Shown here one piece after another: positions 1 through 64,000 of a DNA stretch of 64,000 bases (positions are counted from its first letter, which is position 1; each line of letters starts with the position of its first letter). The DNA lies in contig NZ_JANZYP010000040.1 in assembly GCF_025506355.1 (NCBI RefSeq), positions 1 to 64,000 of the forward strand, read 5' to 3'. This stretch comes from Sphaerisporangium corydalis (lineage in GTDB: Bacteria > Actinomycetota > Actinomycetes > Streptosporangiales > Streptosporangiaceae). The notes below the pieces were generated by a model that had not been told where the DNA came from, did no database searches, and was given only the letters and a program-made list of their open reading frames with translations. A program made the translations under genes and the position numbers.

Positions 1-98
1 TCGCCGCTCGAGTACCCCGAAGGGCCTTTCCGCTCGACTTGCATGTGTTAAGCACGCCGCCAGCGTTCGTCCTGAGCCAGGATCAAACTCTCCAAACA
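1..98 (-). rRNA. rrs: 16S ribosomal RNA, 5' end (partial)
   Basis: Read on the minus strand, positions 91 down to 72 match the universal 27F priming site, followed by the conserved actinobacterial block ending in ACACATGCAAGTCGAGCG and a short V1 stem. By E. coli numbering base 8 lies at 91, so the mature 5' end should be near 98. Only about the first 98 nt are inside the window; the rest of the rrn operon lies beyond base 1. The V1 loop resembles Streptosporangiaceae sequences, which is a memory-based and modest-confidence taxonomic hint. Confidence 0.97.
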
Positions 99-230
99 AT
101 GCCTGAAGAAATCCCGGCGAACACCACCACACCCGCTATCAAGCATGAGGTGTCAACCAAAGGAACCATCCCCGCACACCACAAAAGGCGCGCGAAAGAC
201 GGAGAAAATGCATAATCATGCACTGGCTTT

Positions 231-260
231 TAACACACTGTTGAGTTCTCAAGAAACGGA
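231..260 (-). promoter_or_regulatory. rRNA leader antitermination element
   Basis: On the minus strand this segment contains TTCTTGAGAACTCAACAGTG, a sequence strongly conserved in rrn leaders of actinomycetes and thought to act as the Nus-dependent antitermination (boxB/boxA-like) region. It lies about 130 nt upstream of the mature 16S end and downstream of the proposed promoter, which is the expected order. Confidence 0.8.
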
Positions 261-325
261 CGCGTACACCATCACCCGAACCCGCAAGGATTCAAGACTC
301 CGGGGCTTCCATCTCGTATGCCCTC

Positions 326-355
326 ATCCTACAAGGTCCGCTTGACCAGGAGCAA
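326..355 (-). promoter_or_regulatory. Predicted rrn promoter
   Basis: On the minus strand a -35 TTGCTC (350-355) and a -10 TAGGAT (326-331) are separated by 18 bp, the spacing usual for actinomycete rrn promoters. The predicted start near 319 gives a leader of about 220 nt that includes the antitermination element. Other rrn promoters may lie further upstream; I found no second pair with good spacing. Confidence 0.6.
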
Positions 356-709
356 ACCGCACCTTTGCAGGCACTTGACTTCCAACCCGGCGAACCATCT
401 AGAATTCAGACCACCCCGTTTCCAGGGCAACCCCTCTAACTTACTCAGACTGTCCTACCAACGCAAGCGGAGGTAGGAAGATCTTTTACGAGGGGTGCCG
501 GCACCACGTCCAACGACGCCCACGCGTCATCCACACGAGGTGGTGAGCGGGGGTGTTGGCCGATCAGGCCGACGTCCAAAAGATTAGCAGCCTCCGGCCC
601 GCACTCGATCCATAACGAGCAACGATCCAGTAGAACCTTTGGGCCCCATGGCCAACTTCCGTCCAACAAGCGGTACAACCAGAGGATCCCGACCCTATCG
701 AGGCAGGCC
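356..709. other. Gene-free region between rrn promoter and transporter gene
   Basis: About 350 bp without a credible coding region. It is less GC-rich than the neighbouring genes near 400-445, as expected for an rrn upstream region, and probably holds further rrn promoter elements on the minus strand and the promoter of the following gene on the plus strand. I could not assign specific sites. Confidence 0.4.
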
Positions 710-1759
710 ATGAGTGATCGAGCGATACCCCGCGCACTGGTCATGCTGCTCATCACGGCCGCGGCCGTTGTCACGCTCGCGGGCATCAAGGCGATCGACA
801 CGATCGTGGGCCCTGTCGTGCTCGCGCTCGTCCTGACCATCGCCGTCTCCCCCATCAGGGCCTGGCTGACGCGCAGGCACGCGCCCGGCTGGCTGGTGGT
901 GGCGGTCCCGCTGGCCGTCGTCATCGTGGGCCTGCTCGGCATGGTCGCGGTCCTGACCGTCGCCGTGGTGCAGATGGCGGTGCTGGTCCCCGGCTACTCC
1001 AACCAGTTCAACAAGCTGGTGGCGGACGCGCAGAGCTGGGCCGCCGCGCACGGCATCGCCCCGCAGGTGAGCAAGGCGCTCCGGTCCTTCGACCCGGGCA
1101 AGATCTTCGAGTTCGCCCAGGGACTGCTGTCCAGCGTGCTCGGAGTGGTGTCCAGCCTGCTCCTGATCGTCATCCTGCTGCTGGCGATGAGCCTGGACGC
1201 GCCGGTCATCTCCCGCATCATGTCGGCCGCGTCCGCCGAGCGGCCGGCGATCACCACGGCGCTCACGACCTTCGCCCACAAGACCCGCCGCTACCTGCTC
1301 GTCTCCACGATCTTCGGCCTGATCTGCGCCGCGCTGGACGTCGTCGGGCTGTACGTCCTGCATGTGCCGCTGCCCCTGCTGTGGGGGGTGGTCGCATTGA
1401 TCACCAACTACATCCCGAACATCGGGTTCGTCATCGGGCTGGTGCCCCCCGCGCTCCTGGCGCTGCTCACCGGGGGGATCCGGGCGATGATCCTTGTCGT
1501 CATCGTCTACATGGTGATCAACATCGTGGTGCAGTCGTTCATCCAGCCGAAGTTCCTCGGTGACGCGGTGGGGCTGAGCACGACGGTGACGTTCCTCTCG
1601 CTGATCATCTGGGCGACGGTGCTCGGGCCGCTCGGGGCGCTGCTCGCCATCCCGCTCACCCTGCTGACCCGCGCCCTGTTCATCGACAGCGACCCGGGCG
1701 CCAAGTGGTCCGGCGCGTTCGTGTCGGGCGAGATCCCCAGTGAGCGGCCCCGCTCGTAG
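710..1759 (+). CDS. AI-2E family transporter (membrane protein)
   Basis: A 349-aa integral membrane protein of the AI-2E/PerM superfamily (UPF0118). It has the family layout: two N-terminal membrane segments (about residues 8-45), a third near 60-85, an amphipathic central stretch (85-140), a further membrane pair near 140-165, and a C-terminal cluster of hydrophobic segments (200-325) with the conserved NYIPNIGFVIGLVPPALLAL region around 240. Members export autoinducer-2-like molecules or act as Na+/H+ antiporters; the substrate cannot be read from sequence. The ATG follows a GAGGCAGG ribosome site. It stands alone, convergent with the acyl-CoA ligase gene. Confidence 0.85.
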   Translation: MSDRAIPRALVMLLITAAAVVTLAGIKAIDTIVGPVVLALVLTIAVSPIRAWLTRRHAPGWLVVAVPLAVVIVGLLGMVAVLTVAVVQMAVLVPGYSNQFNKLVADAQSWAAAHGIAPQVSKALRSFDPGKIFEFAQGLLSSVLGVVSSLLLIVILLLAMSLDAPVISRIMSAASAERPAITTALTTFAHKTRRYLLVSTIFGLICAALDVVGLYVLHVPLPLLWGVVALITNYIPNIGFVIGLVPPALLALLTGGIRAMILVVIVYMVINIVVQSFIQPKFLGDAVGLSTTVTFLSLIIWATVLGPLGALLAIPLTLLTRALFIDSDPGAKWSGAFVSGEIPSERPRS

Positions 1760-1771
1760 GCACGGCGGACC

Positions 1772-3394
1772 TCAGAAGAGCAGGTTGCCGCGCCCGGTCT
1801 CGGCGAAGCGCCTCCTCAGCGCGGCGCGGCCGGCGTCGGTCAGCGGCACGTAGTGCGGGTCCCGGTCCGGCCGCCAGTACACCGGATCGGCGCATTCCCA
1901 CCGTTCGCGTCGGAGGCCGTTCTTGTCCACCTTGTTGGTGGCGGTGAGCGGCATCGCCTCGATGAGCCGTACGAAGCGCGGCGCCCATTTGGTGCCCAGG
2001 TCGGGCTGGTCGCGCAGGAACGCGGCGAAATCGTCCGGGTCGAAGGCGCCGGACAGTTCCAGTGTGGCCATCACCTGATCGCCGGTGCGCGGGTCGGGCA
2101 CCGCGTACACCGCGCACATCACCACCGGCGCGTACCGGGACAGGATGCGCTCGACCGGCGCGGCGGCGAAGTTCTCGCTGTCGACGCGCAGCCGGTCGGC
2201 GTCCCGCCCGGCGAAGTAGAAGTAGCCGTCCTGGTCGCGGTAACCGAGGTCGCCGCTCCAGTACCAGCCGTCGCGCAACCGCTGGGCGTCCGCCTCGGGG
2301 TCGGCGTAGTACCCCTCGAAGGTCGCGCCGCGCCGGACGATCTCGCCGATGGCCTCGTGCGCGTTGACCAGCCTCCGCGCCTCGCCGAAGATCGCGCGGG
2401 GGCATTCGCGGCCGGTGTCCGGGTCGTGGATCGCCAGGTCCATGTCGGGGCGCGGCAGGCCGAGGGCGTCCGGCGGCGTCCCCGGATCCTTGTTGATCGC
2501 GATCACGCCCTCGCTGGAGCCGTACCCCTCGATGATGTGGCAGCCGAAGCGCCGGCCGAACTCGGCCATGTCCCGCGCGGACGCCTCGGTGCCGAAGGCG
2601 GCGGCCAGGGTGTTGTCCGCGTCGTCGGGGTGCTCGGGGGTGGCGAGGATGTAGGCGAGCGCCCGCCCCACATAGTTGAAGTACGTAACCCCATATTTCC
2701 GGATATCGGGGAGGAAGCCGGAGGCGCTGAACCGCCGGCGCAGGGCAACGGCCGCTCCCCCGTGCGTCGCCATCGCGAGGTTCGCCATCACCGCGTTGCC
2801 GTGGAACAGCGGCATGGCGACGTAGGTGACCGAGTCCGGCCCGATCCCGAACGCGCTCCCGTGCGCGCCGATCTCCGCCAGGCGTCCCTGGGAGCAGATG
2901 ACCGCTTTGGGGGCGCCGGTGGAGCCCGAGGTGAACAGCAGGAGCAACGGGTCCCGCGCCGCACGGCCCGCGGCGGGAAGGTCCTCGCGGCCGGTCACCG
3001 AGGCGCGGTAGCCGGGGTCGTCGGCGAGCAGGACCGGGGCGCCCAGGTCCAGGCCGTCGAGCAGGCCGGACAGCCCGGAGTCGGTGACCACGAAGAGGCA
3101 GTCGGTGTGCCGGATGTCGGCGGCCAGCTCAGCCCCGCGCCGCGTGGGGTTGATCCCGGCCACGGCGGCTCCGGCGAGCGCGGCTCCGAAGATCCAGAAG
3201 ACGTACTCCGGGACGTTGTCCAGCAGGACGCCGACGTGGAAGGGCCGTCCGGGCCGGCGCGTCGCGAGCGCGAGCGCGGCCCGCCCGCGCGCCTCCCGTA
3301 CGACCTCCGCCCAGGTGTAGGTCCGGTCTTCGAACCGGAGGCCGGGCCGCCCGTCGTGCGCGCGCGCCTCGACCAGTTCCGCGAAGGTCTCCAC
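1772..3394 (-). CDS. fadD17: FadD17-like acyl-CoA synthetase (AMP-forming)
   Basis: A 540-aa adenylate-forming enzyme that would activate a carboxylic acid to its CoA thioester. The ATP-binding signature TSGSTGAPK is at residues 155-163, followed by the family's PLFHGNAVM and EGYGSSEG motifs and a C-terminal SGDLGYRDQDGYFYFAGR hinge. From memory the N-terminal block, FSASGFLPDIRKYG, and the C-terminal CADPV align best with mycobacterial FadD17, a member of the steroid-degradation regulon. The GTG start lies 10 bp after a perfect 18-bp palindrome matching the KstR2 operator consensus. No other sterol-catabolic gene is in the window, so a steroid or side-chain substrate is an inference. Confidence 0.8.
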   Translation of the reverse strand: METFAELVEARAHDGRPGLRFEDRTYTWAEVVREARGRAALALATRRPGRPFHVGVLLDNVPEYVFWIFGAALAGAAVAGINPTRRGAELAADIRHTDCLFVVTDSGLSGLLDGLDLGAPVLLADDPGYRASVTGREDLPAAGRAARDPLLLLFTSGSTGAPKAVICSQGRLAEIGAHGSAFGIGPDSVTYVAMPLFHGNAVMANLAMATHGGAAVALRRRFSASGFLPDIRKYGVTYFNYVGRALAYILATPEHPDDADNTLAAAFGTEASARDMAEFGRRFGCHIIEGYGSSEGVIAINKDPGTPPDALGLPRPDMDLAIHDPDTGRECPRAIFGEARRLVNAHEAIGEIVRRGATFEGYYADPEADAQRLRDGWYWSGDLGYRDQDGYFYFAGRDADRLRVDSENFAAAPVERILSRYAPVVMCAVYAVPDPRTGDQVMATLELSGAFDPDDFAAFLRDQPDLGTKWAPRFVRLIEAMPLTATNKVDKNGLRRERWECADPVYWRPDRDPHYVPLTDAGRAALRRRFAETGRGNLLF

Positions 3395-3404
3395 TCACCG
3401 ATTT

Positions 3405-3422
3405 TGAGCAAGCGCTTGCTCA
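3405..3422. promoter_or_regulatory. 18-bp palindrome, KstR2/TetR-type operator
   Basis: TGAGCAAGCGCTTGCTCA is a perfect palindrome whose core AGCAAGCGCTTGCT fits the published KstR2 consensus AnCAAGnnCTTGnT exactly. It sits 10 bp before the GTG of the acyl-CoA synthetase, where a bound repressor would block transcription start. KstR2 is a TetR-family repressor of the late cholesterol catabolism genes in mycobacteria and rhodococci; the cognate regulator is not in this window. Confidence 0.7.
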
Positions 3423-3451
3423 TAGTCAACGGCACCACCGCCCGGGCAGGG

Positions 3452-4711
3452 TCAGGCGGAGGCGGTCACCGGAGCCAGCGGAGTCTCGGCGCCCGTGCGG
3501 ACGGCGTCCTCCCGCCCGGTCCTGCGCGCCCCCCACGGCATGGCGGCGACCAGGATGGGGAGCAGCACCGCCGAGCTCATCGCCCACGGAGAGTGCAGGT
3601 TCCACCATCGCACGTCGTTGAACTGGGTCAGATACAGATATCCGACCGCCGCCCAGGTCGAGGTGCCGAGGATGACCGGCCAGGCGAACCGCGTCGGCCT
3701 GGCCACCAGGAACGGCATGAACCACATGAGGTACTGCGCGCCGAGCCGCGGGGTCACCACCATGAAGGCCAGCAGCAGGGCCGTGGTCAGGTCGATGGGA
3801 TCGGCCTTGCGCCACAGGATCGTGACGACGATCAGCGTGCCGTAGATCATCCACTGGCCGTAGCGGGCGAGGTCGGCGTCCAGGGTCCAGTTGCCGCCCA
3901 CCTTGAGCGCCGTCCAGCCCCACTCGCCGATGATCGGGCGCACGTCGCCGATGGTCTTGATCACCTCGGGGAGCTGGGAGAGCGACGTGCCCGCGCCGAT
4001 GGGCAGGGTGACGAGGAAGAAGATGGGCGCGACGCCGGTGGTGAAGAACGCGTACAGCCGGCTCCGCAGGTCGGGCAGGAACAGCAGCATGCCGGGGACC
4101 AGCCAGATCGGCCAGCTCTTGGCGCACAGCGCGAGGCCCATCAGCAGGCCCGCGACGATCGCGTTGCGGACCGGCCGCGAGGTCCTGGCGTTCCGCGCCA
4201 CGATGAAGGCGCCGACGCCGAAGGCCAGGGAGACCGGTTCGACCTGGCCGTGCACCGACGCGACCAGCAGCGCCAAGGGGTTGCAGGCGTACTGGAAGGC
4301 GCGCAGGCGGGCGTCCTTGCCGCCGGCCAGCTTGCCCACCAGAGGGATCAGGATGATGTCGGAGACCACGGTCACCAGGCGGCCGGCGATCTCCCACGGG
4401 ATGTGCATCCACAGGAGTAACCCGTAGACGTACGGGATCGTCGGGAGGAAGTGCCAGCCGCCCTCGCTGCCGAGGACGGGGTCCCGGTGGGCGAGGATGG
4501 CCTCGCCCGCCGGTTTGAAGCTGTTCACGAAGTCGACCGGTTGCCAGCTGTCCTTCGCGGACAGGACCATGATCAGAACACGGACCCCGATGCCGATCGC
4601 CAGCGCGACGGCGAGGGACGGTTTCCAGCCCTTCCATTGCGCGACGACCGCGAGCACGACACCTGATGCGAGGACGAGCCCCGTGACGATTGCATAGTCC
4701 ATGACGCCCAC
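3452..4711 (-). CDS. Multi-spanning membrane protein, GT-C glycosyltransferase-like
   Basis: A 419-aa protein with about ten hydrophobic segments over its length and hydrophilic loops near residues 45-90 and 165-175. The organisation, the early acidic/aromatic loop after the second segment, and the NPLALLVASVHGQVEPVSL stretch resemble polyprenol-phosphate-dependent mannosyltransferases (DUF2029/GT87-like). If so it would glycosylate lipids or glycans at the membrane from a lipid-linked sugar donor. The assignment is by pattern only. The start is either GTG at 4711 or ATG at 4702; neither has a good ribosome site, and a perfect inverted repeat lies just upstream of the GTG. Confidence 0.55.
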   Translation of the reverse strand: MGVMDYAIVTGLVLASGVVLAVVAQWKGWKPSLAVALAIGIGVRVLIMVLSAKDSWQPVDFVNSFKPAGEAILAHRDPVLGSEGGWHFLPTIPYVYGLLLWMHIPWEIAGRLVTVVSDIILIPLVGKLAGGKDARLRAFQYACNPLALLVASVHGQVEPVSLAFGVGAFIVARNARTSRPVRNAIVAGLLMGLALCAKSWPIWLVPGMLLFLPDLRSRLYAFFTTGVAPIFFLVTLPIGAGTSLSQLPEVIKTIGDVRPIIGEWGWTALKVGGNWTLDADLARYGQWMIYGTLIVVTILWRKADPIDLTTALLLAFMVVTPRLGAQYLMWFMPFLVARPTRFAWPVILGTSTWAAVGYLYLTQFNDVRWWNLHSPWAMSSAVLLPILVAAMPWGARRTGREDAVRTGAETPLAPVTASA

Positions 4712-4713
4712 TA

Positions 4714-4731
4714 GCCTGCCGGACGGCAGGC
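4714..4731. repeat. Inverted repeat before the GT-C-like gene
   Basis: Arms GCCTGCCG and CGGCAGGC (8 bp, perfect) flank a 2-nt centre. The element is between the end of the last chitinase gene and the next start codon, with no U-run, so it may be an operator or a processing/attenuation hairpin rather than a simple intrinsic terminator. Confidence 0.5.
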
Positions 4732-4835
4732 CAAACCGACCACTCGGGGACGAAAATTGCCACTATCTATCCAGAATTGTTCACACAAAGAAGTGTTTTG
4801 ACTCCAATGGGTGACGATGGCATGGTCAGTGTGCA

Positions 4836-6638
4836 TTACGGGAGCGCGTTCAGGTACGCGCGGTGGCTCAGGGAGAACTCCGATCCGTTGTACCTGTCCC
4901 AGTTGATCGACCACGTCATGAGGCCGCGCAGGCTCGGGTAGACCCCGCGCGGCCGGTAGGAACCGCAGTTGGTCCCCTTCGCCAGGCAGTCGAAGGCCTT
5001 CTGGACCTCGCCCACCGTGGTGAAGCCGTTCCCGGCGTACGGCGCGGCGGGCAGGCCGATGGCGACCTGGTCGGGGCGCAGCGCCGGGAAGAAGTTCGCG
5101 GCGTTCCCCTGGACGGGGAAGCCCGCGAGCAGCATGTCGGTCATGGCCACGTGGAAGTCGGCCGCGCCCATGGTGTGCCACTGGTTGTCCAGCCCGGTGA
5201 TCGGGCCGGAGTTGTAGTCCTGTACGTGGAGCAGCGTGAGGGAGTCGCGCAGGGCGTGGATCACCGGCAGGTACGACCCCGAGCGCTGGTCTGCCCCGCC
5301 GGTCCCGGTGCCGTAGAACTGGTACCCGAGCTGGACGAAGAACGTCTCCGGCGCCATGGTCAGCACGAACTTCGAGCCGTACCTGGCCTTGAGCGTCCTC
5401 AGCGCCGCGATCAGGTTCACCACGACCGGTGTCGTGGGGTTCCTGAAGTCGGTGTCGCCGGGGTTCAGTGACAGGGAGTGGCCCTCGAAGTCGATGTCGA
5501 GCCCGTCGAGGCCGTACCTGTCGATGATCGCGGCGACCGAGGTGACGAAGGTGTCGCGGGCGGCGGTCGTGGTGAGCTGGACCTGGCCGTTCTGGCCGCC
5601 GATCGAGATGAGCACCTTCTTGCCGGCCGCCTGCTTGGCGCGGACGGCGGCGGCGAAGTCGGCGTCGCTCTCGACGTTCGGGCACTCGCCGGACGGGCAC
5701 CGGTTGAACCGGATGTCGCCCGAGGTCACGGAGGTGGGCTCGCCGAAGGCGAGGTCGATGACGTCCCAGGCGTTCGGGACATCGCTCATCCTGATGTATC
5801 CGGACCCGTTGGCGAACGACGCGTGGAGGTAGCCCACCAGCACCCGCTTGGGCAGCGTCCCCGACGGCGGCGGGCCGGTGGTGGGCGTGCCGGTGACCTC
5901 GGCCGAGCGCGCCGACTCCCCCGCCGCGTTGCTGGCGCTCACCGAGAACCGGTACGCCGTACCGGAGGTGAGCCCGGTGGCGGTGTACGTGGTGCCGGCG
6001 GGCGTGGCGACCCTGGTCCCGTCCCGGTAGAGGCCGTACCCGGTCGCCCCCGAGGAGGCCGACCAGCTCAGCGAGACCGTCGAGGACGTGGTGGCGGTGA
6101 CCGCCAGCCCGGTGGGCACCGCCGGGACCTGGGTGCCGCCGCCGTCGCCCGCGGGCCCGTCCAGGACCAGGTCGTCGGCGTTGTAGGCGCCGGTGCCGTA
6201 CCAGCCGTTGACGTAGACCGTCACCGACGTCGTGGCCGCGCCGGTGGTGAAGGCGGTGGTGAGCTGGGTCCAGGCCGCGCCGGGGGCGCCCCAGGTGCTG
6301 ACGTCGGTGGTGCCCGTGCCGAGCGCGCCGAGGAAGACGTAGTTCCCCCGGACCCACGCCGACAGCGTGTACGAGGAGGACGGCTTCACCCGCACCGCCT
6401 GGGAGCAGCGGGCGAAGTCCGAACCGGCCGGGGTCGCCTCCAGCGCGGCGGCGCCTCCGTGCACGGGGCTGGTGACGGTCCGCGAGCCGGACGCGCAGGT
6501 CCAGCCGCTCAGACCGCTCTCGAAGCCGGGGTTGGCGGCGATGTTGGCGGCCAGGGCCGCCGTGGCGGGGAGCACGGCGGCGCCGAGGGCCAGGACGGCC
6601 GTGACGGCGAGCGCCCTGAGGCGGGACACGCGGCTCAT
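4836..6638 (-). CDS. Secreted GH18 chitinase with CBM and FnIII domains
   Basis: A 600-aa secreted enzyme hydrolysing beta-1,4-GlcNAc links in chitin. Order: signal peptide (1-30, ending in an ALA-type cleavage region), a galactose-binding-fold carbohydrate module beginning NPGFESGLSGW (about 32-160), a fibronectin type III domain (about 168-255), then the GH18 barrel. The catalytic DGLDIDFE motif is at 378-385 with Glu385 as proton donor. The ATG overlaps the stop of the upstream chitinase as ATGA, so the two are translationally coupled. An apparent longer frame upstream of this ATG is only read-through of the neighbour's shadow frame. Confidence 0.93.
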   Translation of the reverse strand: MSRVSRLRALAVTAVLALGAAVLPATAALAANIAANPGFESGLSGWTCASGSRTVTSPVHGGAAALEATPAGSDFARCSQAVRVKPSSSYTLSAWVRGNYVFLGALGTGTTDVSTWGAPGAAWTQLTTAFTTGAATTSVTVYVNGWYGTGAYNADDLVLDGPAGDGGGTQVPAVPTGLAVTATTSSTVSLSWSASSGATGYGLYRDGTRVATPAGTTYTATGLTSGTAYRFSVSASNAAGESARSAEVTGTPTTGPPPSGTLPKRVLVGYLHASFANGSGYIRMSDVPNAWDVIDLAFGEPTSVTSGDIRFNRCPSGECPNVESDADFAAAVRAKQAAGKKVLISIGGQNGQVQLTTTAARDTFVTSVAAIIDRYGLDGLDIDFEGHSLSLNPGDTDFRNPTTPVVVNLIAALRTLKARYGSKFVLTMAPETFFVQLGYQFYGTGTGGADQRSGSYLPVIHALRDSLTLLHVQDYNSGPITGLDNQWHTMGAADFHVAMTDMLLAGFPVQGNAANFFPALRPDQVAIGLPAAPYAGNGFTTVGEVQKAFDCLAKGTNCGSYRPRGVYPSLRGLMTWSINWDRYNGSEFSLSHRAYLNALP

Positions 6639-7969
6639 CCGGTGTACCCCGCGAAGATCTTGGAGAAGTCGTACGGCGACTGGGCGATGTTCGTGCACAT
6701 GTACAGGGCTCCGGTGCAGGCGTTGCGGTCGCGGGTCATCTCCCAGAAGGCCAGCTCGCCCAGATGCCTGGTCTTGGCGAACGCGACGAGCTGGCGGGCG
6801 TCGGCCTGGTCGTAGATCCGGCCGTCGTCGTTCTGGCCGACCATCGGCGTGACGCCGACCATGCGCCAGATCTGGGCGTCGGTCCTGCCGGGGTAGAGGG
6901 ATTTGAGCTGGGTGAAGGTGCTCTGCGCGGCCTGGACGGCGGCGTCGCCGTAGTCGGTGGAGCGGTAGTAGTCCATCGCCATGACGTTGACGACGTCCAG
7001 CGCCACGCCGGCGTCGCGGGCCGACCGCACCACGTTCAGGCCGTCGGCGGTGAGCCCTTCGGGCAGCACGGGCAGGGTGAGCGAGATCTTCAGGCCGGGG
7101 TTGGCCTGCTGGAGCCGCGCCAGCGCCTGCGACCTGCGGGCCACCGACACCGGGTCGGCCGAGGCCGCGCCCTCGATGTCGAAGTCGGCGTACTTCAGCG
7201 CGTACGCCTTGACCACGGCGTCGTACTCGGTGAACAGGGCGTTCACATCGGAGCACGCCTGGGCCAGCTCGATGCCGCTGGCGCCGCCGAAGGAGATCTT
7301 CACGTCGCCGCCGGCGCCGCGCAGGGCGTCGATCTGGTCCTTGGCCCAGCCCTGGCGGGGGTCGTAGGCGTTGAACCACATCGCCTTGCAGGCCGAGGCG
7401 GTCACGAAGGCCAGGGTGAGGTTCTTCAGCCCGGAGGCGGACCTCATCGCGGCGAGGCTCGGGGTCGGCCAGGCGCCCATGTCGACGTAGGGCGCGTGGA
7501 AGAGCGACCCCGGGGTGCCGGGCGGCGGCGTCGGGACGGTCGGCGTGGGCGTGGGCGTCGGGGTGGGGGTGGTGCCGCCGGCGCAGGAGCCGCCGTTCAG
7601 CGTGCACCCGGCGGGTGAGCCGGTGCCGGCCGCCACCCAGCCGAACGTGGTGGACGCGCCCGGGGCCAGCGTGCCGTTGTACTCGCGGTTCTTGAACGTG
7701 TAGTGGTCGCCCGAGCGGGTCATGAGCGCGTCCCAGTACGTCCCGGCCGTGGTCCCGGAGGGCAGGTCGAAGGCGACGGTCCAGCCGTTCAGCGCCGAGG
7801 AGCCGGTGTTGGTGATGGTGAACTGGCCGTTGTAGCCGGCGTCCCAGCTCGCGGTCTTGGCGAAGACGGCGGTGTCGGCGTACGCGGTCCCGGGGACGGC
7901 GAGCGCGGCGGTGACCGCGAGGAGGGCCGTGGCGGCGGCGAGGGGCCAGGTGGCGGGGCGGAGTCTCAT
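6635..7969 (-). CDS. Secreted GH18 chitinase with CBM2
   Basis: A 444-aa protein: signal peptide (1-31), a family 2 carbohydrate-binding module (about 33-130) with the paired cysteines and typical YNGQFTITNTGSSALNGW start, a Thr-Pro linker of five TP repeats, then a GH18 catalytic domain. The motif is the reduced form DFDIE with Glu266 as the likely acid/base. The ATG at 7969 has GGGAAG eight bases upstream; a longer GTG start at 8089 would run through GC-rich hairpin DNA and lacks a signal peptide. The architecture resembles Streptomyces ChiC-like enzymes without the FnIII domain. It overlaps the next gene by 4 bp. Confidence 0.93.
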   Translation of the reverse strand: MRLRPATWPLAAATALLAVTAALAVPGTAYADTAVFAKTASWDAGYNGQFTITNTGSSALNGWTVAFDLPSGTTAGTYWDALMTRSGDHYTFKNREYNGTLAPGASTTFGWVAAGTGSPAGCTLNGGSCAGGTTPTPTPTPTPTVPTPPPGTPGSLFHAPYVDMGAWPTPSLAAMRSASGLKNLTLAFVTASACKAMWFNAYDPRQGWAKDQIDALRGAGGDVKISFGGASGIELAQACSDVNALFTEYDAVVKAYALKYADFDIEGAASADPVSVARRSQALARLQQANPGLKISLTLPVLPEGLTADGLNVVRSARDAGVALDVVNVMAMDYYRSTDYGDAAVQAAQSTFTQLKSLYPGRTDAQIWRMVGVTPMVGQNDDGRIYDQADARQLVAFAKTRHLGELAFWEMTRDRNACTGALYMCTNIAQSPYDFSKIFAGYTG

Positions 7970-8005
7970 GACGCAACTTCCCGAGGGGAGGTACCGGGGT
8001 CGGGG

Positions 8006-8035
8006 CCCGCACCCCGGGGCGGGCCGGGGTGCGGG
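8006..8035. terminator. GC-rich hairpin upstream of coupled chitinase pair
   Basis: Two perfect 12-nt arms (CCCGCACCCCGG and its complement) enclose a 6-nt loop between two chitinase genes. On the transcribed minus strand this follows the 8193-9746 gene by about 160 nt and precedes the next ATG by about 40 nt. No T-run follows, so it may stabilise or attenuate mRNA rather than terminate it fully. Confidence 0.5.
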
Positions 8036-8192
8036 TGCGGGTGTGCGGCCAGCGCCGCCCTTGGGGGGTCGGAGCGGCGCGGGCCGCACGGTCAGCGGGT
8101 CCCGGGCGGGCCGGCGGGCCTGGATCGCAGGCGCCGGCGTGGCCTCGGGTCCCGGCCCGGCCGCGCGTACGCGACCGGGCCCGCGGGCCGGG

Positions 8193-9746
8193 TCAGAAGC
8201 CCGCGGTGATCGAGGTGAACTGCCAGTCGCTCTGGGCGACGCCGCTGCAGGACTCGTTCACGCCGCCGCCGGGGCAGGGGCGGTCGCGGTTGACCGACCA
8301 GAAGGCCAGCCGGGCCAGGCCCCTGGCCTTGGCCCAGTCGCGGATCTGCGTCCAGATCGCCGCGGTGGTGACCTCCTGCTGGTCGGACAGGCCGTTCATG
8401 CCGGAGATCCCCATGTGGGCGTACGCGGTGGCGTCGGACCAGCCGAAAGCGGTCTTGAGCGCGTTCTTCAGGCCCTCGGAGGCGTTCACGGTGTTCTGGT
8501 ACATGTTCGCGCCGCCGCCGAAGTCGAACGGCATGATCGTGAACACGTCGATGTTGGCGCCGAGCGCCGCCGCCTGGTTGATCAGGCGGGTGCCGTAGTA
8601 CGTCGGGCCGGTGGTGCTGGTGCCGAACGTGACGATCGTCTTGATGCCGGGGTTGTTCTGCTTGACGATCTTCAGTGCGTTCAGGATGCGGTCCTGCACG
8701 GCCTCGTTCTCGAACTCGTCGCTGTTCTCGATGTCGATGTCGATGGCCTTGAGGTTGTAGGCGCTGATGACCTGCTGGTAGGCGCCGGCCAGTGCCTGCG
8801 GGGTGGAGCAGTTGGGGCCGAGCTTGTTGCCGCTCCAGCCGCCGAACGAGGGGACGATGTCACCGCCGGCCGCGCGGATCTGGGCGATGGCCGTGGCGTC
8901 CGCGCCGCCCGAGATGGGCCGCTGGCTGTCCCACATCGGGTTGCAGCCGCCGCTCGCCAGGACGAACGCCATCGTGAACCACTTGACGCCGGTCGCGTTC
9001 ATGACGGTCGTGGGGCTGGGCGGGTTGCCCCAGCCGAGGTAGAGGTACGGGGCGCCCTTGCCGCCTGTGGGGGTGGTGCAGCCGGTGGTCGTGCCGGTGG
9101 CCGAGCCGTTCGCGGCGGACTCGCCGACCGAGTTGTAGGCCTTGACGCTGTAGGTGTGGGTCGTGCACGTGCCCAGCGAGCCGATCGTGGCGGAGGTGCC
9201 GGTGACGGTCGCCCGGACCGTGGAGCCCTCGTACACCCGGTAGCCGGTGACGGTGCCGGTCGAGGCGGCCCAGGACAGGGAGATCGCCGAGCCGGTGGTG
9301 CCGGTGACGGACGGCGTGCCCGGCGCGCCCGGGGCCCCGGGGTTGGTGGTGCCGCCCGAGCAGGAGGCGCCGTTGAGGGTGCAGTTCAGCGGGGCGCTGA
9401 AGTTGCCGGGGCTGCCGTTGAAGCCGAAGCTGGTGCTGGCGCCGGCGGCGAGCGTCGGGGCCCAGCTCGGGTTGGTGAAGGTGTAGTGCTGACCGCTCCT
9501 GGTCATCACCGCGTCCCACGCGGTGGTCACCGCGAAGCCGGAGGGCAGGTCGAAGGCGACGCTCCAGCCGTTCAGCGCGGTGGTGGTGCCGTTGGTGACC
9601 GTGTACTTGCCCTCGAACCCGCTGCCCCAGTCCTGGGGCTTGGTGAAGGTCGCGGTGGCCGAGGCCGCGAACGCGGACCCGGTCGTGGCGACCAGTACGG
9701 CGGCCGCGGCGATCAGCGCCGCGACGCATAGACGGATGAATCGCAT
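8193..9746 (-). CDS. Secreted GH18 chitinase with CBM2 and FnIII
   Basis: A 517-aa protein with signal peptide (1-27), CBM2 (about 29-128), a short Gly/Pro linker, a fibronectin type III domain (about 140-222), and a GH18 catalytic domain. The motif AIDIDIEN places the catalytic Glu at residue 340. The ATG at 9746 follows AGAGGAG by six bases. This is the classical actinomycete CBM2-FnIII-GH18 chitinase layout. Its binding module is similar to those of the flanking enzymes, pointing to local duplication, while the catalytic domains have diverged, so product profile or substrate form may differ. Confidence 0.94.
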   Translation of the reverse strand: MRFIRLCVAALIAAAAVLVATTGSAFAASATATFTKPQDWGSGFEGKYTVTNGTTTALNGWSVAFDLPSGFAVTTAWDAVMTRSGQHYTFTNPSWAPTLAAGASTSFGFNGSPGNFSAPLNCTLNGASCSGGTTNPGAPGAPGTPSVTGTTGSAISLSWAASTGTVTGYRVYEGSTVRATVTGTSATIGSLGTCTTHTYSVKAYNSVGESAANGSATGTTTGCTTPTGGKGAPYLYLGWGNPPSPTTVMNATGVKWFTMAFVLASGGCNPMWDSQRPISGGADATAIAQIRAAGGDIVPSFGGWSGNKLGPNCSTPQALAGAYQQVISAYNLKAIDIDIENSDEFENEAVQDRILNALKIVKQNNPGIKTIVTFGTSTTGPTYYGTRLINQAAALGANIDVFTIMPFDFGGGANMYQNTVNASEGLKNALKTAFGWSDATAYAHMGISGMNGLSDQQEVTTAAIWTQIRDWAKARGLARLAFWSVNRDRPCPGGGVNESCSGVAQSDWQFTSITAGF

Positions 9747-9763
9747 TGAAGCTCCTCTAACGA

Positions 9764-9793
9764 GCCGGTACGGCCGGGGGGCGCCGTACCGGC
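9764..9793. terminator. Hairpin between chitinase genes
   Basis: Perfect 11-nt arms GCCGGTACGGC and GCCGTACCGGC with an 8-nt loop fill most of the 57-bp gap between two co-directional chitinase genes. A partial terminator or RNA-processing stem is likely; no U-tract is present. Confidence 0.5.
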
Positions 9794-9803
9794 GGGTCCG
9801 ATG

Positions 9804-11138
9804 TCAGCCCGTGAAGGCCTTGAAGATCGAGGTGAACTCGTAGGCCGACTGGCTGACGCCGCTGCAGGTGGGCGAGAGCGTGCCGTTGGGGCAGCCGCCG
9901 TTGTCGCGGCCGAGTGACCAGAAACCGATGCGGCCGACGTGGTTGGACTGGGCGAAGGCGAGCACCTTGCGCGCGTCGGCCTGGGTGGTGGTCTGGCCCG
10001 TGTCGTTCTTGCCGATCATCGGCGTGAGCCCGAGCAGGCGCTTGAGCTGCGCGTCGGTCTTGGACGGCCAGATCGTCCTCATCTGGCCCAGCGTCGCGCC
10101 GGCGGCGGAGACCATCGCGTCGCCCCAGTTGCCGGAGAAGCCGAAGTCCATGAGCATCGGGTTGACCAGGACGTTCAGCCCCTTGGCGGCGGCGTCCTGG
10201 AGGATCTGGACCGAGAACGGGTCCATCCCGTAGTCCTGGCCGAGGATGCGCATCGTGTAGCTGATGACCGTGCCGCGCTCGTTCTGCAACTGCTTGAGCG
10301 CGGAGTTGACCTTGTTGATGTCGATCGAGGCCTCGATGTCGACGTCCAGGTAGTTGGTGCCGACGGTGTCGAGCACCTTCTTGTAGGCGGCGAGCAACTG
10401 GGCGGTGGTGCCGCAACTGTGCTCCAGGTACGGCCCGACGGCGCCGCCGGTCGCGACGATCACCTGGCCGCCCTTGGCCTGGAGCCCGCGCACGTCGTTG
10501 ATGACGCGCGTGTCGTTCAGCGGGATGGTGCCGCCCCAGGCGGGGTTGCACCCGGTGCTGTCGCCGAGCGCGAAGGCGAGGGTGTAGTTCTTCACCCCGG
10601 TCGCGTTGGCGGCGCTGACCAGCGACGGCGTGGCCATCGTGATGTCGATGTAGGGGGCGACCAGGACGCTGCCCGCCGGCGGGGGGGTGGTCGGCGTGGG
10701 CGTGGGCGTCGGGGTGGGCGTGGGGGTCGTCGGAGGCGGCGTCGTGGTGCCGCCGCAGGAGGCCCCGTTCAGCTTGCAGTTCAGGGGGGATCCGGGGCCG
10801 GTGCCGACGAACCCGAAAGCCGCCGAGGCGCCGGGGGCCAGGGAGCCGTTGTACTCGCGGTTCCTGAACGTGTAGTGGGCGCCCGACTGGGTGAGCAGCG
10901 CGTCCCAGTACGTGCCGACGGTGGTGCCCGAGGGCATGTCGAACTCGACGGTCCAGCCGTTCACCGCGCTCGCGGTGCCGTTGGCGATCGTGTACTTGGC
11001 CTCGAAGCCCGAGCCCCAGTCGGAGGTCTTCACGAACGTGGCGCTCAACGAGGCGGCCTGCGCGCTCAGGGGGACGAACACCGCGACGAGGAGGCTCGCC
11101 ACGGCGGTGAGGAGAAGCAGGGGGAAGGTGCGTCGCAT
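9804..11138 (-). CDS. Secreted GH18 chitinase with CBM2
   Basis: A 444-aa enzyme and first gene of the chitinase array. Signal peptide (1-29), CBM2 (about 30-130), a TP-repeat linker of about 25 residues, then GH18 with the motif LDVDIEAS, Glu269 being the predicted catalytic residue. ATG at 11138 has GGGAGCG five bases upstream; in-frame starts at 11150 and 11174 have no comparable site. The CBM2 shares the block HYTFRNREYNG with the 6635-7969 protein, so these two are probably the closest paralogues. The promoter region upstream carries a perfect palindrome and a DasR-like site. Confidence 0.93.
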   Translation of the reverse strand: MRRTFPLLLLTAVASLLVAVFVPLSAQAASLSATFVKTSDWGSGFEAKYTIANGTASAVNGWTVEFDMPSGTTVGTYWDALLTQSGAHYTFRNREYNGSLAPGASAAFGFVGTGPGSPLNCKLNGASCGGTTTPPPTTPTPTPTPTPTPTTPPPAGSVLVAPYIDITMATPSLVSAANATGVKNYTLAFALGDSTGCNPAWGGTIPLNDTRVINDVRGLQAKGGQVIVATGGAVGPYLEHSCGTTAQLLAAYKKVLDTVGTNYLDVDIEASIDINKVNSALKQLQNERGTVISYTMRILGQDYGMDPFSVQILQDAAAKGLNVLVNPMLMDFGFSGNWGDAMVSAAGATLGQMRTIWPSKTDAQLKRLLGLTPMIGKNDTGQTTTQADARKVLAFAQSNHVGRIGFWSLGRDNGGCPNGTLSPTCSGVSQSAYEFTSIFKAFTG

Positions 11139-11305
11139 GATCGCTCCCATGCTGGCGTGAAGCGGGGGGTACACGTCCCGGGGGCAGGACGCGGAAGGGG
11201 GGACCAGGGCGGGCGGGGCGGTTCAGGCCGAATGTTCTCCGCGATTCAAAGCCGTCTCGGTCAGGAGGGGGGCGAGGCAAAGAACGACTCCGTTGGTCAT
11301 TTCTT

Positions 11306-11322
11306 TTAGGAAAGTTTCCTAA
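11306..11322. promoter_or_regulatory. Perfect palindrome, ROK-type operator candidate
   Basis: TTAGGAAAGTTTCCTAA has 8-bp arms around a single G. The sequence lies 168 bp upstream of the first chitinase start. From memory it resembles the AGGAAA/TTTCCT operators of ROK-family repressors of chitosanase and amino-sugar genes in Streptomyces (CsnR type). It is the only copy I found by eye in the window. Confidence 0.6.
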
Positions 11323-11416
11323 GAGTTGCCGCGATCGTAGCCCCGGTCCAGCGCGCCTGCAAGACCCAAACTCCACGGTTTTCCCGCAGGCAGAGTCGTT
11401 CTGACAGGCCAGGTGA

Positions 11417-11432
11417 ACTGGTCTATATCCCT
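11417..11432. promoter_or_regulatory. DasR-like (dre) site
   Basis: ACTGGTCTATATCCCT matches 13 of 16 positions of the DasR consensus ACTGGTCTAGACCACT, with a perfect left half. DasR is the GntR-family repressor that links N-acetylglucosamine to chitinase expression. It lies about 280 bp before the first chitinase start, rather far for direct promoter occlusion. Confidence 0.4.
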
Positions 11433-11481
11433 GCCTGGCGACATATGGTCGGACCCGAATCCGCGACCTGGTGACCGGCCC

Positions 11482-14400
11482 CTACAACGGTCGCGACGAA
11501 CGGGCGAGCGTGTACGCCTGATCGCGGGTCATGGCGCGCCCCCGGGCCACCGCCTCGTCGTAGGCGGCGGCGCCCAGGGCGGACCGCGCCGCGTCCATCG
11601 CCGCCGTGGTGTCGGTGTCGCCGCCCGGCCCGCCCGCCGCCGACGCGGCCGCACCGAACAGCACGGCCGCCCGCCCGGCGTCGCCGCCGGCGAGCACGGC
11701 CATGGCGAACCCGGACAGGATCCCGGCGAGGGCTGGCAGGTCGGGGGTGCTCCCGAGCGCGGCCAGGGCGGCCCGATGCTCGTCCAGTGCCGCGCCGACG
11801 TCCCCCCGGTCGGCCAGCGCCCTGCCGTACGCGGTCCGCGCCCACGCCACCAGCCGGGGGACGGCCCCCGAGGCGCCGAGCCCGGCGACGATGTCGCGGT
11901 GCGCGGCCAGGGCGCCGTCCAGGTCACCGGATCGCCGGGCGATTTCGGCCTCACCGATGCGCAACCGGACGAGCGCGTGCGCGGGCACGTCGCGGCGTGC
12001 GCGGGTGGTGTCGGCGCCTCCGCGTGCGCGGGCGAGGTCGGCGGCGGCCCCCGCCAGGTCCCCCGACCGGGCGCGCAGTGAGGCCAGGCGGGTCAGCCGG
12101 GAGATCGTCTCCTCGGCGCTGACCCACTCGAAGGTGAGCGAGCCCACCTCGTCCAGCAGCTCCCGCGCGCCTCGCCCGCTCGCCACCCGGACCCCGGCCA
12201 GCTGGAGCAGGGAATCGCTGAGCCCCCACTGCTCGCCGATCAGCCGGAACCCGGCGGCGGCCTCCTCCAGCAACCGCTCGGCGAGCGCGGGATCGGCCGT
12301 CATGCCGCCCCTGACCATGCGGGCGGAGCTGCGCAGCCACACGTCGTCCTCGGCGGAGTACCCCACCAGGAGCTCCGACGCCCGCTCGTGCCCGCCCGCC
12401 ATGCCGGCCATGACCGCCCGGCCGATGCGCAGCATGGGGTTGACCGGCCCCTCGGCCTCCGCCGCCTCGACGATCCCCTCCATCGCGTCGGCCAGGCCGG
12501 CCAGGTGCCCGGGTCCGGCGGGTTCGGTGAGCAGGTGGCCCAGGCGGGAGGCGCCGATGGCGAACAGGCACCCGGCGTACGCGCGCGCCAGCTCCGGCGG
12601 CGGGACCGGGCCGGCGAGCGCCACCGCCTGCTCCGCCCATATCGGCCCCTCGGCGCGGTAGTGCATCCACCAGTACCAGTTCAGCGTGCCGCACAGGCGC
12701 ACGGCCAGTTCGGTCTCGCCGGTGCCGATCGCCCAGCGCAGCGCCGCGTTGAAGTTGTCGTGCTCGGCGGTGAGCCGCTGGATCCACCCGATCTGACCTG
12801 CTGCGCGCAGCCTCGGCTCCGCGCGCTCGGCGAGCGCGAGGAAGTGCTCGGCGTGCGCGCGGCGGTACGCCGTGGTCTCCCCCGCCGCCTCCAGGCGCTC
12901 CAGGGCGTACGCGCGGATCGTCTCCAGCATGCGGTAACGGCCAGAGACGTCCACCTCGACGAGCGACTTGTCCACCAGGGCGGGGAGCAGCCCGAGCACC
13001 TCGCCCCCGCCGACCTGCTCGGCGGCCTCCAGGGTGGCGCCGCCGGCGAACACCGAAAAGCGGCGGGCGAGCCGGCGCTCGCCGGGATCCAGCAGATCCC
13101 AGCTCCACTCCACCACCGCGCGGAGCGTGCGGTGCCGGGGCAGCGCGGTCCGGCTGCCGCCGGTGAGCAGGCGAAACCGGTCGTCCAGGCGCTCGGCGAG
13201 CTGCCGGGCTGTCAGGGCGCGCATGCGCGCGGCGGCCAGCTCGATCGCCAGCGGCAGCCCGTCCAGGCGGCGGCACACCTCGACGGCGTACCGGTCGATC
13301 TCGAAGCCGGGCCGCACGGCGCCCGCGCGGTCGGCGAGCAGCCGGACGGCGGCGTACCCGGCGGCCTCGCCCGGCCCCGCGCCCTCAGGTGGGAGCGCCA
13401 GCCCCGGGAGGGGGGCGAGCACCTCGCCGGGCACGCCCAGCGGCTCCCTGCTCGTCGCCAGCAGGCGCACGTCCGGGCACTCGCGCAGCAGGCGGTCGGC
13501 GAGCAGGGCGGCGGCCTCGGCGACGTGCTCGCAGTTGTCCAGGACCAGGAGCAGGCGGCGTCCGGCGAGCCCGGCCAGCAGGACGGAGGTCGTGTCCTGG
13601 CCGGCGGGCGGGACCGAGGCGATGAGCAGGTGGTCGCCGAGGGCGCCCAGCACGGCGTTCGGGACGTCCTGGCCGGTGACCGGGGCCAGCTCGACCAGCC
13701 AGGCGCCGTCGGGCAGGTCGTCCTGTGCTCGCGCGGCGACCTCGGTGGCCAGCCGGGTCTTGCCCGCTCCCCCGGGTCCGACGATCGTCACCAGCCGGGA
13801 TCCGGCCAGCGCCGCCCGCGTCCCGGCGACCTCCTGGTCCCGCCCGACGAAGCTGTTCGGCAGGGGCCGCACGTTGCCTCTGGGGCGCGGACGCGCGGTG
13901 CCACCGTCCACCGCGAGCCCCGCCACGGGCACGTCGTCCCCGGGGAGCAGCGACGCGGGCACATCATCCCTGGCGAACCGGGCGAGCATGCCATCTCCGG
14001 CGATCCGGGTGGGCACACCGTCTCCTCGGGGCCGGGCGGGCTCGTCGTCCCCGGGAAGCCTCCACGCGGGGAGCTCTCCGCGCAGGAGGGCGAGGTGGGT
14101 GGCGCGGAGTTCGGCGCCGGGGTCGACGCCGAGTTCGGCGGCCAGGGCCTGGCGGGTGCGCTCGTACAGGGCCAGGGCCTCCGACTGGCGCCCGCCCGCC
14201 GCGAGCGACCGCATGGCGAGGGCGCACAGCCGCTCCCGCAGCGGGTGGGCCGCCACCTCCGCCGACAGGTCGGTCTCGCGGCCGACGGACAGGCGGGCCG
14301 CCGCGCGGGCCTCGACGACGCCGAGCCGCCGTTCCTCCAGCCGCTCGGCGACGTTCGCCAGGTGCGGGACGGCACGCAGGTCGGCGAGCGCGGGGCCGCG

Positions 14401-14760
14401 CCACAGCGCGAGGGCCTCGTCCAGGCGGCCGTGCGCGGCGAGGCGGGTGAACGTGGCGGCGTCCACGTCATCGGGGGTCAGGTCCAGGACGTAGCCGCCG
14501 GCGCGGCCGTCGATGGCGGCGTGCGGGAGGAGCGCCGCCCGCAGCCGTTTGACCAGCGTTTGGAGGGCGTTGGCCGGGGCGGCGGGCAGGTTCTCGCCCC
14601 AGAGGGCGTCCACGAGGCGGTCGGCGGGCACCAGACGGCCCGGTTCGAGGGCGAGCATGGCCAGGAGCGCCCGGACCCGGGGCCCGCCGATGGGCACGGC
14701 GGCGCCGTCCTCGCCCTCGACCTCCATCGGCCCCAGGATGAATACCCGCACATCGGACAT
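11482..14760 (-). CDS. SARP/AfsR-type transcriptional regulator with NB-ARC and TPR
   Basis: A 1092-aa regulator. Order: OmpR-like DNA-binding domain (about 5-90), BTAD bacterial activator domain (about 95-240), a charged linker (240-300), an NB-ARC-like ATPase with Walker A GPGGAGKT (K334) and the LLVLDNCEHV Walker B, a winged-helix segment, and C-terminal TPR-like helices (about 640-1085). Such proteins activate secondary metabolism or secreted-enzyme genes. ATG 14760 begins the canonical domain; a further ATG at 14853 adds 31 residues with no homology-like features. It ends 343 bp from the chitinase array but is transcribed in the same direction, so control of chitinases is possible but unproven. 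Confidence 0.85.
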   Translation of the reverse strand: MSDVRVFILGPMEVEGEDGAAVPIGGPRVRALLAMLALEPGRLVPADRLVDALWGENLPAAPANALQTLVKRLRAALLPHAAIDGRAGGYVLDLTPDDVDAATFTRLAAHGRLDEALALWRGPALADLRAVPHLANVAERLEERRLGVVEARAAARLSVGRETDLSAEVAAHPLRERLCALAMRSLAAGGRQSEALALYERTRQALAAELGVDPGAELRATHLALLRGELPAWRLPGDDEPARPRGDGVPTRIAGDGMLARFARDDVPASLLPGDDVPVAGLAVDGGTARPRPRGNVRPLPNSFVGRDQEVAGTRAALAGSRLVTIVGPGGAGKTRLATEVAARAQDDLPDGAWLVELAPVTGQDVPNAVLGALGDHLLIASVPPAGQDTTSVLLAGLAGRRLLLVLDNCEHVAEAAALLADRLLRECPDVRLLATSREPLGVPGEVLAPLPGLALPPEGAGPGEAAGYAAVRLLADRAGAVRPGFEIDRYAVEVCRRLDGLPLAIELAAARMRALTARQLAERLDDRFRLLTGGSRTALPRHRTLRAVVEWSWDLLDPGERRLARRFSVFAGGATLEAAEQVGGGEVLGLLPALVDKSLVEVDVSGRYRMLETIRAYALERLEAAGETTAYRRAHAEHFLALAERAEPRLRAAGQIGWIQRLTAEHDNFNAALRWAIGTGETELAVRLCGTLNWYWWMHYRAEGPIWAEQAVALAGPVPPPELARAYAGCLFAIGASRLGHLLTEPAGPGHLAGLADAMEGIVEAAEAEGPVNPMLRIGRAVMAGMAGGHERASELLVGYSAEDDVWLRSSARMVRGGMTADPALAERLLEEAAAGFRLIGEQWGLSDSLLQLAGVRVASGRGARELLDEVGSLTFEWVSAEETISRLTRLASLRARSGDLAGAAADLARARGGADTTRARRDVPAHALVRLRIGEAEIARRSGDLDGALAAHRDIVAGLGASGAVPRLVAWARTAYGRALADRGDVGAALDEHRAALAALGSTPDLPALAGILSGFAMAVLAGGDAGRAAVLFGAAASAAGGPGGDTDTTAAMDAARSALGAAAYDEAVARGRAMTRDQAYTLARSSRPL

Positions 14761-14910
14761 CCTGCCCTGCCCGAGGGCACGTCGGTCGTACCGACGGGGA
14801 CGCACCTCGTGCAGGGGGCCGGTCTGGTCGGGGAGGTGGTAAACGAATCGCATAAGTGGCTTTGTGCAGGTATAACGTGATGCAACCTTCGGACCATGGA
14901 GCTGGGCGGC

Positions 14911-15558
14911 ATGTTCTTCGGCATCACGAATATCTGGACCTACGTCGTCGGGGCCTTCCTGATCATTCTGCTGCCCGGCCCGAACTCCCTGTACGTGTTG
15001 TCGACGGGCGCGCAGCGGGGTGTACGGACCGGTTACCGCGCGGCGGCCGGGGTTTTCGTCGGTGACACGGTGCTGATGGTGCTGTCCGCGGCCGGGGTCG
15101 CCTCACTGCTCCAGTCCACTCCGATGCTGTTCAACATCGTGAAGTACGCCGGCGCGGGATACCTCGCGTGGATCGGGATCGGCATGATCCGGTCCGCCTT
15201 CCGCAGGCGCGGGGACGAGGACGGCGAGACGACGGCCGAGACGGTCGCGGACCTCGTCGACCCGTTCAGGAAGGCCCTCACGATCAGCCTGCTCAACCCC
15301 AAGGCGATCCTGTTCTTCATCTCGTTCTTCGTGCAGTTCGTCGACCCGCACTACGGCGCCCCGGCGGTGTCGTTCCTGATCCTCGGCGCGATCTGCCAGT
15401 TCTTCAGCGCGTTGTACCTCTCGACCCTGATCTTCGGCGGGGTCTACCTGGCGAGCCAGTTCCGGCGGCGGCGGAGGCTGTCGGCGGGCCTGACGTCGGG
15501 GGTCGGCGCCGTCTTCCTGGCCTTCGGCGCCAAGCTGGCCACCACCAGCCTCGGCTGA
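14911..15558 (+). CDS. LysE/RhtB family amino-acid exporter (LeuE-like)
   Basis: A 215-aa exporter with six predicted membrane segments and the family signature LLPGPNSLYVLSTG in the first helix, plus a conserved NPKAILFF motif near the middle. Members export leucine, homoserine, lysine or related amino acids. I chose ATG 14911 because LeuE-type proteins begin MFGITN and GGAG lies nine bases upstream; ATG 14896 adds five residues. It is divergent from the SARP gene, with a possible -10 TATAAC at 14871-14876. Confidence 0.85.
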   Translation: MFFGITNIWTYVVGAFLIILLPGPNSLYVLSTGAQRGVRTGYRAAAGVFVGDTVLMVLSAAGVASLLQSTPMLFNIVKYAGAGYLAWIGIGMIRSAFRRRGDEDGETTAETVADLVDPFRKALTISLLNPKAILFFISFFVQFVDPHYGAPAVSFLILGAICQFFSALYLSTLIFGGVYLASQFRRRRRLSAGLTSGVGAVFLAFGAKLATTSLG

Positions 15559-15605
15559 CGCCGCACGCGCCCATCGGCCGACGCCACACCGGGCCCGGCC
15601 GTCCG

Positions 15606-15944
15606 TCAGCGCTGGTTGACCTTGAGCGCGACGCTCACCAGTGACAGGAACATCTCGGCGTCGGTGCGGTCCTCGATCTCGATCTTGATCCATCCCGCGT
15701 CGCGGCCCGGGGTGACGCGGTTGGAGTCGATGAGCACCCTGGCCCAGCGGTCGATGACCGGCACCGTGAGCAGAAGCTCGGCGGTGTGGTCGCCACGCAT
15801 ACGAATGATCTCCCTGCCGCGGGTGCGGAAACTTATCGCCTTGCGGGTACGACTGACGGAGAGGTCCGGCCAGCCCGTGAGCTGGACGGCCACGTCGGCG
15901 ACGCATCCAGCGGAGCGGACATGCGTGCGCGAGAGCACTGCCAT
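15606..15944 (-). CDS. Small conserved protein, luciferase-domain (DUF5519)-like
   Basis: A 112-aa protein, no signal peptide or membrane segment. It is mixed alpha/beta with a terminal block DRTDAEMFLSLVSVALKVNQR typical, as I recall, of the small actinobacterial 'luciferase domain' (DUF5519) family, whose function is unknown. ATG 15944 is preceded by GAAGG only one base away, so the start is uncertain; upstream extension lacks GTG/ATG codons with a better site until a non-coding-like region. It is convergent with the exporter gene. Confidence 0.55.
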   Translation of the reverse strand: MAVLSRTHVRSAGCVADVAVQLTGWPDLSVSRTRKAISFRTRGREIIRMRGDHTAELLLTVPVIDRWARVLIDSNRVTPGRDAGWIKIEIEDRTDAEMFLSLVSVALKVNQR

Positions 15945-16221
15945 GCCTTCATGCTCGCGGGCCGCACGCCAACTGGAAACCCTCTGTTCTCGAACCGTTA
16001 TCCGATGTTCAACCACATCACAACGCGAACACATAGTCGCAGCTCGCGTAGTTGATCCACTAAAACGATCTTTTTCGTATATGTACTGTCGAACACGACA
16101 TTGTGTACGGTTGGCCACCAATGACAGAAATCCGGCGTTTCACGCAAGTTTCGGCATTCCCCGTTCAGGGTAGTCGCGGAAGCCTTAGCGTCGGTCTTCC
16201 GCCGTCCTCCTTGGGAGAAGC

Positions 16222-16881
16222 ATGAGCGCTCCGTCCTTCGCACTCCCGAGGATCACCGCCCTGCTCCGGCAGGCCGTGCCCCGGCTCCTGGAGGGCGTGG
16301 TGGCGCCGCTCGCCGTCTTCTACAGCGCGCTCGCCATCCTCGGCCTGGACGGCGCGCTGGTCGCCGCCGTCACCTGGGTGTACGGCGGGGTGCTGTGGCG
16401 GGTGGTCCGGCGGCGGCCGGTGCCCGGCACGATGATGCTGGCGGCGATCGCCATCACCGCGCGGGCGGCGCTCGGCTGGTGGACGGGCAGCGCCGTCGTC
16501 TACTTCCTGCAGCCGGAGCTCGGCACGATCTGCATCAGCATGGCCTTCCTGGCGTCGGTGCGGCTGAACCGCCCGCTGGTGCAGAAGCTGACGCTCGACT
16601 ACATCCACCTGCCCTCGACCGTCCTGCGGCACGAGCGGGTCCGGCGGTTCTTCGCCCGGATCACGCTGCTGTGGGCGTTCGTGCTGCTGGCCAACTCGAC
16701 GGTCAGCATCTGGCTGCTGCTGCACCAGTCGATCGGCACCTACCTGCTGGTCCGCACCTCGGTCGTCGCGGGCATCAGCGGCGTGGCGGTGGCGATCTCG
16801 ATCTACGCGTTCCGCCGCGTGCTGCGCCGCCTGCACTCCGACACCCCGGTGGTGCCCGTGCGTGCCCTCACCGCCGGCTAG
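16222..16881 (+). CDS. Integral membrane protein, VC0807-like
   Basis: A 219-aa protein with about six hydrophobic segments (30-60, 68-90, 95-115, 145-170, 175-200) and a basic loop around 58-65. The motif LQPELGTICISMAFLASVRLNRPLV resembles VC0807-type/septation-related membrane proteins found widely in actinobacteria and without a proven role. The ATG has an excellent GGGAGAAG site. It is followed 95 bp later by an SDR gene on the same strand. Confidence 0.6.
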   Translation: MSAPSFALPRITALLRQAVPRLLEGVVAPLAVFYSALAILGLDGALVAAVTWVYGGVLWRVVRRRPVPGTMMLAAIAITARAALGWWTGSAVVYFLQPELGTICISMAFLASVRLNRPLVQKLTLDYIHLPSTVLRHERVRRFFARITLLWAFVLLANSTVSIWLLLHQSIGTYLLVRTSVVAGISGVAVAISIYAFRRVLRRLHSDTPVVPVRALTAG

Positions 16882-16976
16882 GACCGCACGCCCCCCGTGC
16901 CCCGGGACCGAGTAGCGTCGCGCCGGACGCCGCCCTCCGGCGTTCCTCCTCGGTGAGCCATGGAAAGGACACGCAT

Positions 16977-17696
16977 ATGGGATGCGCACTCGTCACCGGA
17001 GCGTCGCGCGGGCTCGGCGCGGCCATCGCCGAGCGGCTCGCGCAGGGCGGCTGGAAGGTCGTCGTCAACTACGCGCACGACACCGCGGGCGCGACCGCGG
17101 TGGCCGAGCGCATCGGACCGGCGGCCGTGGTATGCCGCTTCGACGTGACCGACGAGGAGTCGGTGCGCCGGGGCGTCGCCGAGATCCGGGAGAGCGCCGG
17201 CCCGATCAGCGTGGTCGTGAACAACGCGACCGGCCCGCAGCCGATGATGCCGGTCGAGAAGCAGACCTGGGACGACCACCTCGACCAGCTCAGGTTCTTC
17301 GTGAAGGCGCCGCTGCTGCTCCTGCACGCCGTCCTGCCCGACCTGCGGGCGGCCGGCGGCGGCCGGATCATCAACATCGGCAGCGAGGTGGCCGATCTCG
17401 GCAACGCCGACTTCGGGCACTACGTGTCGGCCAAGGCCGCCATGCACGGCCTCACCCGGTCGTGGGCGCGCGAGCTGGGCCCGCTGGGCATCACGGTCAA
17501 CACCGTCGAGCCCGGGTGGATCCCGGTCGAACGGCACGAGGGCGACGACTGGACCGGCTACCGGCGCGGGCTGCCGCTCGGCCACATGGGGGTGCCCGCC
17601 GACGTCGCCGAGGCCGTCGCGTACCTGGCGTCACCGGGCGCCGCCTTCGTCACCGGCCAGCGTCTCGCGGTGAACGGCGGCAACACCATGAGCTGA
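16977..17696 (+). CDS. Short-chain dehydrogenase/reductase (FabG-like)
   Basis: A 239-aa classical SDR: NAD(P)-binding TGASRGLG (6-13), NNAT near 78, catalytic Ser in NIGSEV, and the YVSAK catalytic Tyr/Lys pair, followed by the terminal TGQRLAVNGG. It is likely an oxidoreductase of a keto or hydroxy substrate; specificity is not visible. The start ATG at 16977 follows AAAGGA by seven bases; upstream in-frame sequence belongs to a shadow of the membrane protein gene. Confidence 0.88.
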   Translation: MGCALVTGASRGLGAAIAERLAQGGWKVVVNYAHDTAGATAVAERIGPAAVVCRFDVTDEESVRRGVAEIRESAGPISVVVNNATGPQPMMPVEKQTWDDHLDQLRFFVKAPLLLLHAVLPDLRAAGGGRIINIGSEVADLGNADFGHYVSAKAAMHGLTRSWARELGPLGITVNTVEPGWIPVERHEGDDWTGYRRGLPLGHMGVPADVAEAVAYLASPGAAFVTGQRLAVNGGNTMS

Positions 17697-17742
17697 CCCC
17701 GGCCCAGGCGGCGTCGTGGCCGGGATCACATTTCACCGGTTG

Positions 17743-17771
17743 TTGATTTCATCACGTGATGAGTTTATCGT
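17743..17771 (+). promoter_or_regulatory. Promoter with palindromic operator in its spacer
   Basis: A -35 TTGATT (17743-17748) and -10 TATCGT (17766-17771) are 17 bp apart. The spacer contains the perfect 14-bp palindrome TCATCACGTGATGA (17749-17762). A regulator bound there would block RNA polymerase directly. The element differs from the rifampicin-associated element known upstream of rph genes. Confidence 0.6.
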
Positions 17772-17846
17772 GAGGTCATACACGAGCGTCGAAACGGCAC
17801 CCGGGGCGAGCCATCGCCCCCCGTCGCGCCGCCGCGGGAGACCGAA

Positions 17847-20489
17847 ATGCTCAAGTCGCAGAGTGACCACCGGGCCGCCGGCCAGGAGCCCACCGGCCGG
17901 CCGCTCATCATGACCTTCCAGGACATCACCGCCGACATGCTGCCGCTGGTCGGCGGCAAGGCGGCCAACCTGGGCGTGCTCACGCGGGCCGGGCTTCCCG
18001 TCCCCCCCGGCTTCTGCCTGACGACCGAGGCCTACCGCCGCGTCGCCGGCGGCGCGGGCCTGGGCGACGTCCTCGCGGCCCTCGCCGCCACGGCGCCCGG
18101 CGACACCGCCGCCCTGGCCGGGCTCGCCGGGCGCGCCCGCGACCTCATGCTCGCCGCCGAGGTGCCCGGCGACATCTCCCGCGCGGTACGCGAGAGCGCC
18201 GGCGGACCGGTGGCCGTCCGGTCGTCGGCCACCGCCGAGGACCTGCCGGACGCCAGCTTCGCCGGCCAGCAGGACACCTACCTCAACGTGGTCGGGCCCG
18301 ACGCGATGCTCGACGCCGTCCGCCGGTGCTGGGCCTCGCTGTGGACCGACCGGGCCGTCGCCTACCGCGCCGCGAACGGCATCGACCACGGCGCCGTCCA
18401 CCTGGCCGTCGTCATCCAGCAGATGGTGCAGTCCGAGGTCGCCGGGGTGATGTTCACCGCCAACCCGGTCACCGGCCGCCGCCACGAGACGGTGATCGAC
18501 GCGAGCCCCGGGCTCGGCGAGGCCGTCGTGTCCGGCGCCGTCAACCCCGACCAGTTCGTGGTGAGCCCGGCCAAGAAGATCACCAAGCGGGCCCTCGGCG
18601 ACAAGCTGCTGTCGGTCCGTTCGCTGCCGGGCGGCGGCACCGAGCAGGTCGCCCACGACGCCGGGGAGCCGGAGGCGTGCCTGAGCGACGACCAGGTGGT
18701 CGCGCTGGCCAGGCTCGGCGCCCGCGTCGAGGCCCACTACGGCTCGCCGCAGGACACAGAATGGGCGATCGACGCGGCGGGCACCCTGTGGCTCACCCAG
18801 GCACGGCCGATCACCACCCTCTACCCCCTGGCCGAGGGCGCGGACGGCTTCCGGGTGTACTTCTGCTTCAGCCTGGCCCAGGGCCTGAACCGGCCGATCA
18901 CCCCGATCGGGATCTCCGCCTTCCTGACGATGGCCGCCTCGGTCCGCCGGCTCTACGGCCTGCCGCCCAGTGTCGCGGCGCCGTTCGCCTCGCCGGGCAT
19001 GCGGGTGTTCCTCGACGTGACCAAGATCCTGCGCAGCCGCGCCGGCCGTGTCGTGCTCCCCCGGATGCTCGACGTCATGGAGTCGCGGTCGGCGGTCGTC
19101 CTGCGCGGCCTGTTCGACGACCCGAGACTCGGGCCGGCCAAGGGGTCGGCGCTGGCCGCCGTGCTGCGGGTGCTCAAGCTCGCGGTCAAGTACCGCGTCC
19201 CGGTGCGGATCGTCCAGGCCGTGGTCAGGCCGGAGACCGCCCACCGGCGCATCGCCCAGGTCGGCGACCTGCTGCGCGCGCGGCTGGCGCCGCCCGAGGG
19301 CGCGATCGCCGTCCAGCGGCTGGACCACATCGAACGCGTGCTGGGCACGCGGATCGTTCCGCTGATGCCCGAGGTGGCCCCGGGACCGGTCGCGGGGTTC
19401 CTGATGCTGGGCCTGGCGGCCCGGCTGCTGCGCGGGCGTACCCGGCCCGGCGAGCTGCAGACGGTGCTCCGCGGCCTGCCGAACAACGTCACCACCGAGA
19501 TGGACCTCGACCTGTGGCACGCCGCCACCCGGATCCGCGCCGACGAGGACTCCGCCCGCGCCCTCGGCGGGCCCGCCCTGCCTGAGGGCCCGCTTCCGCC
19601 CGTGCTGCAGGAGGAGCTCACCGGGTTCCTGGCCCGGTACGGGCACCGGGCGGTGGCCGAGATCGACCTCGGCATGCCGAGATGGTCCGACGACCCCGCG
19701 CACGTGCTCGGCGTGTTCGCCAACTACCTCAGGCTGGACGACCCGGCGCTGGCCCCGGACGCGCAGTTCGCCCGGGGGGCGCGCGAGGCCGAGGCGATGG
19801 CCGCCGCGCTCGCCCGCCGGGCGGGCCCGCTGCGCAGGGGGATCGTCCGCTTCGCCCTCCGGCGGGCCAGGGAGCTGGCCGGCTACCGGGAGATGCCCAA
19901 GAACTACCTGATCGTCGCCGTCGCCGCGATGCGGGCGCAGGTCGCGGCGCTGGGCCGCGAGCTGGCCGAGCAGGGACGTCTCCGGTCCGCCGACGACGTC
20001 TTCATGCTGAGCCTGCCCGAGGTCAGGGACGCGCTCGGCGGCACCGTCCAGCGGGACCTGGTCGAGCTGCGGCGGGCGACCTACGAGCGGGAGCTGCGCC
20101 GCAGGCACGTGCCGAGGGTCCTGCTGTCCGACGGCACCGAGCCGGAGGCCGTGGGCGCGGCGCCCCCCGCCGAGGGCGCGCTCACCGGCACGCCCGCGTC
20201 CACGGGCACCGTCACCGGGACGGCGCGGGTCGTGCTCGACCCGGTGGGGGCGCACCTCGAACCCGGCGAGATCCTGGTCGCGCCGTCCACCGACCCCGGC
20301 TGGACGCCGCTGTTCCTCACGGCGGGCGGGCTGGTCATGGAGATGGGCGGCGCGAACTCGCACGGATCGGTGGTGGCCCGCGAGTACGGCATCCCCGCCG
20401 TGGTCGGCGTCGCGCACGCGACCGCGCGCATCACCACCGGCCAGACGATCACGGTGGACGGCACGACGGGCGCCGTCACCATCGGCTGA
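17847..20489 (+). CDS. PEP-synthase / rifampicin-phosphotransferase-like enzyme
   Basis: An 880-aa three-domain dikinase-like protein. The N-terminal ATP-grasp region (about 20-320) has LVGGKAANLG, AVRSSATAEDLPDASFAGQ and the closing LTQARPITT. The middle (330-760) is a divergent helical substrate domain. The C-terminal phosphohistidine domain has GANSHGSVVAREYGIPAVVG with His839 as the phosphate carrier. The SHG context matches rifampicin phosphotransferases rather than PEP synthase (TCHAAI). It may phosphorylate rifamycin or another small molecule using ATP; no resistance phenotype can be inferred. ATG 17847 has GGGAGACC six bases upstream; an internal ATG at 17910 begins the conserved block. 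Confidence 0.8.
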   Translation: MLKSQSDHRAAGQEPTGRPLIMTFQDITADMLPLVGGKAANLGVLTRAGLPVPPGFCLTTEAYRRVAGGAGLGDVLAALAATAPGDTAALAGLAGRARDLMLAAEVPGDISRAVRESAGGPVAVRSSATAEDLPDASFAGQQDTYLNVVGPDAMLDAVRRCWASLWTDRAVAYRAANGIDHGAVHLAVVIQQMVQSEVAGVMFTANPVTGRRHETVIDASPGLGEAVVSGAVNPDQFVVSPAKKITKRALGDKLLSVRSLPGGGTEQVAHDAGEPEACLSDDQVVALARLGARVEAHYGSPQDTEWAIDAAGTLWLTQARPITTLYPLAEGADGFRVYFCFSLAQGLNRPITPIGISAFLTMAASVRRLYGLPPSVAAPFASPGMRVFLDVTKILRSRAGRVVLPRMLDVMESRSAVVLRGLFDDPRLGPAKGSALAAVLRVLKLAVKYRVPVRIVQAVVRPETAHRRIAQVGDLLRARLAPPEGAIAVQRLDHIERVLGTRIVPLMPEVAPGPVAGFLMLGLAARLLRGRTRPGELQTVLRGLPNNVTTEMDLDLWHAATRIRADEDSARALGGPALPEGPLPPVLQEELTGFLARYGHRAVAEIDLGMPRWSDDPAHVLGVFANYLRLDDPALAPDAQFARGAREAEAMAAALARRAGPLRRGIVRFALRRARELAGYREMPKNYLIVAVAAMRAQVAALGRELAEQGRLRSADDVFMLSLPEVRDALGGTVQRDLVELRRATYERELRRRHVPRVLLSDGTEPEAVGAAPPAEGALTGTPASTGTVTGTARVVLDPVGAHLEPGEILVAPSTDPGWTPLFLTAGGLVMEMGGANSHGSVVAREYGIPAVVGVAHATARITTGQTITVDGTTGAVTIG

Positions 20490-20572
20490 CGACCGGCGGC
20501 GCCGCTTCGGGCGTCGGCACGACGGGCGCAGTGACCATCGGCTGACGACCGGCGGCGCCGCTTCGGGCGGCC
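20461..20572 (+). repeat. 56-bp tandem duplication spanning a stop codon
   Basis: Positions 20461-20516 and 20517-20572 are near-identical, both containing the coding end TTGAVTIG, the TGA stop and the following 25 bases. Differences are a few substitutions. The second copy is untranslated in the real frame. It marks a small slipped-strand or recombination event at the 3' end of the phosphotransferase gene. Confidence 0.85.
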
Positions 20573-20604
20573 ACGGGCGGCCGCCGACGACCGGGCGGTG
20601 ACGG

Positions 20605-21513
20605 TCAGGCGACCAGGGAGGTGAGCAGGGCTCGGGTGCGCTTGCCCTCGTCGCCGGGCAGGAACTGGGCCGCGGCGAAGTCGGTCACCCCGATCGCGGC
20701 GAGCGCCTCCAACTGGCCGGTCACCTCGTCCTCGTCGCCCACGATCGCGACGTCGCCGGGCCCTTCGGCGCCTTCGCGGTCCAGCATCGCGCGGTACGAC
20801 GGGAGCTGGCCGTAGACGGCGAGCGTCTCGGAGGCGCGGGCGCGGGCCGCGTCCTTGTCCTCGGTCACCGCGATCGGCAGCGAGCACACGATCCTGGGCG
20901 CGGGCCGTCCCGCCTCCCGCGCGGCCTCGGTGATCGTGGGGACGACGTGCTCGGCGATGGTCTTGGGGCCGGTCATCCACAGCACCGTGCCGTCCGCCAT
21001 CGACCCGGCCAGCCGCAGCATCCGGGGGGCCAGCGCGGCGACCAGCACGGGCACGCCGCCCGCCCCCGGGGTGTTCAGGCCGATGTGCCCCTTGAGGGTC
21101 TCGCCGTCGAAGTCCGCCTGCTCCCCGCGCAGCAGGGGGAGCAGGATCGACAGGTACTCCTTCATGTGCCTGGCCGGCCGGTCGAAGCTGTACCCGTACA
21201 TGTTCTCGATGACGACCTGGTGCGACAGGCCGATGCCGAGCGCGAGCCGCCCGCCGAGGGCCGTGCTGGTGGTGAGGGCCTGCTGCGCGAGAACGGCGGG
21301 GTGGCGCGGGTAGGTCGGCACGACGGCGGTGCCCAGCTCGATGTCCGGCACCTGGCTGCCCGCCGCCGCGAGCGCGGTCAGCGCGTCCAGCCCGAAGATG
21401 TTGGAGGCCCAGGCCGTGGCGAACCCGTCGCCGGCGATGCGGGCGATCCTTTCGCGCAGCTTCGTGATCGCGTCCGGCCCGGAGGGTTCGTTGAGGTTCA
21501 GCCCGATGCGCAT
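20605..21513 (-). CDS. F420-type LLM-class oxidoreductase
   Basis: A 302-aa luciferase-like monooxygenase-fold protein (TIM barrel). It opens MRIGLNL and carries the family features AWASNIFGLDALTALA, LGTAVVPTYPRHP, and GGRLALGIGLSHQVVIENMYGYSFDRP. The last is typical of the F420-dependent subgroup. It would reduce or oxidise an unknown substrate with coenzyme F420H2 or FMN. ATG 21513 has AGGTGG four bases upstream; an upstream TTG start adds five residues. It is convergent with the phosphotransferase gene. Confidence 0.85.
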   Translation of the reverse strand: MRIGLNLNEPSGPDAITKLRERIARIAGDGFATAWASNIFGLDALTALAAAGSQVPDIELGTAVVPTYPRHPAVLAQQALTTSTALGGRLALGIGLSHQVVIENMYGYSFDRPARHMKEYLSILLPLLRGEQADFDGETLKGHIGLNTPGAGGVPVLVAALAPRMLRLAGSMADGTVLWMTGPKTIAEHVVPTITEAAREAGRPAPRIVCSLPIAVTEDKDAARARASETLAVYGQLPSYRAMLDREGAEGPGDVAIVGDEDEVTGQLEALAAIGVTDFAAAQFLPGDEGKRTRALLTSLVA

Positions 21514-21665
21514 TGTCCACCTATCCAACCGAATGAAGTTCTAGTGACATCATCGTACGGCCGCGGAACCCCGCGGGGAACGCCGAATCGGGACCTCGGG
21601 GTATTTTGAGGCAGGCTCGCATACCGGCCGGTTCCGATCTCGCGGTATGGAGGCGACCACCGACC

Positions 21666-24116
21666 ATGGCGGTGAACACGACGACGCGACGATCCCTGCC
21701 GGGCGCTCGGGAGCAGAACGAGTCCGCCGTCACGTTCGCCTGGCTGGCCGCCGCCCTCGGAATCTCCTCTGACACCGGGCCGGCCGTCGTTTCCGGGCCG
21801 GAGGGCCTTCAGAGACCGGCCGTCGCTTCCGGGCCTGCGGTCGTCGCCGGATCGTGGGCGGAGATCCGGGACGGCATGCGGCGCCCCAGCGGCCACACCC
21901 CGCCGTCCCCCGCGGAGTGGATGTCGGACCCGTGGCTGGCCAGGGGCCTCAGCGGTGGCGTGCCCTCCTGGAGCCCGCCCGACGGGATCGACGAATGGCC
22001 GGACCATGGCGTCGGCCGGATGGTGGACGCCCTCGCGCGCACGGCCTGGCGCACCCGCCACCGTGACCCATCGGACCTCCTCGCCGCCGGGCCGTCCGGC
22101 CTCACGGGCGAAGGACCAGCCGCCGCGGCCGCTCGTCTCCGGGAACTGGAGGCACGGGCACCGGGCCCGGCGGACGGGCGGGCGGTGCGGGCCGGGCACG
22201 TCCGCGTCTGGCTGGGGTGCGCGGTCGGGCCCCTGCTCGGCGACGTCATGCTCACCCCCGGCGGCGCGCCGGGCGACCTCGCCGAGCTCACCGCCGAACG
22301 GCTCGCGCTCCCCCGGCAGATCAAGCTCCCGACCGCCTGGGACCACGCGAACCCGTACGCCGAACGGCACCTCGACCTGATGTACAACCTGAGGATGTCG
22401 CCGGGCGGGCGGCTCTCCTTCCCCGGCACCGACGGGATCAGAGGGGGCCAGGGGGAGGGCTGGCGCGAGCACTGGGCGTGGCTGAGCCGCGACACCTGCC
22501 TGGGCGACGTCAGCGAGGCCGTGCGGCTGGCGGCCCGACTCATGCGTTCCGATCCCGTCGTCGAGGGCCTGCTGCGGACGGCGCGGTCGGACGACCCGTA
22601 CCTGCGGATGGTCGCGCCCGCGGTGGCCCGGCGGTGGCTGCTCACCCTCAAGGCGATGGCCTGGCTGGAGGACGCGGCGCGGCACGACTGGGCGCACATG
22701 CGGCCGAAGGACCTGGCCTGCTTCGCGTTCAACGCGGTGAAACCCGGCTGGCCGCGCCGCGTCGTCGCGATCAGCCACCGGTCCGGCGACACCAAGTCCG
22801 CGCTCAGCCGGACGGCCCTGTGGTCGTCGAGCCGGTGCGCGATCGACGCCAGCCACGTGCCGTCGTGGGAGACCAACACCGGGATGATCTGGGGGCTGTT
22901 CGGGGCGACCCCCGCGATCGTCCGGGTGCGGTCCCCCGGGTACGAGCGCTCGGTGTGGTGCCTGCGCGAGGCCGAGCTGACGCGTTACCTGGTCGAGCGG
23001 TCCGACTTCATGTCCGAACGGTGGGTCCTGGACATCGAGCCGTCCGACCTCGCCTCCCTCGACGCCGCCTACTCCGCCTGGTCCCGCGACACCGCCTCCC
23101 CCGACCCCGGCTCCGGCACCTCCGCCCAGAACACCGCTACCCGCGACACCGGGTCCGGCGCCGCCGTCCAGGACACCGCCGCCCGTGCCCACCGGGCCGA
23201 GGCCGCCGGGTCAGGGGACGTAACGGAGGCGGGGCGTGCGGGCGGGCGGGCGTCGCCGGGGGTCCCTGAGCGGTGCCGGGTGCGGATGCCGGACCCGATG
23301 CCGGTCTGGGAGGTGGCGATGATGCGGGCGGGCGCGGCCCTGCGGGTCATCAACACCCTGCTGGCCAGCGCCGACCTGACCAACCGCTTCGTCGCCGAGT
23401 TCCTGCTGGGCGACGCCGACTTCCCCGGCCCCGCGCCCACGGGCAACCCCGGGGGCTGGCAGGACTACCGGGCGATCTTCCGGGAGTTCCAGTCGCTGTG
23501 CGCCCCCGGCACCGCCGAACCGGCCGTACGGCTGCCGTTCGGGTACGACGCCGAGCAGATGGCGCTGGACAGGGAGATGCTCGGCCGGGTGCCCGACCTG
23601 GACGACCCGGCGCAGGACCGCGGCGTCCGGCCCGGCCACGTCCCCGGCCGGGCCGGACGGCCGCCGGACCTGGTCGGCCGGGTACCCGGCCTCGGCAGCC
23701 GTGTGCTCGGCGCCCGCACCGGCACGGCCGGGCTCCGTGACGCGCTCGTCGCCTTCGAGTACCTCCGCACGGAATGGCCGCTCCTCGCCGGCGAGCAGAC
23801 GGGCGGGTTCCTCGCGGTCGACCACCGTGGCCTGTCCCACGGGCGCTGGGCCTCCGACGAGCGCCTGTCACTCCAGCGCGGGCTGCTGACGATGCGCGCG
23901 CCCGTGCCGGTGTGGATCGTCCAGTCGGCGGGCCAGGGGGTGGAGAACTGGCGGATACCTGGGGACCATCCCATCTTCACCGAGCATTTCCCCCAGCAGT
24001 TCTCCTGGATGCGGGAAGGCCGCCGCGACCGCCGCGAGGCCCGGTCGCGCTTCCCCGCCCGCTCGGGACTGGACCTCTCTCCCGAGTTGCGGCACCGCTG
24101 CCACGAAAGCGGCTGA
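21666..24116 (+). CDS. Large orphan protein with TIR-like central domain
   Basis: An 816-aa soluble protein that I cannot assign as a whole. Residues about 360-450 have the order of a TIR domain: a beta strand VVAISHRS (366-373), helix, strand RCAIDASHVPSWE (box-2-like), helix, strand AIVRVRSPGYERS, then WCLRE (431-435). SxxYxxSxWCxxE is the box-3 signature, and its Glu (E435) is the NADase residue in active TIRs. The N-terminal 350 residues are helical and tryptophan-rich; residues about 475-535 are a low-complexity Asp/Thr/Ala/Gly linker; the C-terminal 280 residues are unrecognised. The ATG at 21666 has GGAGG 12 bases upstream; a TTG at 21606 is possible. NAD cleavage or immune function is inference. 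Confidence 0.5.
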   Translation: MAVNTTTRRSLPGAREQNESAVTFAWLAAALGISSDTGPAVVSGPEGLQRPAVASGPAVVAGSWAEIRDGMRRPSGHTPPSPAEWMSDPWLARGLSGGVPSWSPPDGIDEWPDHGVGRMVDALARTAWRTRHRDPSDLLAAGPSGLTGEGPAAAAARLRELEARAPGPADGRAVRAGHVRVWLGCAVGPLLGDVMLTPGGAPGDLAELTAERLALPRQIKLPTAWDHANPYAERHLDLMYNLRMSPGGRLSFPGTDGIRGGQGEGWREHWAWLSRDTCLGDVSEAVRLAARLMRSDPVVEGLLRTARSDDPYLRMVAPAVARRWLLTLKAMAWLEDAARHDWAHMRPKDLACFAFNAVKPGWPRRVVAISHRSGDTKSALSRTALWSSSRCAIDASHVPSWETNTGMIWGLFGATPAIVRVRSPGYERSVWCLREAELTRYLVERSDFMSERWVLDIEPSDLASLDAAYSAWSRDTASPDPGSGTSAQNTATRDTGSGAAVQDTAARAHRAEAAGSGDVTEAGRAGGRASPGVPERCRVRMPDPMPVWEVAMMRAGAALRVINTLLASADLTNRFVAEFLLGDADFPGPAPTGNPGGWQDYRAIFREFQSLCAPGTAEPAVRLPFGYDAEQMALDREMLGRVPDLDDPAQDRGVRPGHVPGRAGRPPDLVGRVPGLGSRVLGARTGTAGLRDALVAFEYLRTEWPLLAGEQTGGFLAVDHRGLSHGRWASDERLSLQRGLLTMRAPVPVWIVQSAGQGVENWRIPGDHPIFTEHFPQQFSWMREGRRDRREARSRFPARSGLDLSPELRHRCHESG

Positions 24117-24254
24117 CGGCGAATTCCCCCGGCGCGGCGCTCGGACCCCGGAATCGGGTAACCGATGACTCAAGACAGCTCCGCGCCGCCGCCGCACACT
24201 CGTGACGACGCCCGCCGAACCATGAGGGGGGCGATATTCGGTCGGCGGTGAATC

Positions 24255-26621
<2,367 letters not shown>

Positions 26622-26665
26622 TAACACCCCCGGCGGACCCGGGCCGGCCACCCTACAATTTCATC

Positions 26666-29326
26666 ATGAAGGGTGAATGGCCGTTCGTCGGCAGAGAAAG
26701 GGAAATGACCACGATAACCGCCGCGTTACGAATGCCGGGCCAGGCGGGCGTGGCGCTCACCGGGCCGGCCGGGACCGGCAAGACCGAGCTGATGCGCAAC
26801 ACGCTCGCCCGGCTGGCGCGGGCGGACCGGAGCTACAAGGTGCTGCCGACCATGACCTGCACGGCGGGGCCCCCGACCCCGTTCGGCGCCGTCCACCGCA
26901 TCCTGCCTCGCCCGCCCGCCGAGGAACCGCCCATGTGGAACCCCGTGCAACGCGCCGCCGAGGCGCTGAAGGCGACGGCGGCCGGCCGGACCCTGGTGGT
27001 CAGCGTCGACGACGCCCACCTCCTCGACGACCTGTCGATGCTGCTCATCGCCGAGCTGAGCCGCTCGGGCGCGGCCCGCGTGGTCGTGTCCATCCGCGAC
27101 GGGGAACGGGCACCGGAGCCGCTGACGGCACTGTGGCAGGAGCGCGTGCTCGAACGCATCGACGTCCACCCCCTGTCGGACGCCGAGATGGAGGCGGCCC
27201 TCGCCAAGGCGCTGGACGGGCAGATCGAGCGGACCACCATGGCCAGGCTCCAGGGCGCGGCCCGGGGCAACCCCCTGCTCCTTCGCGAGCTGGTCGAGTC
27301 CGGGCAGGCCGAGGGGACGCTGACCGACAGCGAGGGGGTGTGGCTGTGGCGCGGCCCGTGGAAGGCCTCGCCCCGGCTGCGCGAGCTGATCCGCGCCCGC
27401 GTCGCCCGTCTGGACGCCGACCAGCGGCACGCCCTGGAACTGCTGGCCTTCGCCGGCGTGCTCGGGCTGAGCCTCCTGGCCCGGCTGACGTCCCCGGTGG
27501 CGATCGAACGGCTGGAACGCTCAGGACTGGTGCAGATCGACCGCGACGGGGACCGCGTCCAGGTCCGCCTCGGCCATCCGCTGCACGGGGACATCGTGCA
27601 CGCCACCCTGCCGGTGACCAGGGCACGGGCCCGGCAGGCGGAACTGGCCGACGCGATAGAGGCCTACGGCGCCCGCCGGGGGGACGACGCGCTGCACGTG
27701 GCGTTGTGGCGCCTGGAGAGCGGCACCCCCGCCACGCGTGAGTCGCTCCTCGCGGCGGCCAGGCAGGCGTGGGGCGGGTACGACGTCCGGCTCACCAGGC
27801 GCCTGGCCAAGGCCGCCATCGCCGCGGGCAGCGTCGAGGCCGTGCCCCTGCTCGGCGACCTGCTGCTGTTCAGCGGGGGCCCCGGCGAGGCCGAGGCCTT
27901 CTACGCCGCGCCCCCGGCCTGTGCGGACCGGCACGGGCGCGTCCGCCTGGACTTCGTCCGGGGGGTCAACCTCCTGTGGGCCCACGACCGCGTGGACGAC
28001 GGCCTGGCCCTGCTCGCGGCCGCCGCCCCCGCCATGCTCGCCTCGTCCTGGCGCGACGACCTCGGGCCGACGTACGTGGCCTGGCTGGCGTACGTGGGGC
28101 GGTGCGAGGCGGCGCTGCGGCTGTCACGGGAACTGGCCGAGCTGCCCGGACTGAGCGCGGCGGGCGAGACCGTCCGGCTCGCGGCGCACAGCATGGTCAC
28201 CGCGTTCACCGGACGTAACGTCGAAGGCAGCCAGGCCGCCCGCCGGGCACTGGACCGGATGGACGACCATGTCGCGACCTACCCCTGGCTGCGCGGCATC
28301 CCCACGCTGGGCGCGGTCTACGCGCTCCAGTTCGCCGGTGACCTCCGGGGCGCCGACCTGGCCGCCCGGCACTGGCACGACACCATGACGGGCAACCCGA
28401 CCGCGTGGCCGTACGCGACCACGCTGTCGTCGCTGGCCCTCGGCCGCTCGGCCCGGCTGCTGGGGCGGGCCCGCTCCTCGGTCAGCCACCTTCGTGACGC
28501 CCGGCGGCTGTGGGCCGAGCAGGAGACGAACGTGCTCGCCCACGTCGGCGCCGCCGAGCTGGCGCACTCCCTGGCGCTGCTCGGCGACCTCGACGGAGCC
28601 CGCCGGCTGCTCCAGGAGGCCCGCGCGCGCCCGCTCGACGCGTTCGCCCTGTTCAACTTCTCCCTGGACGCGGCGGCCTCGGCCGTGGCGGCGGCCGAGG
28701 GCGACATCGGCGGCGCCGTGGCCGTCAGCCTGCGGGCCGCCGGTCGCGCCGGGGAGATGGGCGCCCACTCCTGGGAGCTCTGCCTGCTGCACGACGTGGT
28801 GCGGCTGGGCGAGCCGGGCGCGGCGCTCGACCGGCTGGCGGAGCTCGCGGGCACGGCCGACGGCCCGCTTCCCCCGCTCTTCGCCCGGCACGCCGCCGCC
28901 CTGGCGGGCCGGGACGCGGCAGGGCTGGACGCGGTCGCCGCCGGCTTCGCGCGCCTCGGCGCGCACCTCACGGCCGCGGAGGCCGCCTCCCAGGCCGCCG
29001 GCGCGCACCGCGAGCGCGGGATGAAGGACTCGGCGGGCAGGTCGTCCTGGCACGCGGCGGAGTGGACGGCGCTGTGCGAGGACGCGCGCACCCCCGCGCT
29101 GGACCTGAGCCTGGCCCCGGTCCTCACCCGGCGCGAGCACCAGATCGCCCTGCGCGCGGCCCGTGGCGAGACCAACCCGCAGATCGCCACGGCGCTCGGC
29201 ATCGCGGCCCGCACGGTCGGCAACCACCTGTCCCACAGCTACGACAAGCTCGGCATCAGCGGCCGGGCCGAGCTTCCCGGCCTGTTCCGCGACCACGGCG
29301 GGCACCACGGCCCCGCGCCCCGCTGA
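26666..29326 (+). CDS. LuxR-family regulator with N-terminal AAA/STAND ATPase (LAL type)
   Basis: An 886-aa regulator. Residues 1-200 form an ATPase with Walker A GPAGTGKT (33-40) and Walker B LVVSVDDAHLLDD. Residues 340-800 are TPR-like helical repeats; the C terminus (about 815-870) is a LuxR/GerE helix-turn-helix starting LTRREHQIALRAARGETNPQ. LAL proteins are ligand-responsive activators. A -10 TACAAT at 26654-26659 puts the predicted transcript start on the ATG itself, and no Shine-Dalgarno is present, so it appears leaderless. Target genes are unknown. Confidence 0.88.
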   Translation: MKGEWPFVGREREMTTITAALRMPGQAGVALTGPAGTGKTELMRNTLARLARADRSYKVLPTMTCTAGPPTPFGAVHRILPRPPAEEPPMWNPVQRAAEALKATAAGRTLVVSVDDAHLLDDLSMLLIAELSRSGAARVVVSIRDGERAPEPLTALWQERVLERIDVHPLSDAEMEAALAKALDGQIERTTMARLQGAARGNPLLLRELVESGQAEGTLTDSEGVWLWRGPWKASPRLRELIRARVARLDADQRHALELLAFAGVLGLSLLARLTSPVAIERLERSGLVQIDRDGDRVQVRLGHPLHGDIVHATLPVTRARARQAELADAIEAYGARRGDDALHVALWRLESGTPATRESLLAAARQAWGGYDVRLTRRLAKAAIAAGSVEAVPLLGDLLLFSGGPGEAEAFYAAPPACADRHGRVRLDFVRGVNLLWAHDRVDDGLALLAAAAPAMLASSWRDDLGPTYVAWLAYVGRCEAALRLSRELAELPGLSAAGETVRLAAHSMVTAFTGRNVEGSQAARRALDRMDDHVATYPWLRGIPTLGAVYALQFAGDLRGADLAARHWHDTMTGNPTAWPYATTLSSLALGRSARLLGRARSSVSHLRDARRLWAEQETNVLAHVGAAELAHSLALLGDLDGARRLLQEARARPLDAFALFNFSLDAAASAVAAAEGDIGGAVAVSLRAAGRAGEMGAHSWELCLLHDVVRLGEPGAALDRLAELAGTADGPLPPLFARHAAALAGRDAAGLDAVAAGFARLGAHLTAAEAASQAAGAHRERGMKDSAGRSSWHAAEWTALCEDARTPALDLSLAPVLTRREHQIALRAARGETNPQIATALGIAARTVGNHLSHSYDKLGISGRAELPGLFRDHGGHHGPAPR

Positions 29327-29364
29327 GGAGCCACGCCGCGGGGGTGATCGGTAGAGTGGCCGGG

Positions 29365-29787
29365 ATGCGACATGTCGGGCTGATCGCCACCGTCCTGGTG
29401 CTGACCGCCGCCTGTGCCGAGGGGCTGACGCTCGGCCAGACGACGTCGATCCTGCGGGACGACGCCGCGGTGCTGAGCCGCATCGAGCTGGACGGCAAGA
29501 CCACCGCCCTGACCGCCGACCGCTCCGGCTGCCCGCAGGGGACCGGGCGCAGCGTGTACACCATGACCGGCGACATGCCCCAAGGGGCCGAGGCCGCGGT
29601 GACCTCAACACTGGCCAGCGAGTTCCACACGATGGGGTACCAGGAGGCCGAGGGGCCGCACGCGCAGTTCGGAGTGAACGTCAGCGTGCTGCGCAAGGAG
29701 TCACTCGGCATCGTCTTCACCGTCACACTGCGCACCCGGAAGCCGAACGTGGAGATCTCCGGCAAGACCGACTGCCTCCCCGGCTGA
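29365..29787 (+). CDS. Small putative lipoprotein, copy 1
   Basis: A 140-aa protein with a lipoprotein signal peptide ending in the lipobox LTAAC (Cys about residue 17). The mature part includes ILRDDAAVLSRI, a DRSGCPQG cysteine motif, SVYTMTG, and a terminal GKTDCLPG. The same ordered motifs recur in the protein at 63256-63699, so the two are paralogues. Two Cys outside the lipobox may form a disulfide. Function unknown; no characterised family recognised. It lies 38 bp after the LuxR gene. Confidence 0.75.
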   Translation: MRHVGLIATVLVLTAACAEGLTLGQTTSILRDDAAVLSRIELDGKTTALTADRSGCPQGTGRSVYTMTGDMPQGAEAAVTSTLASEFHTMGYQEAEGPHAQFGVNVSVLRKESLGIVFTVTLRTRKPNVEISGKTDCLPG

Positions 29788-29899
29788 CGCCACCTCCCAC
29801 GACACGCACGACACGACACCGCACGCACCACAGGACGGATCATTGCGGGCGGGGCATAAATGCGTTTCCGGCGCGGCGAATGCCCTCTAGATTGACGGC

Positions 29900-30748
29900 G
29901 TGGACATCGGGATCACCACCTTCGCCGGCGTGTACGGCATGGAGCCGCCCGCGATCGGTCGCGCGGTCGAAGAACGCGGCTTCGAGTCGCTTTTCTTTCC
30001 GGAACACACCCATATCCCCGTGCACAGCCGGCGGCCGGACGGGAGCTCCCCCCGGCCCTACGCTGAAACCTACGACCCGTTCGTGGCGCTGTCCGCGGTC
30101 GCTGCGGTCACCCGCACTCTCAAGCTCGGCACCGGAGTGTGCCTGGTGACGCAGCGGGACCCGATCGTGACGGCCAAGCAGGTCGCGTGCCTTGACCAGC
30201 TGTCCGGCGGCCGGTTTCTCTTCGGCGTCGGCGCCGGCTGGAACCGCATGGAGCTGGCCAACCACGGCACCGACCCCCGCACCCGGATGGCGCTGCTGGC
30301 CGAACGGGTGCAGGCGATGCGCCGGATCTGGACCGACGATGAGGCCGAGTTCCACGGAACGTACGTCGACTTCGACCCGATCTGGTCCTGGCCCAAGCCG
30401 CTGCAGCGTCCGCATCCACCTGTCTTGGTCGGCGGCAACGGGCCGGGCGCCGAGGATCGGGTTCTGGCGTTCGGCGATGGCTGGTTCCCGCAGTGCGACG
30501 GGCTCGCGGACGCCGCCGAACTGAGCGAGCGTGCCGTGGCACTACGCCGGCGTGCCACCGACACCGGCTGGGGACGGATCCCGATCACGGTGTTCAACGC
30601 CGCGCCGGACCGCCGGCTGCTTGACGCGCTTGCCGACGCCCGCATGGACCGGTGCCTGCTGTTACTGCCGGCCGGGACCGAATCGCAGATGCTCGCCCAA
30701 CTTGATACGTGGGCACCTTTCGCGTCCATGTGGCGACAGGTCACGTGA
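29900..30748 (+). CDS. F420-type LLM-class oxidoreductase
   Basis: A 282-aa luciferase-like protein beginning MDIGITTFAGVYGMEPPAI. It has the TIGR03619-like features FFPEHTHIP, LKLGTGVCLVTQRDPIVTAKQVACLD, GGRFLFGVGAGWNRMEL, and PVLVGGNGPGAEDRVL, supporting F420 as cofactor. The substrate is unknown. GTG 29900 follows a -10 TAGATT (29888-29893) by six bases with no ribosome site, so the message is probably leaderless. It is convergent with the sugar-type operon. Confidence 0.87.
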   Translation: MDIGITTFAGVYGMEPPAIGRAVEERGFESLFFPEHTHIPVHSRRPDGSSPRPYAETYDPFVALSAVAAVTRTLKLGTGVCLVTQRDPIVTAKQVACLDQLSGGRFLFGVGAGWNRMELANHGTDPRTRMALLAERVQAMRRIWTDDEAEFHGTYVDFDPIWSWPKPLQRPHPPVLVGGNGPGAEDRVLAFGDGWFPQCDGLADAAELSERAVALRRRATDTGWGRIPITVFNAAPDRRLLDALADARMDRCLLLLPAGTESQMLAQLDTWAPFASMWRQVT

Positions 30749-30797
30749 GCGCGACGGAGCTTCGTCCCCTTGACGGTGGGTCCGCCGCGGTGCCGGG

Positions 30798-31676
30798 TCA
30801 GAGCACTTCGGTGACGTAGCGGCGGGCGAGGGTGGCGATCACCTCATGGCCGTCGGCGGCCCACACGTCGGCGTTGAAGATCTCCACCTCAATTGGACCC
30901 GTGTAGCCCGCCGCGTCGACGGCGGCGCGCAGCGGGCGGAAGGCGATCACGCCGTCGCCCATCATGCCCCGGCCGAGCAGCGGGTCCGCCGGCTGCGGCA
31001 CCAGGAAGTCGCAGACCTGGAAGGACGCGATCCGGTCGCCGGCCCGGGCGATCTGCGTGAGCACCTCCGGGTCCCACCACACGTGGAAGGTGTCGACGAC
31101 CACACCGACCTCCTCGACCGGCCAGCGGGACGCCAGGTCCACGGCCTGCGCCAGGGTGGACAGCACCGCGCGGTCGGCGCAGTACATCGGGTGCAGCGGC
31201 TCCAGGGCCAGCCGGACCCCCGAGGCGGCGGCGTACGGCACGATCTCGGCGAGGGTGGCGGCGACCCTGGCCCGGGCCCCGGCCAGGTCCCGCGACCCCG
31301 GGGGCAGCCCCCCGACGACCAGGACCAGGCAGTCGGCGCCCAGCGTGGCCGCCTCCTCGATCGCCCTGCGGTTGTCCTGGACCGCCGGGCCGGGGTCGCC
31401 GGTCAGGAAGCCGCCCCGGCACAGCGACGACACCCGCAGGCCGGCGTCTCGGACGAGCCGGGCGCTCGCCGAAAGGCCGTGTTCGGCGACCTGCTCGCGC
31501 CACAGCCCGATCGCGGGGATCCCGTACCGCGCGCACCCGTCCACGGCCTCGGCCACCCCGAGCCGCCGCGTCGTCCACTGGTTCAGGGACAGCCTGGCGA
31601 GACGCGGGTCGCCCGGGGCCGGGGTCGCGATCGACGCGGGCCGCCCGCTCGGCACGTCCACACCGTACCCGGTCAC
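30798..31676 (-). CDS. Sugar phosphate isomerase/epimerase-like TIM barrel
   Basis: A 292-aa xylose-isomerase-like TIM-barrel protein. Conserved points include LSLNQWTTRRLGVAEAVDGCARYGIPAIGLWRE at the first barrel strand, VSSLCRGGF, LALEPLHPMY (metal-binding Glu), VGVVVDTFHVWWDPEV (Asp/His metal ligands), and IEVEIFN with the final Glu. It probably isomerises or epimerises a keto sugar derived by the Gfo/Idh oxidoreductase upstream. It is the third gene of the operon; the GTG at 31676 is a choice among several weak starts. Confidence 0.82.
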   Translation of the reverse strand: MTGYGVDVPSGRPASIATPAPGDPRLARLSLNQWTTRRLGVAEAVDGCARYGIPAIGLWREQVAEHGLSASARLVRDAGLRVSSLCRGGFLTGDPGPAVQDNRRAIEEAATLGADCLVLVVGGLPPGSRDLAGARARVAATLAEIVPYAAASGVRLALEPLHPMYCADRAVLSTLAQAVDLASRWPVEEVGVVVDTFHVWWDPEVLTQIARAGDRIASFQVCDFLVPQPADPLLGRGMMGDGVIAFRPLRAAVDAAGYTGPIEVEIFNADVWAADGHEVIATLARRYVTEVL

Positions 31677-31737
31677 GCGGCGACCCCGGCCGTGCCGTCG
31701 GCGGTCACCGGGCGCTTCGGACGCGGCGCACGCGCGG

Positions 31738-32886
31738 TCACGAGGTGATCCCGGCCGTGGCGAGCATGGCCCGCATGCGGGACTCGGCCAGGCCGGGGTC
31801 GGGGAGGAGCCCCGCCCGGTCGGCGAGGCGGTAGACCTCGGCCAGGTGGACGACGGAGCGCGCGGACTGCGCCCCGGCGACCATGGTGAAGCCGTCCTGG
31901 TGCCCGGCGAGCCACGCCAGGAACACCAGCCCGGTCTTGTAGTTGTACGTCGGCGCCTCGAAGATCTTCCGGGACAGCGGCACTGTCGGCGCGAGCAGTT
32001 CCCGGTAGCGGGCGGCGTCGCCCGCGTCCAGGGCCTGGAGCGCGGCGGAGGCGACCGGCGCGATGGCGTCGAAGACGCCCAGCAGCGCGTCACTGCCCGA
32101 CTCGATGAGCGGCGAGTAGTTGAAGTCGTCCCCGGTGTAGAGCCGCACCCCCGGCGGGAGGGCCGCACGCAGGCGCGTCTCGTGGCCGGCGTCCAGGAGC
32201 GACACCTTCACCCCGTCGATGCGCGACGCGTGGGCGCGGACCAGCCCGAGCAGCGACTCGGTGGCCGCGCCGACGTCGCGCGAGCCCCAGTAGCCCGCCA
32301 GCGAGGGATCGAACATCTCGCCGAGCCAGTGCAGGATGACCGGCCGGTCCACCTCCGCCAGCACCCGCCCGTACACCGCGTGGTAGTCCTCCGGCGAACG
32401 GGCGAGCGCCGCGAGCCGCCGGCTCGCCATCAGGATCACTCCTGCGCCGGTGGCCTGGACCAGCTCGACCTGCTCGGCGTAGCCGGAGACCACCTCCGTG
32501 AGCGAGGACGCGTCGCCGGCGTGGTCGGTGCCGGCCCCGCACGACACCAGCGCGGCCGGGTCGCCGTACCCCTTCGCCTCGGCCGCCGTGCGCGTGACCA
32601 GCTCACGCGTCGCGGCCCAGTCGAGCCCCATGTTGCGCTGGGCGGTGTCCATGGCCTCGGCCACCCGGAACCCGTACGACCACAGGTGGCGGCGGAACCG
32701 GAGCGTCGCCTCCCAGTCCACGGCCGCGGGCGCGCCGGGGGTGTTGTCGCCGAACGGGTCGGCGACCACGTGCGCGGCGGCGTAGGCGACGCGGCTCCTG
32801 GGCGGTCCCGGCGGGTGCGGCCAGGCGACCGGCGGGCCGGGCTCGTGCTCCGTGAGCCGCCCCCCGGCGGCGGGCAGGACGATCAC
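31738..32886 (-). CDS. DUF993 / dihydrodipicolinate-synthase-like protein
   Basis: A 382-aa protein of the DUF993 group. Features include RNMGLDW, VSCGAGTDHAG, ILHWLGEMFDPSLAGYWGSRD and DGVKVSLLD, the last with a Lys placed like the Schiff-base lysine of DapA-type aldolases. Members always sit beside Gfo/Idh and TIM-barrel sugar enzymes, as here, and are predicted to cleave or condense a sugar-acid intermediate. The GTG start overlaps the stop of the upstream gene as GTGA, and GGAG lies nine bases upstream. Confidence 0.8.
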   Translation of the reverse strand: MIVLPAAGGRLTEHEPGPPVAWPHPPGPPRSRVAYAAAHVVADPFGDNTPGAPAAVDWEATLRFRRHLWSYGFRVAEAMDTAQRNMGLDWAATRELVTRTAAEAKGYGDPAALVSCGAGTDHAGDASSLTEVVSGYAEQVELVQATGAGVILMASRRLAALARSPEDYHAVYGRVLAEVDRPVILHWLGEMFDPSLAGYWGSRDVGAATESLLGLVRAHASRIDGVKVSLLDAGHETRLRAALPPGVRLYTGDDFNYSPLIESGSDALLGVFDAIAPVASAALQALDAGDAARYRELLAPTVPLSRKIFEAPTYNYKTGLVFLAWLAGHQDGFTMVAGAQSARSVVHLAEVYRLADRAGLLPDPGLAESRMRAMLATAGITS

Positions 32887-34034
32887 AGGACGATCTCCGG
32901 CAGCTCCACGCGGCGACCCTGCGCCGAGGACCGCAGCCCGCACTCGGCGAGCTGGACGCCGCGCGCGCCGGCGAGCAGGTCGTGGGGGTAGGGGGTGCCC
33001 TCGACGACGGCCCGCACGAACATCTCCCACTGGACCTTGAAGCCGTTGTCGAACTCCTCGTTGTCGGGGACCTCCCGCCAGTCGTCCCGGAACGAGTGGG
33101 TGACCGGTAGGTCGGGGTTCCAGACGGGTTTGGGGGTCATGGCCCGGTGCTGCACGCGGCACCCGCGCAACCCGGCGACCGCGCTCCCCTCCGTCCCGTC
33201 CACCTGGAACTCCACCAGCTCGTCCCGGTTGACCCGGACGCACCAGGAGGAGTTGATCTGCGCCACCACGCCGCCTTCGAGCTCGAAGATGCCGTACGCC
33301 GCGTCGTCGGCCGTGGCCCGGTAGGCGCGGCCGGACTCGTCCACGCGTTCCGGTACGTGGGTGGCCACCCGAGCGGTGACCGCCTCGACCCGCCCGAAGA
33401 TGGTCGAAAGGACGTACGACCAGTGGCAGAACATGTCGAGCGCGATGCCGCCGCCGTCCTCGGCCCGGTAGTTCCACGAGGGCCGCTGCGCCGCCTGCCA
33501 GTCGCCCTCGAAGACCCAGTAGCCGAACTCCCCCCGCACCGACAGAATGCGCCCGAAGAAGCCGCCGTCGACCAGGCGCCTGAGCTTGAGCAGGCCCGGC
33601 AGGAACAGCTTGTCCTGCACGACGCCCGTGCGCACCCCGGCCCGGCGGGCCAGCCGGGCCAGCTCGACGGCCTCCTCCAGCGTCTCGGCCACCGGCTTCT
33701 CGGTGTAGACGTGCTTGCCCGCCTCGATCGCCTGGGTGATGGCCTTGACCCGGGCCGTGGTGACCTGGGCGTCGAAGTAGACCTGGACGCCGGGGTCGCG
33801 CAGGGCGCCCGCCAGGTCGGTGGTCCAGCGCTCCAGACCGTGCCTCCGGCAGATCTCCCGCAGTCGCTCCTCGCTCCGACCGGCCAGGACCGGTTCCAGC
33901 AGGACCCGCTCGCCGCCGGACAGGGCGACGCCGCCCTGCTCGTTGATGGCCAGGATCGAGCGGACCAGGTGCTGCCGGTAACCCATGCGGCCGGTGACGC
34001 CGTTCACCAGCACGCCCAGGGACCGTGTCGCCAC
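32883..34034 (-). CDS. Gfo/Idh/MocA family oxidoreductase
   Basis: A 383-aa NAD(P)-dependent oxidoreductase and first gene of a three-gene operon. The N-terminal Rossmann domain has GVTGRMGYRQHL, and the signature EKPVAETLEEA supplies the catalytic lysine; the C-terminal alpha/beta domain follows. Likely substrate is a cyclitol or sugar. I place the start at GTG 34034 because GGAGGAGG lies five to six bases before it; the ATG at 34058 would add eight residues without a ribosome site. Expression probably depends on a LacI-family regulator via two operators upstream. Confidence 0.87.
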   Translation of the reverse strand: MATRSLGVLVNGVTGRMGYRQHLVRSILAINEQGGVALSGGERVLLEPVLAGRSEERLREICRRHGLERWTTDLAGALRDPGVQVYFDAQVTTARVKAITQAIEAGKHVYTEKPVAETLEEAVELARLARRAGVRTGVVQDKLFLPGLLKLRRLVDGGFFGRILSVRGEFGYWVFEGDWQAAQRPSWNYRAEDGGGIALDMFCHWSYVLSTIFGRVEAVTARVATHVPERVDESGRAYRATADDAAYGIFELEGGVVAQINSSWCVRVNRDELVEFQVDGTEGSAVAGLRGCRVQHRAMTPKPVWNPDLPVTHSFRDDWREVPDNEEFDNGFKVQWEMFVRAVVEGTPYPHDLLAGARGVQLAECGLRSSAQGRRVELPEIVL

Positions 34035-34064
34035 GAAGGCCTCCTCCGGCTTCCCCATTCGCTC

Positions 34065-34108
34065 GGGAAAGCGCTTTCTGGACGAGCGCTCTTGGGAAAG
34101 CGCTTTCT
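34065..34108. promoter_or_regulatory. Two LacI-family operators
   Basis: The 15-mer GGGAAAGCGCTTTCT occurs twice, at 34065-34079 and 34094-34108. Each holds the perfect palindrome GAAAGCGCTTTC (34067-34078 and 34096-34107), typical of LacI-type sugar repressors. Spacing is 29 bp centre to centre. They lie just downstream of the predicted -10, overlapping transcription start and leader, consistent with repression of the operon at 30798-34034. Confidence 0.75.
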
Positions 34109-34112
34109 CGGC

Positions 34113-34142
34113 ACCGTAAGGAGCATTCAGCGCCAAGGTCAA
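34113..34142 (-). promoter_or_regulatory. Predicted promoter of Gfo/Idh-DUF993 operon
   Basis: On the minus strand -35 TTGACC (34137-34142) and -10 TACGGT (34113-34118) are 18 bp apart. The LacI-type operators begin five bases beyond the -10. The arrangement is a classical repressible promoter. Confidence 0.6.
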
Positions 34143-34172
34143 GAGGTCCCGGCCCTCTTCCCGCGATCCGGT

Positions 34173-34200
34173 TTGCCAACGCGGGGATCGGCGATAAGGT
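34173..34200 (+). promoter_or_regulatory. Predicted tRNA promoter
   Basis: -35 TTGCCA (34173-34178) and -10 TAAGGT (34195-34200) with a 16-bp spacer, ending 13 bp before the mature tRNA 5' end. Spacing to the gene fits a short tRNA leader. Confidence 0.6.
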
Positions 34201-34213
34201 TGGCACAAGCCGA

Positions 34214-34290
34214 CGCGGGGTGGAGCAGCTCGGTAGCTCGCTGGGCTCATAACCCAGAGGTCGCAGGTTCAAATCCTGCCCCCGCTACCA
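34214..34290 (+). tRNA. tRNA-fMet (CAT), initiator
   Basis: A 77-nt tRNA with encoded CCA. Anticodon stem-loop CTGGG-CTCATAA-CCCAG gives anticodon CAU with three consecutive G:C pairs. Positions 1 and 72 (C and T) are unpaired and the D-stem has A11:T24. These three features together mark the initiator rather than the elongator tRNA. It is preceded by a promoter and followed by a very strong hairpin. Confidence 0.93.
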
Positions 34291-34294
34291 AGAT

Positions 34295-34332
34295 CAGAGG
34301 CCCGGTCTCCGGAAACGGAGACCGGGCCTCTG
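34295..34332 (+). terminator. Strong hairpin terminator after tRNA
   Basis: A perfect 17-bp stem with a GAAA tetraloop starts four bases after the tRNA CCA. The short T-containing tail GACCGTTTGT follows. Stem length and position make it the likely tRNA terminator. Confidence 0.85.
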
Positions 34333-34469
34333 ACCGTTTGTAGGCAAGATTTAAGGCGGAGTCGATGGTCTACTGGTCGATGACCGGCACCGCCACCCCG
34401 CCCTGGCGGACGGCGTCGCTCCTCGGCCTGGCGGCACGGACCGGCCGGTGATGCTGATGGCCGGCAGGA

Positions 34470-34946
34470 TCAGAAGCCTTCGATGGACACCATCGGCCCG
34501 CCGTCGAGATACTTCACAAGGGCCGCGCGCGTCGTCGGCACGAACTCCGATGGCACTTGCTCGGCGGCGAACCACGCCACCTGAGAGTGTTTGTGTGGCT
34601 CAGCGTTCACCGGTTCACCGGTCCAGGCATGCGCCACGAAGACGATGGTCAAGAATCCGTTCGGAGCCTCGACACCCCACGCGCCGTGGATGATGCCTGC
34701 GACCGCCAGCTCGGCCGGATCCACGACCAGGCCCGTCTCCTCCTTCAGCTCCCGAACGGCTGTCGCGGTGATGACCTCGCCCTTGTCTGCCTTGCCGACT
34801 GGCAGGTCCCAGTGCAGCGGAGCGAACTTGGCTTCGGGCCCACGCTGGATCAGCAGCACCTGACCCGCTGCCGTGTCGTGAACGATGACGGCGGCGACGA
34901 GCAGCGTGTGGGAGTCAAGCGACGGGGGCAGGGCGGTGTCGGTCAC
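34470..34946 (-). CDS. Nudix hydrolase
   Basis: A 158-aa Nudix-fold hydrolase. The Nudix box is complete: GKADKGEVITATAVRELKEE followed by TGL, with the REXXEE metal-binding glutamates. Family members hydrolyse nucleoside diphosphates linked to other groups (mutagenic nucleotides, ADP-ribose, NADH); the substrate is not evident. It starts GTG 12 bp after the stop of the TPR-regulator gene, so the two are probably co-transcribed and the regulator may use or sense its product. Confidence 0.88.
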   Translation of the reverse strand: MTDTALPPSLDSHTLLVAAVIVHDTAAGQVLLIQRGPEAKFAPLHWDLPVGKADKGEVITATAVRELKEETGLVVDPAELAVAGIIHGAWGVEAPNGFLTIVFVAHAWTGEPVNAEPHKHSQVAWFAAEQVPSEFVPTTRAALVKYLDGGPMVSIEGF

Positions 34947-34958
34947 AGATCAATTCTT

Positions 34959-36320
34959 TCAGACGGCCGCTTGCTGGATCCGGCGCTCCAGCAGCACCGC
35001 GCCGGGAACACCGCGCCGCCGGTAAACGGCAACGGTAGGCCGGATTGACGCCAGCGCCGACCTGCTTCGCGCCGAAGCCATCCCCTCGGCCAGATCCAGC
35101 GCCTGGCTCCAGGCCGATATCGCCTCATCGGCACGCGCCTGCACAGCGAGACAGTCTCCCAGGTCCATATGGGTGAGCAGATGGACACGGGGAAAGGCAA
35201 CCGGATCCCAGGACACGAAGGCCGCCCGGTGCCGCGCCTCCGTGCCGGAGTGGTCCCCGATTTCTGTCAGGGTTCTGGCAGTGTGGGAGTCCACGAGGCC
35301 CGGGGCGGGTCCCATCAGCAGTGAGTACGTCGGCTGTGGCCCGCCGTCTCGGCCGAGGGCGTCTTCGGCGGCCAACAGCGCGTGTGCGGCCCGAGGCTTC
35401 TCTCCGAGGGCTGCCAGGGCCCTGGCGTGCGTAATGTGGAGGAGCGCGTGCGTCGCGCCGTCCACGTAGCCTTCGGCTCGCGTCAGCGCCCCCCGGACAA
35501 GGTCGAGGCTGTGGCGGTGCTGCTTCAAACCGATCGCCTGGTGTGCCACGGCGCGCATCATCCACGCGGCATGCGCATGCGGGTCCGCCTCCACCGCGAG
35601 TTGGAAACCGAGCAGGTAATAGCGCTGCGCCGCACCCTCCTGGCCGAGATCGTGATGCTTCCAACCCAACAGCCACGACAATTCCGCAGCAGCACCGAAT
35701 GCCTCGCGCCGGGTCTTCTCAGTGGCAAAGCGGCCAGACAGCAGCGGGGCCGCGGTGTCCACGAGATAGACGGCGACCGTGGACAAGCCGTGCCCCCCAC
35801 CGAGCACCTCATCGGCCGCGCCGAAGGCCGTGGTGATCCGACGAACTACTGCGACCTCCTCCGCTCCGACCCGCGCTTGTCCGGTGCGTGCCCGCAGCAG
35901 TCGGGCCACCGGCTCGTGGTCGTACTCCAATGGCATCATGACACCGGCGGCCGTATATGCAGCGGCAGCCAGGAAGCTGTGGTGCTCCACATCCGCAGAG
36001 CCGAGAAGGGCCGCCGTCTCGATGGGCTGTGTGCCGACCAGTTCAGGTCCCACGCCGGCGCCAAGCCCGAGCTGTGTTGGCGTCACCGGTCTACCTGCCC
36101 GCCTCGACAGCGCTTCGGCCAGGTAGACGGCGGTCCTCTCACCGGGCTCAACGCCTGCGACCCAGTGCGCTATGGCTGACTTGTTGGTCCGCAGCACCTC
36201 ACCATTCTCCGCCGCGATGCGCCTCACGGCACCTGCCACACCGTCATAGCTCATGCCACACACGACGATCATCTCTCGCAGACGATCGTTGGGGAGGCGC
36301 TCATCACGTGCCCTCGGCAT
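34959..36320 (-). CDS. Putative regulator with N-terminal HTH-like segment and TPR repeats
   Basis: A 453-aa protein. Residues 1-75 look like a divergent helix-turn-helix (RLREMIVVCGMSYDGVAGAV ... NKSAIAHWVAG), and the remaining 370 residues are helical TPR-like repeats. This layout is common in actinomycetes, often near Nudix enzymes and kinases. The C-terminal segment is of the same general kind as the truncated protein at 63783-64000. DNA target unknown. It is divergent from the HATPase/P-loop fusion gene, sharing a 120-bp intergenic region. Confidence 0.65.
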   Translation of the reverse strand: MPRARDERLPNDRLREMIVVCGMSYDGVAGAVRRIAAENGEVLRTNKSAIAHWVAGVEPGERTAVYLAEALSRRAGRPVTPTQLGLGAGVGPELVGTQPIETAALLGSADVEHHSFLAAAAYTAAGVMMPLEYDHEPVARLLRARTGQARVGAEEVAVVRRITTAFGAADEVLGGGHGLSTVAVYLVDTAAPLLSGRFATEKTRREAFGAAAELSWLLGWKHHDLGQEGAAQRYYLLGFQLAVEADPHAHAAWMMRAVAHQAIGLKQHRHSLDLVRGALTRAEGYVDGATHALLHITHARALAALGEKPRAAHALLAAEDALGRDGGPQPTYSLLMGPAPGLVDSHTARTLTEIGDHSGTEARHRAAFVSWDPVAFPRVHLLTHMDLGDCLAVQARADEAISAWSQALDLAEGMASARSRSALASIRPTVAVYRRRGVPGAVLLERRIQQAAV

Positions 36321-36440
36321 CGGAACCCCAGCTGGTTAAACCAAATAAACGCTCTGCGCCATCTCAGACCGTAGCCGCCCGGCAGCTATCCGTCATTCAC
36401 TTGCACCGAACTCAATCGCCGCACACCGTTGAAGGCTCAC

Positions 36441-37427
36441 ATGACGACGACATCCCCCGCTGTGCACTCCTCACCAACTGGCCGGCGCACCTTTGCCGAG
36501 ACCATGCCTTGCGAGCCGGAAAGCGCCCGCAAAGCCCGGGTCCTCCTCTCCATGGCACTGTCCGCATGGGAGCTGGACGAACTCATCGACGCCGGCGAGC
36601 TCGTCGTCTCCGAGTTCGTCGGCAACGCTGCCAGGCACACTCGCTGCCGTCTCATCCGGGTCACCATCACCCGCCTTGCCGCCGACTTGGTACGCGTCGC
36701 CGTCACCGACAGGTCCGTGAGGAGGCCCACACCGCGCACCGCGAGTGTGGACGACGAGGGCGGCCGCGGTCTGGCCATCGTCGCCGCCCTTGCCGAGACC
36801 ACGGGCACCGACACCTTCACCTGGGGCAAAAGGATCTGGGCTCAGTTGCGTGCTCCTGCCGCAGCGCAGCCATGCGGCAATCCGTTGCCGACCTTGCTCG
36901 TGGTGAGTGGGCCTCCTGGCTCGGGCAAGACGACGCTGGCCCGTCAGATCGCGAAGGAGATCGCTTGCCCAGCGATCATCCGTGATGAGATCAAACAGGG
37001 GATGGTACTGACCGCTTCCGACTTCGATGCCGAGATTGACGACCCCCTCAACCTGCCGGCCCTTGCTGTCTTCTTCGAGGTCCTGAACGTCCTGGCGCGC
37101 GCGGGTGTCACGGTCGTGGCCGAAGCAGCCTTCCAGGACCGGTTGTGGCGGCCGAACCTGGAGCCCCTCACCGGCCTGGCGCAGATCCGTGTCATCCGGT
37201 GCTCTGTCGACGCCGCACTCGCCCATGACCGCATAGCCCACCGGGTCGCGCACGGCGAACATCGGGAAGCTCATGCCGACCATGAACTGCTGAGAATGAT
37301 CGCTGCGGGCGAATACAACATGGATGAATTCGGCTGGATCAGCATGGATCTGCCAACGTTGACCGTCGATACCAGTGAGGGCACCAGCCCACCGCTGCCC
37401 GATATCGTCTCTTTCGCCACCGCCTGA
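36441..37427 (+). CDS. Fusion of RsbW-like ATPase domain and P-loop kinase domain
   Basis: A 328-aa protein with two enzyme-like halves. Residues about 15-145 form an anti-sigma-factor HATPase_c domain: the ELVVSEFVGNAARHT N-box and the DDEGGRGLAIVAAL G1/G2 region are present, as in RsbW/SpoIIAB-type serine kinases. Residues 150-328 are a P-loop kinase-like domain with Walker A GPPGSGKTT (157-165), IIRDEIKQG, and VVAEAAFQ. The ATG has GAAGG five bases upstream. I read a sensor/switch with a small-molecule or nucleotide kinase module; the partner is unknown. It is divergent from the TPR regulator. Confidence 0.7.
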   Translation: MTTTSPAVHSSPTGRRTFAETMPCEPESARKARVLLSMALSAWELDELIDAGELVVSEFVGNAARHTRCRLIRVTITRLAADLVRVAVTDRSVRRPTPRTASVDDEGGRGLAIVAALAETTGTDTFTWGKRIWAQLRAPAAAQPCGNPLPTLLVVSGPPGSGKTTLARQIAKEIACPAIIRDEIKQGMVLTASDFDAEIDDPLNLPALAVFFEVLNVLARAGVTVVAEAAFQDRLWRPNLEPLTGLAQIRVIRCSVDAALAHDRIAHRVAHGEHREAHADHELLRMIAAGEYNMDEFGWISMDLPTLTVDTSEGTSPPLPDIVSFATA

Positions 37428-37498
37428 CCAAAAGTCGCTCGCTTGGAGTCGTGCTGGGACTCGGACGGCTCGGCGGTGGCCGCCGAATCGGCCCTAGG

Positions 37499-38425
37499 TC
37501 ACAGGCGGGGTGGCACCGGCACTCTGGTCAGGTCCTCGGCGATCACGATCTCTCCGGGGAACCAGTGGGCGGCCTGTGCGCGGAAGGCCTCGGGGTCGGG
37601 GTAGCGCTGGGAGAAGTGGGTCAGGACCAGTCGCCGGACGCCGCACTCCCTCGCCACCCGGCCCGCCTCCCCCGCGGTCAGGTGCCCGTGCTCGTGCGCC
37701 AGGCGGGCGTCCTCGTCCAGGAACGTCGACTCGATCACCAGCAGGTCGGCGCCGTCGGCCAGGGCGAACACCGCGTCGCAGAGCCGCGTGTCCATGACGA
37801 AGGCGAAGCGCTGGCCGGGCCGGTGCTCGCTGACCTCTTCCAGCGTGACCGTGCGGCCCCGGGCCCGGACGACGCCCTCCCGTTGCAGCCGGCCGACGCG
37901 CGGCCCGGCGACCCCCCGGTCCCTGAGCCGGTCCGCCGACATCCGCCGCCCGTCCGGCTCGACCAGCCGGTACCCGTACGCCGGCACCGAGTGGTCCAGC
38001 GGGCGGGCCTCGATGCGGCCGAAACGCCCCCTGGCGATCACGCCGCCGCCGTCCGCCACCGGCTCGGGCGCCAGGGTCGCGGCCTCGTGGAACGCGCTGG
38101 CGTGCCGCAGCCGGTCGAAGTACTCGGCGCCCGAGGCGGGGAAGTGCGCGCGCACCGGGTGCCGCACCCGGTCCAGGGACATCCGCTGGATCACCCCGGG
38201 CAGGCCGAGGCAGTGGTCGCCGTGGAAGTGGGTGATCAGGATCCGGTGCACGTCGGTGACGGCGACCCCGGCGTGGATCATCTGCCGCTGGGTGCCCTCC
38301 CCGGGGTCGAACAGCAGGCCCTCACCGTCCCACCGCAGCAGGTAGCCGTTGTGGTTGCGGTGCCTGGTGGGCGTCTGGCTGCCGGTGCCCAGGACGACGA
38401 GTTCGCGCGGCGACACCTGCGCCAC
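37499..38425 (-). CDS. rnz: Ribonuclease Z (tRNA 3' endonuclease)
   Basis: A 308-aa metallo-beta-lactamase-fold nuclease that removes 3' trailers from tRNA precursors. The metal motif HFHGDH is at residues 66-71, preceded by [11 protein letters not shown] (family Asp/Gly/Gln), with later conserved [17 protein letters not shown] and the distal histidine LTHFSQRY. All standard zinc ligands are visible. The GTG start at 38425 is one of two GTGs (the other 38416). It lies 14 bp after the hydrolase gene, so co-transcription is likely. Confidence 0.9.
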
Positions 38426-38439
38426 GATAGCCGCCGCCC

Positions 38440-39327
38440 CTAGAGGTGCTCCCCGAGGAACCGGGCGGTCTCCTCGACGGCCCGCGAGACGTGCGGCTCG
38501 GTGTCGTACAGGTCGATGTGCAGCCGGGCGTCCAGCCAGACGATGCGCTTGGGCTCGTCCATGCGCTTGTACGCCTCCTCGGCCCCCTCGGGGGAGCAGA
38601 AACGGTCCACGACGCCGTGGACGACCAGGCCGGGCTTGGGCGACAGGAAGTCGGCGCCCATCATGTTGTCCATGGTGATCAGCTCGCGGATGGACGCCCG
38701 GGTCACCTCGTTGGCCCACCCCGGCGACGCCGACCGCTCGGTCCCGTAGTACGCGTACGGCTCGTCGCCGCCCATCGCGGCCTCGCCCTCGGCGGCCACC
38801 GCCGGGAGGTAGTCCACCGCTTCGCCGCGGTCCTGCCCTTCGAGTACGTCGGTGAGGCCGGTCAGCGCCTGCTGGTAGCCCTCGTCCGACATGCCGGACC
38901 GCATGGCGTACGGGTTGTTGTACGCCCCGGCGATGCCGACGAAGGCCTTCACCCGGGGGTCGAACGCGGCGAAGCGCAGGGCGTACCCGCCGCCGAGGCA
39001 GATGCCCACGGCGCCGATCCGCCCGGGGTCCACCGAGGGCAGGCCGCGCAGGTACGACACGGCGGCCCGCAGGTCGGCGAGCTTGCCCTGCGGGTCCTCG
39101 TGGCGCCTGGGCGTGCCGCCGGACTCGCCGAAGTTGCGGTGGTCGAACGCCAGCGTCACATACCCCGCCTCGGCGAGCCGCGCCGCGTACAGGCCGGTGA
39201 CCTGTTCCTTCACGCCGGTGAACGGCCCGGTGAACACCAGCGCGGGATGGGGGCCCTCCCCCTGCGGCACCCTGAGGTCGCCGACGAGCGTGAGGCCGTC
39301 GGCGGTGAACTCCACTCGATCACTCAT
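38440..39327 (-). CDS. Dienelactone-hydrolase-like alpha/beta hydrolase
   Basis: A 295-aa alpha/beta hydrolase. The nucleophile elbow is GICLGG with Cys110 in the nucleophile position, as in dienelactone hydrolases. The fold shows GPFTGVKEQ (oxyanion region), [14 protein letters not shown], and a late HIDLYD with the catalytic His region. Substrate unknown; esters or lactones likely. ATG 39327 lacks a strong ribosome site. It is 29 bp downstream of the S9 peptidase gene and ends 14 bp before RNase Z. Confidence 0.8.
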
Positions 39328-39356
39328 GCCGCGAGTCAACCGCACCCGCCGGGCGG

Positions 39357-41201
39357 CTATTCCTCGAACCACCGGCCCAGCCAGTCGATGACGGCCTCCA
39401 CGAAGGTGACCCGGTTGGCCGTGCGCACGGTCTCGTGGCCCTCGTCGTCGAACAGCAGGTAGCGGCAGGGGACGCCGCGCGCGGTGGCGGTGGCCACGAC
39501 CTGCTCGGCCTCGTACACGGGCACGTTGGTGTCCTGGGCGCCGTGGACGACGAGCAGGGGTGCGGTGAGGCGGTCGAAGGAGTGCAGGGGCGACAGGGCG
39601 CGCAGCAGCTCGCGGTCGGCCACCGGGTCGCCGTACTCGGTGACGGCCGCGGCGGCGATCCACGGCTCGGTGCGGGCGTAGAACGTGGCGAAGTCGGCCA
39701 TGCCGCACACGTCGACCCCGGCGGCGAACAGCTCGGGGTAGGTGACCAGGGCGGCGAGGGTGAGGTAGCCGCCGTACGAGCGGCCCATGCAGGCGATCTT
39801 GGCCGGGTCGGCGACGCCGGTGCGCACGACGTGGTCGACGCAGTCCGCGACGTCGTCGATGGCGTGGAAGCGCAGCGCGTGGTTGTCGGCGTCCAGGAAC
39901 GCGCGGCCGAACCCCGAGGAGCCGCGGACGTTCGGCGCCAGCACGCTGATCCCGGCCGCGACGAGCCGCTGGAAGAGCGGGTTGAACGTCGGCCGTTCCT
40001 GGCTCTCGGGCCCGCCGTGCAGGTAGATCGCGCACGGCGCCTTCGGGCCCGCGCGGTACAGCCAGCCGGTCAGCTCCAGCCCGTCCCTGGCCTCGAAGCG
40101 GACCAGCTCGGCATCGAGGCCGTCGGTGAGGGGGTCGTCGCCGGCGACCCGCCGGTAGTCGCCGGTCGCGAGGTCGCACAGCATGACGTACGAGGGGGTG
40201 TCGGGGCCCTCCCCCGCCATGACGGCCAGTGTGCCGTCCAGGGACAGCCGCGCGGAGCTGATCACCTCGGCCGGCGGGGGCGGCAGCGGCCGGGTGACGC
40301 CCTCGACCAGGTCGGCGACCTCCAGCTCCGACCGGCCGGCGACGTTCCAGACCAGCAGGGCCACGGTGCCGTCGACGCTCACCGAGAAGCGGTCGAGCTC
40401 GGCGTCGGCGCGTTCGGCGATCACCTGGGGGGCGCCGCCCATCGGCATGGCGATCAGGGCCATGCGGTCGCGGCCGGCGTTGGAGCGGATGTAGGCCACC
40501 TCGCCGTCCGGGGACAGCGTGCCGAGGTCGGTGGTCGGCGGCAGCAGGGGGCGCTCGGCGCCGAACGGCAGGTCGGCGACCGACATCTCGCGCATGCCGC
40601 GCGGCCCGTGGCGCAGCAGCACCCGGCGGTGGTCGCGGCTCACCGCGCTCGGCCACATCAGCGGCCCGACGGCGATGGTGTCACGGTGCCCGAGGCCCGC
40701 GTCGATCAGGACCGCCTCGGTCGAGCCGGTCCCGGCCAGCTCGGCGACCAGGAGCGTCGACCCCTGGCCGGTCCACCGGACGAACACGGCGGAGCCGCGC
40801 GCGGGGGTGTCGGTCGGGCCGGCGAGCAGGCGGCGGTCGGTGCCGTCGGGCCGTACGGCCCACACCTGCGTGTGCTCTCCGCCGCCCGGCGAGATCATGA
40901 CGGCCAGCCACTGGCCGTCGGGCGACCAGAGCACGTTGCCGACCGGCTCGGGGCCGGTGTCGATCACCCGGGCGAGCGGCGGGTGTGCCGGGGGCGCGCC
41001 GAAGCCGCCCTCCAGCAGCGGCTCGGCTCCCGCGAGCTCGGGCAGGGGCTGGACCCAGGCGCGCGGCGAACCGTCGCGGTCGCTGACGAAGGCGATGGCC
41101 TTGTTGTCAGGTGACAGGGCGGGGAACCGGCAGGTCCACGAGACGTCGACGGTCAGACTCCTTGTGCTTGCAGCCACAACTCCAGGAGCCCAAGTTGCCA
41201 C
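39357..41201 (-). CDS. S9 family (prolyl oligopeptidase-like) peptidase
   Basis: A 614-aa serine peptidase. The N-terminal 350 residues are a WD-like beta-propeller (repeats such as ALSPDNKAIAFVSDRDG and LWSPDGQWLAVMIS). The C-terminal 260 form the catalytic domain with GRSYGG (Ser475), Asp in HGAQDTNVP, and His in DDEGHE. Such enzymes release short peptides or aminoacyl groups. The frame opens at GTG 41201, 49 bp inside the end of the AsnO-like gene; GTG 41177 is an alternative. The tight overlap suggests the peptidase acts on, or recycles, the product of the two genes upstream. Confidence 0.85.
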   Translation of the reverse strand: MATWAPGVVAASTRSLTVDVSWTCRFPALSPDNKAIAFVSDRDGSPRAWVQPLPELAGAEPLLEGGFGAPPAHPPLARVIDTGPEPVGNVLWSPDGQWLAVMISPGGGEHTQVWAVRPDGTDRRLLAGPTDTPARGSAVFVRWTGQGSTLLVAELAGTGSTEAVLIDAGLGHRDTIAVGPLMWPSAVSRDHRRVLLRHGPRGMREMSVADLPFGAERPLLPPTTDLGTLSPDGEVAYIRSNAGRDRMALIAMPMGGAPQVIAERADAELDRFSVSVDGTVALLVWNVAGRSELEVADLVEGVTRPLPPPPAEVISSARLSLDGTLAVMAGEGPDTPSYVMLCDLATGDYRRVAGDDPLTDGLDAELVRFEARDGLELTGWLYRAGPKAPCAIYLHGGPESQERPTFNPLFQRLVAAGISVLAPNVRGSSGFGRAFLDADNHALRFHAIDDVADCVDHVVRTGVADPAKIACMGRSYGGYLTLAALVTYPELFAAGVDVCGMADFATFYARTEPWIAAAAVTEYGDPVADRELLRALSPLHSFDRLTAPLLVVHGAQDTNVPVYEAEQVVATATARGVPCRYLLFDDEGHETVRTANRVTFVEAVIDWLGRWFEE

Positions 41202-42985
41202 AACGCGTTGGCTCCCAGTGTGGTTCTGTGGTCATCCGGCGCGGCCAGCAGTTTATCCACCATCTCGGGCCTGAACAGGCCCCGCGAGCGCGCGGCCGGT
41301 GCGGTCAGGCCGTCGCGGACCATTTCCAGGAACGGCCCGTGGATGTGGCGGATCGCCGGGACGGGGAAGTAGCCCTTGGGCCGGTCGATGACCGCGTCGG
41401 GCACCAGCCCCCGTGCGGCGGCCTTCAGCACCCCCTTGCCTCCGGAGGCGAGCTTGAGCTCGGGCGGGCACATGGCGGCCAGCTCGACCAGGTCGTGGTC
41501 CAGGAACGGGGTGCGCGCCTCCAGGCCGAACGCCATGGTCATGTTGTCGACCCGCTTGACCGGGTCGTCGACCAGCATGACGTTGGTGTCCAGCCGCAGC
41601 ACGGCGTCGAGCGCGGTGTCGGCCCCGGGCATCGCGAGGTGCTCGCGGACGAACGCCTGGCTGACGTCCTCGCCGGCCAGGTAGCCGGGCGTGAGGATCT
41701 CGGCCTGGTCCTGGTGGGTGCGGTCGAAGAAGACCTTGGCGTAGGCGTCGGCGGCGTCCCCGCGCGGAACGTTCTCCAGGGGGGGATACCAGTCGTAGCC
41801 GGCGAAGACCTCGTCGGCGCCCTGCCCGGACTGGACCACCTTGATCTGCTTGGACACCTCCTCCGACAGCAGGTGGAAGGCCACGCAGTCGTGGCTGACC
41901 ATGGGCTCGCTCATGGCCGCGACGGCGTCGTGCAAGGAGGGCAGCAGCCGCTGGTCGTCGACCATGATGCGGTGGTGGTCGGTGCCGAAGCGCCGGGCGA
42001 TCAGGTCGGAGTAGGCGAACTCGTCGCCCGACTCGCCGCCGGCCGCGTGGAACCCGACGCTGAAGGTCGCGAGGTCGCGCTGGCCCTCCTCGGCCAGCAG
42101 GGCGACGATCAGGCTGGAGTCCAGGCCGCCGGAGAGCAGCACACCGACGGGCACGTCCGCGACGGTGCGACGGCGCACGGCCACCCGCAGCGCGTCCAGG
42201 ACGGCCTCGCGCCACTCGTCCGGCCCCATCTCGCCGCCGCCGGGCCGCAGCGTGTCCAGCCGGAGCTGACCCGGCCGGAGCGCTCCGGGGTCGCTCGGGC
42301 GGGTGTACGGGGGGTCCCAGTAGCGCTCGTCGCGGGTTGTGCCGTCGGGCTCGATCGTGCGCACCGTGGCGGGCGGCAGCTTCTCCACGCCGGTCAGGAT
42401 CGTCCGGGGCGAGGGCACCACCGAGTGGAAGGTCATGTAGTGGTGCAGTGCGACGCGGTCGATGTCGGTGCGCACTCCCCCGCCGGCCAGCAGGGCGGGC
42501 AGGGTGGAGGCGAACCGGAGCCGCGCGGCGTCCCGGGTGACGTAGAGCGGCTTGATGCCGAGCCGGTCGCGGCCGAGCACGAGCCGGCCGGTGTCCCGTT
42601 CGGCGACGGCGAAGGCGAACATGCCCTTGAAGTGGTCCACGCAGCGGTGTCCCCAGTGGCGGTAAGCCTTCAGCAGCACCTCGGTGTCGGAGGTGGAGAA
42701 GAACCGGTGGCCCTCGGCCACCAGGACCTCGCGCAGCTCGCGGTAGTTGTACAGGCAGCCGTTGAACACCCCGGCCAGGCCGGCCTCGGCGTCGACCATG
42801 GGCTGTGACCCGCGCTCGGACAGGTCGATGATCTTCAGTCGGCGGTGGCCGAGCGCGACCGGCCCGAGCGACCACAGGCCGGTCCCGTCGGGCCCGCGCG
42901 CGGCCATGGAGGCCGTCATGCGCTCGACGGCGGCCACGTCGGCCGTACGGCCGTCGAAGCGGATCTCACCGGTGAGGCCGCACAT
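41153..42985 (-). CDS. asnO: Asparagine-synthase-type amidotransferase, AsnO-like
   Basis: A 610-aa class II glutamine amidotransferase. Cys2 (MCGLTG) is the glutaminase nucleophile; the AS domain has the PP-loop SGGLDSS (285-291). The signatures FDGRTADVAAVERM, HRRLKIIDLSERGSQPMVDAE and VSHDCVAFHLLSEEVSK fit, from memory, the N-acetylglutaminylglutamine amidotransferase group rather than true asparagine synthetase. It would amidate the C-terminal carboxylate of a small peptide using glutamine and ATP. Its ATG overlaps the stop of the ligase gene (TGATG), and its end overlaps the peptidase gene. Confidence 0.85.
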   Translation of the reverse strand: MCGLTGEIRFDGRTADVAAVERMTASMAARGPDGTGLWSLGPVALGHRRLKIIDLSERGSQPMVDAEAGLAGVFNGCLYNYRELREVLVAEGHRFFSTSDTEVLLKAYRHWGHRCVDHFKGMFAFAVAERDTGRLVLGRDRLGIKPLYVTRDAARLRFASTLPALLAGGGVRTDIDRVALHHYMTFHSVVPSPRTILTGVEKLPPATVRTIEPDGTTRDERYWDPPYTRPSDPGALRPGQLRLDTLRPGGGEMGPDEWREAVLDALRVAVRRRTVADVPVGVLLSGGLDSSLIVALLAEEGQRDLATFSVGFHAAGGESGDEFAYSDLIARRFGTDHHRIMVDDQRLLPSLHDAVAAMSEPMVSHDCVAFHLLSEEVSKQIKVVQSGQGADEVFAGYDWYPPLENVPRGDAADAYAKVFFDRTHQDQAEILTPGYLAGEDVSQAFVREHLAMPGADTALDAVLRLDTNVMLVDDPVKRVDNMTMAFGLEARTPFLDHDLVELAAMCPPELKLASGGKGVLKAAARGLVPDAVIDRPKGYFPVPAIRHIHGPFLEMVRDGLTAPAARSRGLFRPEMVDKLLAAPDDHRTTLGANALWQLGLLELWLQAQGV

Positions 42986-45528
42986 CAGATGACCTTCCTC
43001 AGCAGCCAGGTGTCCTTGGCCCCTCCGCCCAGCGACGAGTTGACGATCATGCTGTCGGGCGGGGCCACGCGGGTCAGCGCGGCCTGCGGGACGATCGACT
43101 GGCGGCCCGTGAACACGAAGGCGCGCAGGTCGATGACGTGCGGGCGCATGCGCTCGCCGTCGAAGGTGGGGTGGGTGGACAGGGCGATGGTCTCCTGGGC
43201 CACCCACCGCTCCGGCGCGGCGAGGATCTCCTCGCGGACGACCTTGAGCTCCTGCGGGGAGGAGTCCTGCCCGATGATCACGCCTTGGCCGCCGAAGCCG
43301 TCGACGGGCTTGACCACCAGCTCGCCGAGCCGGTCGAGCACGAGCTCGCGGTCGTCGGTGTCGCGGCAGAGATAGGTCGTGACGTTGGCGAGCAGAGGGC
43401 GTTCTCCCAGGTAGTAGTCGATGAGACGCGGCACGTAACGGTACAGGCTCTTGTCGTCGGCGACGCCGTTGCCGGGCGCGTTGGCCAGGGTGAGCGTGCC
43501 CCGCTCGACCGCGTCCAGCAGGGCGGCGCCGATCGGGCTGGCCAGCAGGTCGTCCTCGTCGATCCTGCGGTACAGCACGTCCACGCGGCGCCCGGCCGCG
43601 TACACGACGCCGTCACGGACGGCCAGCTCGGCGGGCTCGGCGATGATCGCGTCCATCTGCTCGGCCAGCGTCTTGTGCTCGTAGTACGCGGCGTCGGCCG
43701 GTCCCGAGCTGATCACGCCGATGACGGGGTCGCTCACGGGCGAGGACTCCGTCAGGGCGGTGCGCAGCAGGGAGACGGCCTCCCCGGCGTCCAGGACCGC
43801 CGAACGGTCCAGCTCGGGCAGCACGTGCTCGGCCATCCTGCGGTTGCCGACCGCGTAGCCGATGCCGGACGGCACCCGGAGGTTGTCCTCCAGGACGACC
43901 CACCGCCCGGCGCCGTCACGGGCCACGTCCAGCCCGGCGACGGTGCACCTGACCGATCCGGCGTGCACCCGCCAGCCCGCGGGCCGGTAGCCGGGCGACT
44001 CGTCGACGACCCAGGCGGGGAGCACGCGGTCCTTGATCACCTCGCGCCTGCCGTACACGTCGCGCAGGAAGGCCTCCAGGGCGCGGACGCGCTGCGGCAT
44101 CCCCTCCTGGATCTTCGCCCAGTCGTCGGCCGCGACCAGCCGGGGGACCAGGTCGACGGCCATCTTGCGACCGGTGACCGTCTCCTCCAGGATCTCGCCG
44201 CCGGGGCCTCTAGCCTGGAAGGTCATGCCGGTATCGCGCATGTAGCGGTCGCGCGTGATCTCCCGCTCCCGCAGCTCGGCGGACCCGAGCCCGTCGAGCA
44301 CCTTGAGCACCGGCTGGTAGGGCGCGCGGACGGTGCCCACGATCACGGCCTCGTCCTGCACCGCGTCGTACCCCTTGAGCAGGCTGGTCTCCATGCCCGG
44401 GTTGGGGCCGCCGAACTCGGCCTGCCAGACGTCGGAGCGGGTCTCGGCGACCAGCAGGTCCACGATGTCGCTCATGGTCCCGCCGCGCTCCAGCACGCGC
44501 CGCTGCCGGGCGGCGGAGCTGCCCTTGGCCAGGGCCTCCTCGGCCAGCGTGGTGACCAGGTCCCAGTCGCCGGTCGCGTCGAGCTGAGGGCGCAGCCCGG
44601 CGAGCATCCGCCTGACGACCTCGGCGGCCGGGAGCGGTACGCCCTCGACGGGGTCGACGAGCTTGCCCTCCAGGCCCGAGCGCGCCGAGCGCCAGGTGGC
44701 CGCGCGGACCATCTCCATGCGGATGGGGGCCGTCGGGGCGTCGCTCTCGATGGCGTGCAGCTCGCGCAGGACGATCGCGCGGAAGATGCCGGCCAGCAGG
44801 ACGACCTTGCCCACGTTGGGGCAGGCGTCGCACATGCGCAGCTCGACCGTGGACACGTGCGCGGACGGGCGGACATCGAAGTAGATCATTCCGGGGTCGC
44901 TGATCACCCCGGACCGCACGAGGTCGGTGACCATCTGGTCGTACTCGGCGGCCGAGGCGTACCGGCGGACCGGGCCGGTGGTGGGCCACCGGTTCCAGAC
45001 GAGGGTGCGGTAGCTGGCGTACCCGCTGTCGGCGCCGAGCCAGTACGGGGAGCTGGCGCTGAGGGCCAGCAGCGGCGGCAGCCACGGGGACACGCGGTGG
45101 GCCACCTCGACCGCGAGATCGCGGTTGGCGACGTCCACGTGCACCTGGGCGCCGCAGATGAGCTGCTCGCGCGTGAGGAGCTGGTAGTCCTCCAGCATCT
45201 GCTCGTAGCGGGCGTTCGGCGAGATCTCCAGGGCGGCCGGGTCGACCAGCGGCACGCCCCCCGCCGCCACGATCCCGAGCCCGAGGCCGTCCGCGGCCTC
45301 GATGACCGTGCGCCGGAGCGCGGTCAGGTCGTGCCCGAGGTCCTCGAGCCGGACGTACGGGCGGCTGTTGGCCTCGACCACCGACCGCTGCAACTCCTGG
45401 GTGAACCGCGCCCCCGGTAGCCGCTCAAGGAGGTGACCTGCGCGTGGGACGAGGTGGCGAGTCTCGAGGTCCACAACGTGGAACTCCTCCTCGACGCCTA
45501 CGGCGACCGACTCCGCGAGACCCGACAT
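42985..45528 (-). CDS. GCS2 carboxylate-amine ligase fused to circularly permuted ATP-grasp
   Basis: An 847-aa two-domain amino-acid ligase. Residues 1-370 are a YbdK/GCS2 glutamate-cysteine-ligase-like domain with GVEEEFHVVD (11-20), ISPNARYEQM and AQVHVDV. Residues about 375-847 are a circularly permuted type 2 ATP-grasp (LEDNLRVPSGIGY, ADAAYYEH, VKPVDGFGGQGVIIG with Lys740). Published comparative work on amidoligases (Iyer and colleagues, 2009) predicted that such fusions make small peptides. The ATG follows AAGGA by about seven bases and a hairpin leader. I infer that it forms the peptide later amidated by the AsnO-like enzyme. Confidence 0.85.
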   Translation of the reverse strand: MSGLAESVAVGVEEEFHVVDLETRHLVPRAGHLLERLPGARFTQELQRSVVEANSRPYVRLEDLGHDLTALRRTVIEAADGLGLGIVAAGGVPLVDPAALEISPNARYEQMLEDYQLLTREQLICGAQVHVDVANRDLAVEVAHRVSPWLPPLLALSASSPYWLGADSGYASYRTLVWNRWPTTGPVRRYASAAEYDQMVTDLVRSGVISDPGMIYFDVRPSAHVSTVELRMCDACPNVGKVVLLAGIFRAIVLRELHAIESDAPTAPIRMEMVRAATWRSARSGLEGKLVDPVEGVPLPAAEVVRRMLAGLRPQLDATGDWDLVTTLAEEALAKGSSAARQRRVLERGGTMSDIVDLLVAETRSDVWQAEFGGPNPGMETSLLKGYDAVQDEAVIVGTVRAPYQPVLKVLDGLGSAELREREITRDRYMRDTGMTFQARGPGGEILEETVTGRKMAVDLVPRLVAADDWAKIQEGMPQRVRALEAFLRDVYGRREVIKDRVLPAWVVDESPGYRPAGWRVHAGSVRCTVAGLDVARDGAGRWVVLEDNLRVPSGIGYAVGNRRMAEHVLPELDRSAVLDAGEAVSLLRTALTESSPVSDPVIGVISSGPADAAYYEHKTLAEQMDAIIAEPAELAVRDGVVYAAGRRVDVLYRRIDEDDLLASPIGAALLDAVERGTLTLANAPGNGVADDKSLYRYVPRLIDYYLGERPLLANVTTYLCRDTDDRELVLDRLGELVVKPVDGFGGQGVIIGQDSSPQELKVVREEILAAPERWVAQETIALSTHPTFDGERMRPHVIDLRAFVFTGRQSIVPQAALTRVAPPDSMIVNSSLGGGAKDTWLLRKVI

Positions 45529-45558
45529 TCCACCATCCTTACCGCTTTAAAAAGGGGT

Positions 45559-45583
45559 GTTTCAGGGGCTTCTGCCCAGAAAC
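45559..45583. other. Leader hairpin upstream of the ligase operon
   Basis: GTTTC and GAAAC arms (with inner GGGC/GCCC pairing) form an imperfect hairpin 31-55 nt upstream of the ligase ATG. It may influence leader stability or be part of an operator. No terminator-like U-run follows. Confidence 0.35.
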
Positions 45584-45738
45584 TACCCAATTCCACGTCA
45601 CTATCGGACTCTTCAAACTGTGATTTCCCTGGCCACCGCCCGGATCGCGCCGCCCTGCCCGGGATGGCGCCGCCCTGCCCGGGGACGGCGGCGTCCGAAA
45701 GCCCAGTGCCCCCACGAGGGCCGGTCATGCCCCGGCGC

Positions 45739-46320
45739 TCAGTCCCGGCGTCCGCCCGGGGCCGCGAGGGAGACCAGCAGCGCGTCGATCGCGTCGAGCC
45801 GCCGGTTCAGCGCGGCGATGTCGTCCTTGTCGGCGCTCTGCTCCTCCGGCTTGAGGGTGAGCACCAGCTGGCCGGTCTCGGCCAGCTCGCCGATCGCGAT
45901 CTCGGCCATGTCGTCGCCGTTCTGCATCCGGATCGCGTGTTCGAGCTGCTGGGGGTGGATCCCGAGGCGGCGCAGGTTCTCGGTCATGGGCCGCCCGTCC
46001 CGGATGACCACGGTCGAGGTGCCGTGCAGGATCCGCGAGACGCGTTCGTAGCGCACGGCCAGGTGGTTGAGCAGCTCGTTGGTCCCCACCAGGGCGACGG
46101 CCCCGACGACGCCCCCGAGGAGGCTGTTGTCGGAGCCGATCACGGCGTTCTGCACGACGTTGGAGAGCAGGAAGATCACCACGAAGTCGAAGGTGGTCAT
46201 CCCGGCGAGGTCACGCTTGCCGACCAGCCGGAAGATCACCACGATCAGGGCGTACACCAGAATGGTGCGGATGAGCTTCTCGACCACAGGGATCTGAATC
46301 GTTAGCATATCGTGCCACAC
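45739..46320 (-). CDS. DUF421 (YetF-like) membrane protein
   Basis: A 193-aa protein with three N-terminal membrane segments (about 12-100) and a cytosolic DUF421-type domain. The family block RILHGTSTVVIRDGRPMTENLRRLGI is followed by EIAIGELAETGQLVLTLKPEE. YetF-type proteins are widespread with unclear function. The GTG start at 46320 has AGGAGG six to seven bases upstream and is better than the downstream ATG at 46308. The gene lies between the polyamine-type oxidase and the ligase operon on the same strand. Confidence 0.85.
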   Translation of the reverse strand: MWHDMLTIQIPVVEKLIRTILVYALIVVIFRLVGKRDLAGMTTFDFVVIFLLSNVVQNAVIGSDNSLLGGVVGAVALVGTNELLNHLAVRYERVSRILHGTSTVVIRDGRPMTENLRRLGIHPQQLEHAIRMQNGDDMAEIAIGELAETGQLVLTLKPEEQSADKDDIAALNRRLDAIDALLVSLAAPGGRRD

Positions 46321-46379
46321 GGGATGCCTCCTCGTCGGGGCCGCGGAGCGGGGTCTCCGACGAGTCTCCTCCGGCGGCG

Positions 46380-47783
46380 CTAGGAGTCGAAGCCCAGCCC
46401 CAGCCGGTCCAGGGTCCGGAGCCACAGGTCGCGGCGTCCCTGGTGCGCGTCCGCCCGGGCGATCGACCGGCGGGTGAGCTGGATGACGCCCGACCTGACC
46501 GGCTCGGGCGGGAACGGCACCGGCTTCTCGCGCACCATCCGGAGCCCGGTGCGCTCGGTCGGCTCCCCCGACAGCAGGTCCAGCATCACGTCCGCGCCGA
46601 ACCGCGTCGCCCCCACGCCCAGCCCGGTGTAGCCCACCGCGTAGGCCAGCCGTCCCTTGTGCGCCGTACCGAAGAACGCGCTGAACCGGCTGCAGGTGTC
46701 GATCACCCCGCCCCAGCGGTGGGTGAACCGCACGCCCGCGAGCTGCGGGAACGTCGCGTAGAAGTGCCGGGCCAGGGTCGTGAACGTGGCGTCCCGCTGC
46801 TCGTACTCCTCCTTGACCCGTCCCCCGTTGTGGTACACCGCGTCGTACCCGCCCCACAGGATCCTGTTGTCGTCGGTGAGCCGGTAGTAGTGGAACTGGT
46901 TGGCGCTGTCGCCGATGCCCTGCCGGTTGCGCCAGCCGATCGCGGCGAGTTGCCCGGCGGTCAGCGGCTCGGTCATCAGCGCGTAGTCGTACACCGGCAC
47001 CAGATAGTTGCGCAGCCGGCCGAGCAGCGGCGGGAAGACCCCCGTCCCGAGGGCCACCCTGCCCGCGCGCACCGTGCCGTGCGGGGTGACCAGCTCCAGG
47101 GCCGCCCCGTCGCCGGTGATCGACCGTACGGGGGTGTGCTCGTGGACGCGCACGCCGAGCGACAGGCACGCCTCCCGCAGGCCCCACGCGAGCCGCGCCG
47201 GGTCGAGCATCGCGCAGCCGTCGCGGTCCCACTGGCCGCCGACGTACGTCGGCGAGTCCACCTCGGCGCGCACCTCCCCTGCGTCCAGCATCGTCAGGTC
47301 AAGGCCCAGCCGGCGGGCGACCTCGGTGTCCTCGGCCAGCCCGTCGAGCTGCCACGGCTCGGTGGCCACGTGCAGCTCGCCGGTGCGCTCGAACGAGCAG
47401 TCGATGCCGTACCGCGCGACCGTCCGCCCGATCTCGTCGAGGTTCTGGGCGCCGAACCGCACGAGCGTGGAGATCTCCGCGGGCCAGCGGGCCAGGCCGT
47501 TGCCGAGCCCGTGGGTGAGGCTGGCGGCGCAGAACCCGCCGTTGCGTCCCGACGCCGCCCAGCCGGCCCGCCGTGCCTCCAGCAGGACCACGTCCGCCGA
47601 AGGGTCGCGCTCCTTGGCCAGCAGGGCGGTCCACAGGCCGGTGAACCCGCCGCCGACCACCGCGAGGTCGGCCCGCGCCGGCCCCGGCAGCCGCTCCGAC
47701 GGCTCGGGTCTCCCCGGCCGGTCCAGCCAGTACGGCTTACGCTCCGCGTCGGCCAGTGCTTTCAGCGGATCCACGAATTCCAC
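46380..47783 (-). CDS. puuB: FAD-dependent oxidoreductase, gamma-glutamylputrescine oxidase-like
   Basis: A 467-aa DAO-family flavoenzyme. The FAD motif VVGGGFTGLWTAL is near residue 42, with the downstream GRNGGFCAASLTHG and the C-terminal YAVGYTGLGVGATRFGADVMLDLL. It resembles PuuB (oxidation of gamma-glutamylputrescine), though related enzymes oxidise other amines. Position between polyamine transport genes and the aminobutyraldehyde dehydrogenase supports a polyamine role. The GTG start at 47783 has only a weak site. A PuuA/GlnA3-type glutamylating synthetase was not found here. Confidence 0.75.
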   Translation of the reverse strand: MEFVDPLKALADAERKPYWLDRPGRPEPSERLPGPARADLAVVGGGFTGLWTALLAKERDPSADVVLLEARRAGWAASGRNGGFCAASLTHGLGNGLARWPAEISTLVRFGAQNLDEIGRTVARYGIDCSFERTGELHVATEPWQLDGLAEDTEVARRLGLDLTMLDAGEVRAEVDSPTYVGGQWDRDGCAMLDPARLAWGLREACLSLGVRVHEHTPVRSITGDGAALELVTPHGTVRAGRVALGTGVFPPLLGRLRNYLVPVYDYALMTEPLTAGQLAAIGWRNRQGIGDSANQFHYYRLTDDNRILWGGYDAVYHNGGRVKEEYEQRDATFTTLARHFYATFPQLAGVRFTHRWGGVIDTCSRFSAFFGTAHKGRLAYAVGYTGLGVGATRFGADVMLDLLSGEPTERTGLRMVREKPVPFPPEPVRSGVIQLTRRSIARADAHQGRRDLWLRTLDRLGLGFDS

Positions 47784-47840
47784 GTCCCCACGAATCAGGT
47801 CTCGCCCGGTCTCCCCGGCCCGCGCCGGATGCCCCGCGCG

Positions 47841-48704
47841 TCAGGAGCGGCGCCGGGAGGTCAGCGTGTTGACCACGGCGATGGCCACGCCGACCGCGAA
47901 GATCAGCGTGCCGAGGATGTTGACCTGCGGCGGCACCCCGATGCGGACCGCGCCGTAGATCCACAGCGGGAAGGTGATCGTCGCGCCGCTGGTGAACTGG
48001 GTGATGACGAAGTCGTCGATCGACAGGGCGAAGGCGAGCAGCGCACCGGAGACGACGCCCGGCAGGATCATCGGGAACGTGACCCGCCAGAACGTGATCC
48101 ACGTCGAGGCGCCGAGGTCGCGCGCGGCCTCCTCGATCGACCCGTCCAGGCCCACGACGCGCGCCCGCACGGTCACCGCGACGAACGACACCGAGAACAG
48201 CACGTGCGCGAGCACGATCGTCGTGTACCCGGTCTGCACGCCGAGGCTGATGAACAGCGACAGCAGCGAGGCGCCCATGACCAGCTCGGGCGAGGAGATC
48301 GCCGCGAACATCACCAGGTTGGTGGCGGCCTGGCCGCGGAAGCGGTAGCGGCCGAGCGCGATGCCCATCAGCGTGCCGAGCACGGTGGTGACCAGGGTGG
48401 CCAGCAGCGCGATGGAGATCGAGTTCGTCACGGCGGTGGTGAGGTCGGGGTAGTCGCCGAGCCGTCCCCACCACTTCAGCGTGAAGCCCTGCCAGCTCAC
48501 GTTGGACTTGCTCTTGGTGTCGTTGAAGCCGAACGCGATCATGACCGCGATCGGGGCGAACAGCCACAGCAGGACCAGCCAGGTGTAGCCGAACAGCAGG
48601 CGGTCGCCCCACCGGACCCGCCTGCGGCGCAGCGGCCCGACCGAGGGCGTCACGGTGCCGGGGCCGGCCTCGGCCGGCGGCGCGGGACTGAGCGGCCCGC
48701 TCAT
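47841..48704 (-). CDS. potC: Polyamine ABC transporter permease (PotC-like)
   Basis: A 287-aa membrane protein with six predicted membrane segments and the binding-protein-dependent transport motif EEAARDLGASTWITFWRVTFP, where the ATPase docks. An N-terminal extension of about 35 residues precedes the first segment. Its ATG overlaps the PotB-like stop as ATGA. It forms a heterodimeric channel with the PotB-like protein. Confidence 0.85.
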   Translation of the reverse strand: MSGPLSPAPPAEAGPGTVTPSVGPLRRRRVRWGDRLLFGYTWLVLLWLFAPIAVMIAFGFNDTKSKSNVSWQGFTLKWWGRLGDYPDLTTAVTNSISIALLATLVTTVLGTLMGIALGRYRFRGQAATNLVMFAAISSPELVMGASLLSLFISLGVQTGYTTIVLAHVLFSVSFVAVTVRARVVGLDGSIEEAARDLGASTWITFWRVTFPMILPGVVSGALLAFALSIDDFVITQFTSGATITFPLWIYGAVRIGVPPQVNILGTLIFAVGVAIAVVNTLTSRRRS

Positions 48705-49555
48705 CGCGCCGCCGCCTCGAGGACGTTCTCGGTGCCGAGGGCCTTCGCGTAGACGAAGATGCCGATGAGCATGGCCGCCATCAGCGTGAACGACAGCGCG
48801 GCGCCGGCCGGATAGTCGTTGTTCACGAGGTACTCCGTCTGGATGATGTTGCCGATCATCGTGTTGGACGGGCCGCCGAGGATGGAGGCGTTGACGTAGT
48901 CCGAGGTCATCGGGACGAACGTCATCAGCACCCCGGCGAACACGCCCGGCAGCGAGAGCGGGAGCACGATCTTGGTGAACGAGTCGCGGGCGGTGGAGTA
49001 CAGGTCGTAGGACGCCTCGACGACCCGGGGGTCCACCCGCTCCAGCGCCACGTAGATCGGCAGGATCATGAACGGCAGGTAGTTGTAGGTGAGGCCGCCC
49101 ACCACCGCCACCGTCGTCTGCAGCACGTGGAAGCCGGCCGGCACCAGGCCGAGGTCCTTCAGCGGCTGGAGCAGGATGCCGTCGTCGGCGAGCAGGAACT
49201 TCCACGAGACGGTCCGCAGCACGAACGACACGAAGAACGGCAGCAGCACCAGCAGCAGGTACGTCGACTTGCGCGCGCCGCCCTTGAACGCGATCCAGTA
49301 GGCCACCGGGTAGGCCAGCGCGATCGTCAGCAGCGTCCCCGCCAGGCCGTACCCGGCCGACCGCAGGAACTGCGTCTTGTACTCGACCAGCGCGTCGGTG
49401 AAGTTGGCCAGGTGGAAGGTCTGGACGAAGCCGTTCACGACATCGCCCTCCTGGGTGGAGACCGAGGCCATGAAGACCAGCGGCACCACCAGGAAGATCA
49501 CCAGCCAGAGCCCGCCCGGCAGGATGAGAAGGTACGGCGCGATCTTGCGTCTCAT
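48701..49555 (-). CDS. potB: Polyamine ABC transporter permease (PotB-like)
   Basis: A 284-aa permease with six membrane segments and the EAA-type loop VEASYDLYSTARDSFTKIVLPLSLPG. Order in the operon is ATPase, binding protein, PotB, PotC, as in many actinobacterial spermidine/putrescine systems. It is separated by 4 bp from the binding-protein gene and overlaps PotC by 4 bp. Confidence 0.85.
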   Translation of the reverse strand: MRRKIAPYLLILPGGLWLVIFLVVPLVFMASVSTQEGDVVNGFVQTFHLANFTDALVEYKTQFLRSAGYGLAGTLLTIALAYPVAYWIAFKGGARKSTYLLLVLLPFFVSFVLRTVSWKFLLADDGILLQPLKDLGLVPAGFHVLQTTVAVVGGLTYNYLPFMILPIYVALERVDPRVVEASYDLYSTARDSFTKIVLPLSLPGVFAGVLMTFVPMTSDYVNASILGGPSNTMIGNIIQTEYLVNNDYPAGAALSFTLMAAMLIGIFVYAKALGTENVLEAAAR

Positions 49556-49559
49556 GGTC

Positions 49560-50822
49560 CTAGCCTTGGGTGATCGGCTGGAAGATTCCTTCGAAGACCT
49601 TCTCCTCGGCGGACGTCAGCGTCTTGTAGGAGCGCAGCTTGGCCATGTCGGCCTCGGAGGGGTAGATCAGCGGGCTGCTCGCCATCAGCTCCAGCGACTT
49701 CTTCTCGTCACCGCTGGCCTTGTCGGCCTCGGCCTTGACCAGGGCCTGGGTGGCGGGCACCGGGGTGATGTAGGTGATGTACTTCGCCAGCGTGGCGGCG
49801 ACCTCGGGCTGGTAGACGAAGTCCATCATGGCGAGCGCGTCGACCGGGTTCTGCGCGGTCTTCGGGATGCACATGTTGTCGGTCCAGATGTTGCCGCCCT
49901 CGTCGGGGACGACGAACTTCAGGTCCTGGCCCTCGGCGACCTGCTGGTAGATGTCCCCCGACCAGGCCATGCAGATCCAGATGTCACCGCGGACCAGCGC
50001 GTCCACGTAGTCGTTCTCATAGTATTTCCGGACGATTCCGGCGTCGCGCTGCTCCTGCAGCTTGACCCCGGCCTTCTCCCAGTCCGCCTGGACGGACTTG
50101 TCCGGGTCGATGCCCAGCAGGAACATCCCGAAGTTGGCGATCTCCTGGCTGTCGAGCAGCATCCCGACCTTGCCCTTGTACTTGGGGTTCCAGAGCTCCT
50201 TGATGCTCGTGACATCCCCGTCGATGTACTTCGGGTTGTACGCGATGCCCGTCAGGCCCGACTGCCACGGAACGGTGTAGGTGTTGTTCGGGTCGAACGT
50301 CGGGTTCTTGTAGCGGGCGCCCGCGTTGGCGGCGAAGTTCGGCAGCTTGGAGTGGTCGAGCTGGACCAGGTACCCGAGGGCGATGGCCCGGCCGAGCTGG
50401 ATGCCGTTGGTCATGACCATCAGGTCGTAGCCGATGTCCTGGCCGGCGCTGAGCTGCGGCTGGATCTTGCCGAACCAGGTGGAGTTGTCCTGGATCGCCT
50501 CCTGGTAGGTCACCTTGATCCCGGTGTCCTTGGTGAACTTCTCCAGGGTCGGGTACTTCTTTCCCTCTTTGTCGATGTAGAGGGGCCAGTTGGCGAAGCG
50601 CAGCGTGCCGGTCTTCTTCTTGTCGGCCCAGTACCCTGCGGCGGCGCTCGCCTGCGGGGCCGCGACCTTCTTCCCCTGGACGCCGCAGGCGGCGAGGCCG
50701 AGAGCGGCGGCGGACAGGCCCGCCACGCGCAGGGCGTCGCGGCGGGTGATCGGGGAGCCGGTCCGCCCGCGACTCTGGGTCAGGCCACGCAGGAACGCGA
50801 GGTCACGAGGAGTGTTGGTCAT
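49560..50822 (-). CDS. potD: Spermidine/putrescine-binding lipoprotein (PotD-like)
   Basis: A 420-aa substrate-binding protein. The N terminus has a twin-arginine motif TRRDALRVAGL and a lipobox LAAC, indicating a Tat-exported lipoprotein. The mature part matches PotD: RFANWPLYID, FTKDTGIKVTYQEAIQDNSTWFG, and WICMAWSGDIYQQVAEG. ATG 50822 follows AGGAAG at a long 12-base spacing; a GTG-less upstream extension is not needed. It starts 8 bp after the PotA stop. Confidence 0.87.
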   Translation of the reverse strand: MTNTPRDLAFLRGLTQSRGRTGSPITRRDALRVAGLSAAALGLAACGVQGKKVAAPQASAAAGYWADKKKTGTLRFANWPLYIDKEGKKYPTLEKFTKDTGIKVTYQEAIQDNSTWFGKIQPQLSAGQDIGYDLMVMTNGIQLGRAIALGYLVQLDHSKLPNFAANAGARYKNPTFDPNNTYTVPWQSGLTGIAYNPKYIDGDVTSIKELWNPKYKGKVGMLLDSQEIANFGMFLLGIDPDKSVQADWEKAGVKLQEQRDAGIVRKYYENDYVDALVRGDIWICMAWSGDIYQQVAEGQDLKFVVPDEGGNIWTDNMCIPKTAQNPVDALAMMDFVYQPEVAATLAKYITYITPVPATQALVKAEADKASGDEKKSLELMASSPLIYPSEADMAKLRSYKTLTSAEEKVFEGIFQPITQG

Positions 50823-50830
50823 GAGGTGGG

Positions 50831-51982
50831 TCAACTTCCTATCGCGTACGAGTGTTGCGGCTGCCACGACAGCCAGACCGAGTCACCGCGCTCGGCCGTG
50901 ATGCTGCTGTCCCTGGCGTTCTGCTCGAAGACCGTGAACTCGGCACCGCCGGCGAGGTTCACGGCGTAGCTGTTGTAGGTGCCGAGGTAGACGACCTCGG
51001 CCACGGTGCCGCGCACGGCGCTGACGTCCGACGCCGGCTCCTCGTGCGAGATCCTGATCTTCTCCGGGCGCACGGTCACCTCGACCGCGCCCCCCTGCAG
51101 GGTGCCCTCGGCCACCGGGACCAGCACCCGGTCACGGTCACCGACCTTGATGATGGCCGTGCCGTCGTGGACGTCCTCCGCCGTGCCGCTCAGCAGGTTG
51201 GAGGTGCCGATGAACCCCGCGACGAACTTGCTCGCCGGGCGCTCGTAGATCTCCCTGGGCCCCGCGAGCTGCTCGACCAGGCCGTCGTTCATGACGGCGA
51301 TGCGGTCGCTCATCGTGAGCGCCTCGTTCTGGTCGTGGGTGACGTAGACGAAGGTGATGCCGACCTCGCGCTGGATCCGCTTCAGCTCGATCTGCATCTG
51401 CTGGCGCAGCTTCAGGTCCAGCGCGCCGAGCGGCTCGTCCAGCAGCAGGGCCCTCGGGTTGTTGACCAGGGCGCGCGCCAGCGCGACCCGCTGCTGCTGG
51501 CCGCCCGACATCTCCCGAGGGCGGCGCTTCTCCCGGCCGGTGAGGTCGACGATCTCCAGCATCTCGCCGACCCGCCGCTTGATCTCCTCGTCGGGGACGC
51601 GCTTGCGCCGCAGCCCGAACGCCACGTTCTCCCAGACGTTCATGTGTGGGAACAGCGCGTAGGACTGGAAGACCATGTTCACGTCGCGCTTGTTCGGCGG
51701 GACGTCGGTGACGTCCTGACCGTGCAGCCGGACGGTGCCCCGGGTGGGATCCTCGAACCCGGCGATCATACGCATCGTGGTGGTCTTGCCGCACCCGGAG
51801 GGGCCGAGCATCGAGAAGAACTCGCCCTCGGTGATCGACAGGCTGACCCCCTTGACCGCCTGTACGACCTCGCCGTGCGCTAGGTATTCCTTGACGACCC
51901 CGTCGAGTTCGATGGCGGGCACCGGGGAGATGTCGGAAGCGGCCGCGGAGGCTGCCTCCTCGCCCGCCTGGATTTCGGTCAT
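50831..51982 (-). CDS. potA: Polyamine ABC transporter ATPase (PotA-like)
   Basis: A 383-aa ATPase with Walker [10 protein letters not shown], the Q-loop [10 protein letters not shown], signature LSGG replaced by [16 protein letters not shown], and Walker [12 protein letters not shown], followed by a C-terminal TOBE-like regulatory domain (about 290-375). All nucleotide-binding residues are intact. It powers import through the PotB/PotC pair. It starts the four-gene transporter operon, 146 bp after the aldehyde dehydrogenase gene. Confidence 0.9.
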
Positions 51983-52128
51983 TCCAGGGCTATCCCTCTT
52001 CTATGTCGGCGATGGTGCGCCGATGTAGTGAGTGTCAGTTGCCGTGATGGTCGTTCGCCGATGTGCTTCGTGATCAGATGTCGTGATGGTCGTTCGCTGT
52101 GCCGGATGCTCGGGTGCTCGGGTGCCGG
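51983..52128. other. Spacer with decayed short repeats
   Basis: A 146-bp gap in which CGTGATGGTCGTTCGC occurs at 52043-52058 and again at 52082-52097. The sequence near 52018-52030 also resembles the 3' end of the downstream dehydrogenase gene (CCGATGTAGTG). It looks like remnants of local duplication. It probably contains the transporter promoter; none was convincing. Confidence 0.55.
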
Positions 52129-53562
52129 TCATTCACCGATGTAGTGCATGACGTGCTTGACCCGGGTGTAGTCGTGCAGCCCGAAGACCGACAGGTCCTT
52201 GCCGTAACCGGAGTGCTTGAAGCCGCCGTGCGGCATCTCCGACACGAACGGGATGTGGGTGTTCACCCAGACCACGCCGAAGTCCAGCCGCCGGGACATC
52301 CGCATCGCCCGGCCGTGGTCGGAGGTCCACACCGACGCCGACAGGCCGTACTGCACGTCGTTGGCCTTGGCGAGCGCGTCGGCCTCGTCGGAGAAGGTCT
52401 GCACGGTGATGACCGGCCCGAACACCTCGGTCTGGATCATCTCGTCGTCCTGCCGGAGGCCGTCTACGACGGTCGGCTCGAACACGAAGCCCTTCTCGCC
52501 GACGCGCTTCCCGCCGGTGACGATCTTCGCGTGGCCCGGGGTCCGCTCCAGGAAGCCCTCGACCCTGGCGAGCTGGTTCTCGTTGTTGAGCGGGCCGTAG
52601 TAGGCGTCCTCGGTGTCCAGGCCGCCGGTCGCGGTGGCCGCCGCCGCCTCGGCGAGCGCCGCCACGAACGGCTCGTGGATGCTCTCGTGGACGAGGACCC
52701 GGCAGGCCGCGGTGCAGTCCTGCCCCGCGTTGTACAGGCCGGCCCCGGCGATCGCCCCGGCCACGGCGCCGATGTTCTTGACGTCGTCGAACACGACGAC
52801 GGGGGCCTTGCCGCCCAGCTCAAGGTGGACCCGCTTGAGGTCCTCGGCCGCGGACTTGGCGACCTGGACGCCCGCGCCCACCGAACCGGTGATCGCGACC
52901 ATCGAGGCGGTGGGGTGGGCGACGACGGTGGCGCCGGTCTCCCGGTCGCCGACGACGACGTTGAACACGCCCGCCGGAAGAATCGTGCCCATGATCTCGG
53001 CCAGCTTCACGGTCGAGACCGGAGTGGTGTCGGAGGGCTTGAGCACGACCGTGTTGCCCGCGGCCAGCGCCGGCGCGCACTTCCAGATCGCCATCATCAG
53101 CGGGTAGTTCCACGGGGTGACCTGCCCCACGACGCCGATCGGCTCGTGCCGGATCACCGAGGTGTGGTCGGCGAGGAACTCGCCGGAGGTCGGGCCCTCA
53201 AGGGTCCGCGCGGCACCCGCGAAGAAGCGGAAGTGGTCGGCGGCCGGCGGGATCTCGTCCTCGGCCATGCGCGCCCGGGGCTTGCCCGTGTTCAGGCACT
53301 CCGCCTCGACAAGCTCCTCGGCCCGTGCTTCGATGGCATCAGCGATCTTCAGCAGGTAGCCGGCCCGCTCGGCCGGCGTCGTCTGACCCCACGAGTCGAA
53401 CGCCGCCGCCGCGGCGGCGTAGGCCGCGTCGACGTCCTCCTGCCCGGAGACCGGTGCCTGGAGGTAGACCTCCCCTGTGCTCGGATCGATCACATCGGAG
53501 AACCGGCCGCTCCTGGCGTCCGCGAGTTCTCCGTTGATGAAGTTCTGCAGACGGGTGGTCAA
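52129..53562 (-). CDS. Aldehyde dehydrogenase, gamma-aminobutyraldehyde-type
   Basis: A 477-aa NAD-dependent aldehyde dehydrogenase. Catalytic Glu is in LELGGKAP and catalytic Cys283 in GQDC; the NAD motif VTPWNYPLMMA and GSVGAG are present. From memory it resembles 4-aminobutyraldehyde dehydrogenases of putrescine catabolism, consistent with its neighbours. The start is TTG at 53562 with an excellent GAGGAGG six bases upstream; a 14-bp palindrome overlaps this start. Confidence 0.88.
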   Translation of the reverse strand: MTTRLQNFINGELADARSGRFSDVIDPSTGEVYLQAPVSGQEDVDAAYAAAAAAFDSWGQTTPAERAGYLLKIADAIEARAEELVEAECLNTGKPRARMAEDEIPPAADHFRFFAGAARTLEGPTSGEFLADHTSVIRHEPIGVVGQVTPWNYPLMMAIWKCAPALAAGNTVVLKPSDTTPVSTVKLAEIMGTILPAGVFNVVVGDRETGATVVAHPTASMVAITGSVGAGVQVAKSAAEDLKRVHLELGGKAPVVVFDDVKNIGAVAGAIAGAGLYNAGQDCTAACRVLVHESIHEPFVAALAEAAAATATGGLDTEDAYYGPLNNENQLARVEGFLERTPGHAKIVTGGKRVGEKGFVFEPTVVDGLRQDDEMIQTEVFGPVITVQTFSDEADALAKANDVQYGLSASVWTSDHGRAMRMSRRLDFGVVWVNTHIPFVSEMPHGGFKHSGYGKDLSVFGLHDYTRVKHVMHYIGE

Positions 53563-53570
53563 CGTTGACC
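53557..53570. promoter_or_regulatory. 14-bp palindrome over the dehydrogenase start
   Basis: GGTCAACGTTGACC is perfectly palindromic and overlaps the TTG start codon and its leader. It may be a regulator site or a translational control element. Confidence 0.5.
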
Positions 53571-53629
53571 TCCTCGTGAGGTGGGCTGAGTTGTCGCGAC
53601 TCTGACAGAGGTCAGACGGGACGACAAGG

Positions 53630-53665
53630 GATTTCGTCGCGAATATATCAAATTGCTACGAAATC
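53630..53665. promoter_or_regulatory. Inverted repeat in the divergent Lrp/dehydrogenase region
   Basis: GATTTCGT (53630-53637) and ACGAAATC (53658-53665) are perfect 8-bp arms 20 bp apart around an AT-rich centre. Lrp/AsnC proteins often bind such AT-rich dyads, so this is a candidate autoregulation and target site. A -35-like TTGACA follows on the plus strand at 53668-53673. Confidence 0.5.
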
Positions 53666-53805
53666 GCTTGACAGAGGACAATGAGCTGACAACATGTCGC
53701 ACCAGGACGGCAACATGGCGGGAACGGCGCCGTAACGATATTGCGGTAGCCGACGGGGTGCCAGGTCTGCGCGAGCCGGCGGGGTGCCAGGGAGGACGCG
53801 GGCAG

Positions 53806-54303
53806 ATGACGACGCCGCCGAAGGCGCGACGGGACAACAACGACGCCAGGCCGGGTCCGGTGGTCCTCGACGAGATCTCCAAGCAGATCATCGAGGAACT
53901 GCAGGCGGACGGCCGCAAGCCGTACGCCGCGATCGGCAAGGCCGTAGGACTGTCGGAGGCGGCGGTCCGCCAGCGGGTCCAGCGCCTGCTCGACGCCGGC
54001 GTCATGCAGATCGTCGCCGTGACCGACCCCCTCACCCTGGGCTTTCCCCGCCAGGCGATGATCGGCATCAAGTGCGAGGGCGACCTGGAGACGGTCGCCG
54101 ACAAGCTGTCGTCCATCGACGAGATCGACTACGTCGTGCTCACGGCGGGTTCGCTCGACATCATGGTGGAGGTCGTCTGCGAAGGCGACAACCACCTCCT
54201 GGAGATCCTCGGCAAGATCCGCGCCATCCCCACGGTCCGCGCCACCGAGACCTTCGTCTACCTCAAACTCCGCAAACAAACCTACTCCTGGGGCACCCGC
54301 TAA
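53806..54303 (+). CDS. Lrp/AsnC family transcriptional regulator
   Basis: A 165-aa regulator: an N-terminal helix-turn-helix (about 25-75; DGRKPYAAIGKAVGLSEAAVRQRVQRL) and a C-terminal RAM ligand domain (about 80-160). It is divergent from the dehydrogenase and probably senses polyamine or an amino acid. ATG 53806 follows GGAGG at 11 bases; a longer frame upstream has no homology-like content. Confidence 0.87.
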   Translation: MTTPPKARRDNNDARPGPVVLDEISKQIIEELQADGRKPYAAIGKAVGLSEAAVRQRVQRLLDAGVMQIVAVTDPLTLGFPRQAMIGIKCEGDLETVADKLSSIDEIDYVVLTAGSLDIMVEVVCEGDNHLLEILGKIRAIPTVRATETFVYLKLRKQTYSWGTR

Positions 54304-54892
54304 CCCCCACCCCTCCCCCCTCACCCCCCGGCCCGAAAGGTCCTCGCCTTCGGCTCGGGCAGTATTACCAAGGCCTCCCGGCCCTACCGCCCTACCGGCC
54401 GTACCGGCCCACCCAGCTTTCGACACTGCCTGACCCGCTGACCCGCACCAGAGCCGCGCGGTCGTATCCTCCGCCGCTGCTGTGCTCCTCCACTCCGCAA
54501 CCCGCACGGCCGCACCCTCGGCCGCTGCTGTCCTCATGCACCCCCGGGCGCCGACGCGGCGGGACGGTGCACGGCGAATCCGGCGCCCTGTACGGCGCCA
54601 AGCCAGGCCGAATACGGCGCCAAGCCAGGCCGAAAGGTCCTCGCCTTCGGCTCGGGCTGTAATACCAAGGCCTCCCGGCCCTACCGACCCACCCAGCTTT
54701 CGACACTGCCTGACCCGCTGACCCGCACCAGAGCCGCGCGGTCGTATCCTCCGCCGGTGCTGTGCTCAGCTACCGGGCGCCGACGCGGCGGGACAGTGTA
54801 CGGCGAACTCGGCGCCCTTTACGGCGCCCAAGTGTCCGCCGAGCCCTTCCCAGCACTCATTGGGCCGTTATGTAGGGCGGCCAATGGCTGGG
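54304..54892. other. Gene-free repeat-bearing region
   Basis: A 589-bp stretch between the Lrp regulator and the DivIVA-like gene, both of which end here. It consists mostly of the duplication described separately. The hairpin at its start may terminate the Lrp gene. Confidence 0.6.
54331..54830. repeat. Imperfect intergenic duplication with nested tandem repeats
   Basis: Block 1 (54335-54487) recurs at 54632-54767, starting 297 bp apart and ending 280 bp apart because copy one has about 17 extra bases. Block 2 (54546-54599) recurs at 54775-54828, offset 229. A perfect 22-bp unit is repeated in tandem at 54591-54612 and 54613-54634. Block 1 starts with a hairpin (CCGAAAGG / CCTTCGG). No coding frame with a supported product exists. 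It resembles a duplicated structured intergenic element. Confidence 0.85.
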
Positions 54893-55933
54893 TCAGGCGG
54901 GTTGTCCCTGTTCCATGGAGGCGCGGCGGTCCAGGACGTCGGCGATCTCGGCGAGGAAGGCGTCCACCTGGGCCACCGCGTAGCCCGTTTTGAAGACCAC
55001 GGTGGAGAAAGTCGCGGTCCTGACCTGTTCGGCGGTGAGCGGATGGTCGGTCGTCCCGCGCAGGGTCGCCACGATGCGGTCGAGGAAGACGTCGACCTCG
55101 TCCTCGTTGTAACCGGCCCCCAGCCGTCCAGGACGAAAGAGCACCCGCTCGACCCGCGCCGCCTGGGACTCCAGCCAGACCGCTCTGACCGTCTCCACCT
55201 CCACGACCTGCGGACTCTCCCTCGAACCCGATCCCGAGGCCGCTACCGAACCCGATCCCGCTACCAAGCCCGATCCCGATCCCGGATTCGGACCCGCCCC
55301 CGGATTCACACCAAAACCCGGACCCGGACCGGACACCGTGCCCGCACCGAATCCCGTACCCCCGCCAGACTCCGTACCCGCGCCAGACCCGGCACCCACA
55401 CCGGACCCCGTACCCGCACCGGACCCCGTACCCGCACCGGACCCCGTACCCGGACCAGACGCACCCCGACCAGACGTACCCGGACCAGACCCCGAGCCCC
55501 CAGGAACCTCCGAACCCGCCCCAGCCCCCTCGGCCCCCTTCTCCGACAGGCCCGGCATCGTCGGTGCGTCGTCGTCCTCCGGTCGCACGTCCGACAGCCC
55601 GGGGAACAGCTGCGCGTTCTCCACCTCGTCCACCGCCGCTACCGACGAAACAGAGGAGATATTCGGAATATGCGAAATATCCGATAGATCCGGCACCTGG
55701 CGACCGCGCGTCTCCACGGCCACCACGAAAGCGTCCAGCGCATAGTCGACGGCGACCTCGTGGTACCCGCCCAATTTCGTGTCGAAGCGCGCCATCCGAA
55801 TCTCGTCGGCCGTCACCGGAGCCCCGTCCAGCGAACCCCGCCCGAGAGTAGCCTCGATACGCAGGATCAGCGCGTCGACCTGGTCGGGGTCGTAGCCTGT
55901 CCGCACCCCCAGAACTCGTGGAAAGCGGTTCAC
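54893..55933 (-). CDS. DivIVA-like protein with two motifs around a Gly/Ser-rich centre
   Basis: A 346-aa protein. Residues about 1-75 and 265-340 each carry the DivIVA-type pattern of GY...VD..L, TLRG/TLGR, T.(D/E)..R.A.F, then a second GY...VD.F. Between them (about 130-240) is a Gly/Ser/Pro low-complexity region, part of it encoded by three tandem 18-bp units (55401-55454) giving a GTGSGA pattern. DivIVA relatives recruit cell-wall synthesis to poles or septa; this one is a possible bridging scaffold. GTG start with GGGAGG eight bases upstream. Confidence 0.75.
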   Translation of the reverse strand: MNRFPRVLGVRTGYDPDQVDALILRIEATLGRGSLDGAPVTADEIRMARFDTKLGGYHEVAVDYALDAFVVAVETRGRQVPDLSDISHIPNISSVSSVAAVDEVENAQLFPGLSDVRPEDDDAPTMPGLSEKGAEGAGAGSEVPGGSGSGPGTSGRGASGPGTGSGAGTGSGAGTGSGVGAGSGAGTESGGGTGFGAGTVSGPGPGFGVNPGAGPNPGSGSGLVAGSGSVAASGSGSRESPQVVEVETVRAVWLESQAARVERVLFRPGRLGAGYNEDEVDVFLDRIVATLRGTTDHPLTAEQVRTATFSTVVFKTGYAVAQVDAFLAEIADVLDRRASMEQGQPA

Positions 55934-56207
55934 ACCCAGTCCTCCCGGTTCACGTGACGCGCTGAGTTCCCTTCTTTACCATTCTGGGGGGGATGACATG
56001 GGGAAATCCAGGCAGTTAGCCGACGGCCGCGTACCGTAGAACCCACGTCACAGGACGCGACGGACCCCCGGAAACCGCCTCGGCCGGAGCCGACGACCAG
56101 GTCACACGTCTATACCGGCCAGATGACGAACCCGTCCGGAGGCGTGATCAGGCATCTCCCTCCGGCGGGGAGGCTTCGGGCGATCAGTGCCGGTAGGCTT
56201 CCGAATC

Positions 56208-56936
56208 ATGCGGCTCGCGAACCTCTCCTTCCGCTACGCCCGCCGCGCCCCCTGGGTCCTGCACGACGTGGACCTCGACCTGCCTCCTGGCACGATCGCC
56301 GAGGTCACGGGACGCAACGGCGCAGGCAAATCCACCCTCCTGAGACTGCTCGCGGGCACCGCGCGCCCCACCCGGGGCTCGATCACCGCCCGCCCCCCGG
56401 TCGTCGGGTACGCCCCCGAGATCTTCCCCGTGGCCCAGCCCTTCACGGTGACCGCCTACCTGTCCCACATGGCGGCCGTCCGCGGGATCCCGGCCACGAC
56501 CATCGGGCCGTGGGCCGAACGCCTCGGCATGACCTCCCTCCTCGACGTGCCGCTCGGCGACCTGTCCAAGGGCAGCGCGCACAAGGTCGGCCTGGCGCAG
56601 GCGCTGCTCGCCCCGCCGGGCCTGCTGATCCTCGACGAGCCGTTCTCCGGCCTGGACGAGCAGACCCGTGCGGAACTCCCCGCCCTCGTCGACGAGGTCG
56701 CGGCGGCCGGAGGCATCGTGGTGGTCAGCGACCACCAGAACGGTCTCGCCGGGCATCCCGGCGTCACCCACCTGACCTTGGAGAACGGCACGGCGCACGC
56801 GTCCGGCGCCACCAGGCCCGCCACCTCCGGACAGTCGATCATCGAGATCCTGGTGGACACCGGCGACGCCGAGGCGGTGACCCAGAAGCTCCAGGCCGAG
56901 GGCTACGACGCCCGCCTCCAAGGAGAAGCCCCATGA
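56208..56936 (+). CDS. ABC transporter ATP-binding protein
   Basis: A 242-aa ATPase: Walker A TGRNGAGKST near 35-44, a degenerate signature LSKGSAHKVGLAQ, Walker B LLILDEPFSGLDE and H-loop SDH. The C-terminal 40 residues are an added helical tail. It likely powers the short permease two ORFs downstream (drug or lipid export type). ATG 56208 lies nine bases after a -10-like TAGGCT, so the message is almost leaderless. Confidence 0.85.
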   Translation: MRLANLSFRYARRAPWVLHDVDLDLPPGTIAEVTGRNGAGKSTLLRLLAGTARPTRGSITARPPVVGYAPEIFPVAQPFTVTAYLSHMAAVRGIPATTIGPWAERLGMTSLLDVPLGDLSKGSAHKVGLAQALLAPPGLLILDEPFSGLDEQTRAELPALVDEVAAAGGIVVVSDHQNGLAGHPGVTHLTLENGTAHASGATRPATSGQSIIEILVDTGDAEAVTQKLQAEGYDARLQGEAP

Positions 56937-56992
56937 CCGCCCCCAGCCGCCCGAACCAGGCGGACCGGTCACGACCTGGAGTGACACCATGA
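56933..56992 (+). CDS. 19-aa ORF between the ABC subunits
   Basis: A 20-codon frame starting MTAPSRPNQAD, with AAGGAG seven bases upstream. It overlaps the ATPase stop as ATGA and overlaps the permease ATG as ATGA at its end. The frame therefore bridges the two transporter genes with exact 4-bp couplings. It may be a translational coupling leader or a real micropeptide; peptide function is unknown. Confidence 0.5.
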   Translation: MTAPSRPNQADRSRPGVTP

Positions 56993-57672
56993 GGCCCACG
57001 ATGTCGCTGGCCCGGTTCAAGTTCGCCGGCTACCTGCGGTCCCACCGCGTCATCCAGCCGTTCGTGGGCCTGCTGGGCGTCATGATCATCCTGTACTCCA
57101 TGCGGGTGCCGCTGGGACAGGAGCTGTCCTCCTACGCCGACTCAGCGGCGCTGCTCGTCCCGGTCTTCGCCTGGGCGGCCAGGGGCCTGCTCGACACCGA
57201 GCCGGACGTGCAGAGGCTGATCTCCAGCACGGCCGCCGGACGGCCGGGGCGCGAGGTGGCCGCGGGCCTCATCGCCGCGGCGGCCGTGAACATCGTCCTG
57301 GCCGCCCTCGCCCTCGCCATCCCGCTGATCATCGGATTCACCGCCATGCCCGGCGCTCCGGTCCTGCTGGGCGGGCTCGTCCTCCAGGTGTTCTCGCTGC
57401 TCACCGGAACCGCCCTCGGGGCGCTCGCCAGCCGTCCCATCCTGCGGGATCCCGCGACCTCGGCCCTCACGATGCTCGGCGCGTACGCGGCCATCCTGCT
57501 GGTCAGCCTCGTACCGATCACCTGGCTGACCGTCCCCGTGATCGCCTGGATGCGCGCGGCCCACACCCCGGCCTCCCTCAACCAATCCCTCGCCGGCCTG
57601 TCGGCGATCACGGTCTTCTGGTGCGCGGCGGCCCTCCTCGCCTACACCTACCTCCGCCGCACCCGCCCCTAA
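56989..57672 (+). CDS. ABC transporter permease-like membrane protein
   Basis: A 227-aa protein with about six membrane segments (18-40, 47-70, 95-125, 130-155, 165-190, 200-222). No export-family signature beyond pairing with the ATPase. GGAG lies seven bases before the ATG, which overlaps the 19-codon ORF. It ends overlapping the convergent TetR gene by 4 bp. Confidence 0.7.
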   Translation: MRPTMSLARFKFAGYLRSHRVIQPFVGLLGVMIILYSMRVPLGQELSSYADSAALLVPVFAWAARGLLDTEPDVQRLISSTAAGRPGREVAAGLIAAAAVNIVLAALALAIPLIIGFTAMPGAPVLLGGLVLQVFSLLTGTALGALASRPILRDPATSALTMLGAYAAILLVSLVPITWLTVPVIAWMRAAHTPASLNQSLAGLSAITVFWCAAALLAYTYLRRTRP

Positions 57673-58298
57673 GCGGGCAACGAGGGCCGCACGCGGAGCC
57701 CATCGCAGACGACCGAGATCATGCGCTGCCGTGCGGCGTCGTCGAGGCCCTCGCGTTCACGGGCCAGGCAGCCGACGACCAGCGCCTTGACGTCGGCGGT
57801 GTCGACGTCCGGGCGTACCGCCCCGGCTTGCTGGGCCCTGGCGAGCAGGCAGTGCAGGACATTGCCGAAGTCCCGGTTCGCGGCCGACGCGGTGGCGTGG
57901 ATGTCGAAGCCCGCGCTGCTGAGCGCGTCGCCGACCGAGTGGTCGGCCGCGCTTTCCTCCACCAGAACGGCGAAGAAGCTGAAGAACGCGGTGGCCGGGT
58001 CGTGGCCGGCGGCGAGTTCGTCGGCGCGCTGGACGAGCTGCCCGATGCGGTTGAGCACGACCGCCGCGAACAGCTCCTCCTTGGTGGGGAAGTGCCTGCT
58101 GAAGGTGCCGGTGCTGACGCCCGCCCGCCGGGCGATCTCGCGTACGGACACCGAGGCGCCGTGTTCGGCGAACGCGGCGAACGCGGCCTCGAGAAGCCGC
58201 GCCTGGTTGCGACGACCGTCGGCACGCTGGCGTCTGACCGGGCCGGCTGCGGCCCGGTCGTCCGTCGCGCCCGGTTCCGGGTGTGGTTCCTGTGCCAT
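57669..58298 (-). CDS. TetR family transcriptional regulator
   Basis: A 209-aa repressor. The helix-turn-helix is near residues 35-75 (VREIARRAGVSTGTFSRHFPTKEELFAAV); the rest is a ligand-binding helical domain. ATG 58298 sits eight bases after a -10-like TAGGAT, suggesting leaderless transcription. It probably controls the monooxygenase/NmrA pair through the operator at 58698-58715. Confidence 0.88.
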   Translation of the reverse strand: MAQEPHPEPGATDDRAAAGPVRRQRADGRRNQARLLEAAFAAFAEHGASVSVREIARRAGVSTGTFSRHFPTKEELFAAVVLNRIGQLVQRADELAAGHDPATAFFSFFAVLVEESAADHSVGDALSSAGFDIHATASAANRDFGNVLHCLLARAQQAGAVRPDVDTADVKALVVGCLAREREGLDDAARQRMISVVCDGLRVRPSLPA

Positions 58299-58357
58299 CA
58301 AGGTCGATCCTAGACAGCTGTTCACCCGTCGCTGTGCCTGGCGACGGGCGGGACGGA

Positions 58358-58651
58358 CTACATCTGGACGGGCTGCGACCCGCTGATCTCATACCGCGCG
58401 ATCTCCATGCCGAGCACGGCCGGGGTGGGACGCCCCGGCCGTGCCATCGTGGCCAGGTGGGCCGCGAGGTGGTCCTCGGACACCCACCGCTCGTACACGT
58501 TGACCCGGCCGGGCTCGACCGGATCAGCGGCCACCACGTAGTCAAGGCATCCAGGTTCGGCTCGCGCCTCCCGCACGGACGCCTCCAGGCCGGCGAGCAA
58601 CGCGTGGCGGTGCTCCGGCTCGACGTAGCCCTTACCAGCGACGATCAACAT
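58358..58651 (-). CDS. Antibiotic biosynthesis monooxygenase (ABM) domain protein
   Basis: A 97-aa dimeric alpha+beta-barrel protein. Conserved features: MLIVAGKGYVEPEHRHALLAGL, EPGCLDYVVAADPVEP and VYERWVSEDHLAAHL. ABM proteins oxidise small aromatic or quinone substrates or detoxify them. GGAGG is six bases upstream of the ATG. Divergent from the NmrA-like gene. Confidence 0.87.
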   Translation of the reverse strand: MLIVAGKGYVEPEHRHALLAGLEASVREARAEPGCLDYVVAADPVEPGRVNVYERWVSEDHLAAHLATMARPGRPTPAVLGMEIARYEISGSQPVQM

Positions 58652-58697
58652 GTTCGACCTCCGTTGTGCCGGTGTTCCACGACAAGATAACACTTAA

Positions 58698-58715
58698 ACG
58701 GGACGCGTGTCCCGT
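58698..58715. promoter_or_regulatory. Palindromic operator in a divergent promoter region
   Basis: ACGGGAC and GTCCCGT arms flank GCGT. The right arm abuts a -10 TATAGT (58715-58720) for the plus-strand gene, so a repressor bound here would block both directions. It is the likely target of the TetR protein at 57669-58298. Confidence 0.65.
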
Positions 58716-58754
58716 ATAGTTGGCCGCCTACCACCCCCGAGAGAAGGCGGCATC

Positions 58755-59366
58755 ATGCGTCTCGCCATCTTTGGCGCCACCGGTCGCACCGGTCGCGTCG
58801 TCGTCGAGCGGGCCCTCCGGCGCGGACATCAGGTGACCGCGCTGAGCAGGGATCCAGCGGCGATCCCGCCCCGCGACCGGCTCCGCGTGATACCCGGTGA
58901 CGTGCGTGACCTCGCGCCGGTCGCGCGGGCGATCGAGGACGCGGACGCGGTCGTCAGCACCCTCGGCAGGCGGCGGCGCGGACCGGCGATCTGCACGGAA
59001 GGAACTCGCACCATCCTGTCCGCGATGGCCACCGGCCGCCCACGCCGGCTCCTCGTGCTCACCAACTACGGCGTCGCCGAAAGCCGTCACCGCGGCCTGT
59101 ACGTCGCCGCCTCGTGGCTGCTGGAGCGGTCGGTGCTCCGCGACAAAGAACACATGGAAGCCCTGATACGACCAAGTGCCACCGAGTGGACACTGGTCCG
59201 AGCGCCGATCCTGACCGACGGACGGCGTACCGGGGACTACCGCACCGGTACGGACCTGCGGCTGACCTTCACTTCTCATGTGTCCCGTGCGGACATCGCC
59301 GAGTTCATGCTGTCCGAACTCGAAGAACGCGCCTACCTGCGCCAAGGGGTCTCCATCACGTCCTGA
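58755..59366 (+). CDS. NAD(P)-binding (NmrA/SDR-like) protein
   Basis: A 203-aa Rossmann-fold protein with GATGRTGRVVVERAL at residues 7-21 and VLTNYGVAESRHRG. Atypical SDR without a clear catalytic Tyr-Lys; could be a quinone reductase or redox sensor. Divergent from and co-regulated with the ABM gene. Confidence 0.85.
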   Translation: MRLAIFGATGRTGRVVVERALRRGHQVTALSRDPAAIPPRDRLRVIPGDVRDLAPVARAIEDADAVVSTLGRRRRGPAICTEGTRTILSAMATGRPRRLLVLTNYGVAESRHRGLYVAASWLLERSVLRDKEHMEALIRPSATEWTLVRAPILTDGRRTGDYRTGTDLRLTFTSHVSRADIAEFMLSELEERAYLRQGVSITS

Positions 59367-59426
59367 AACACGGCTCCGGCTGCGCGACGCGTCCTCTCCC
59401 GCTTCGTCGCCGTCCCGCAGACGCCT

Positions 59427-60476
59427 TCAGTGATTCGCGTAGCCGGGGATGCCGGCCCTGATGCGCTCGAGTTCGCGTTCGTCGGAGATGCCCTGGAAGT
59501 CGTGGCGCGGTGTGTAGGGAGCCTCCAGGCGGCGGGCTTCATCGTCGGTGAGGTCGAGGTCGAGGGAGGCGACGGCGTCGTCGATCTGCCCGATGGTGCG
59601 GGCGCCGACGAGAGGGGCCGCGACGACGGGGTTGCGGCGCAGCCAGGCCAGGGCGACCTGGGCACGGGAGAGGCCGCGGTCCTCGGCGATGGCACCGACC
59701 GCGTCGATGATGAGCCGGTCGCTGTCGGCGTTGGCCTTGTAGAGCATGTCGGCGTAGCCGCCGTCGCTCGCCGCCCGCTCGCCGGCGTTGGCCTGGTCGA
59801 AGGGCCGGGCAAGCCGGCCGCGGGCCAGCGGGCTCCACACCATGGTCGCGACGCCCTCGTCGGCGCACAGGGGCAGCATCTCGCGCTCCTCCTCCCGCGC
59901 CACCAGGTTGTAGTGGTTCTGCATCGTGGCGAAACGGGCCCAGCCGTGACGTTCCTGCAGGTGGAGGGCTTTGGCGAACTGCCAGGCGTGCATGGACGAG
60001 GCGCCGAGGTAGCGGACCTTGCCGGCCTTGACCACGTCGTGCAGGGCCTCCAGGGTCTCCTCCAGCGGGGTGGCGCCGTCGAACCGGTGGATCATGTAGA
60101 CGTCGACGTAGTCCGTGCCGAGGCGGCGCAGGCTGTGGTCGAGCTCGGTCATGATCGCCTTGCGGGACAGGCCTGCGCTGTTGGGGCTGCCCGGCCGCAT
60201 GGGGTGCCGCAGCTTGGTGGTGATCACGACGTCGTCGCGGACGGCGAAGTCCTTCAGCGCACGGCCGAGGATCGCTTCGCTGGTGCCGTAGGAGTAGAGG
60301 TTGGCGGTGTCGAAGAAGTTGACGCCCGCTTCCAGGGCGTGCTTGATCAGGGGACGGCTGGCCTCCTCGTCGAGCGACCAGGCGGGGTGCCCCACGCCGG
60401 GCTCGCCATAGGTCATCGCGCCGATCGCGATCGGGGAGACGTCCAGGCCGGTACGACCGAGTTTGATGTAACGCAC
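59427..60476 (-). CDS. Aldo/keto reductase
   Basis: A 349-aa NADPH-dependent reductase. The catalytic set is visible: DTANLYSYGTSE (Asp/Tyr), KLRHP (Lys) and VYMIHRFDG (His). GTG start with AGGAG eight bases upstream. Substrate unknown; aldehydes or quinones likely. Two similar palindromic operators lie upstream, indicating dedicated control. Confidence 0.9.
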   Translation of the reverse strand: MRYIKLGRTGLDVSPIAIGAMTYGEPGVGHPAWSLDEEASRPLIKHALEAGVNFFDTANLYSYGTSEAILGRALKDFAVRDDVVITTKLRHPMRPGSPNSAGLSRKAIMTELDHSLRRLGTDYVDVYMIHRFDGATPLEETLEALHDVVKAGKVRYLGASSMHAWQFAKALHLQERHGWARFATMQNHYNLVAREEEREMLPLCADEGVATMVWSPLARGRLARPFDQANAGERAASDGGYADMLYKANADSDRLIIDAVGAIAEDRGLSRAQVALAWLRRNPVVAAPLVGARTIGQIDDAVASLDLDLTDDEARRLEAPYTPRHDFQGISDERELERIRAGIPGYANH

Positions 60477-60509
60477 GGAAGGACTCCTGCCGGGAGAAGG
60501 TAACCTAAC

Positions 60510-60563
60510 CGGAGAGTTGTCCGATTGGCCACTTCACGCTATCCGGAGACTTCTCCGCATAGC
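60510..60563. promoter_or_regulatory. Pair of related palindromic operators
   Basis: Both sites fit CGGAGA-N2-TNTCCG: 60510-60523 and 60544-60557, 34 bp apart. The second lies inside a 26-bp near-perfect palindrome (60538-60563, one mismatched position). The first lies close to the aldo/keto reductase start. A TetR or MerR-type regulator is likely; none is adjacent. Confidence 0.65.
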
Positions 60564-61163
60564 AAGTCATCGGCCCTTCCCGACCACCGAGGCGCCGATC
60601 CTGGCCGTCCACCATGCACGGCACCGGCCGTCTCGTCCCTGCCCGTAGTTCTGCTCGACCTGTCTATGGGGGGTCCTCGGTCCTGCTCACCTGCGGCGAG
60701 GTCCAGGTGGCGACGAGAGATCGAGCGAACCGGCTGCACAGACGGCCGCTTCGGCGACCTCGACCGACTCGTCCCCGACGGCTGGGGACATCTTCTCGAG
60801 CGAAGAGCCCTCCTCGGAATGTCCGCTCTGGACAACACCCACTCAGAACGCCCGCTTGAGGAATCTCCGACGCTCACCCGCGAAACGTGGGACTACCCTT
60901 TCGGCGTCATCCCAGGTCGGTGCGGGCGATCAATGGTGGATCCTTTCATCTCTCCGGGGGTCGTACGGGTTCCGGTCCGGCGCCATTATTGGTTCCGGCG
61001 CCTCTGCCCGGCGAACTTTCGCGGGAACGCGGGCAGGGGCGCCCTGCCTGGTATGGCGGTGCCATGCTCTATGGCCTCGTAAAACCTGCTTCCGCCGTGC
61101 CGCTCCGGCTACGATGCAATGGTTTCACCTCTGGAATCTCTACCCGCGAGGAGACCAGGGAAA
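60564..61163. other. Gene-poor region
   Basis: About 600 bp with only short frames without ribosome sites or recognisable domains. It may hold the promoter of the WXG100-like genes and a decayed gene. I see nothing else that I can support. Confidence 0.5.
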
Positions 61164-62951
61164 ATGGGGGAATTTGTCGGCATAAATCCGCAAGGCGCGC
61201 GTCTTCTGATAACCGCCATGGGCGACACCGCCCAGCGCGCCGCGGCATTGAAGCCGTATCTCTCCGCGTCGATCACCGACGCCGGAACCGACTGGCCCGC
61301 CGGTCCGTCGACCGAGGTCCTCGACCGGTGCCGGCAGTTCCTCACCGCCGCCCAACAGGATCTCACCTGGCGCGCGCAGGTCATCGAACGCATCGAAGGC
61401 GCGACGTCGAAGGGCGGGGTGAAGGGCGCCGAGTTCGCCTTCCCGAGCGCCCGATCCGCCCACGCCGCCGGGATCATCGCGGGCGACATCGTCAAGGCGG
61501 CCTGGTCCGCGTACGAAGCGGACCCGAGCCTGGTGAACTGGCGTGCCCTGCAGTCCGCCCTGGGTGATCGGAAGGGCAAGACCAGCGACCCTGAGTACGC
61601 GGCCGGTCTTCTCACCCAGATGGGCGCCTCGGCGTTCGCCGGCATCCTGCGGGCCGAAAGCGCCAAGAACCAGAACAACCGCAACGGCTACGCCCCGGCC
61701 GACCTGACCAGGGCGAAGAAGGACCTCGCCCCCCTGGCGGAGGCCTTCGCCTCAGCGGACTCGACCGGCAAGGCCCCCGCGGACCTCCGCGCCCGACTGC
61801 TCGACAAGACCCCGCTGGACGACCTCGCCGCCGTACTGGCCCTCGCTCCCCAGTCCACGGGATTCGTCGTCGCGGCCGGCACCCGGCTGGCCAAAGCCGC
61901 CGGCCACAAGAGCCCCGACCTGGACTGGAACACCCACTGGCTCGTCAAGTCCCTGACCCACGACCTCGCCGCCACCCAGCAACTCCTCGCCGACCCGGCC
62001 ACCGCCGCACTCCTCCTCCGCCCCGAGGTCGTCAAGGGAACCGGCACCCCCGGCTTCGAAAAACTACTGGCCACCGCCCTCAACAAAGCCCTATCCCCCA
62101 CCGCCGGCACCCCCACCCTCCGCCGCACCGCCTGGATAAACACCATAAAAACCCTCGGCGAGCAAGGCGCCTGGTCCTCCCTGACCCCCTCAATCTCCGA
62201 AAGAACCGGTCTCCCCATCCCATCCCCGGTAGGCCAGGTGCTCACCAGACATGTCCATCAGTACTTTTCAGAGCTGTCGGCCGTCTGGATGAACAGGGGC
62301 CCTAAGGCAAATACCACCGGCCCAGGATGGACGGGTCTCACGGCCGAGCAGGTGATCCGCTTCTTCGGCGGGATATTCCGTGACCCCGCAGCCCTGCCGG
62401 TACTGGAAAAGGACTACAAGGCTTTCGTCAGTGGCTTGGACCTGGGGAAGGGTAACCCCTTCGGCGACGCACCTACTTCTGCCGAGAGAGACACCCAGCG
62501 GGCCGTATTCATAAAAAACGCGAAAGAAGCCGGCGGAATCGCCTCGTTACTCATAGGCGGGCTTCACACAGCCGACCTGAGCGCGGAGGAAGCACGCGAC
62601 CTGTACATCCAGCTCGCCATGTTCCCCCTTGACGTCATGGCCGGTGCGGTCGCCGATCGGATGGGAGCAGAGGTCCTACTCGCAGAGACCGCTGTCGGGA
62701 AAGCCGCAGACATAATCGTTAAGGGCCCCCTACAGGAAGTCATCAGCAACTTCTGGGATATGGCACCTCCAGGTGAGGCTTCCGACCTGACAGACCGACT
62801 ACTCGCCGTTCAGACCGAAGCACTGAACGAGTCCCTGAGGGAGCATCGGATGACCACACTGAGTTCGTCCGACCAGGAGTACTTACAGTTCACGTTCAAA
62901 GGCATGCTGTACGACGCCCTACATGACGCGCTGCAGGAGAGGGGTGGATAG
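61164..62951 (+). CDS. Large protein with WXG100-like N terminus
   Basis: A 595-aa helical protein. The first 90 residues (FVGINPQGARLLITAMGDTAQRAA ... DWPAG) have the helix-turn-helix form of ESX/WXG100-related proteins; the remainder is helical without enzyme motifs. It may be of the actinobacterial DUF6571-like group, an inference. The ATG follows GAGGAG. Base composition falls in the last third, with more A/T and rare codons. Co-transcribed with a WXG100-size gene 2 bp downstream. Confidence 0.55.
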   Translation: MGEFVGINPQGARLLITAMGDTAQRAAALKPYLSASITDAGTDWPAGPSTEVLDRCRQFLTAAQQDLTWRAQVIERIEGATSKGGVKGAEFAFPSARSAHAAGIIAGDIVKAAWSAYEADPSLVNWRALQSALGDRKGKTSDPEYAAGLLTQMGASAFAGILRAESAKNQNNRNGYAPADLTRAKKDLAPLAEAFASADSTGKAPADLRARLLDKTPLDDLAAVLALAPQSTGFVVAAGTRLAKAAGHKSPDLDWNTHWLVKSLTHDLAATQQLLADPATAALLLRPEVVKGTGTPGFEKLLATALNKALSPTAGTPTLRRTAWINTIKTLGEQGAWSSLTPSISERTGLPIPSPVGQVLTRHVHQYFSELSAVWMNRGPKANTTGPGWTGLTAEQVIRFFGGIFRDPAALPVLEKDYKAFVSGLDLGKGNPFGDAPTSAERDTQRAVFIKNAKEAGGIASLLIGGLHTADLSAEEARDLYIQLAMFPLDVMAGAVADRMGAEVLLAETAVGKAADIIVKGPLQEVISNFWDMAPPGEASDLTDRLLAVQTEALNESLREHRMTTLSSSDQEYLQFTFKGMLYDALHDALQERGG

Positions 62952-62953
62952 CC

Positions 62954-63238
62954 TTGATCAGCAATGCCGAACTGAAACGCCTGGCGGACGAAAAGGAGTT
63001 ACTCGCCGGACGTTTCAGTAGCTACGCCAGGGAGCTGGGGTCACTATTCGACGACGTCAGGCTGGGCTCGATCGATGACGGCGAAGTATGGGCCGGCCCG
63101 GCCGCCCAGCGTTTCAACTCCGAACTCCACCAGCGGCGCGCCGACGTAAGCAGGCTAATCGAGCAATGTCTGACCGCCGCCCAGAATCTACGACACCGAG
63201 CACAGGAAATGAGGCGGCAGGCCGAATCAGCTCCGTAA
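62954..63238 (+). CDS. WXG100-like small protein
   Basis: A 94-aa two-helix protein with the turn VWAGPAAQRFNSEL, a variant of the WxG motif (W47-A-G). Starts TTG six bases after GGTGG. Lies 2 bp after the large protein, suggesting a partner. No type VII secretion genes are in the window. Confidence 0.75.
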   Translation: MISNAELKRLADEKELLAGRFSSYARELGSLFDDVRLGSIDDGEVWAGPAAQRFNSELHQRRADVSRLIEQCLTAAQNLRHRAQEMRRQAESAP

Positions 63239-63255
63239 CGATCAGATGAGTCTAA

Positions 63256-63699
63256 TCAGGATAGGCAGTCGGTCTTGCCTATAATGGTGATATTGGGTGC
63301 GATCACCTGGGCAGTGACCATGAACTGGATTCCTGGGTCTATTTTTCGCAACACCCGTACACTGCGCTCTGCTTGACTGTTGTCCGCTGCCGCATCCTGC
63401 TCATAGCCTCTCTTACGTAGCTCCGCATCCAGTGTGAGCGAAGCGAGTTCAGGAGACATGGAAGGGAAGAGTTTACTGTCCGGGAAACTGCCACTAATCA
63501 TATAGATGCTGCGCCTTGTACCCTCCTGGCAATCACTCCGATCGTCCTTGCGAACAGCACTTTTGTTGTGGATGTAGCCAAGCCGACTCAGGGCGGCACC
63601 GTCCTCATCCAAAACGCGGGCGGCATCAGCGAGCCTCGGCCCACTGCCACATGCCGACAGGAGGAGCAGCGCTAGGACGCACTGGACAACAGGTCGCAT
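63256..63699 (-). CDS. Small putative lipoprotein, copy 2
   Basis: A 147-aa protein with lipobox LLSAC near residue 17. Shares ordered motifs with the protein at 29365-29787: VLDEDGAALSRL, DRSDCQEGTRRSIYMISG, and the terminal IIGKTDCLS. Composition is markedly lower in GC than the other copy. Start is ATG 63699 or GTG 63705. Convergent with the WXG100-like operon. Confidence 0.75.
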   Translation of the reverse strand: MRPVVQCVLALLLLSACGSGPRLADAARVLDEDGAALSRLGYIHNKSAVRKDDRSDCQEGTRRSIYMISGSFPDSKLFPSMSPELASLTLDAELRKRGYEQDAAADNSQAERSVRVLRKIDPGIQFMVTAQVIAPNITIIGKTDCLS

Positions 63700-63782
63700 T
63701 CTCACGACTCTACTGATCGTTTAACCCAACGGGGAGGTCTACAGCCGTGACCATGACGGGGTCGCGGCCCGAAGGTAGGACG

Positions 63783-64000
63783 TCACACCGAGGGGCTTGC
63801 CGAAAGCCCTAAAGCCTGAAGCTGGTCGTCCAGATCTCGGACGTACGTGTTTGTGGCCCATGGTTGAAGCAGTCGCCGTGTCGCACGAAGGCTGTGGACG
63901 AGGCGCATGGATGAGTGCCGGGCGGTGATCGAAGCCGCCTCACCCAACTGGCTTGCCGCGCCAGCGATTTCCCGCTTCTGGATCAGGGCAGTGGCAACAT
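63783..64000 (-). CDS. C-terminal end of a TPR-type regulator (partial)
   Basis: An open frame enters from beyond the window and ends at TGA 63783-63785 after 71 codons. The tail has RHSSMRLVHSLRATRRLLQPW and VRDLDDQLQALGL, typical of the C terminus of actinomycete helix-turn-helix/TPR regulators. It may be related to the protein at 34959-36320. Domain content upstream cannot be judged. Confidence 0.6.
   Translation of the reverse strand, partial: VATALIQKREIAGAASQLGEAASITARHSSMRLVHSLRATRRLLQPWATNTYVRDLDDQLQALGLSASPSV

Follow-up and report, generated by a model that had tools for sequence, protein, structure and literature searches.

A GCS2-type ligase in place of Ngs next to a NAGGN-type amidotransferase in Sphaerisporangium corydalis and other Actinomycetota

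The genome of Sphaerisporangium corydalis carries an operon in which an AsnO-like amidotransferase of the type known from NAGGN, a salt-protecting dipeptide with an alpha peptide bond, is coupled to a ligase and a peptidase of other families than those of the NAGGN genes; public databases nevertheless annotate these genes as NAGGN synthesis. Here and in many other actinobacterial genomes the synthetase Ngs, with the M42 peptidase that often accompanies it, is exchanged for a GCS2 ligase, with or without a circularly permuted (CP) ATP-grasp domain, and an S9 peptidase; also observed are the domain identities, the conserved putative catalytic residues, the coupling of the genes and a separate branch of AsnO. 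The core partner of AsnO in these loci is the GCS2 ligase, and the ATP-grasp half is not obligatory. We regard the chances as evenly balanced that the operon parallels the NAGGN trio without Ngs, as a cytosolic pathway by which a small peptide with a C-terminal amide is built, capped and later recycled. The peptide is probably a gamma-glutamyl one, a reading of product and role that is drawn from sequence.

The window, by which we mean the whole stretch of 64,000 nucleotides that was analysed, contains the three overlapping open reading frames that an earlier note on this DNA had described, all on the minus strand from 45528 to 39357. Gene calls were made with a simple script, and start codons are approximate. 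The features are the following.

42985..45528, minus strand: fusion ligase gene, GCS2 plus circularly permuted ATP-grasp, 847 aa (ORF, Pfam, NF010041)
44671..45501, minus strand: GCS2 domain of the fusion, aa 10-286 (Pfam GCS2)
43063..44145, minus strand: CP_ATPgrasp_2 domain of the fusion, aa 462-822 (Pfam)
42983..42987, minus strand: TGATG junction, the AsnO start codon overlapping the fusion stop codon (read directly)
41153..42985, minus strand: AsnO-like amidotransferase, 610 aa, beginning MCG with an N-terminal Cys (TIGR03104)
39357..41201, minus strand: S9-family peptidase of the prolyl oligopeptidase fold, 606-614 aa, start codon uncertain (Pfam Peptidase_S9)

The TGATG reported for the junction between ligase and amidotransferase was found again at plus-strand positions 42983-42987. 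The overlap of 49 bases between amidotransferase and peptidase exists only if the GTG at 41201 is the start of the latter, but shrinks to 25 bases with the start at 41177 that the script prefers. The order fusion, AsnO, S9 is kept in six of six Sphaerisporangium loci, themselves found through the fusion, and the trio is therefore not a chance arrangement. Uptake genes, an FAD oxidase and an aldehyde dehydrogenase were seen by eye upstream of the window operon; a polyamine link was rejected, since such genes were seen upstream in Sphaerisporangium loci only. Among plasmid records, none had at least 80% of the fusion in one place.

The GCS2 half of the fusion matches Pfam GCS2 (PF04107) with 183 bits (cut-off 21), and the ATP-grasp half matches CP_ATPgrasp_2 (PF14403) with 383 bits (cut-off 32) over profile positions 1-374 of 374. 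Against NF010041 the fusion scores 361.7 bits, above the cut-off of 332, and against the gshA_cyano and EgtA models it stays far under the cut-off. Residues E13, E15, E52, H130, R220, E229 and R231 of the GCS2 half, the putative active site by alignment with YbdK/GCL, are kept in all of the 72 rows that cover them; two fusion rows stop short of E13/E15, and the count omits two paralogous GCS2 rows from AsnO neighbourhoods (the second copy in genome G259, and G196b) as well as 25 'para' rows. The expected metal-, ATP- and glutamate-binding residues are conserved in the alignment in fused and lone GCS2 alike. The ATP-grasp motifs LEDN, PSG, V-KP and DLR are kept in 53-54 of the 54 full-length fusions, as is KDTW at aa 838-841, behind the ATP-grasp domain.

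The window AsnO matches TIGR03104 (N-acetylglutaminylglutamine amidotransferase) with 957 bits, against a cut-off of 570.1, and Asn_synthase with 296 bits; it is the sole match above the TIGR03104 cut-off in its genome. The earlier note had seen no Ngs gene, and this absence extends to the whole genome, which is 99.4% complete: the best match to TIGR03103 (Ngs) reaches 34.5 bits against a cut-off of 569, so that no Ngs lies elsewhere. All 14 control genomes give weak matches of that kind too. Partial matches to TIGR03103 that cover the ATP-grasp part occur in two of the six Sphaerisporangium relatives, with 172 and 165 bits against the same cut-off.

Of 394 genomes drawn from the class, 106 have TIGR03104, 52 have TIGR03103 and 46 have the fusion; the last count takes in one genome with the fusion in two pieces of one open frame (G111) and another in which a contig end cuts it (G224). 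AsnO occurs together with Ngs in 49 genomes and without it in 57, and three genomes (G064, G329, G345) have Ngs without AsnO. The fusion occurs with AsnO in 38 draw genomes and is adjacent to it in 36. None of the 106 AsnO genomes combines AsnO, Ngs and a full-length fusion (0 of the 38 with fusion and AsnO, 0 of the 49 with Ngs and AsnO). The class and phylum searches scored the best two to four candidates per genome and thereby undercounted lone GCS2 genes, so we read the AsnO locus directly in all 57 Ngs-less draw genomes, plus 12 Ngs-AsnO loci.

A fusion adjoins AsnO in 36 of these 57 loci and a lone GCS2 in 14; five have only an S9 peptidase and two lack all three, a contig end cutting the locus in one of the two (G370). 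As to the S9-only loci, G307 and G369 have the fusion on another contig, G190 a short fusion-like remnant upstream and G173 a more distant GCS2 in the locus; no ligase was found beside AsnO in G139. Proteins of 635-640 aa upstream of AsnO in G307 and G369 were considered as a third ligase and rejected, being by eye NmrA-like/alcohol-dehydrogenase-like. In all 56 adjacent pairs (50 from the draw, six from named genomes) the ligase gene is encoded on the same strand and precedes AsnO, and in nine the two genes overlap.

The pairing is not a strict one. The earlier note had proposed a comparison of whether the fusion always lies beside AsnO and never occurs with Ngs, and both rules fail: it adjoins AsnO in 36 of the 46 draw genomes that have it and in 6 of 10 named fusion loci, with none adjacent in four, and it shares a genome with Ngs in G064, two Quadrisphaera and one Actinomycetales MAG. 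Family f17, which we take to be Frankia-like, is over-represented and accounts for 31 of the draw's 36 adjacent fusions; outside it AsnO adjoins the fusion in 5 of 15 fusion genomes. Because of this over-representation, and because Fisher tests on these counts take no account of relatedness, their p values were set aside. G064 has the fusion and Ngs without AsnO, and each of the three named genomes has AsnO-Ngs plus a fusion-S9 pair, the two being separated by about 9 kb in Quadrisphaera granulorum and by about 10 kb in Quadrisphaera sp. INWT6 if the contig numbers match. Strict mutual exclusion of fusion and Ngs, which holds for the AsnO genomes of the draw, was dropped as a rule after G064 and these three genomes. 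AsnO is absent from eight of the 46 draw fusion genomes, and from Naasia too, and some fusions adjoin S9 alone; the fusion may thus have a job of its own. By eye, AhpC-like and AhpD-like genes were noticed in 18 f17 loci each and an OxyR-like regulator in 17, and an OsmC-like gene in one Streptomyces and three f17 loci, two of them without AsnO. A peroxide link (AhpC/AhpD, OsmC) was rejected as lineage-bound.

The earlier note had put the whole GCS2/ATP-grasp fusion in the place of Ngs. A GCS2-type ligase does stand there beside a genuine NAGGN-type AsnO, but the ATP-grasp half is dispensable: CP_ATPgrasp_2 is absent genome-wide from 12 of 14 genomes with a lone GCS2 beside AsnO, and in the others (G191 and G208) it lies elsewhere in the genome. 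In a GCS2 tree (99 rows thinned to 83, six paralogues contributing no row) the AsnO partners, fused or lone, fall into one clade with support 100/99, which also includes fusions without AsnO and ten other GCS2 rows. The GCS2-only rows of family f1 are nested among fused rows, as after domain loss, and a Streptomyces-like set lies outside them. On the 12 genomes and this nesting, the ATP-grasp half was rejected as an essential new part. Three GCS2 genes of AsnO loci (the second copy in G259, G196b and G173) are placed outside the partner clade. The CP_ATPgrasp_2 profile also matched, in many other genomes of the draw, a gene with the ATP-grasp half alone.

The amidotransferase itself divides along the same line. 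In AsnO trees of 84, 91 and 101 rows, the rows from a GCS2, fusion or S9 context make up one side of a branch (61 rows with support 92, 64 with 98, 65 with 99), and on the opposite side the AsnO of Sinorhizobium meliloti 1021 pSymB joins the Ngs-linked rows and Quadrisphaera. The branch of the window AsnO does not group with Ngs-linked AsnO, 29 rows of which stand apart in the 101-row tree. These trees hold 19 to 29 Ngs-linked rows, though 49 draw genomes have Ngs and AsnO; 12 loci were fetched, and from 30 further AsnO loci a script kept the new rows that passed a start/length filter. In each of the three trees the AsnO of G196b, G297 and G370 lies apart from the GCS2 branch. All 65 rows of that branch have R at residue 587, where 28 of the 29 Ngs-linked rows have L and one (S. 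meliloti) has I; some positions from 589 to 594 also differ between contexts. Only one column differs with at least 90% in each context, and 187 columns are at least 95% the same in both types, the synthetase motifs being alike. Median identity is 65.5% between contexts and 69-70% within a context. That the synthetase motifs are kept and the 587-594 patch shifts with the ligase suggests, without proving it, that the substrates may share a similar C-terminal end and differ in the rest.

The third gene product matches Pfam Peptidase_S9 (PF00326) with 154 bits and has no signal peptide by eye. Its Ser467, Asp549 and His581 (606-aa numbering) are conserved at 1.0 in the 54 of the family's 57 rows that exceed 480 aa. 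The nearest solved chain is 5l8s, 'Amino acyl peptidase', and the next matches are acylamino-acid-releasing enzymes mixed with other S9 peptidases; acylamino-acid-releasing enzymes act on N-acylated peptides. Of the 63 non-Ngs loci (57 draw plus six named), 49 have an S9 gene no more than three same-strand genes away from AsnO; none was found in six loci of genus g80. The M42 peptidase lies at such a distance in 8 of 12 Ngs loci vs none of 61 loci of GCS2, fusion or S9 context. The S9 peptidase is thus a regular partner of Ngs-less AsnO.

The arrangement is found in further lineages. Public records of Nonomuraea gerenzanensis, Embleya sp. NBC_00888 and Streptomyces fungicidicus have the order GCS2-AsnO-S9, annotated in the last as 'glutamate--cysteine ligase', 'N-acetylglutaminylglutamine amidotransferase' and 'alpha/beta fold hydrolase'. 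In a phylum draw of 296 genomes the fusion was detected at E 1e-180 only in the window genome and in one genome of another class (G482, family f79), where it again accompanies AsnO and S9. This draw contains 22 AsnO genomes of other classes, and the 20 that were read comprise 15 with Ngs, one with the fusion, one with a lone divergent GCS2 (G515) and three of family f58. In f58 an unfused CP-ATP-grasp directly precedes AsnO in three of three genomes, and a divergent GCS2 precedes the ATP-grasp in two of them (Pfam GCS2 47 and 44 bits, cut-off 21; broken frames in one). The f58 AsnO forms a separate lineage (three rows, support 100). Since both ligase types accompany AsnO, unfused, in this second AsnO lineage, there is strong circumstantial evidence that GCS2 and CP-ATP-grasp belong to one pathway.

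The closest known system is the NAGGN trio of AsnO and Ngs (TIGR03104/TIGR03103), often with an M42 peptidase, presumably TIGR03106. The S. meliloti 1021 AsnO is 59% identical over 590 aa to that of the window; in this organism NAGGN synthesis was reportedly demonstrated by Sagot in 2010. The two systems share the AsnO family model and the logic of ligase, amidotransferase and peptidase. They differ in that the window operon has GCS2 (with or without CP-ATP-grasp) for Ngs and S9 for M42, and in that its type of AsnO sits on a separate branch with R587 for L/I. YbdK-type GCS2 ligases (PDB 1r8g, 1tt4) align over profile positions 4-358 with 162 and 159 bits, whereas the window GCS2 shares its chain with an ATP-grasp and is coupled to AsnO. 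Among circularly permuted ATP-grasps of type 2, PDB 3n6x, 'Putative glutathionylspermidine synthase', aligns with 417 bits over profile 388-832; unlike it, the window ATP-grasp sits behind GCS2 in one chain. In outline the fusion also resembles the glutathione synthetase GshF, a GCS-fold ligase followed by an ATP-grasp in a single chain. The GCS and ATP-grasp of GshF belong to other families; in addition, the ATP-grasp of the window type is dispensable and an amidotransferase follows. Work by Iyer from 2009 reportedly treats GCS2/ATP-grasp operons and may include one of the present kind; among the matches listed in our literature search none joined GCS2 or CP-ATP-grasp with AsnO.

The route that we infer, in each chemical step, in its gamma linkage, in the identity of the second residue X and in a role of the product as a stress solute, would run as follows. 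GCS2 enzymes such as GshA and EgtA are ligases of the glutamate gamma-carboxylate, and the GCS2 half would most likely activate the gamma carboxylate in the side chain of glutamate with ATP and couple it to a second amino acid through the amino group of the latter, yielding gamma-glutamyl-X. In those proteins that have an ATP-grasp half, this would most likely perform one further ligation, as an add-on, because many relatives do without it. AsnO would then use ammonia from glutamine to turn the C-terminal carboxylate into a primary amide, and the S9 peptidase would hydrolyse product that is no longer wanted. Independent lines, among them the separate AsnO branches and the lack of overlap in 106 AsnO genomes, support the central proposal of the earlier note that an AsnO of the NAGGN type is fed by another ligase; strict pairing and the need for the ATP-grasp, which it also implied, were given up.

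The end product could still be NAGGN itself, with the fusion or lone GCS2 replacing the ligase part of Ngs without being its orthologue, and with the acetyl group added by a separate acetyltransferase. We consider this unlikely, though it is the most credible of the alternatives. The AsnO of the two contexts are close, as their median identities and single differing column indicate, and the likeness of the S9 protein to 'Amino acyl peptidase' and acylamino-acid-releasing enzymes would suit an acetylated product. A 141-aa GNAT (Pfam Acetyltransf_1 44.6 bits, one protein scanned) is the first, second or third gene after AsnO in 22 Frankia-like loci, on the same strand in 21 of them; it could supply the acetyl group that Ngs adds, which keeps this explanation alive. 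A weakly matching GNAT-like gene also lies four genes downstream in G307 (E 9e-6); a two-profile search of limited power showed no other near the AsnO of the remaining GCS2-context lineages. Against a NAGGN product stand the distinct AsnO branch at 587-594, the M42 gene near 8 of 12 Ngs-linked AsnO but none of the 61 others, and the chemistry: ligases of the GCS/GS fold typically use the gamma-glutamyl carboxylate, whereas the bond in NAGGN is an alpha peptide bond.

Authors working on Frankia have attributed such genes to NAGGN (PMC5563000, PMC5768760, in the excerpts available). In Casuarina Frankia an 'asnO-ngg cluster' of asnO, a dipeptidase and 'ngg' is described, the 'Ngg' having <15% identity to known ones (PMC5563000, available excerpt). 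This gene order matches the AsnO-S9-GNAT of many f17 loci, in which the 'ngg' slot is filled by the 141-aa GNAT and the gene of the likely ligase precedes asnO. On that comparison, the GNAT may have been mistaken for Ngg and the upstream ligase overlooked. As stress-induced genes the same excerpt names those of trehalose, glutamate and threonine synthesis, and not the asnO cluster. In the excerpted part of a proteome study of Frankia alni with PEG, FRAAL1888 (2.20) and FRAAL2171 (1.5) were up and were assigned to NAGGN synthesis, these tags not being tied here to the operon (PMC5768760). From another actinobacterium, Micromonospora provocatoris, NAGGN was isolated and asnO and ngg genes were reported (PMC8146288, available excerpt).

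Other readings have less to recommend them. A thiol resembling glutathione amide, with GCS2 making gamma-Glu-Cys, the ATP-grasp adding a third residue and AsnO amidating the end, would agree with GCS2 as a glutamate-cysteine-ligase family, with the nearest ATP-grasp structure (3n6x) and with the AhpC-like, AhpD-like and OxyR-like genes of f17 loci; it is improbable, as the AhpC/AhpD pair is confined to f17, OsmC-like genes are as scarce as described above, and 12 of the 14 GCS2-only genomes lack the ATP-grasp half. We give just as little credence to a specialised metabolite or a peptide tag on proteins instead of an abundant small solute. The GCS2/GS-fold ligases do include the protein-tagging PafA, and several fusions lie outside any AsnO context, but the gene-order table has no further gene family common to loci of different lineages, and this AsnO closely resembles an enzyme whose product is a free dipeptide. 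That the neighbours form no pathway at all, each gene acting alone in inherited synteny, might be argued from the 31 of 36 adjacent draw fusions in f17; it is very improbable, for the pairing recurs in f1, f4, f10, f17, f33 and f42, with GCS2 alone in f1 and f18, and also in f79 of another class and, unfused, in f58, and the genes overlap in 9 of 56 pairs.

If the amidated peptide is indeed other than NAGGN, the consequences would reach well beyond the window. It is possible, if somewhat short of an even prospect, that many 'N-acetylglutaminylglutamine amidotransferase' genes of Actinomycetota, those of Frankia-like and Streptomyces lineages included, serve an undescribed class of gamma-glutamyl peptide amides, which GCS2 and an optional CP-ATP-grasp produce and a dedicated S9 peptidase turns over, and that the NAGGN label is mistaken in about half of the class's AsnO genomes; AsnO stands in a GCS2, fusion or S9 context in 55 of 106 AsnO genomes of the class draw. 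A widely propagated annotation would then mislead in a large proportion of actinobacterial genomes, and the reading of salt-tolerance studies in Frankia that deduce NAGGN synthesis from asnO would be corrected. A GCS2 subfamily and part of the CP-ATP-grasp family would gain a function, and Streptomyces, Nonomuraea, Sphaerisporangium and Frankia-like bacteria would possess an unrecognised metabolite pool.

An alternative in which the product is still N-acetylglutaminylglutamine amide (NAGGN), with the acetyl group added by a separate acetyltransferase, draws some support from a GNAT gene in the Frankia-like family (f17). This gene is of constant length (141 aa) at locus L137 and 21 other loci of this family, where it lies one to three genes past AsnO, the NAGGN-type amidotransferase. 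In another class of the phylum (family f58), unfused ligase genes directly precede AsnO, and the reading frames of the L235 stretch appear broken.

L137, 7099-7524: GNAT acetyltransferase, 141 aa
L235, 2187-4884: divergent GCS2 and CP-ATP-grasp, unfused, directly before AsnO
L238, 6606-9306: divergent GCS2 and CP-ATP-grasp, unfused, directly before AsnO

The second AsnO of genome G196 (L136, 9835-12545) stands in divergent orientation to a GCS2 gene and a gene that by eye is glutamine synthetase-like.

The window operon is flanked as follows.

Window 45739-53562, minus strand, upstream side: genes for a DUF421 protein and an FAD oxidoreductase (Pfam DAO match), ABC-transporter-like genes and an aldehyde-dehydrogenase-like gene
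Window 37499-38719, minus strand, downstream side: metallo-beta-lactamase-fold gene (Pfam Lactamase_B_2)

Judged by eye, the upstream genes look like a set for polyamine uptake and oxidation; among the loci compared, they are kept in Sphaerisporangium and not in other lineages. The downstream gene scores 27.7 bits against the Anti-Pycsar Apyc1 model, below the cut-off of 50.

In Quadrisphaera granulorum (L025, 3-2135 and 10007-14496), a fusion–S9 pair shares its stretch with an Ngs-like tail and an M42 peptidase gene. The NAGGN synthetase gene, Ngs, is present at L104, L105 and L190 (genomes G064, G345 and G329, respectively). AsnO is absent from these loci, and TIGR03104 at 1e-150 has no match anywhere in the three genomes, in which Ngs without AsnO would yield unamidated N-acetyl-Gln-Gln.
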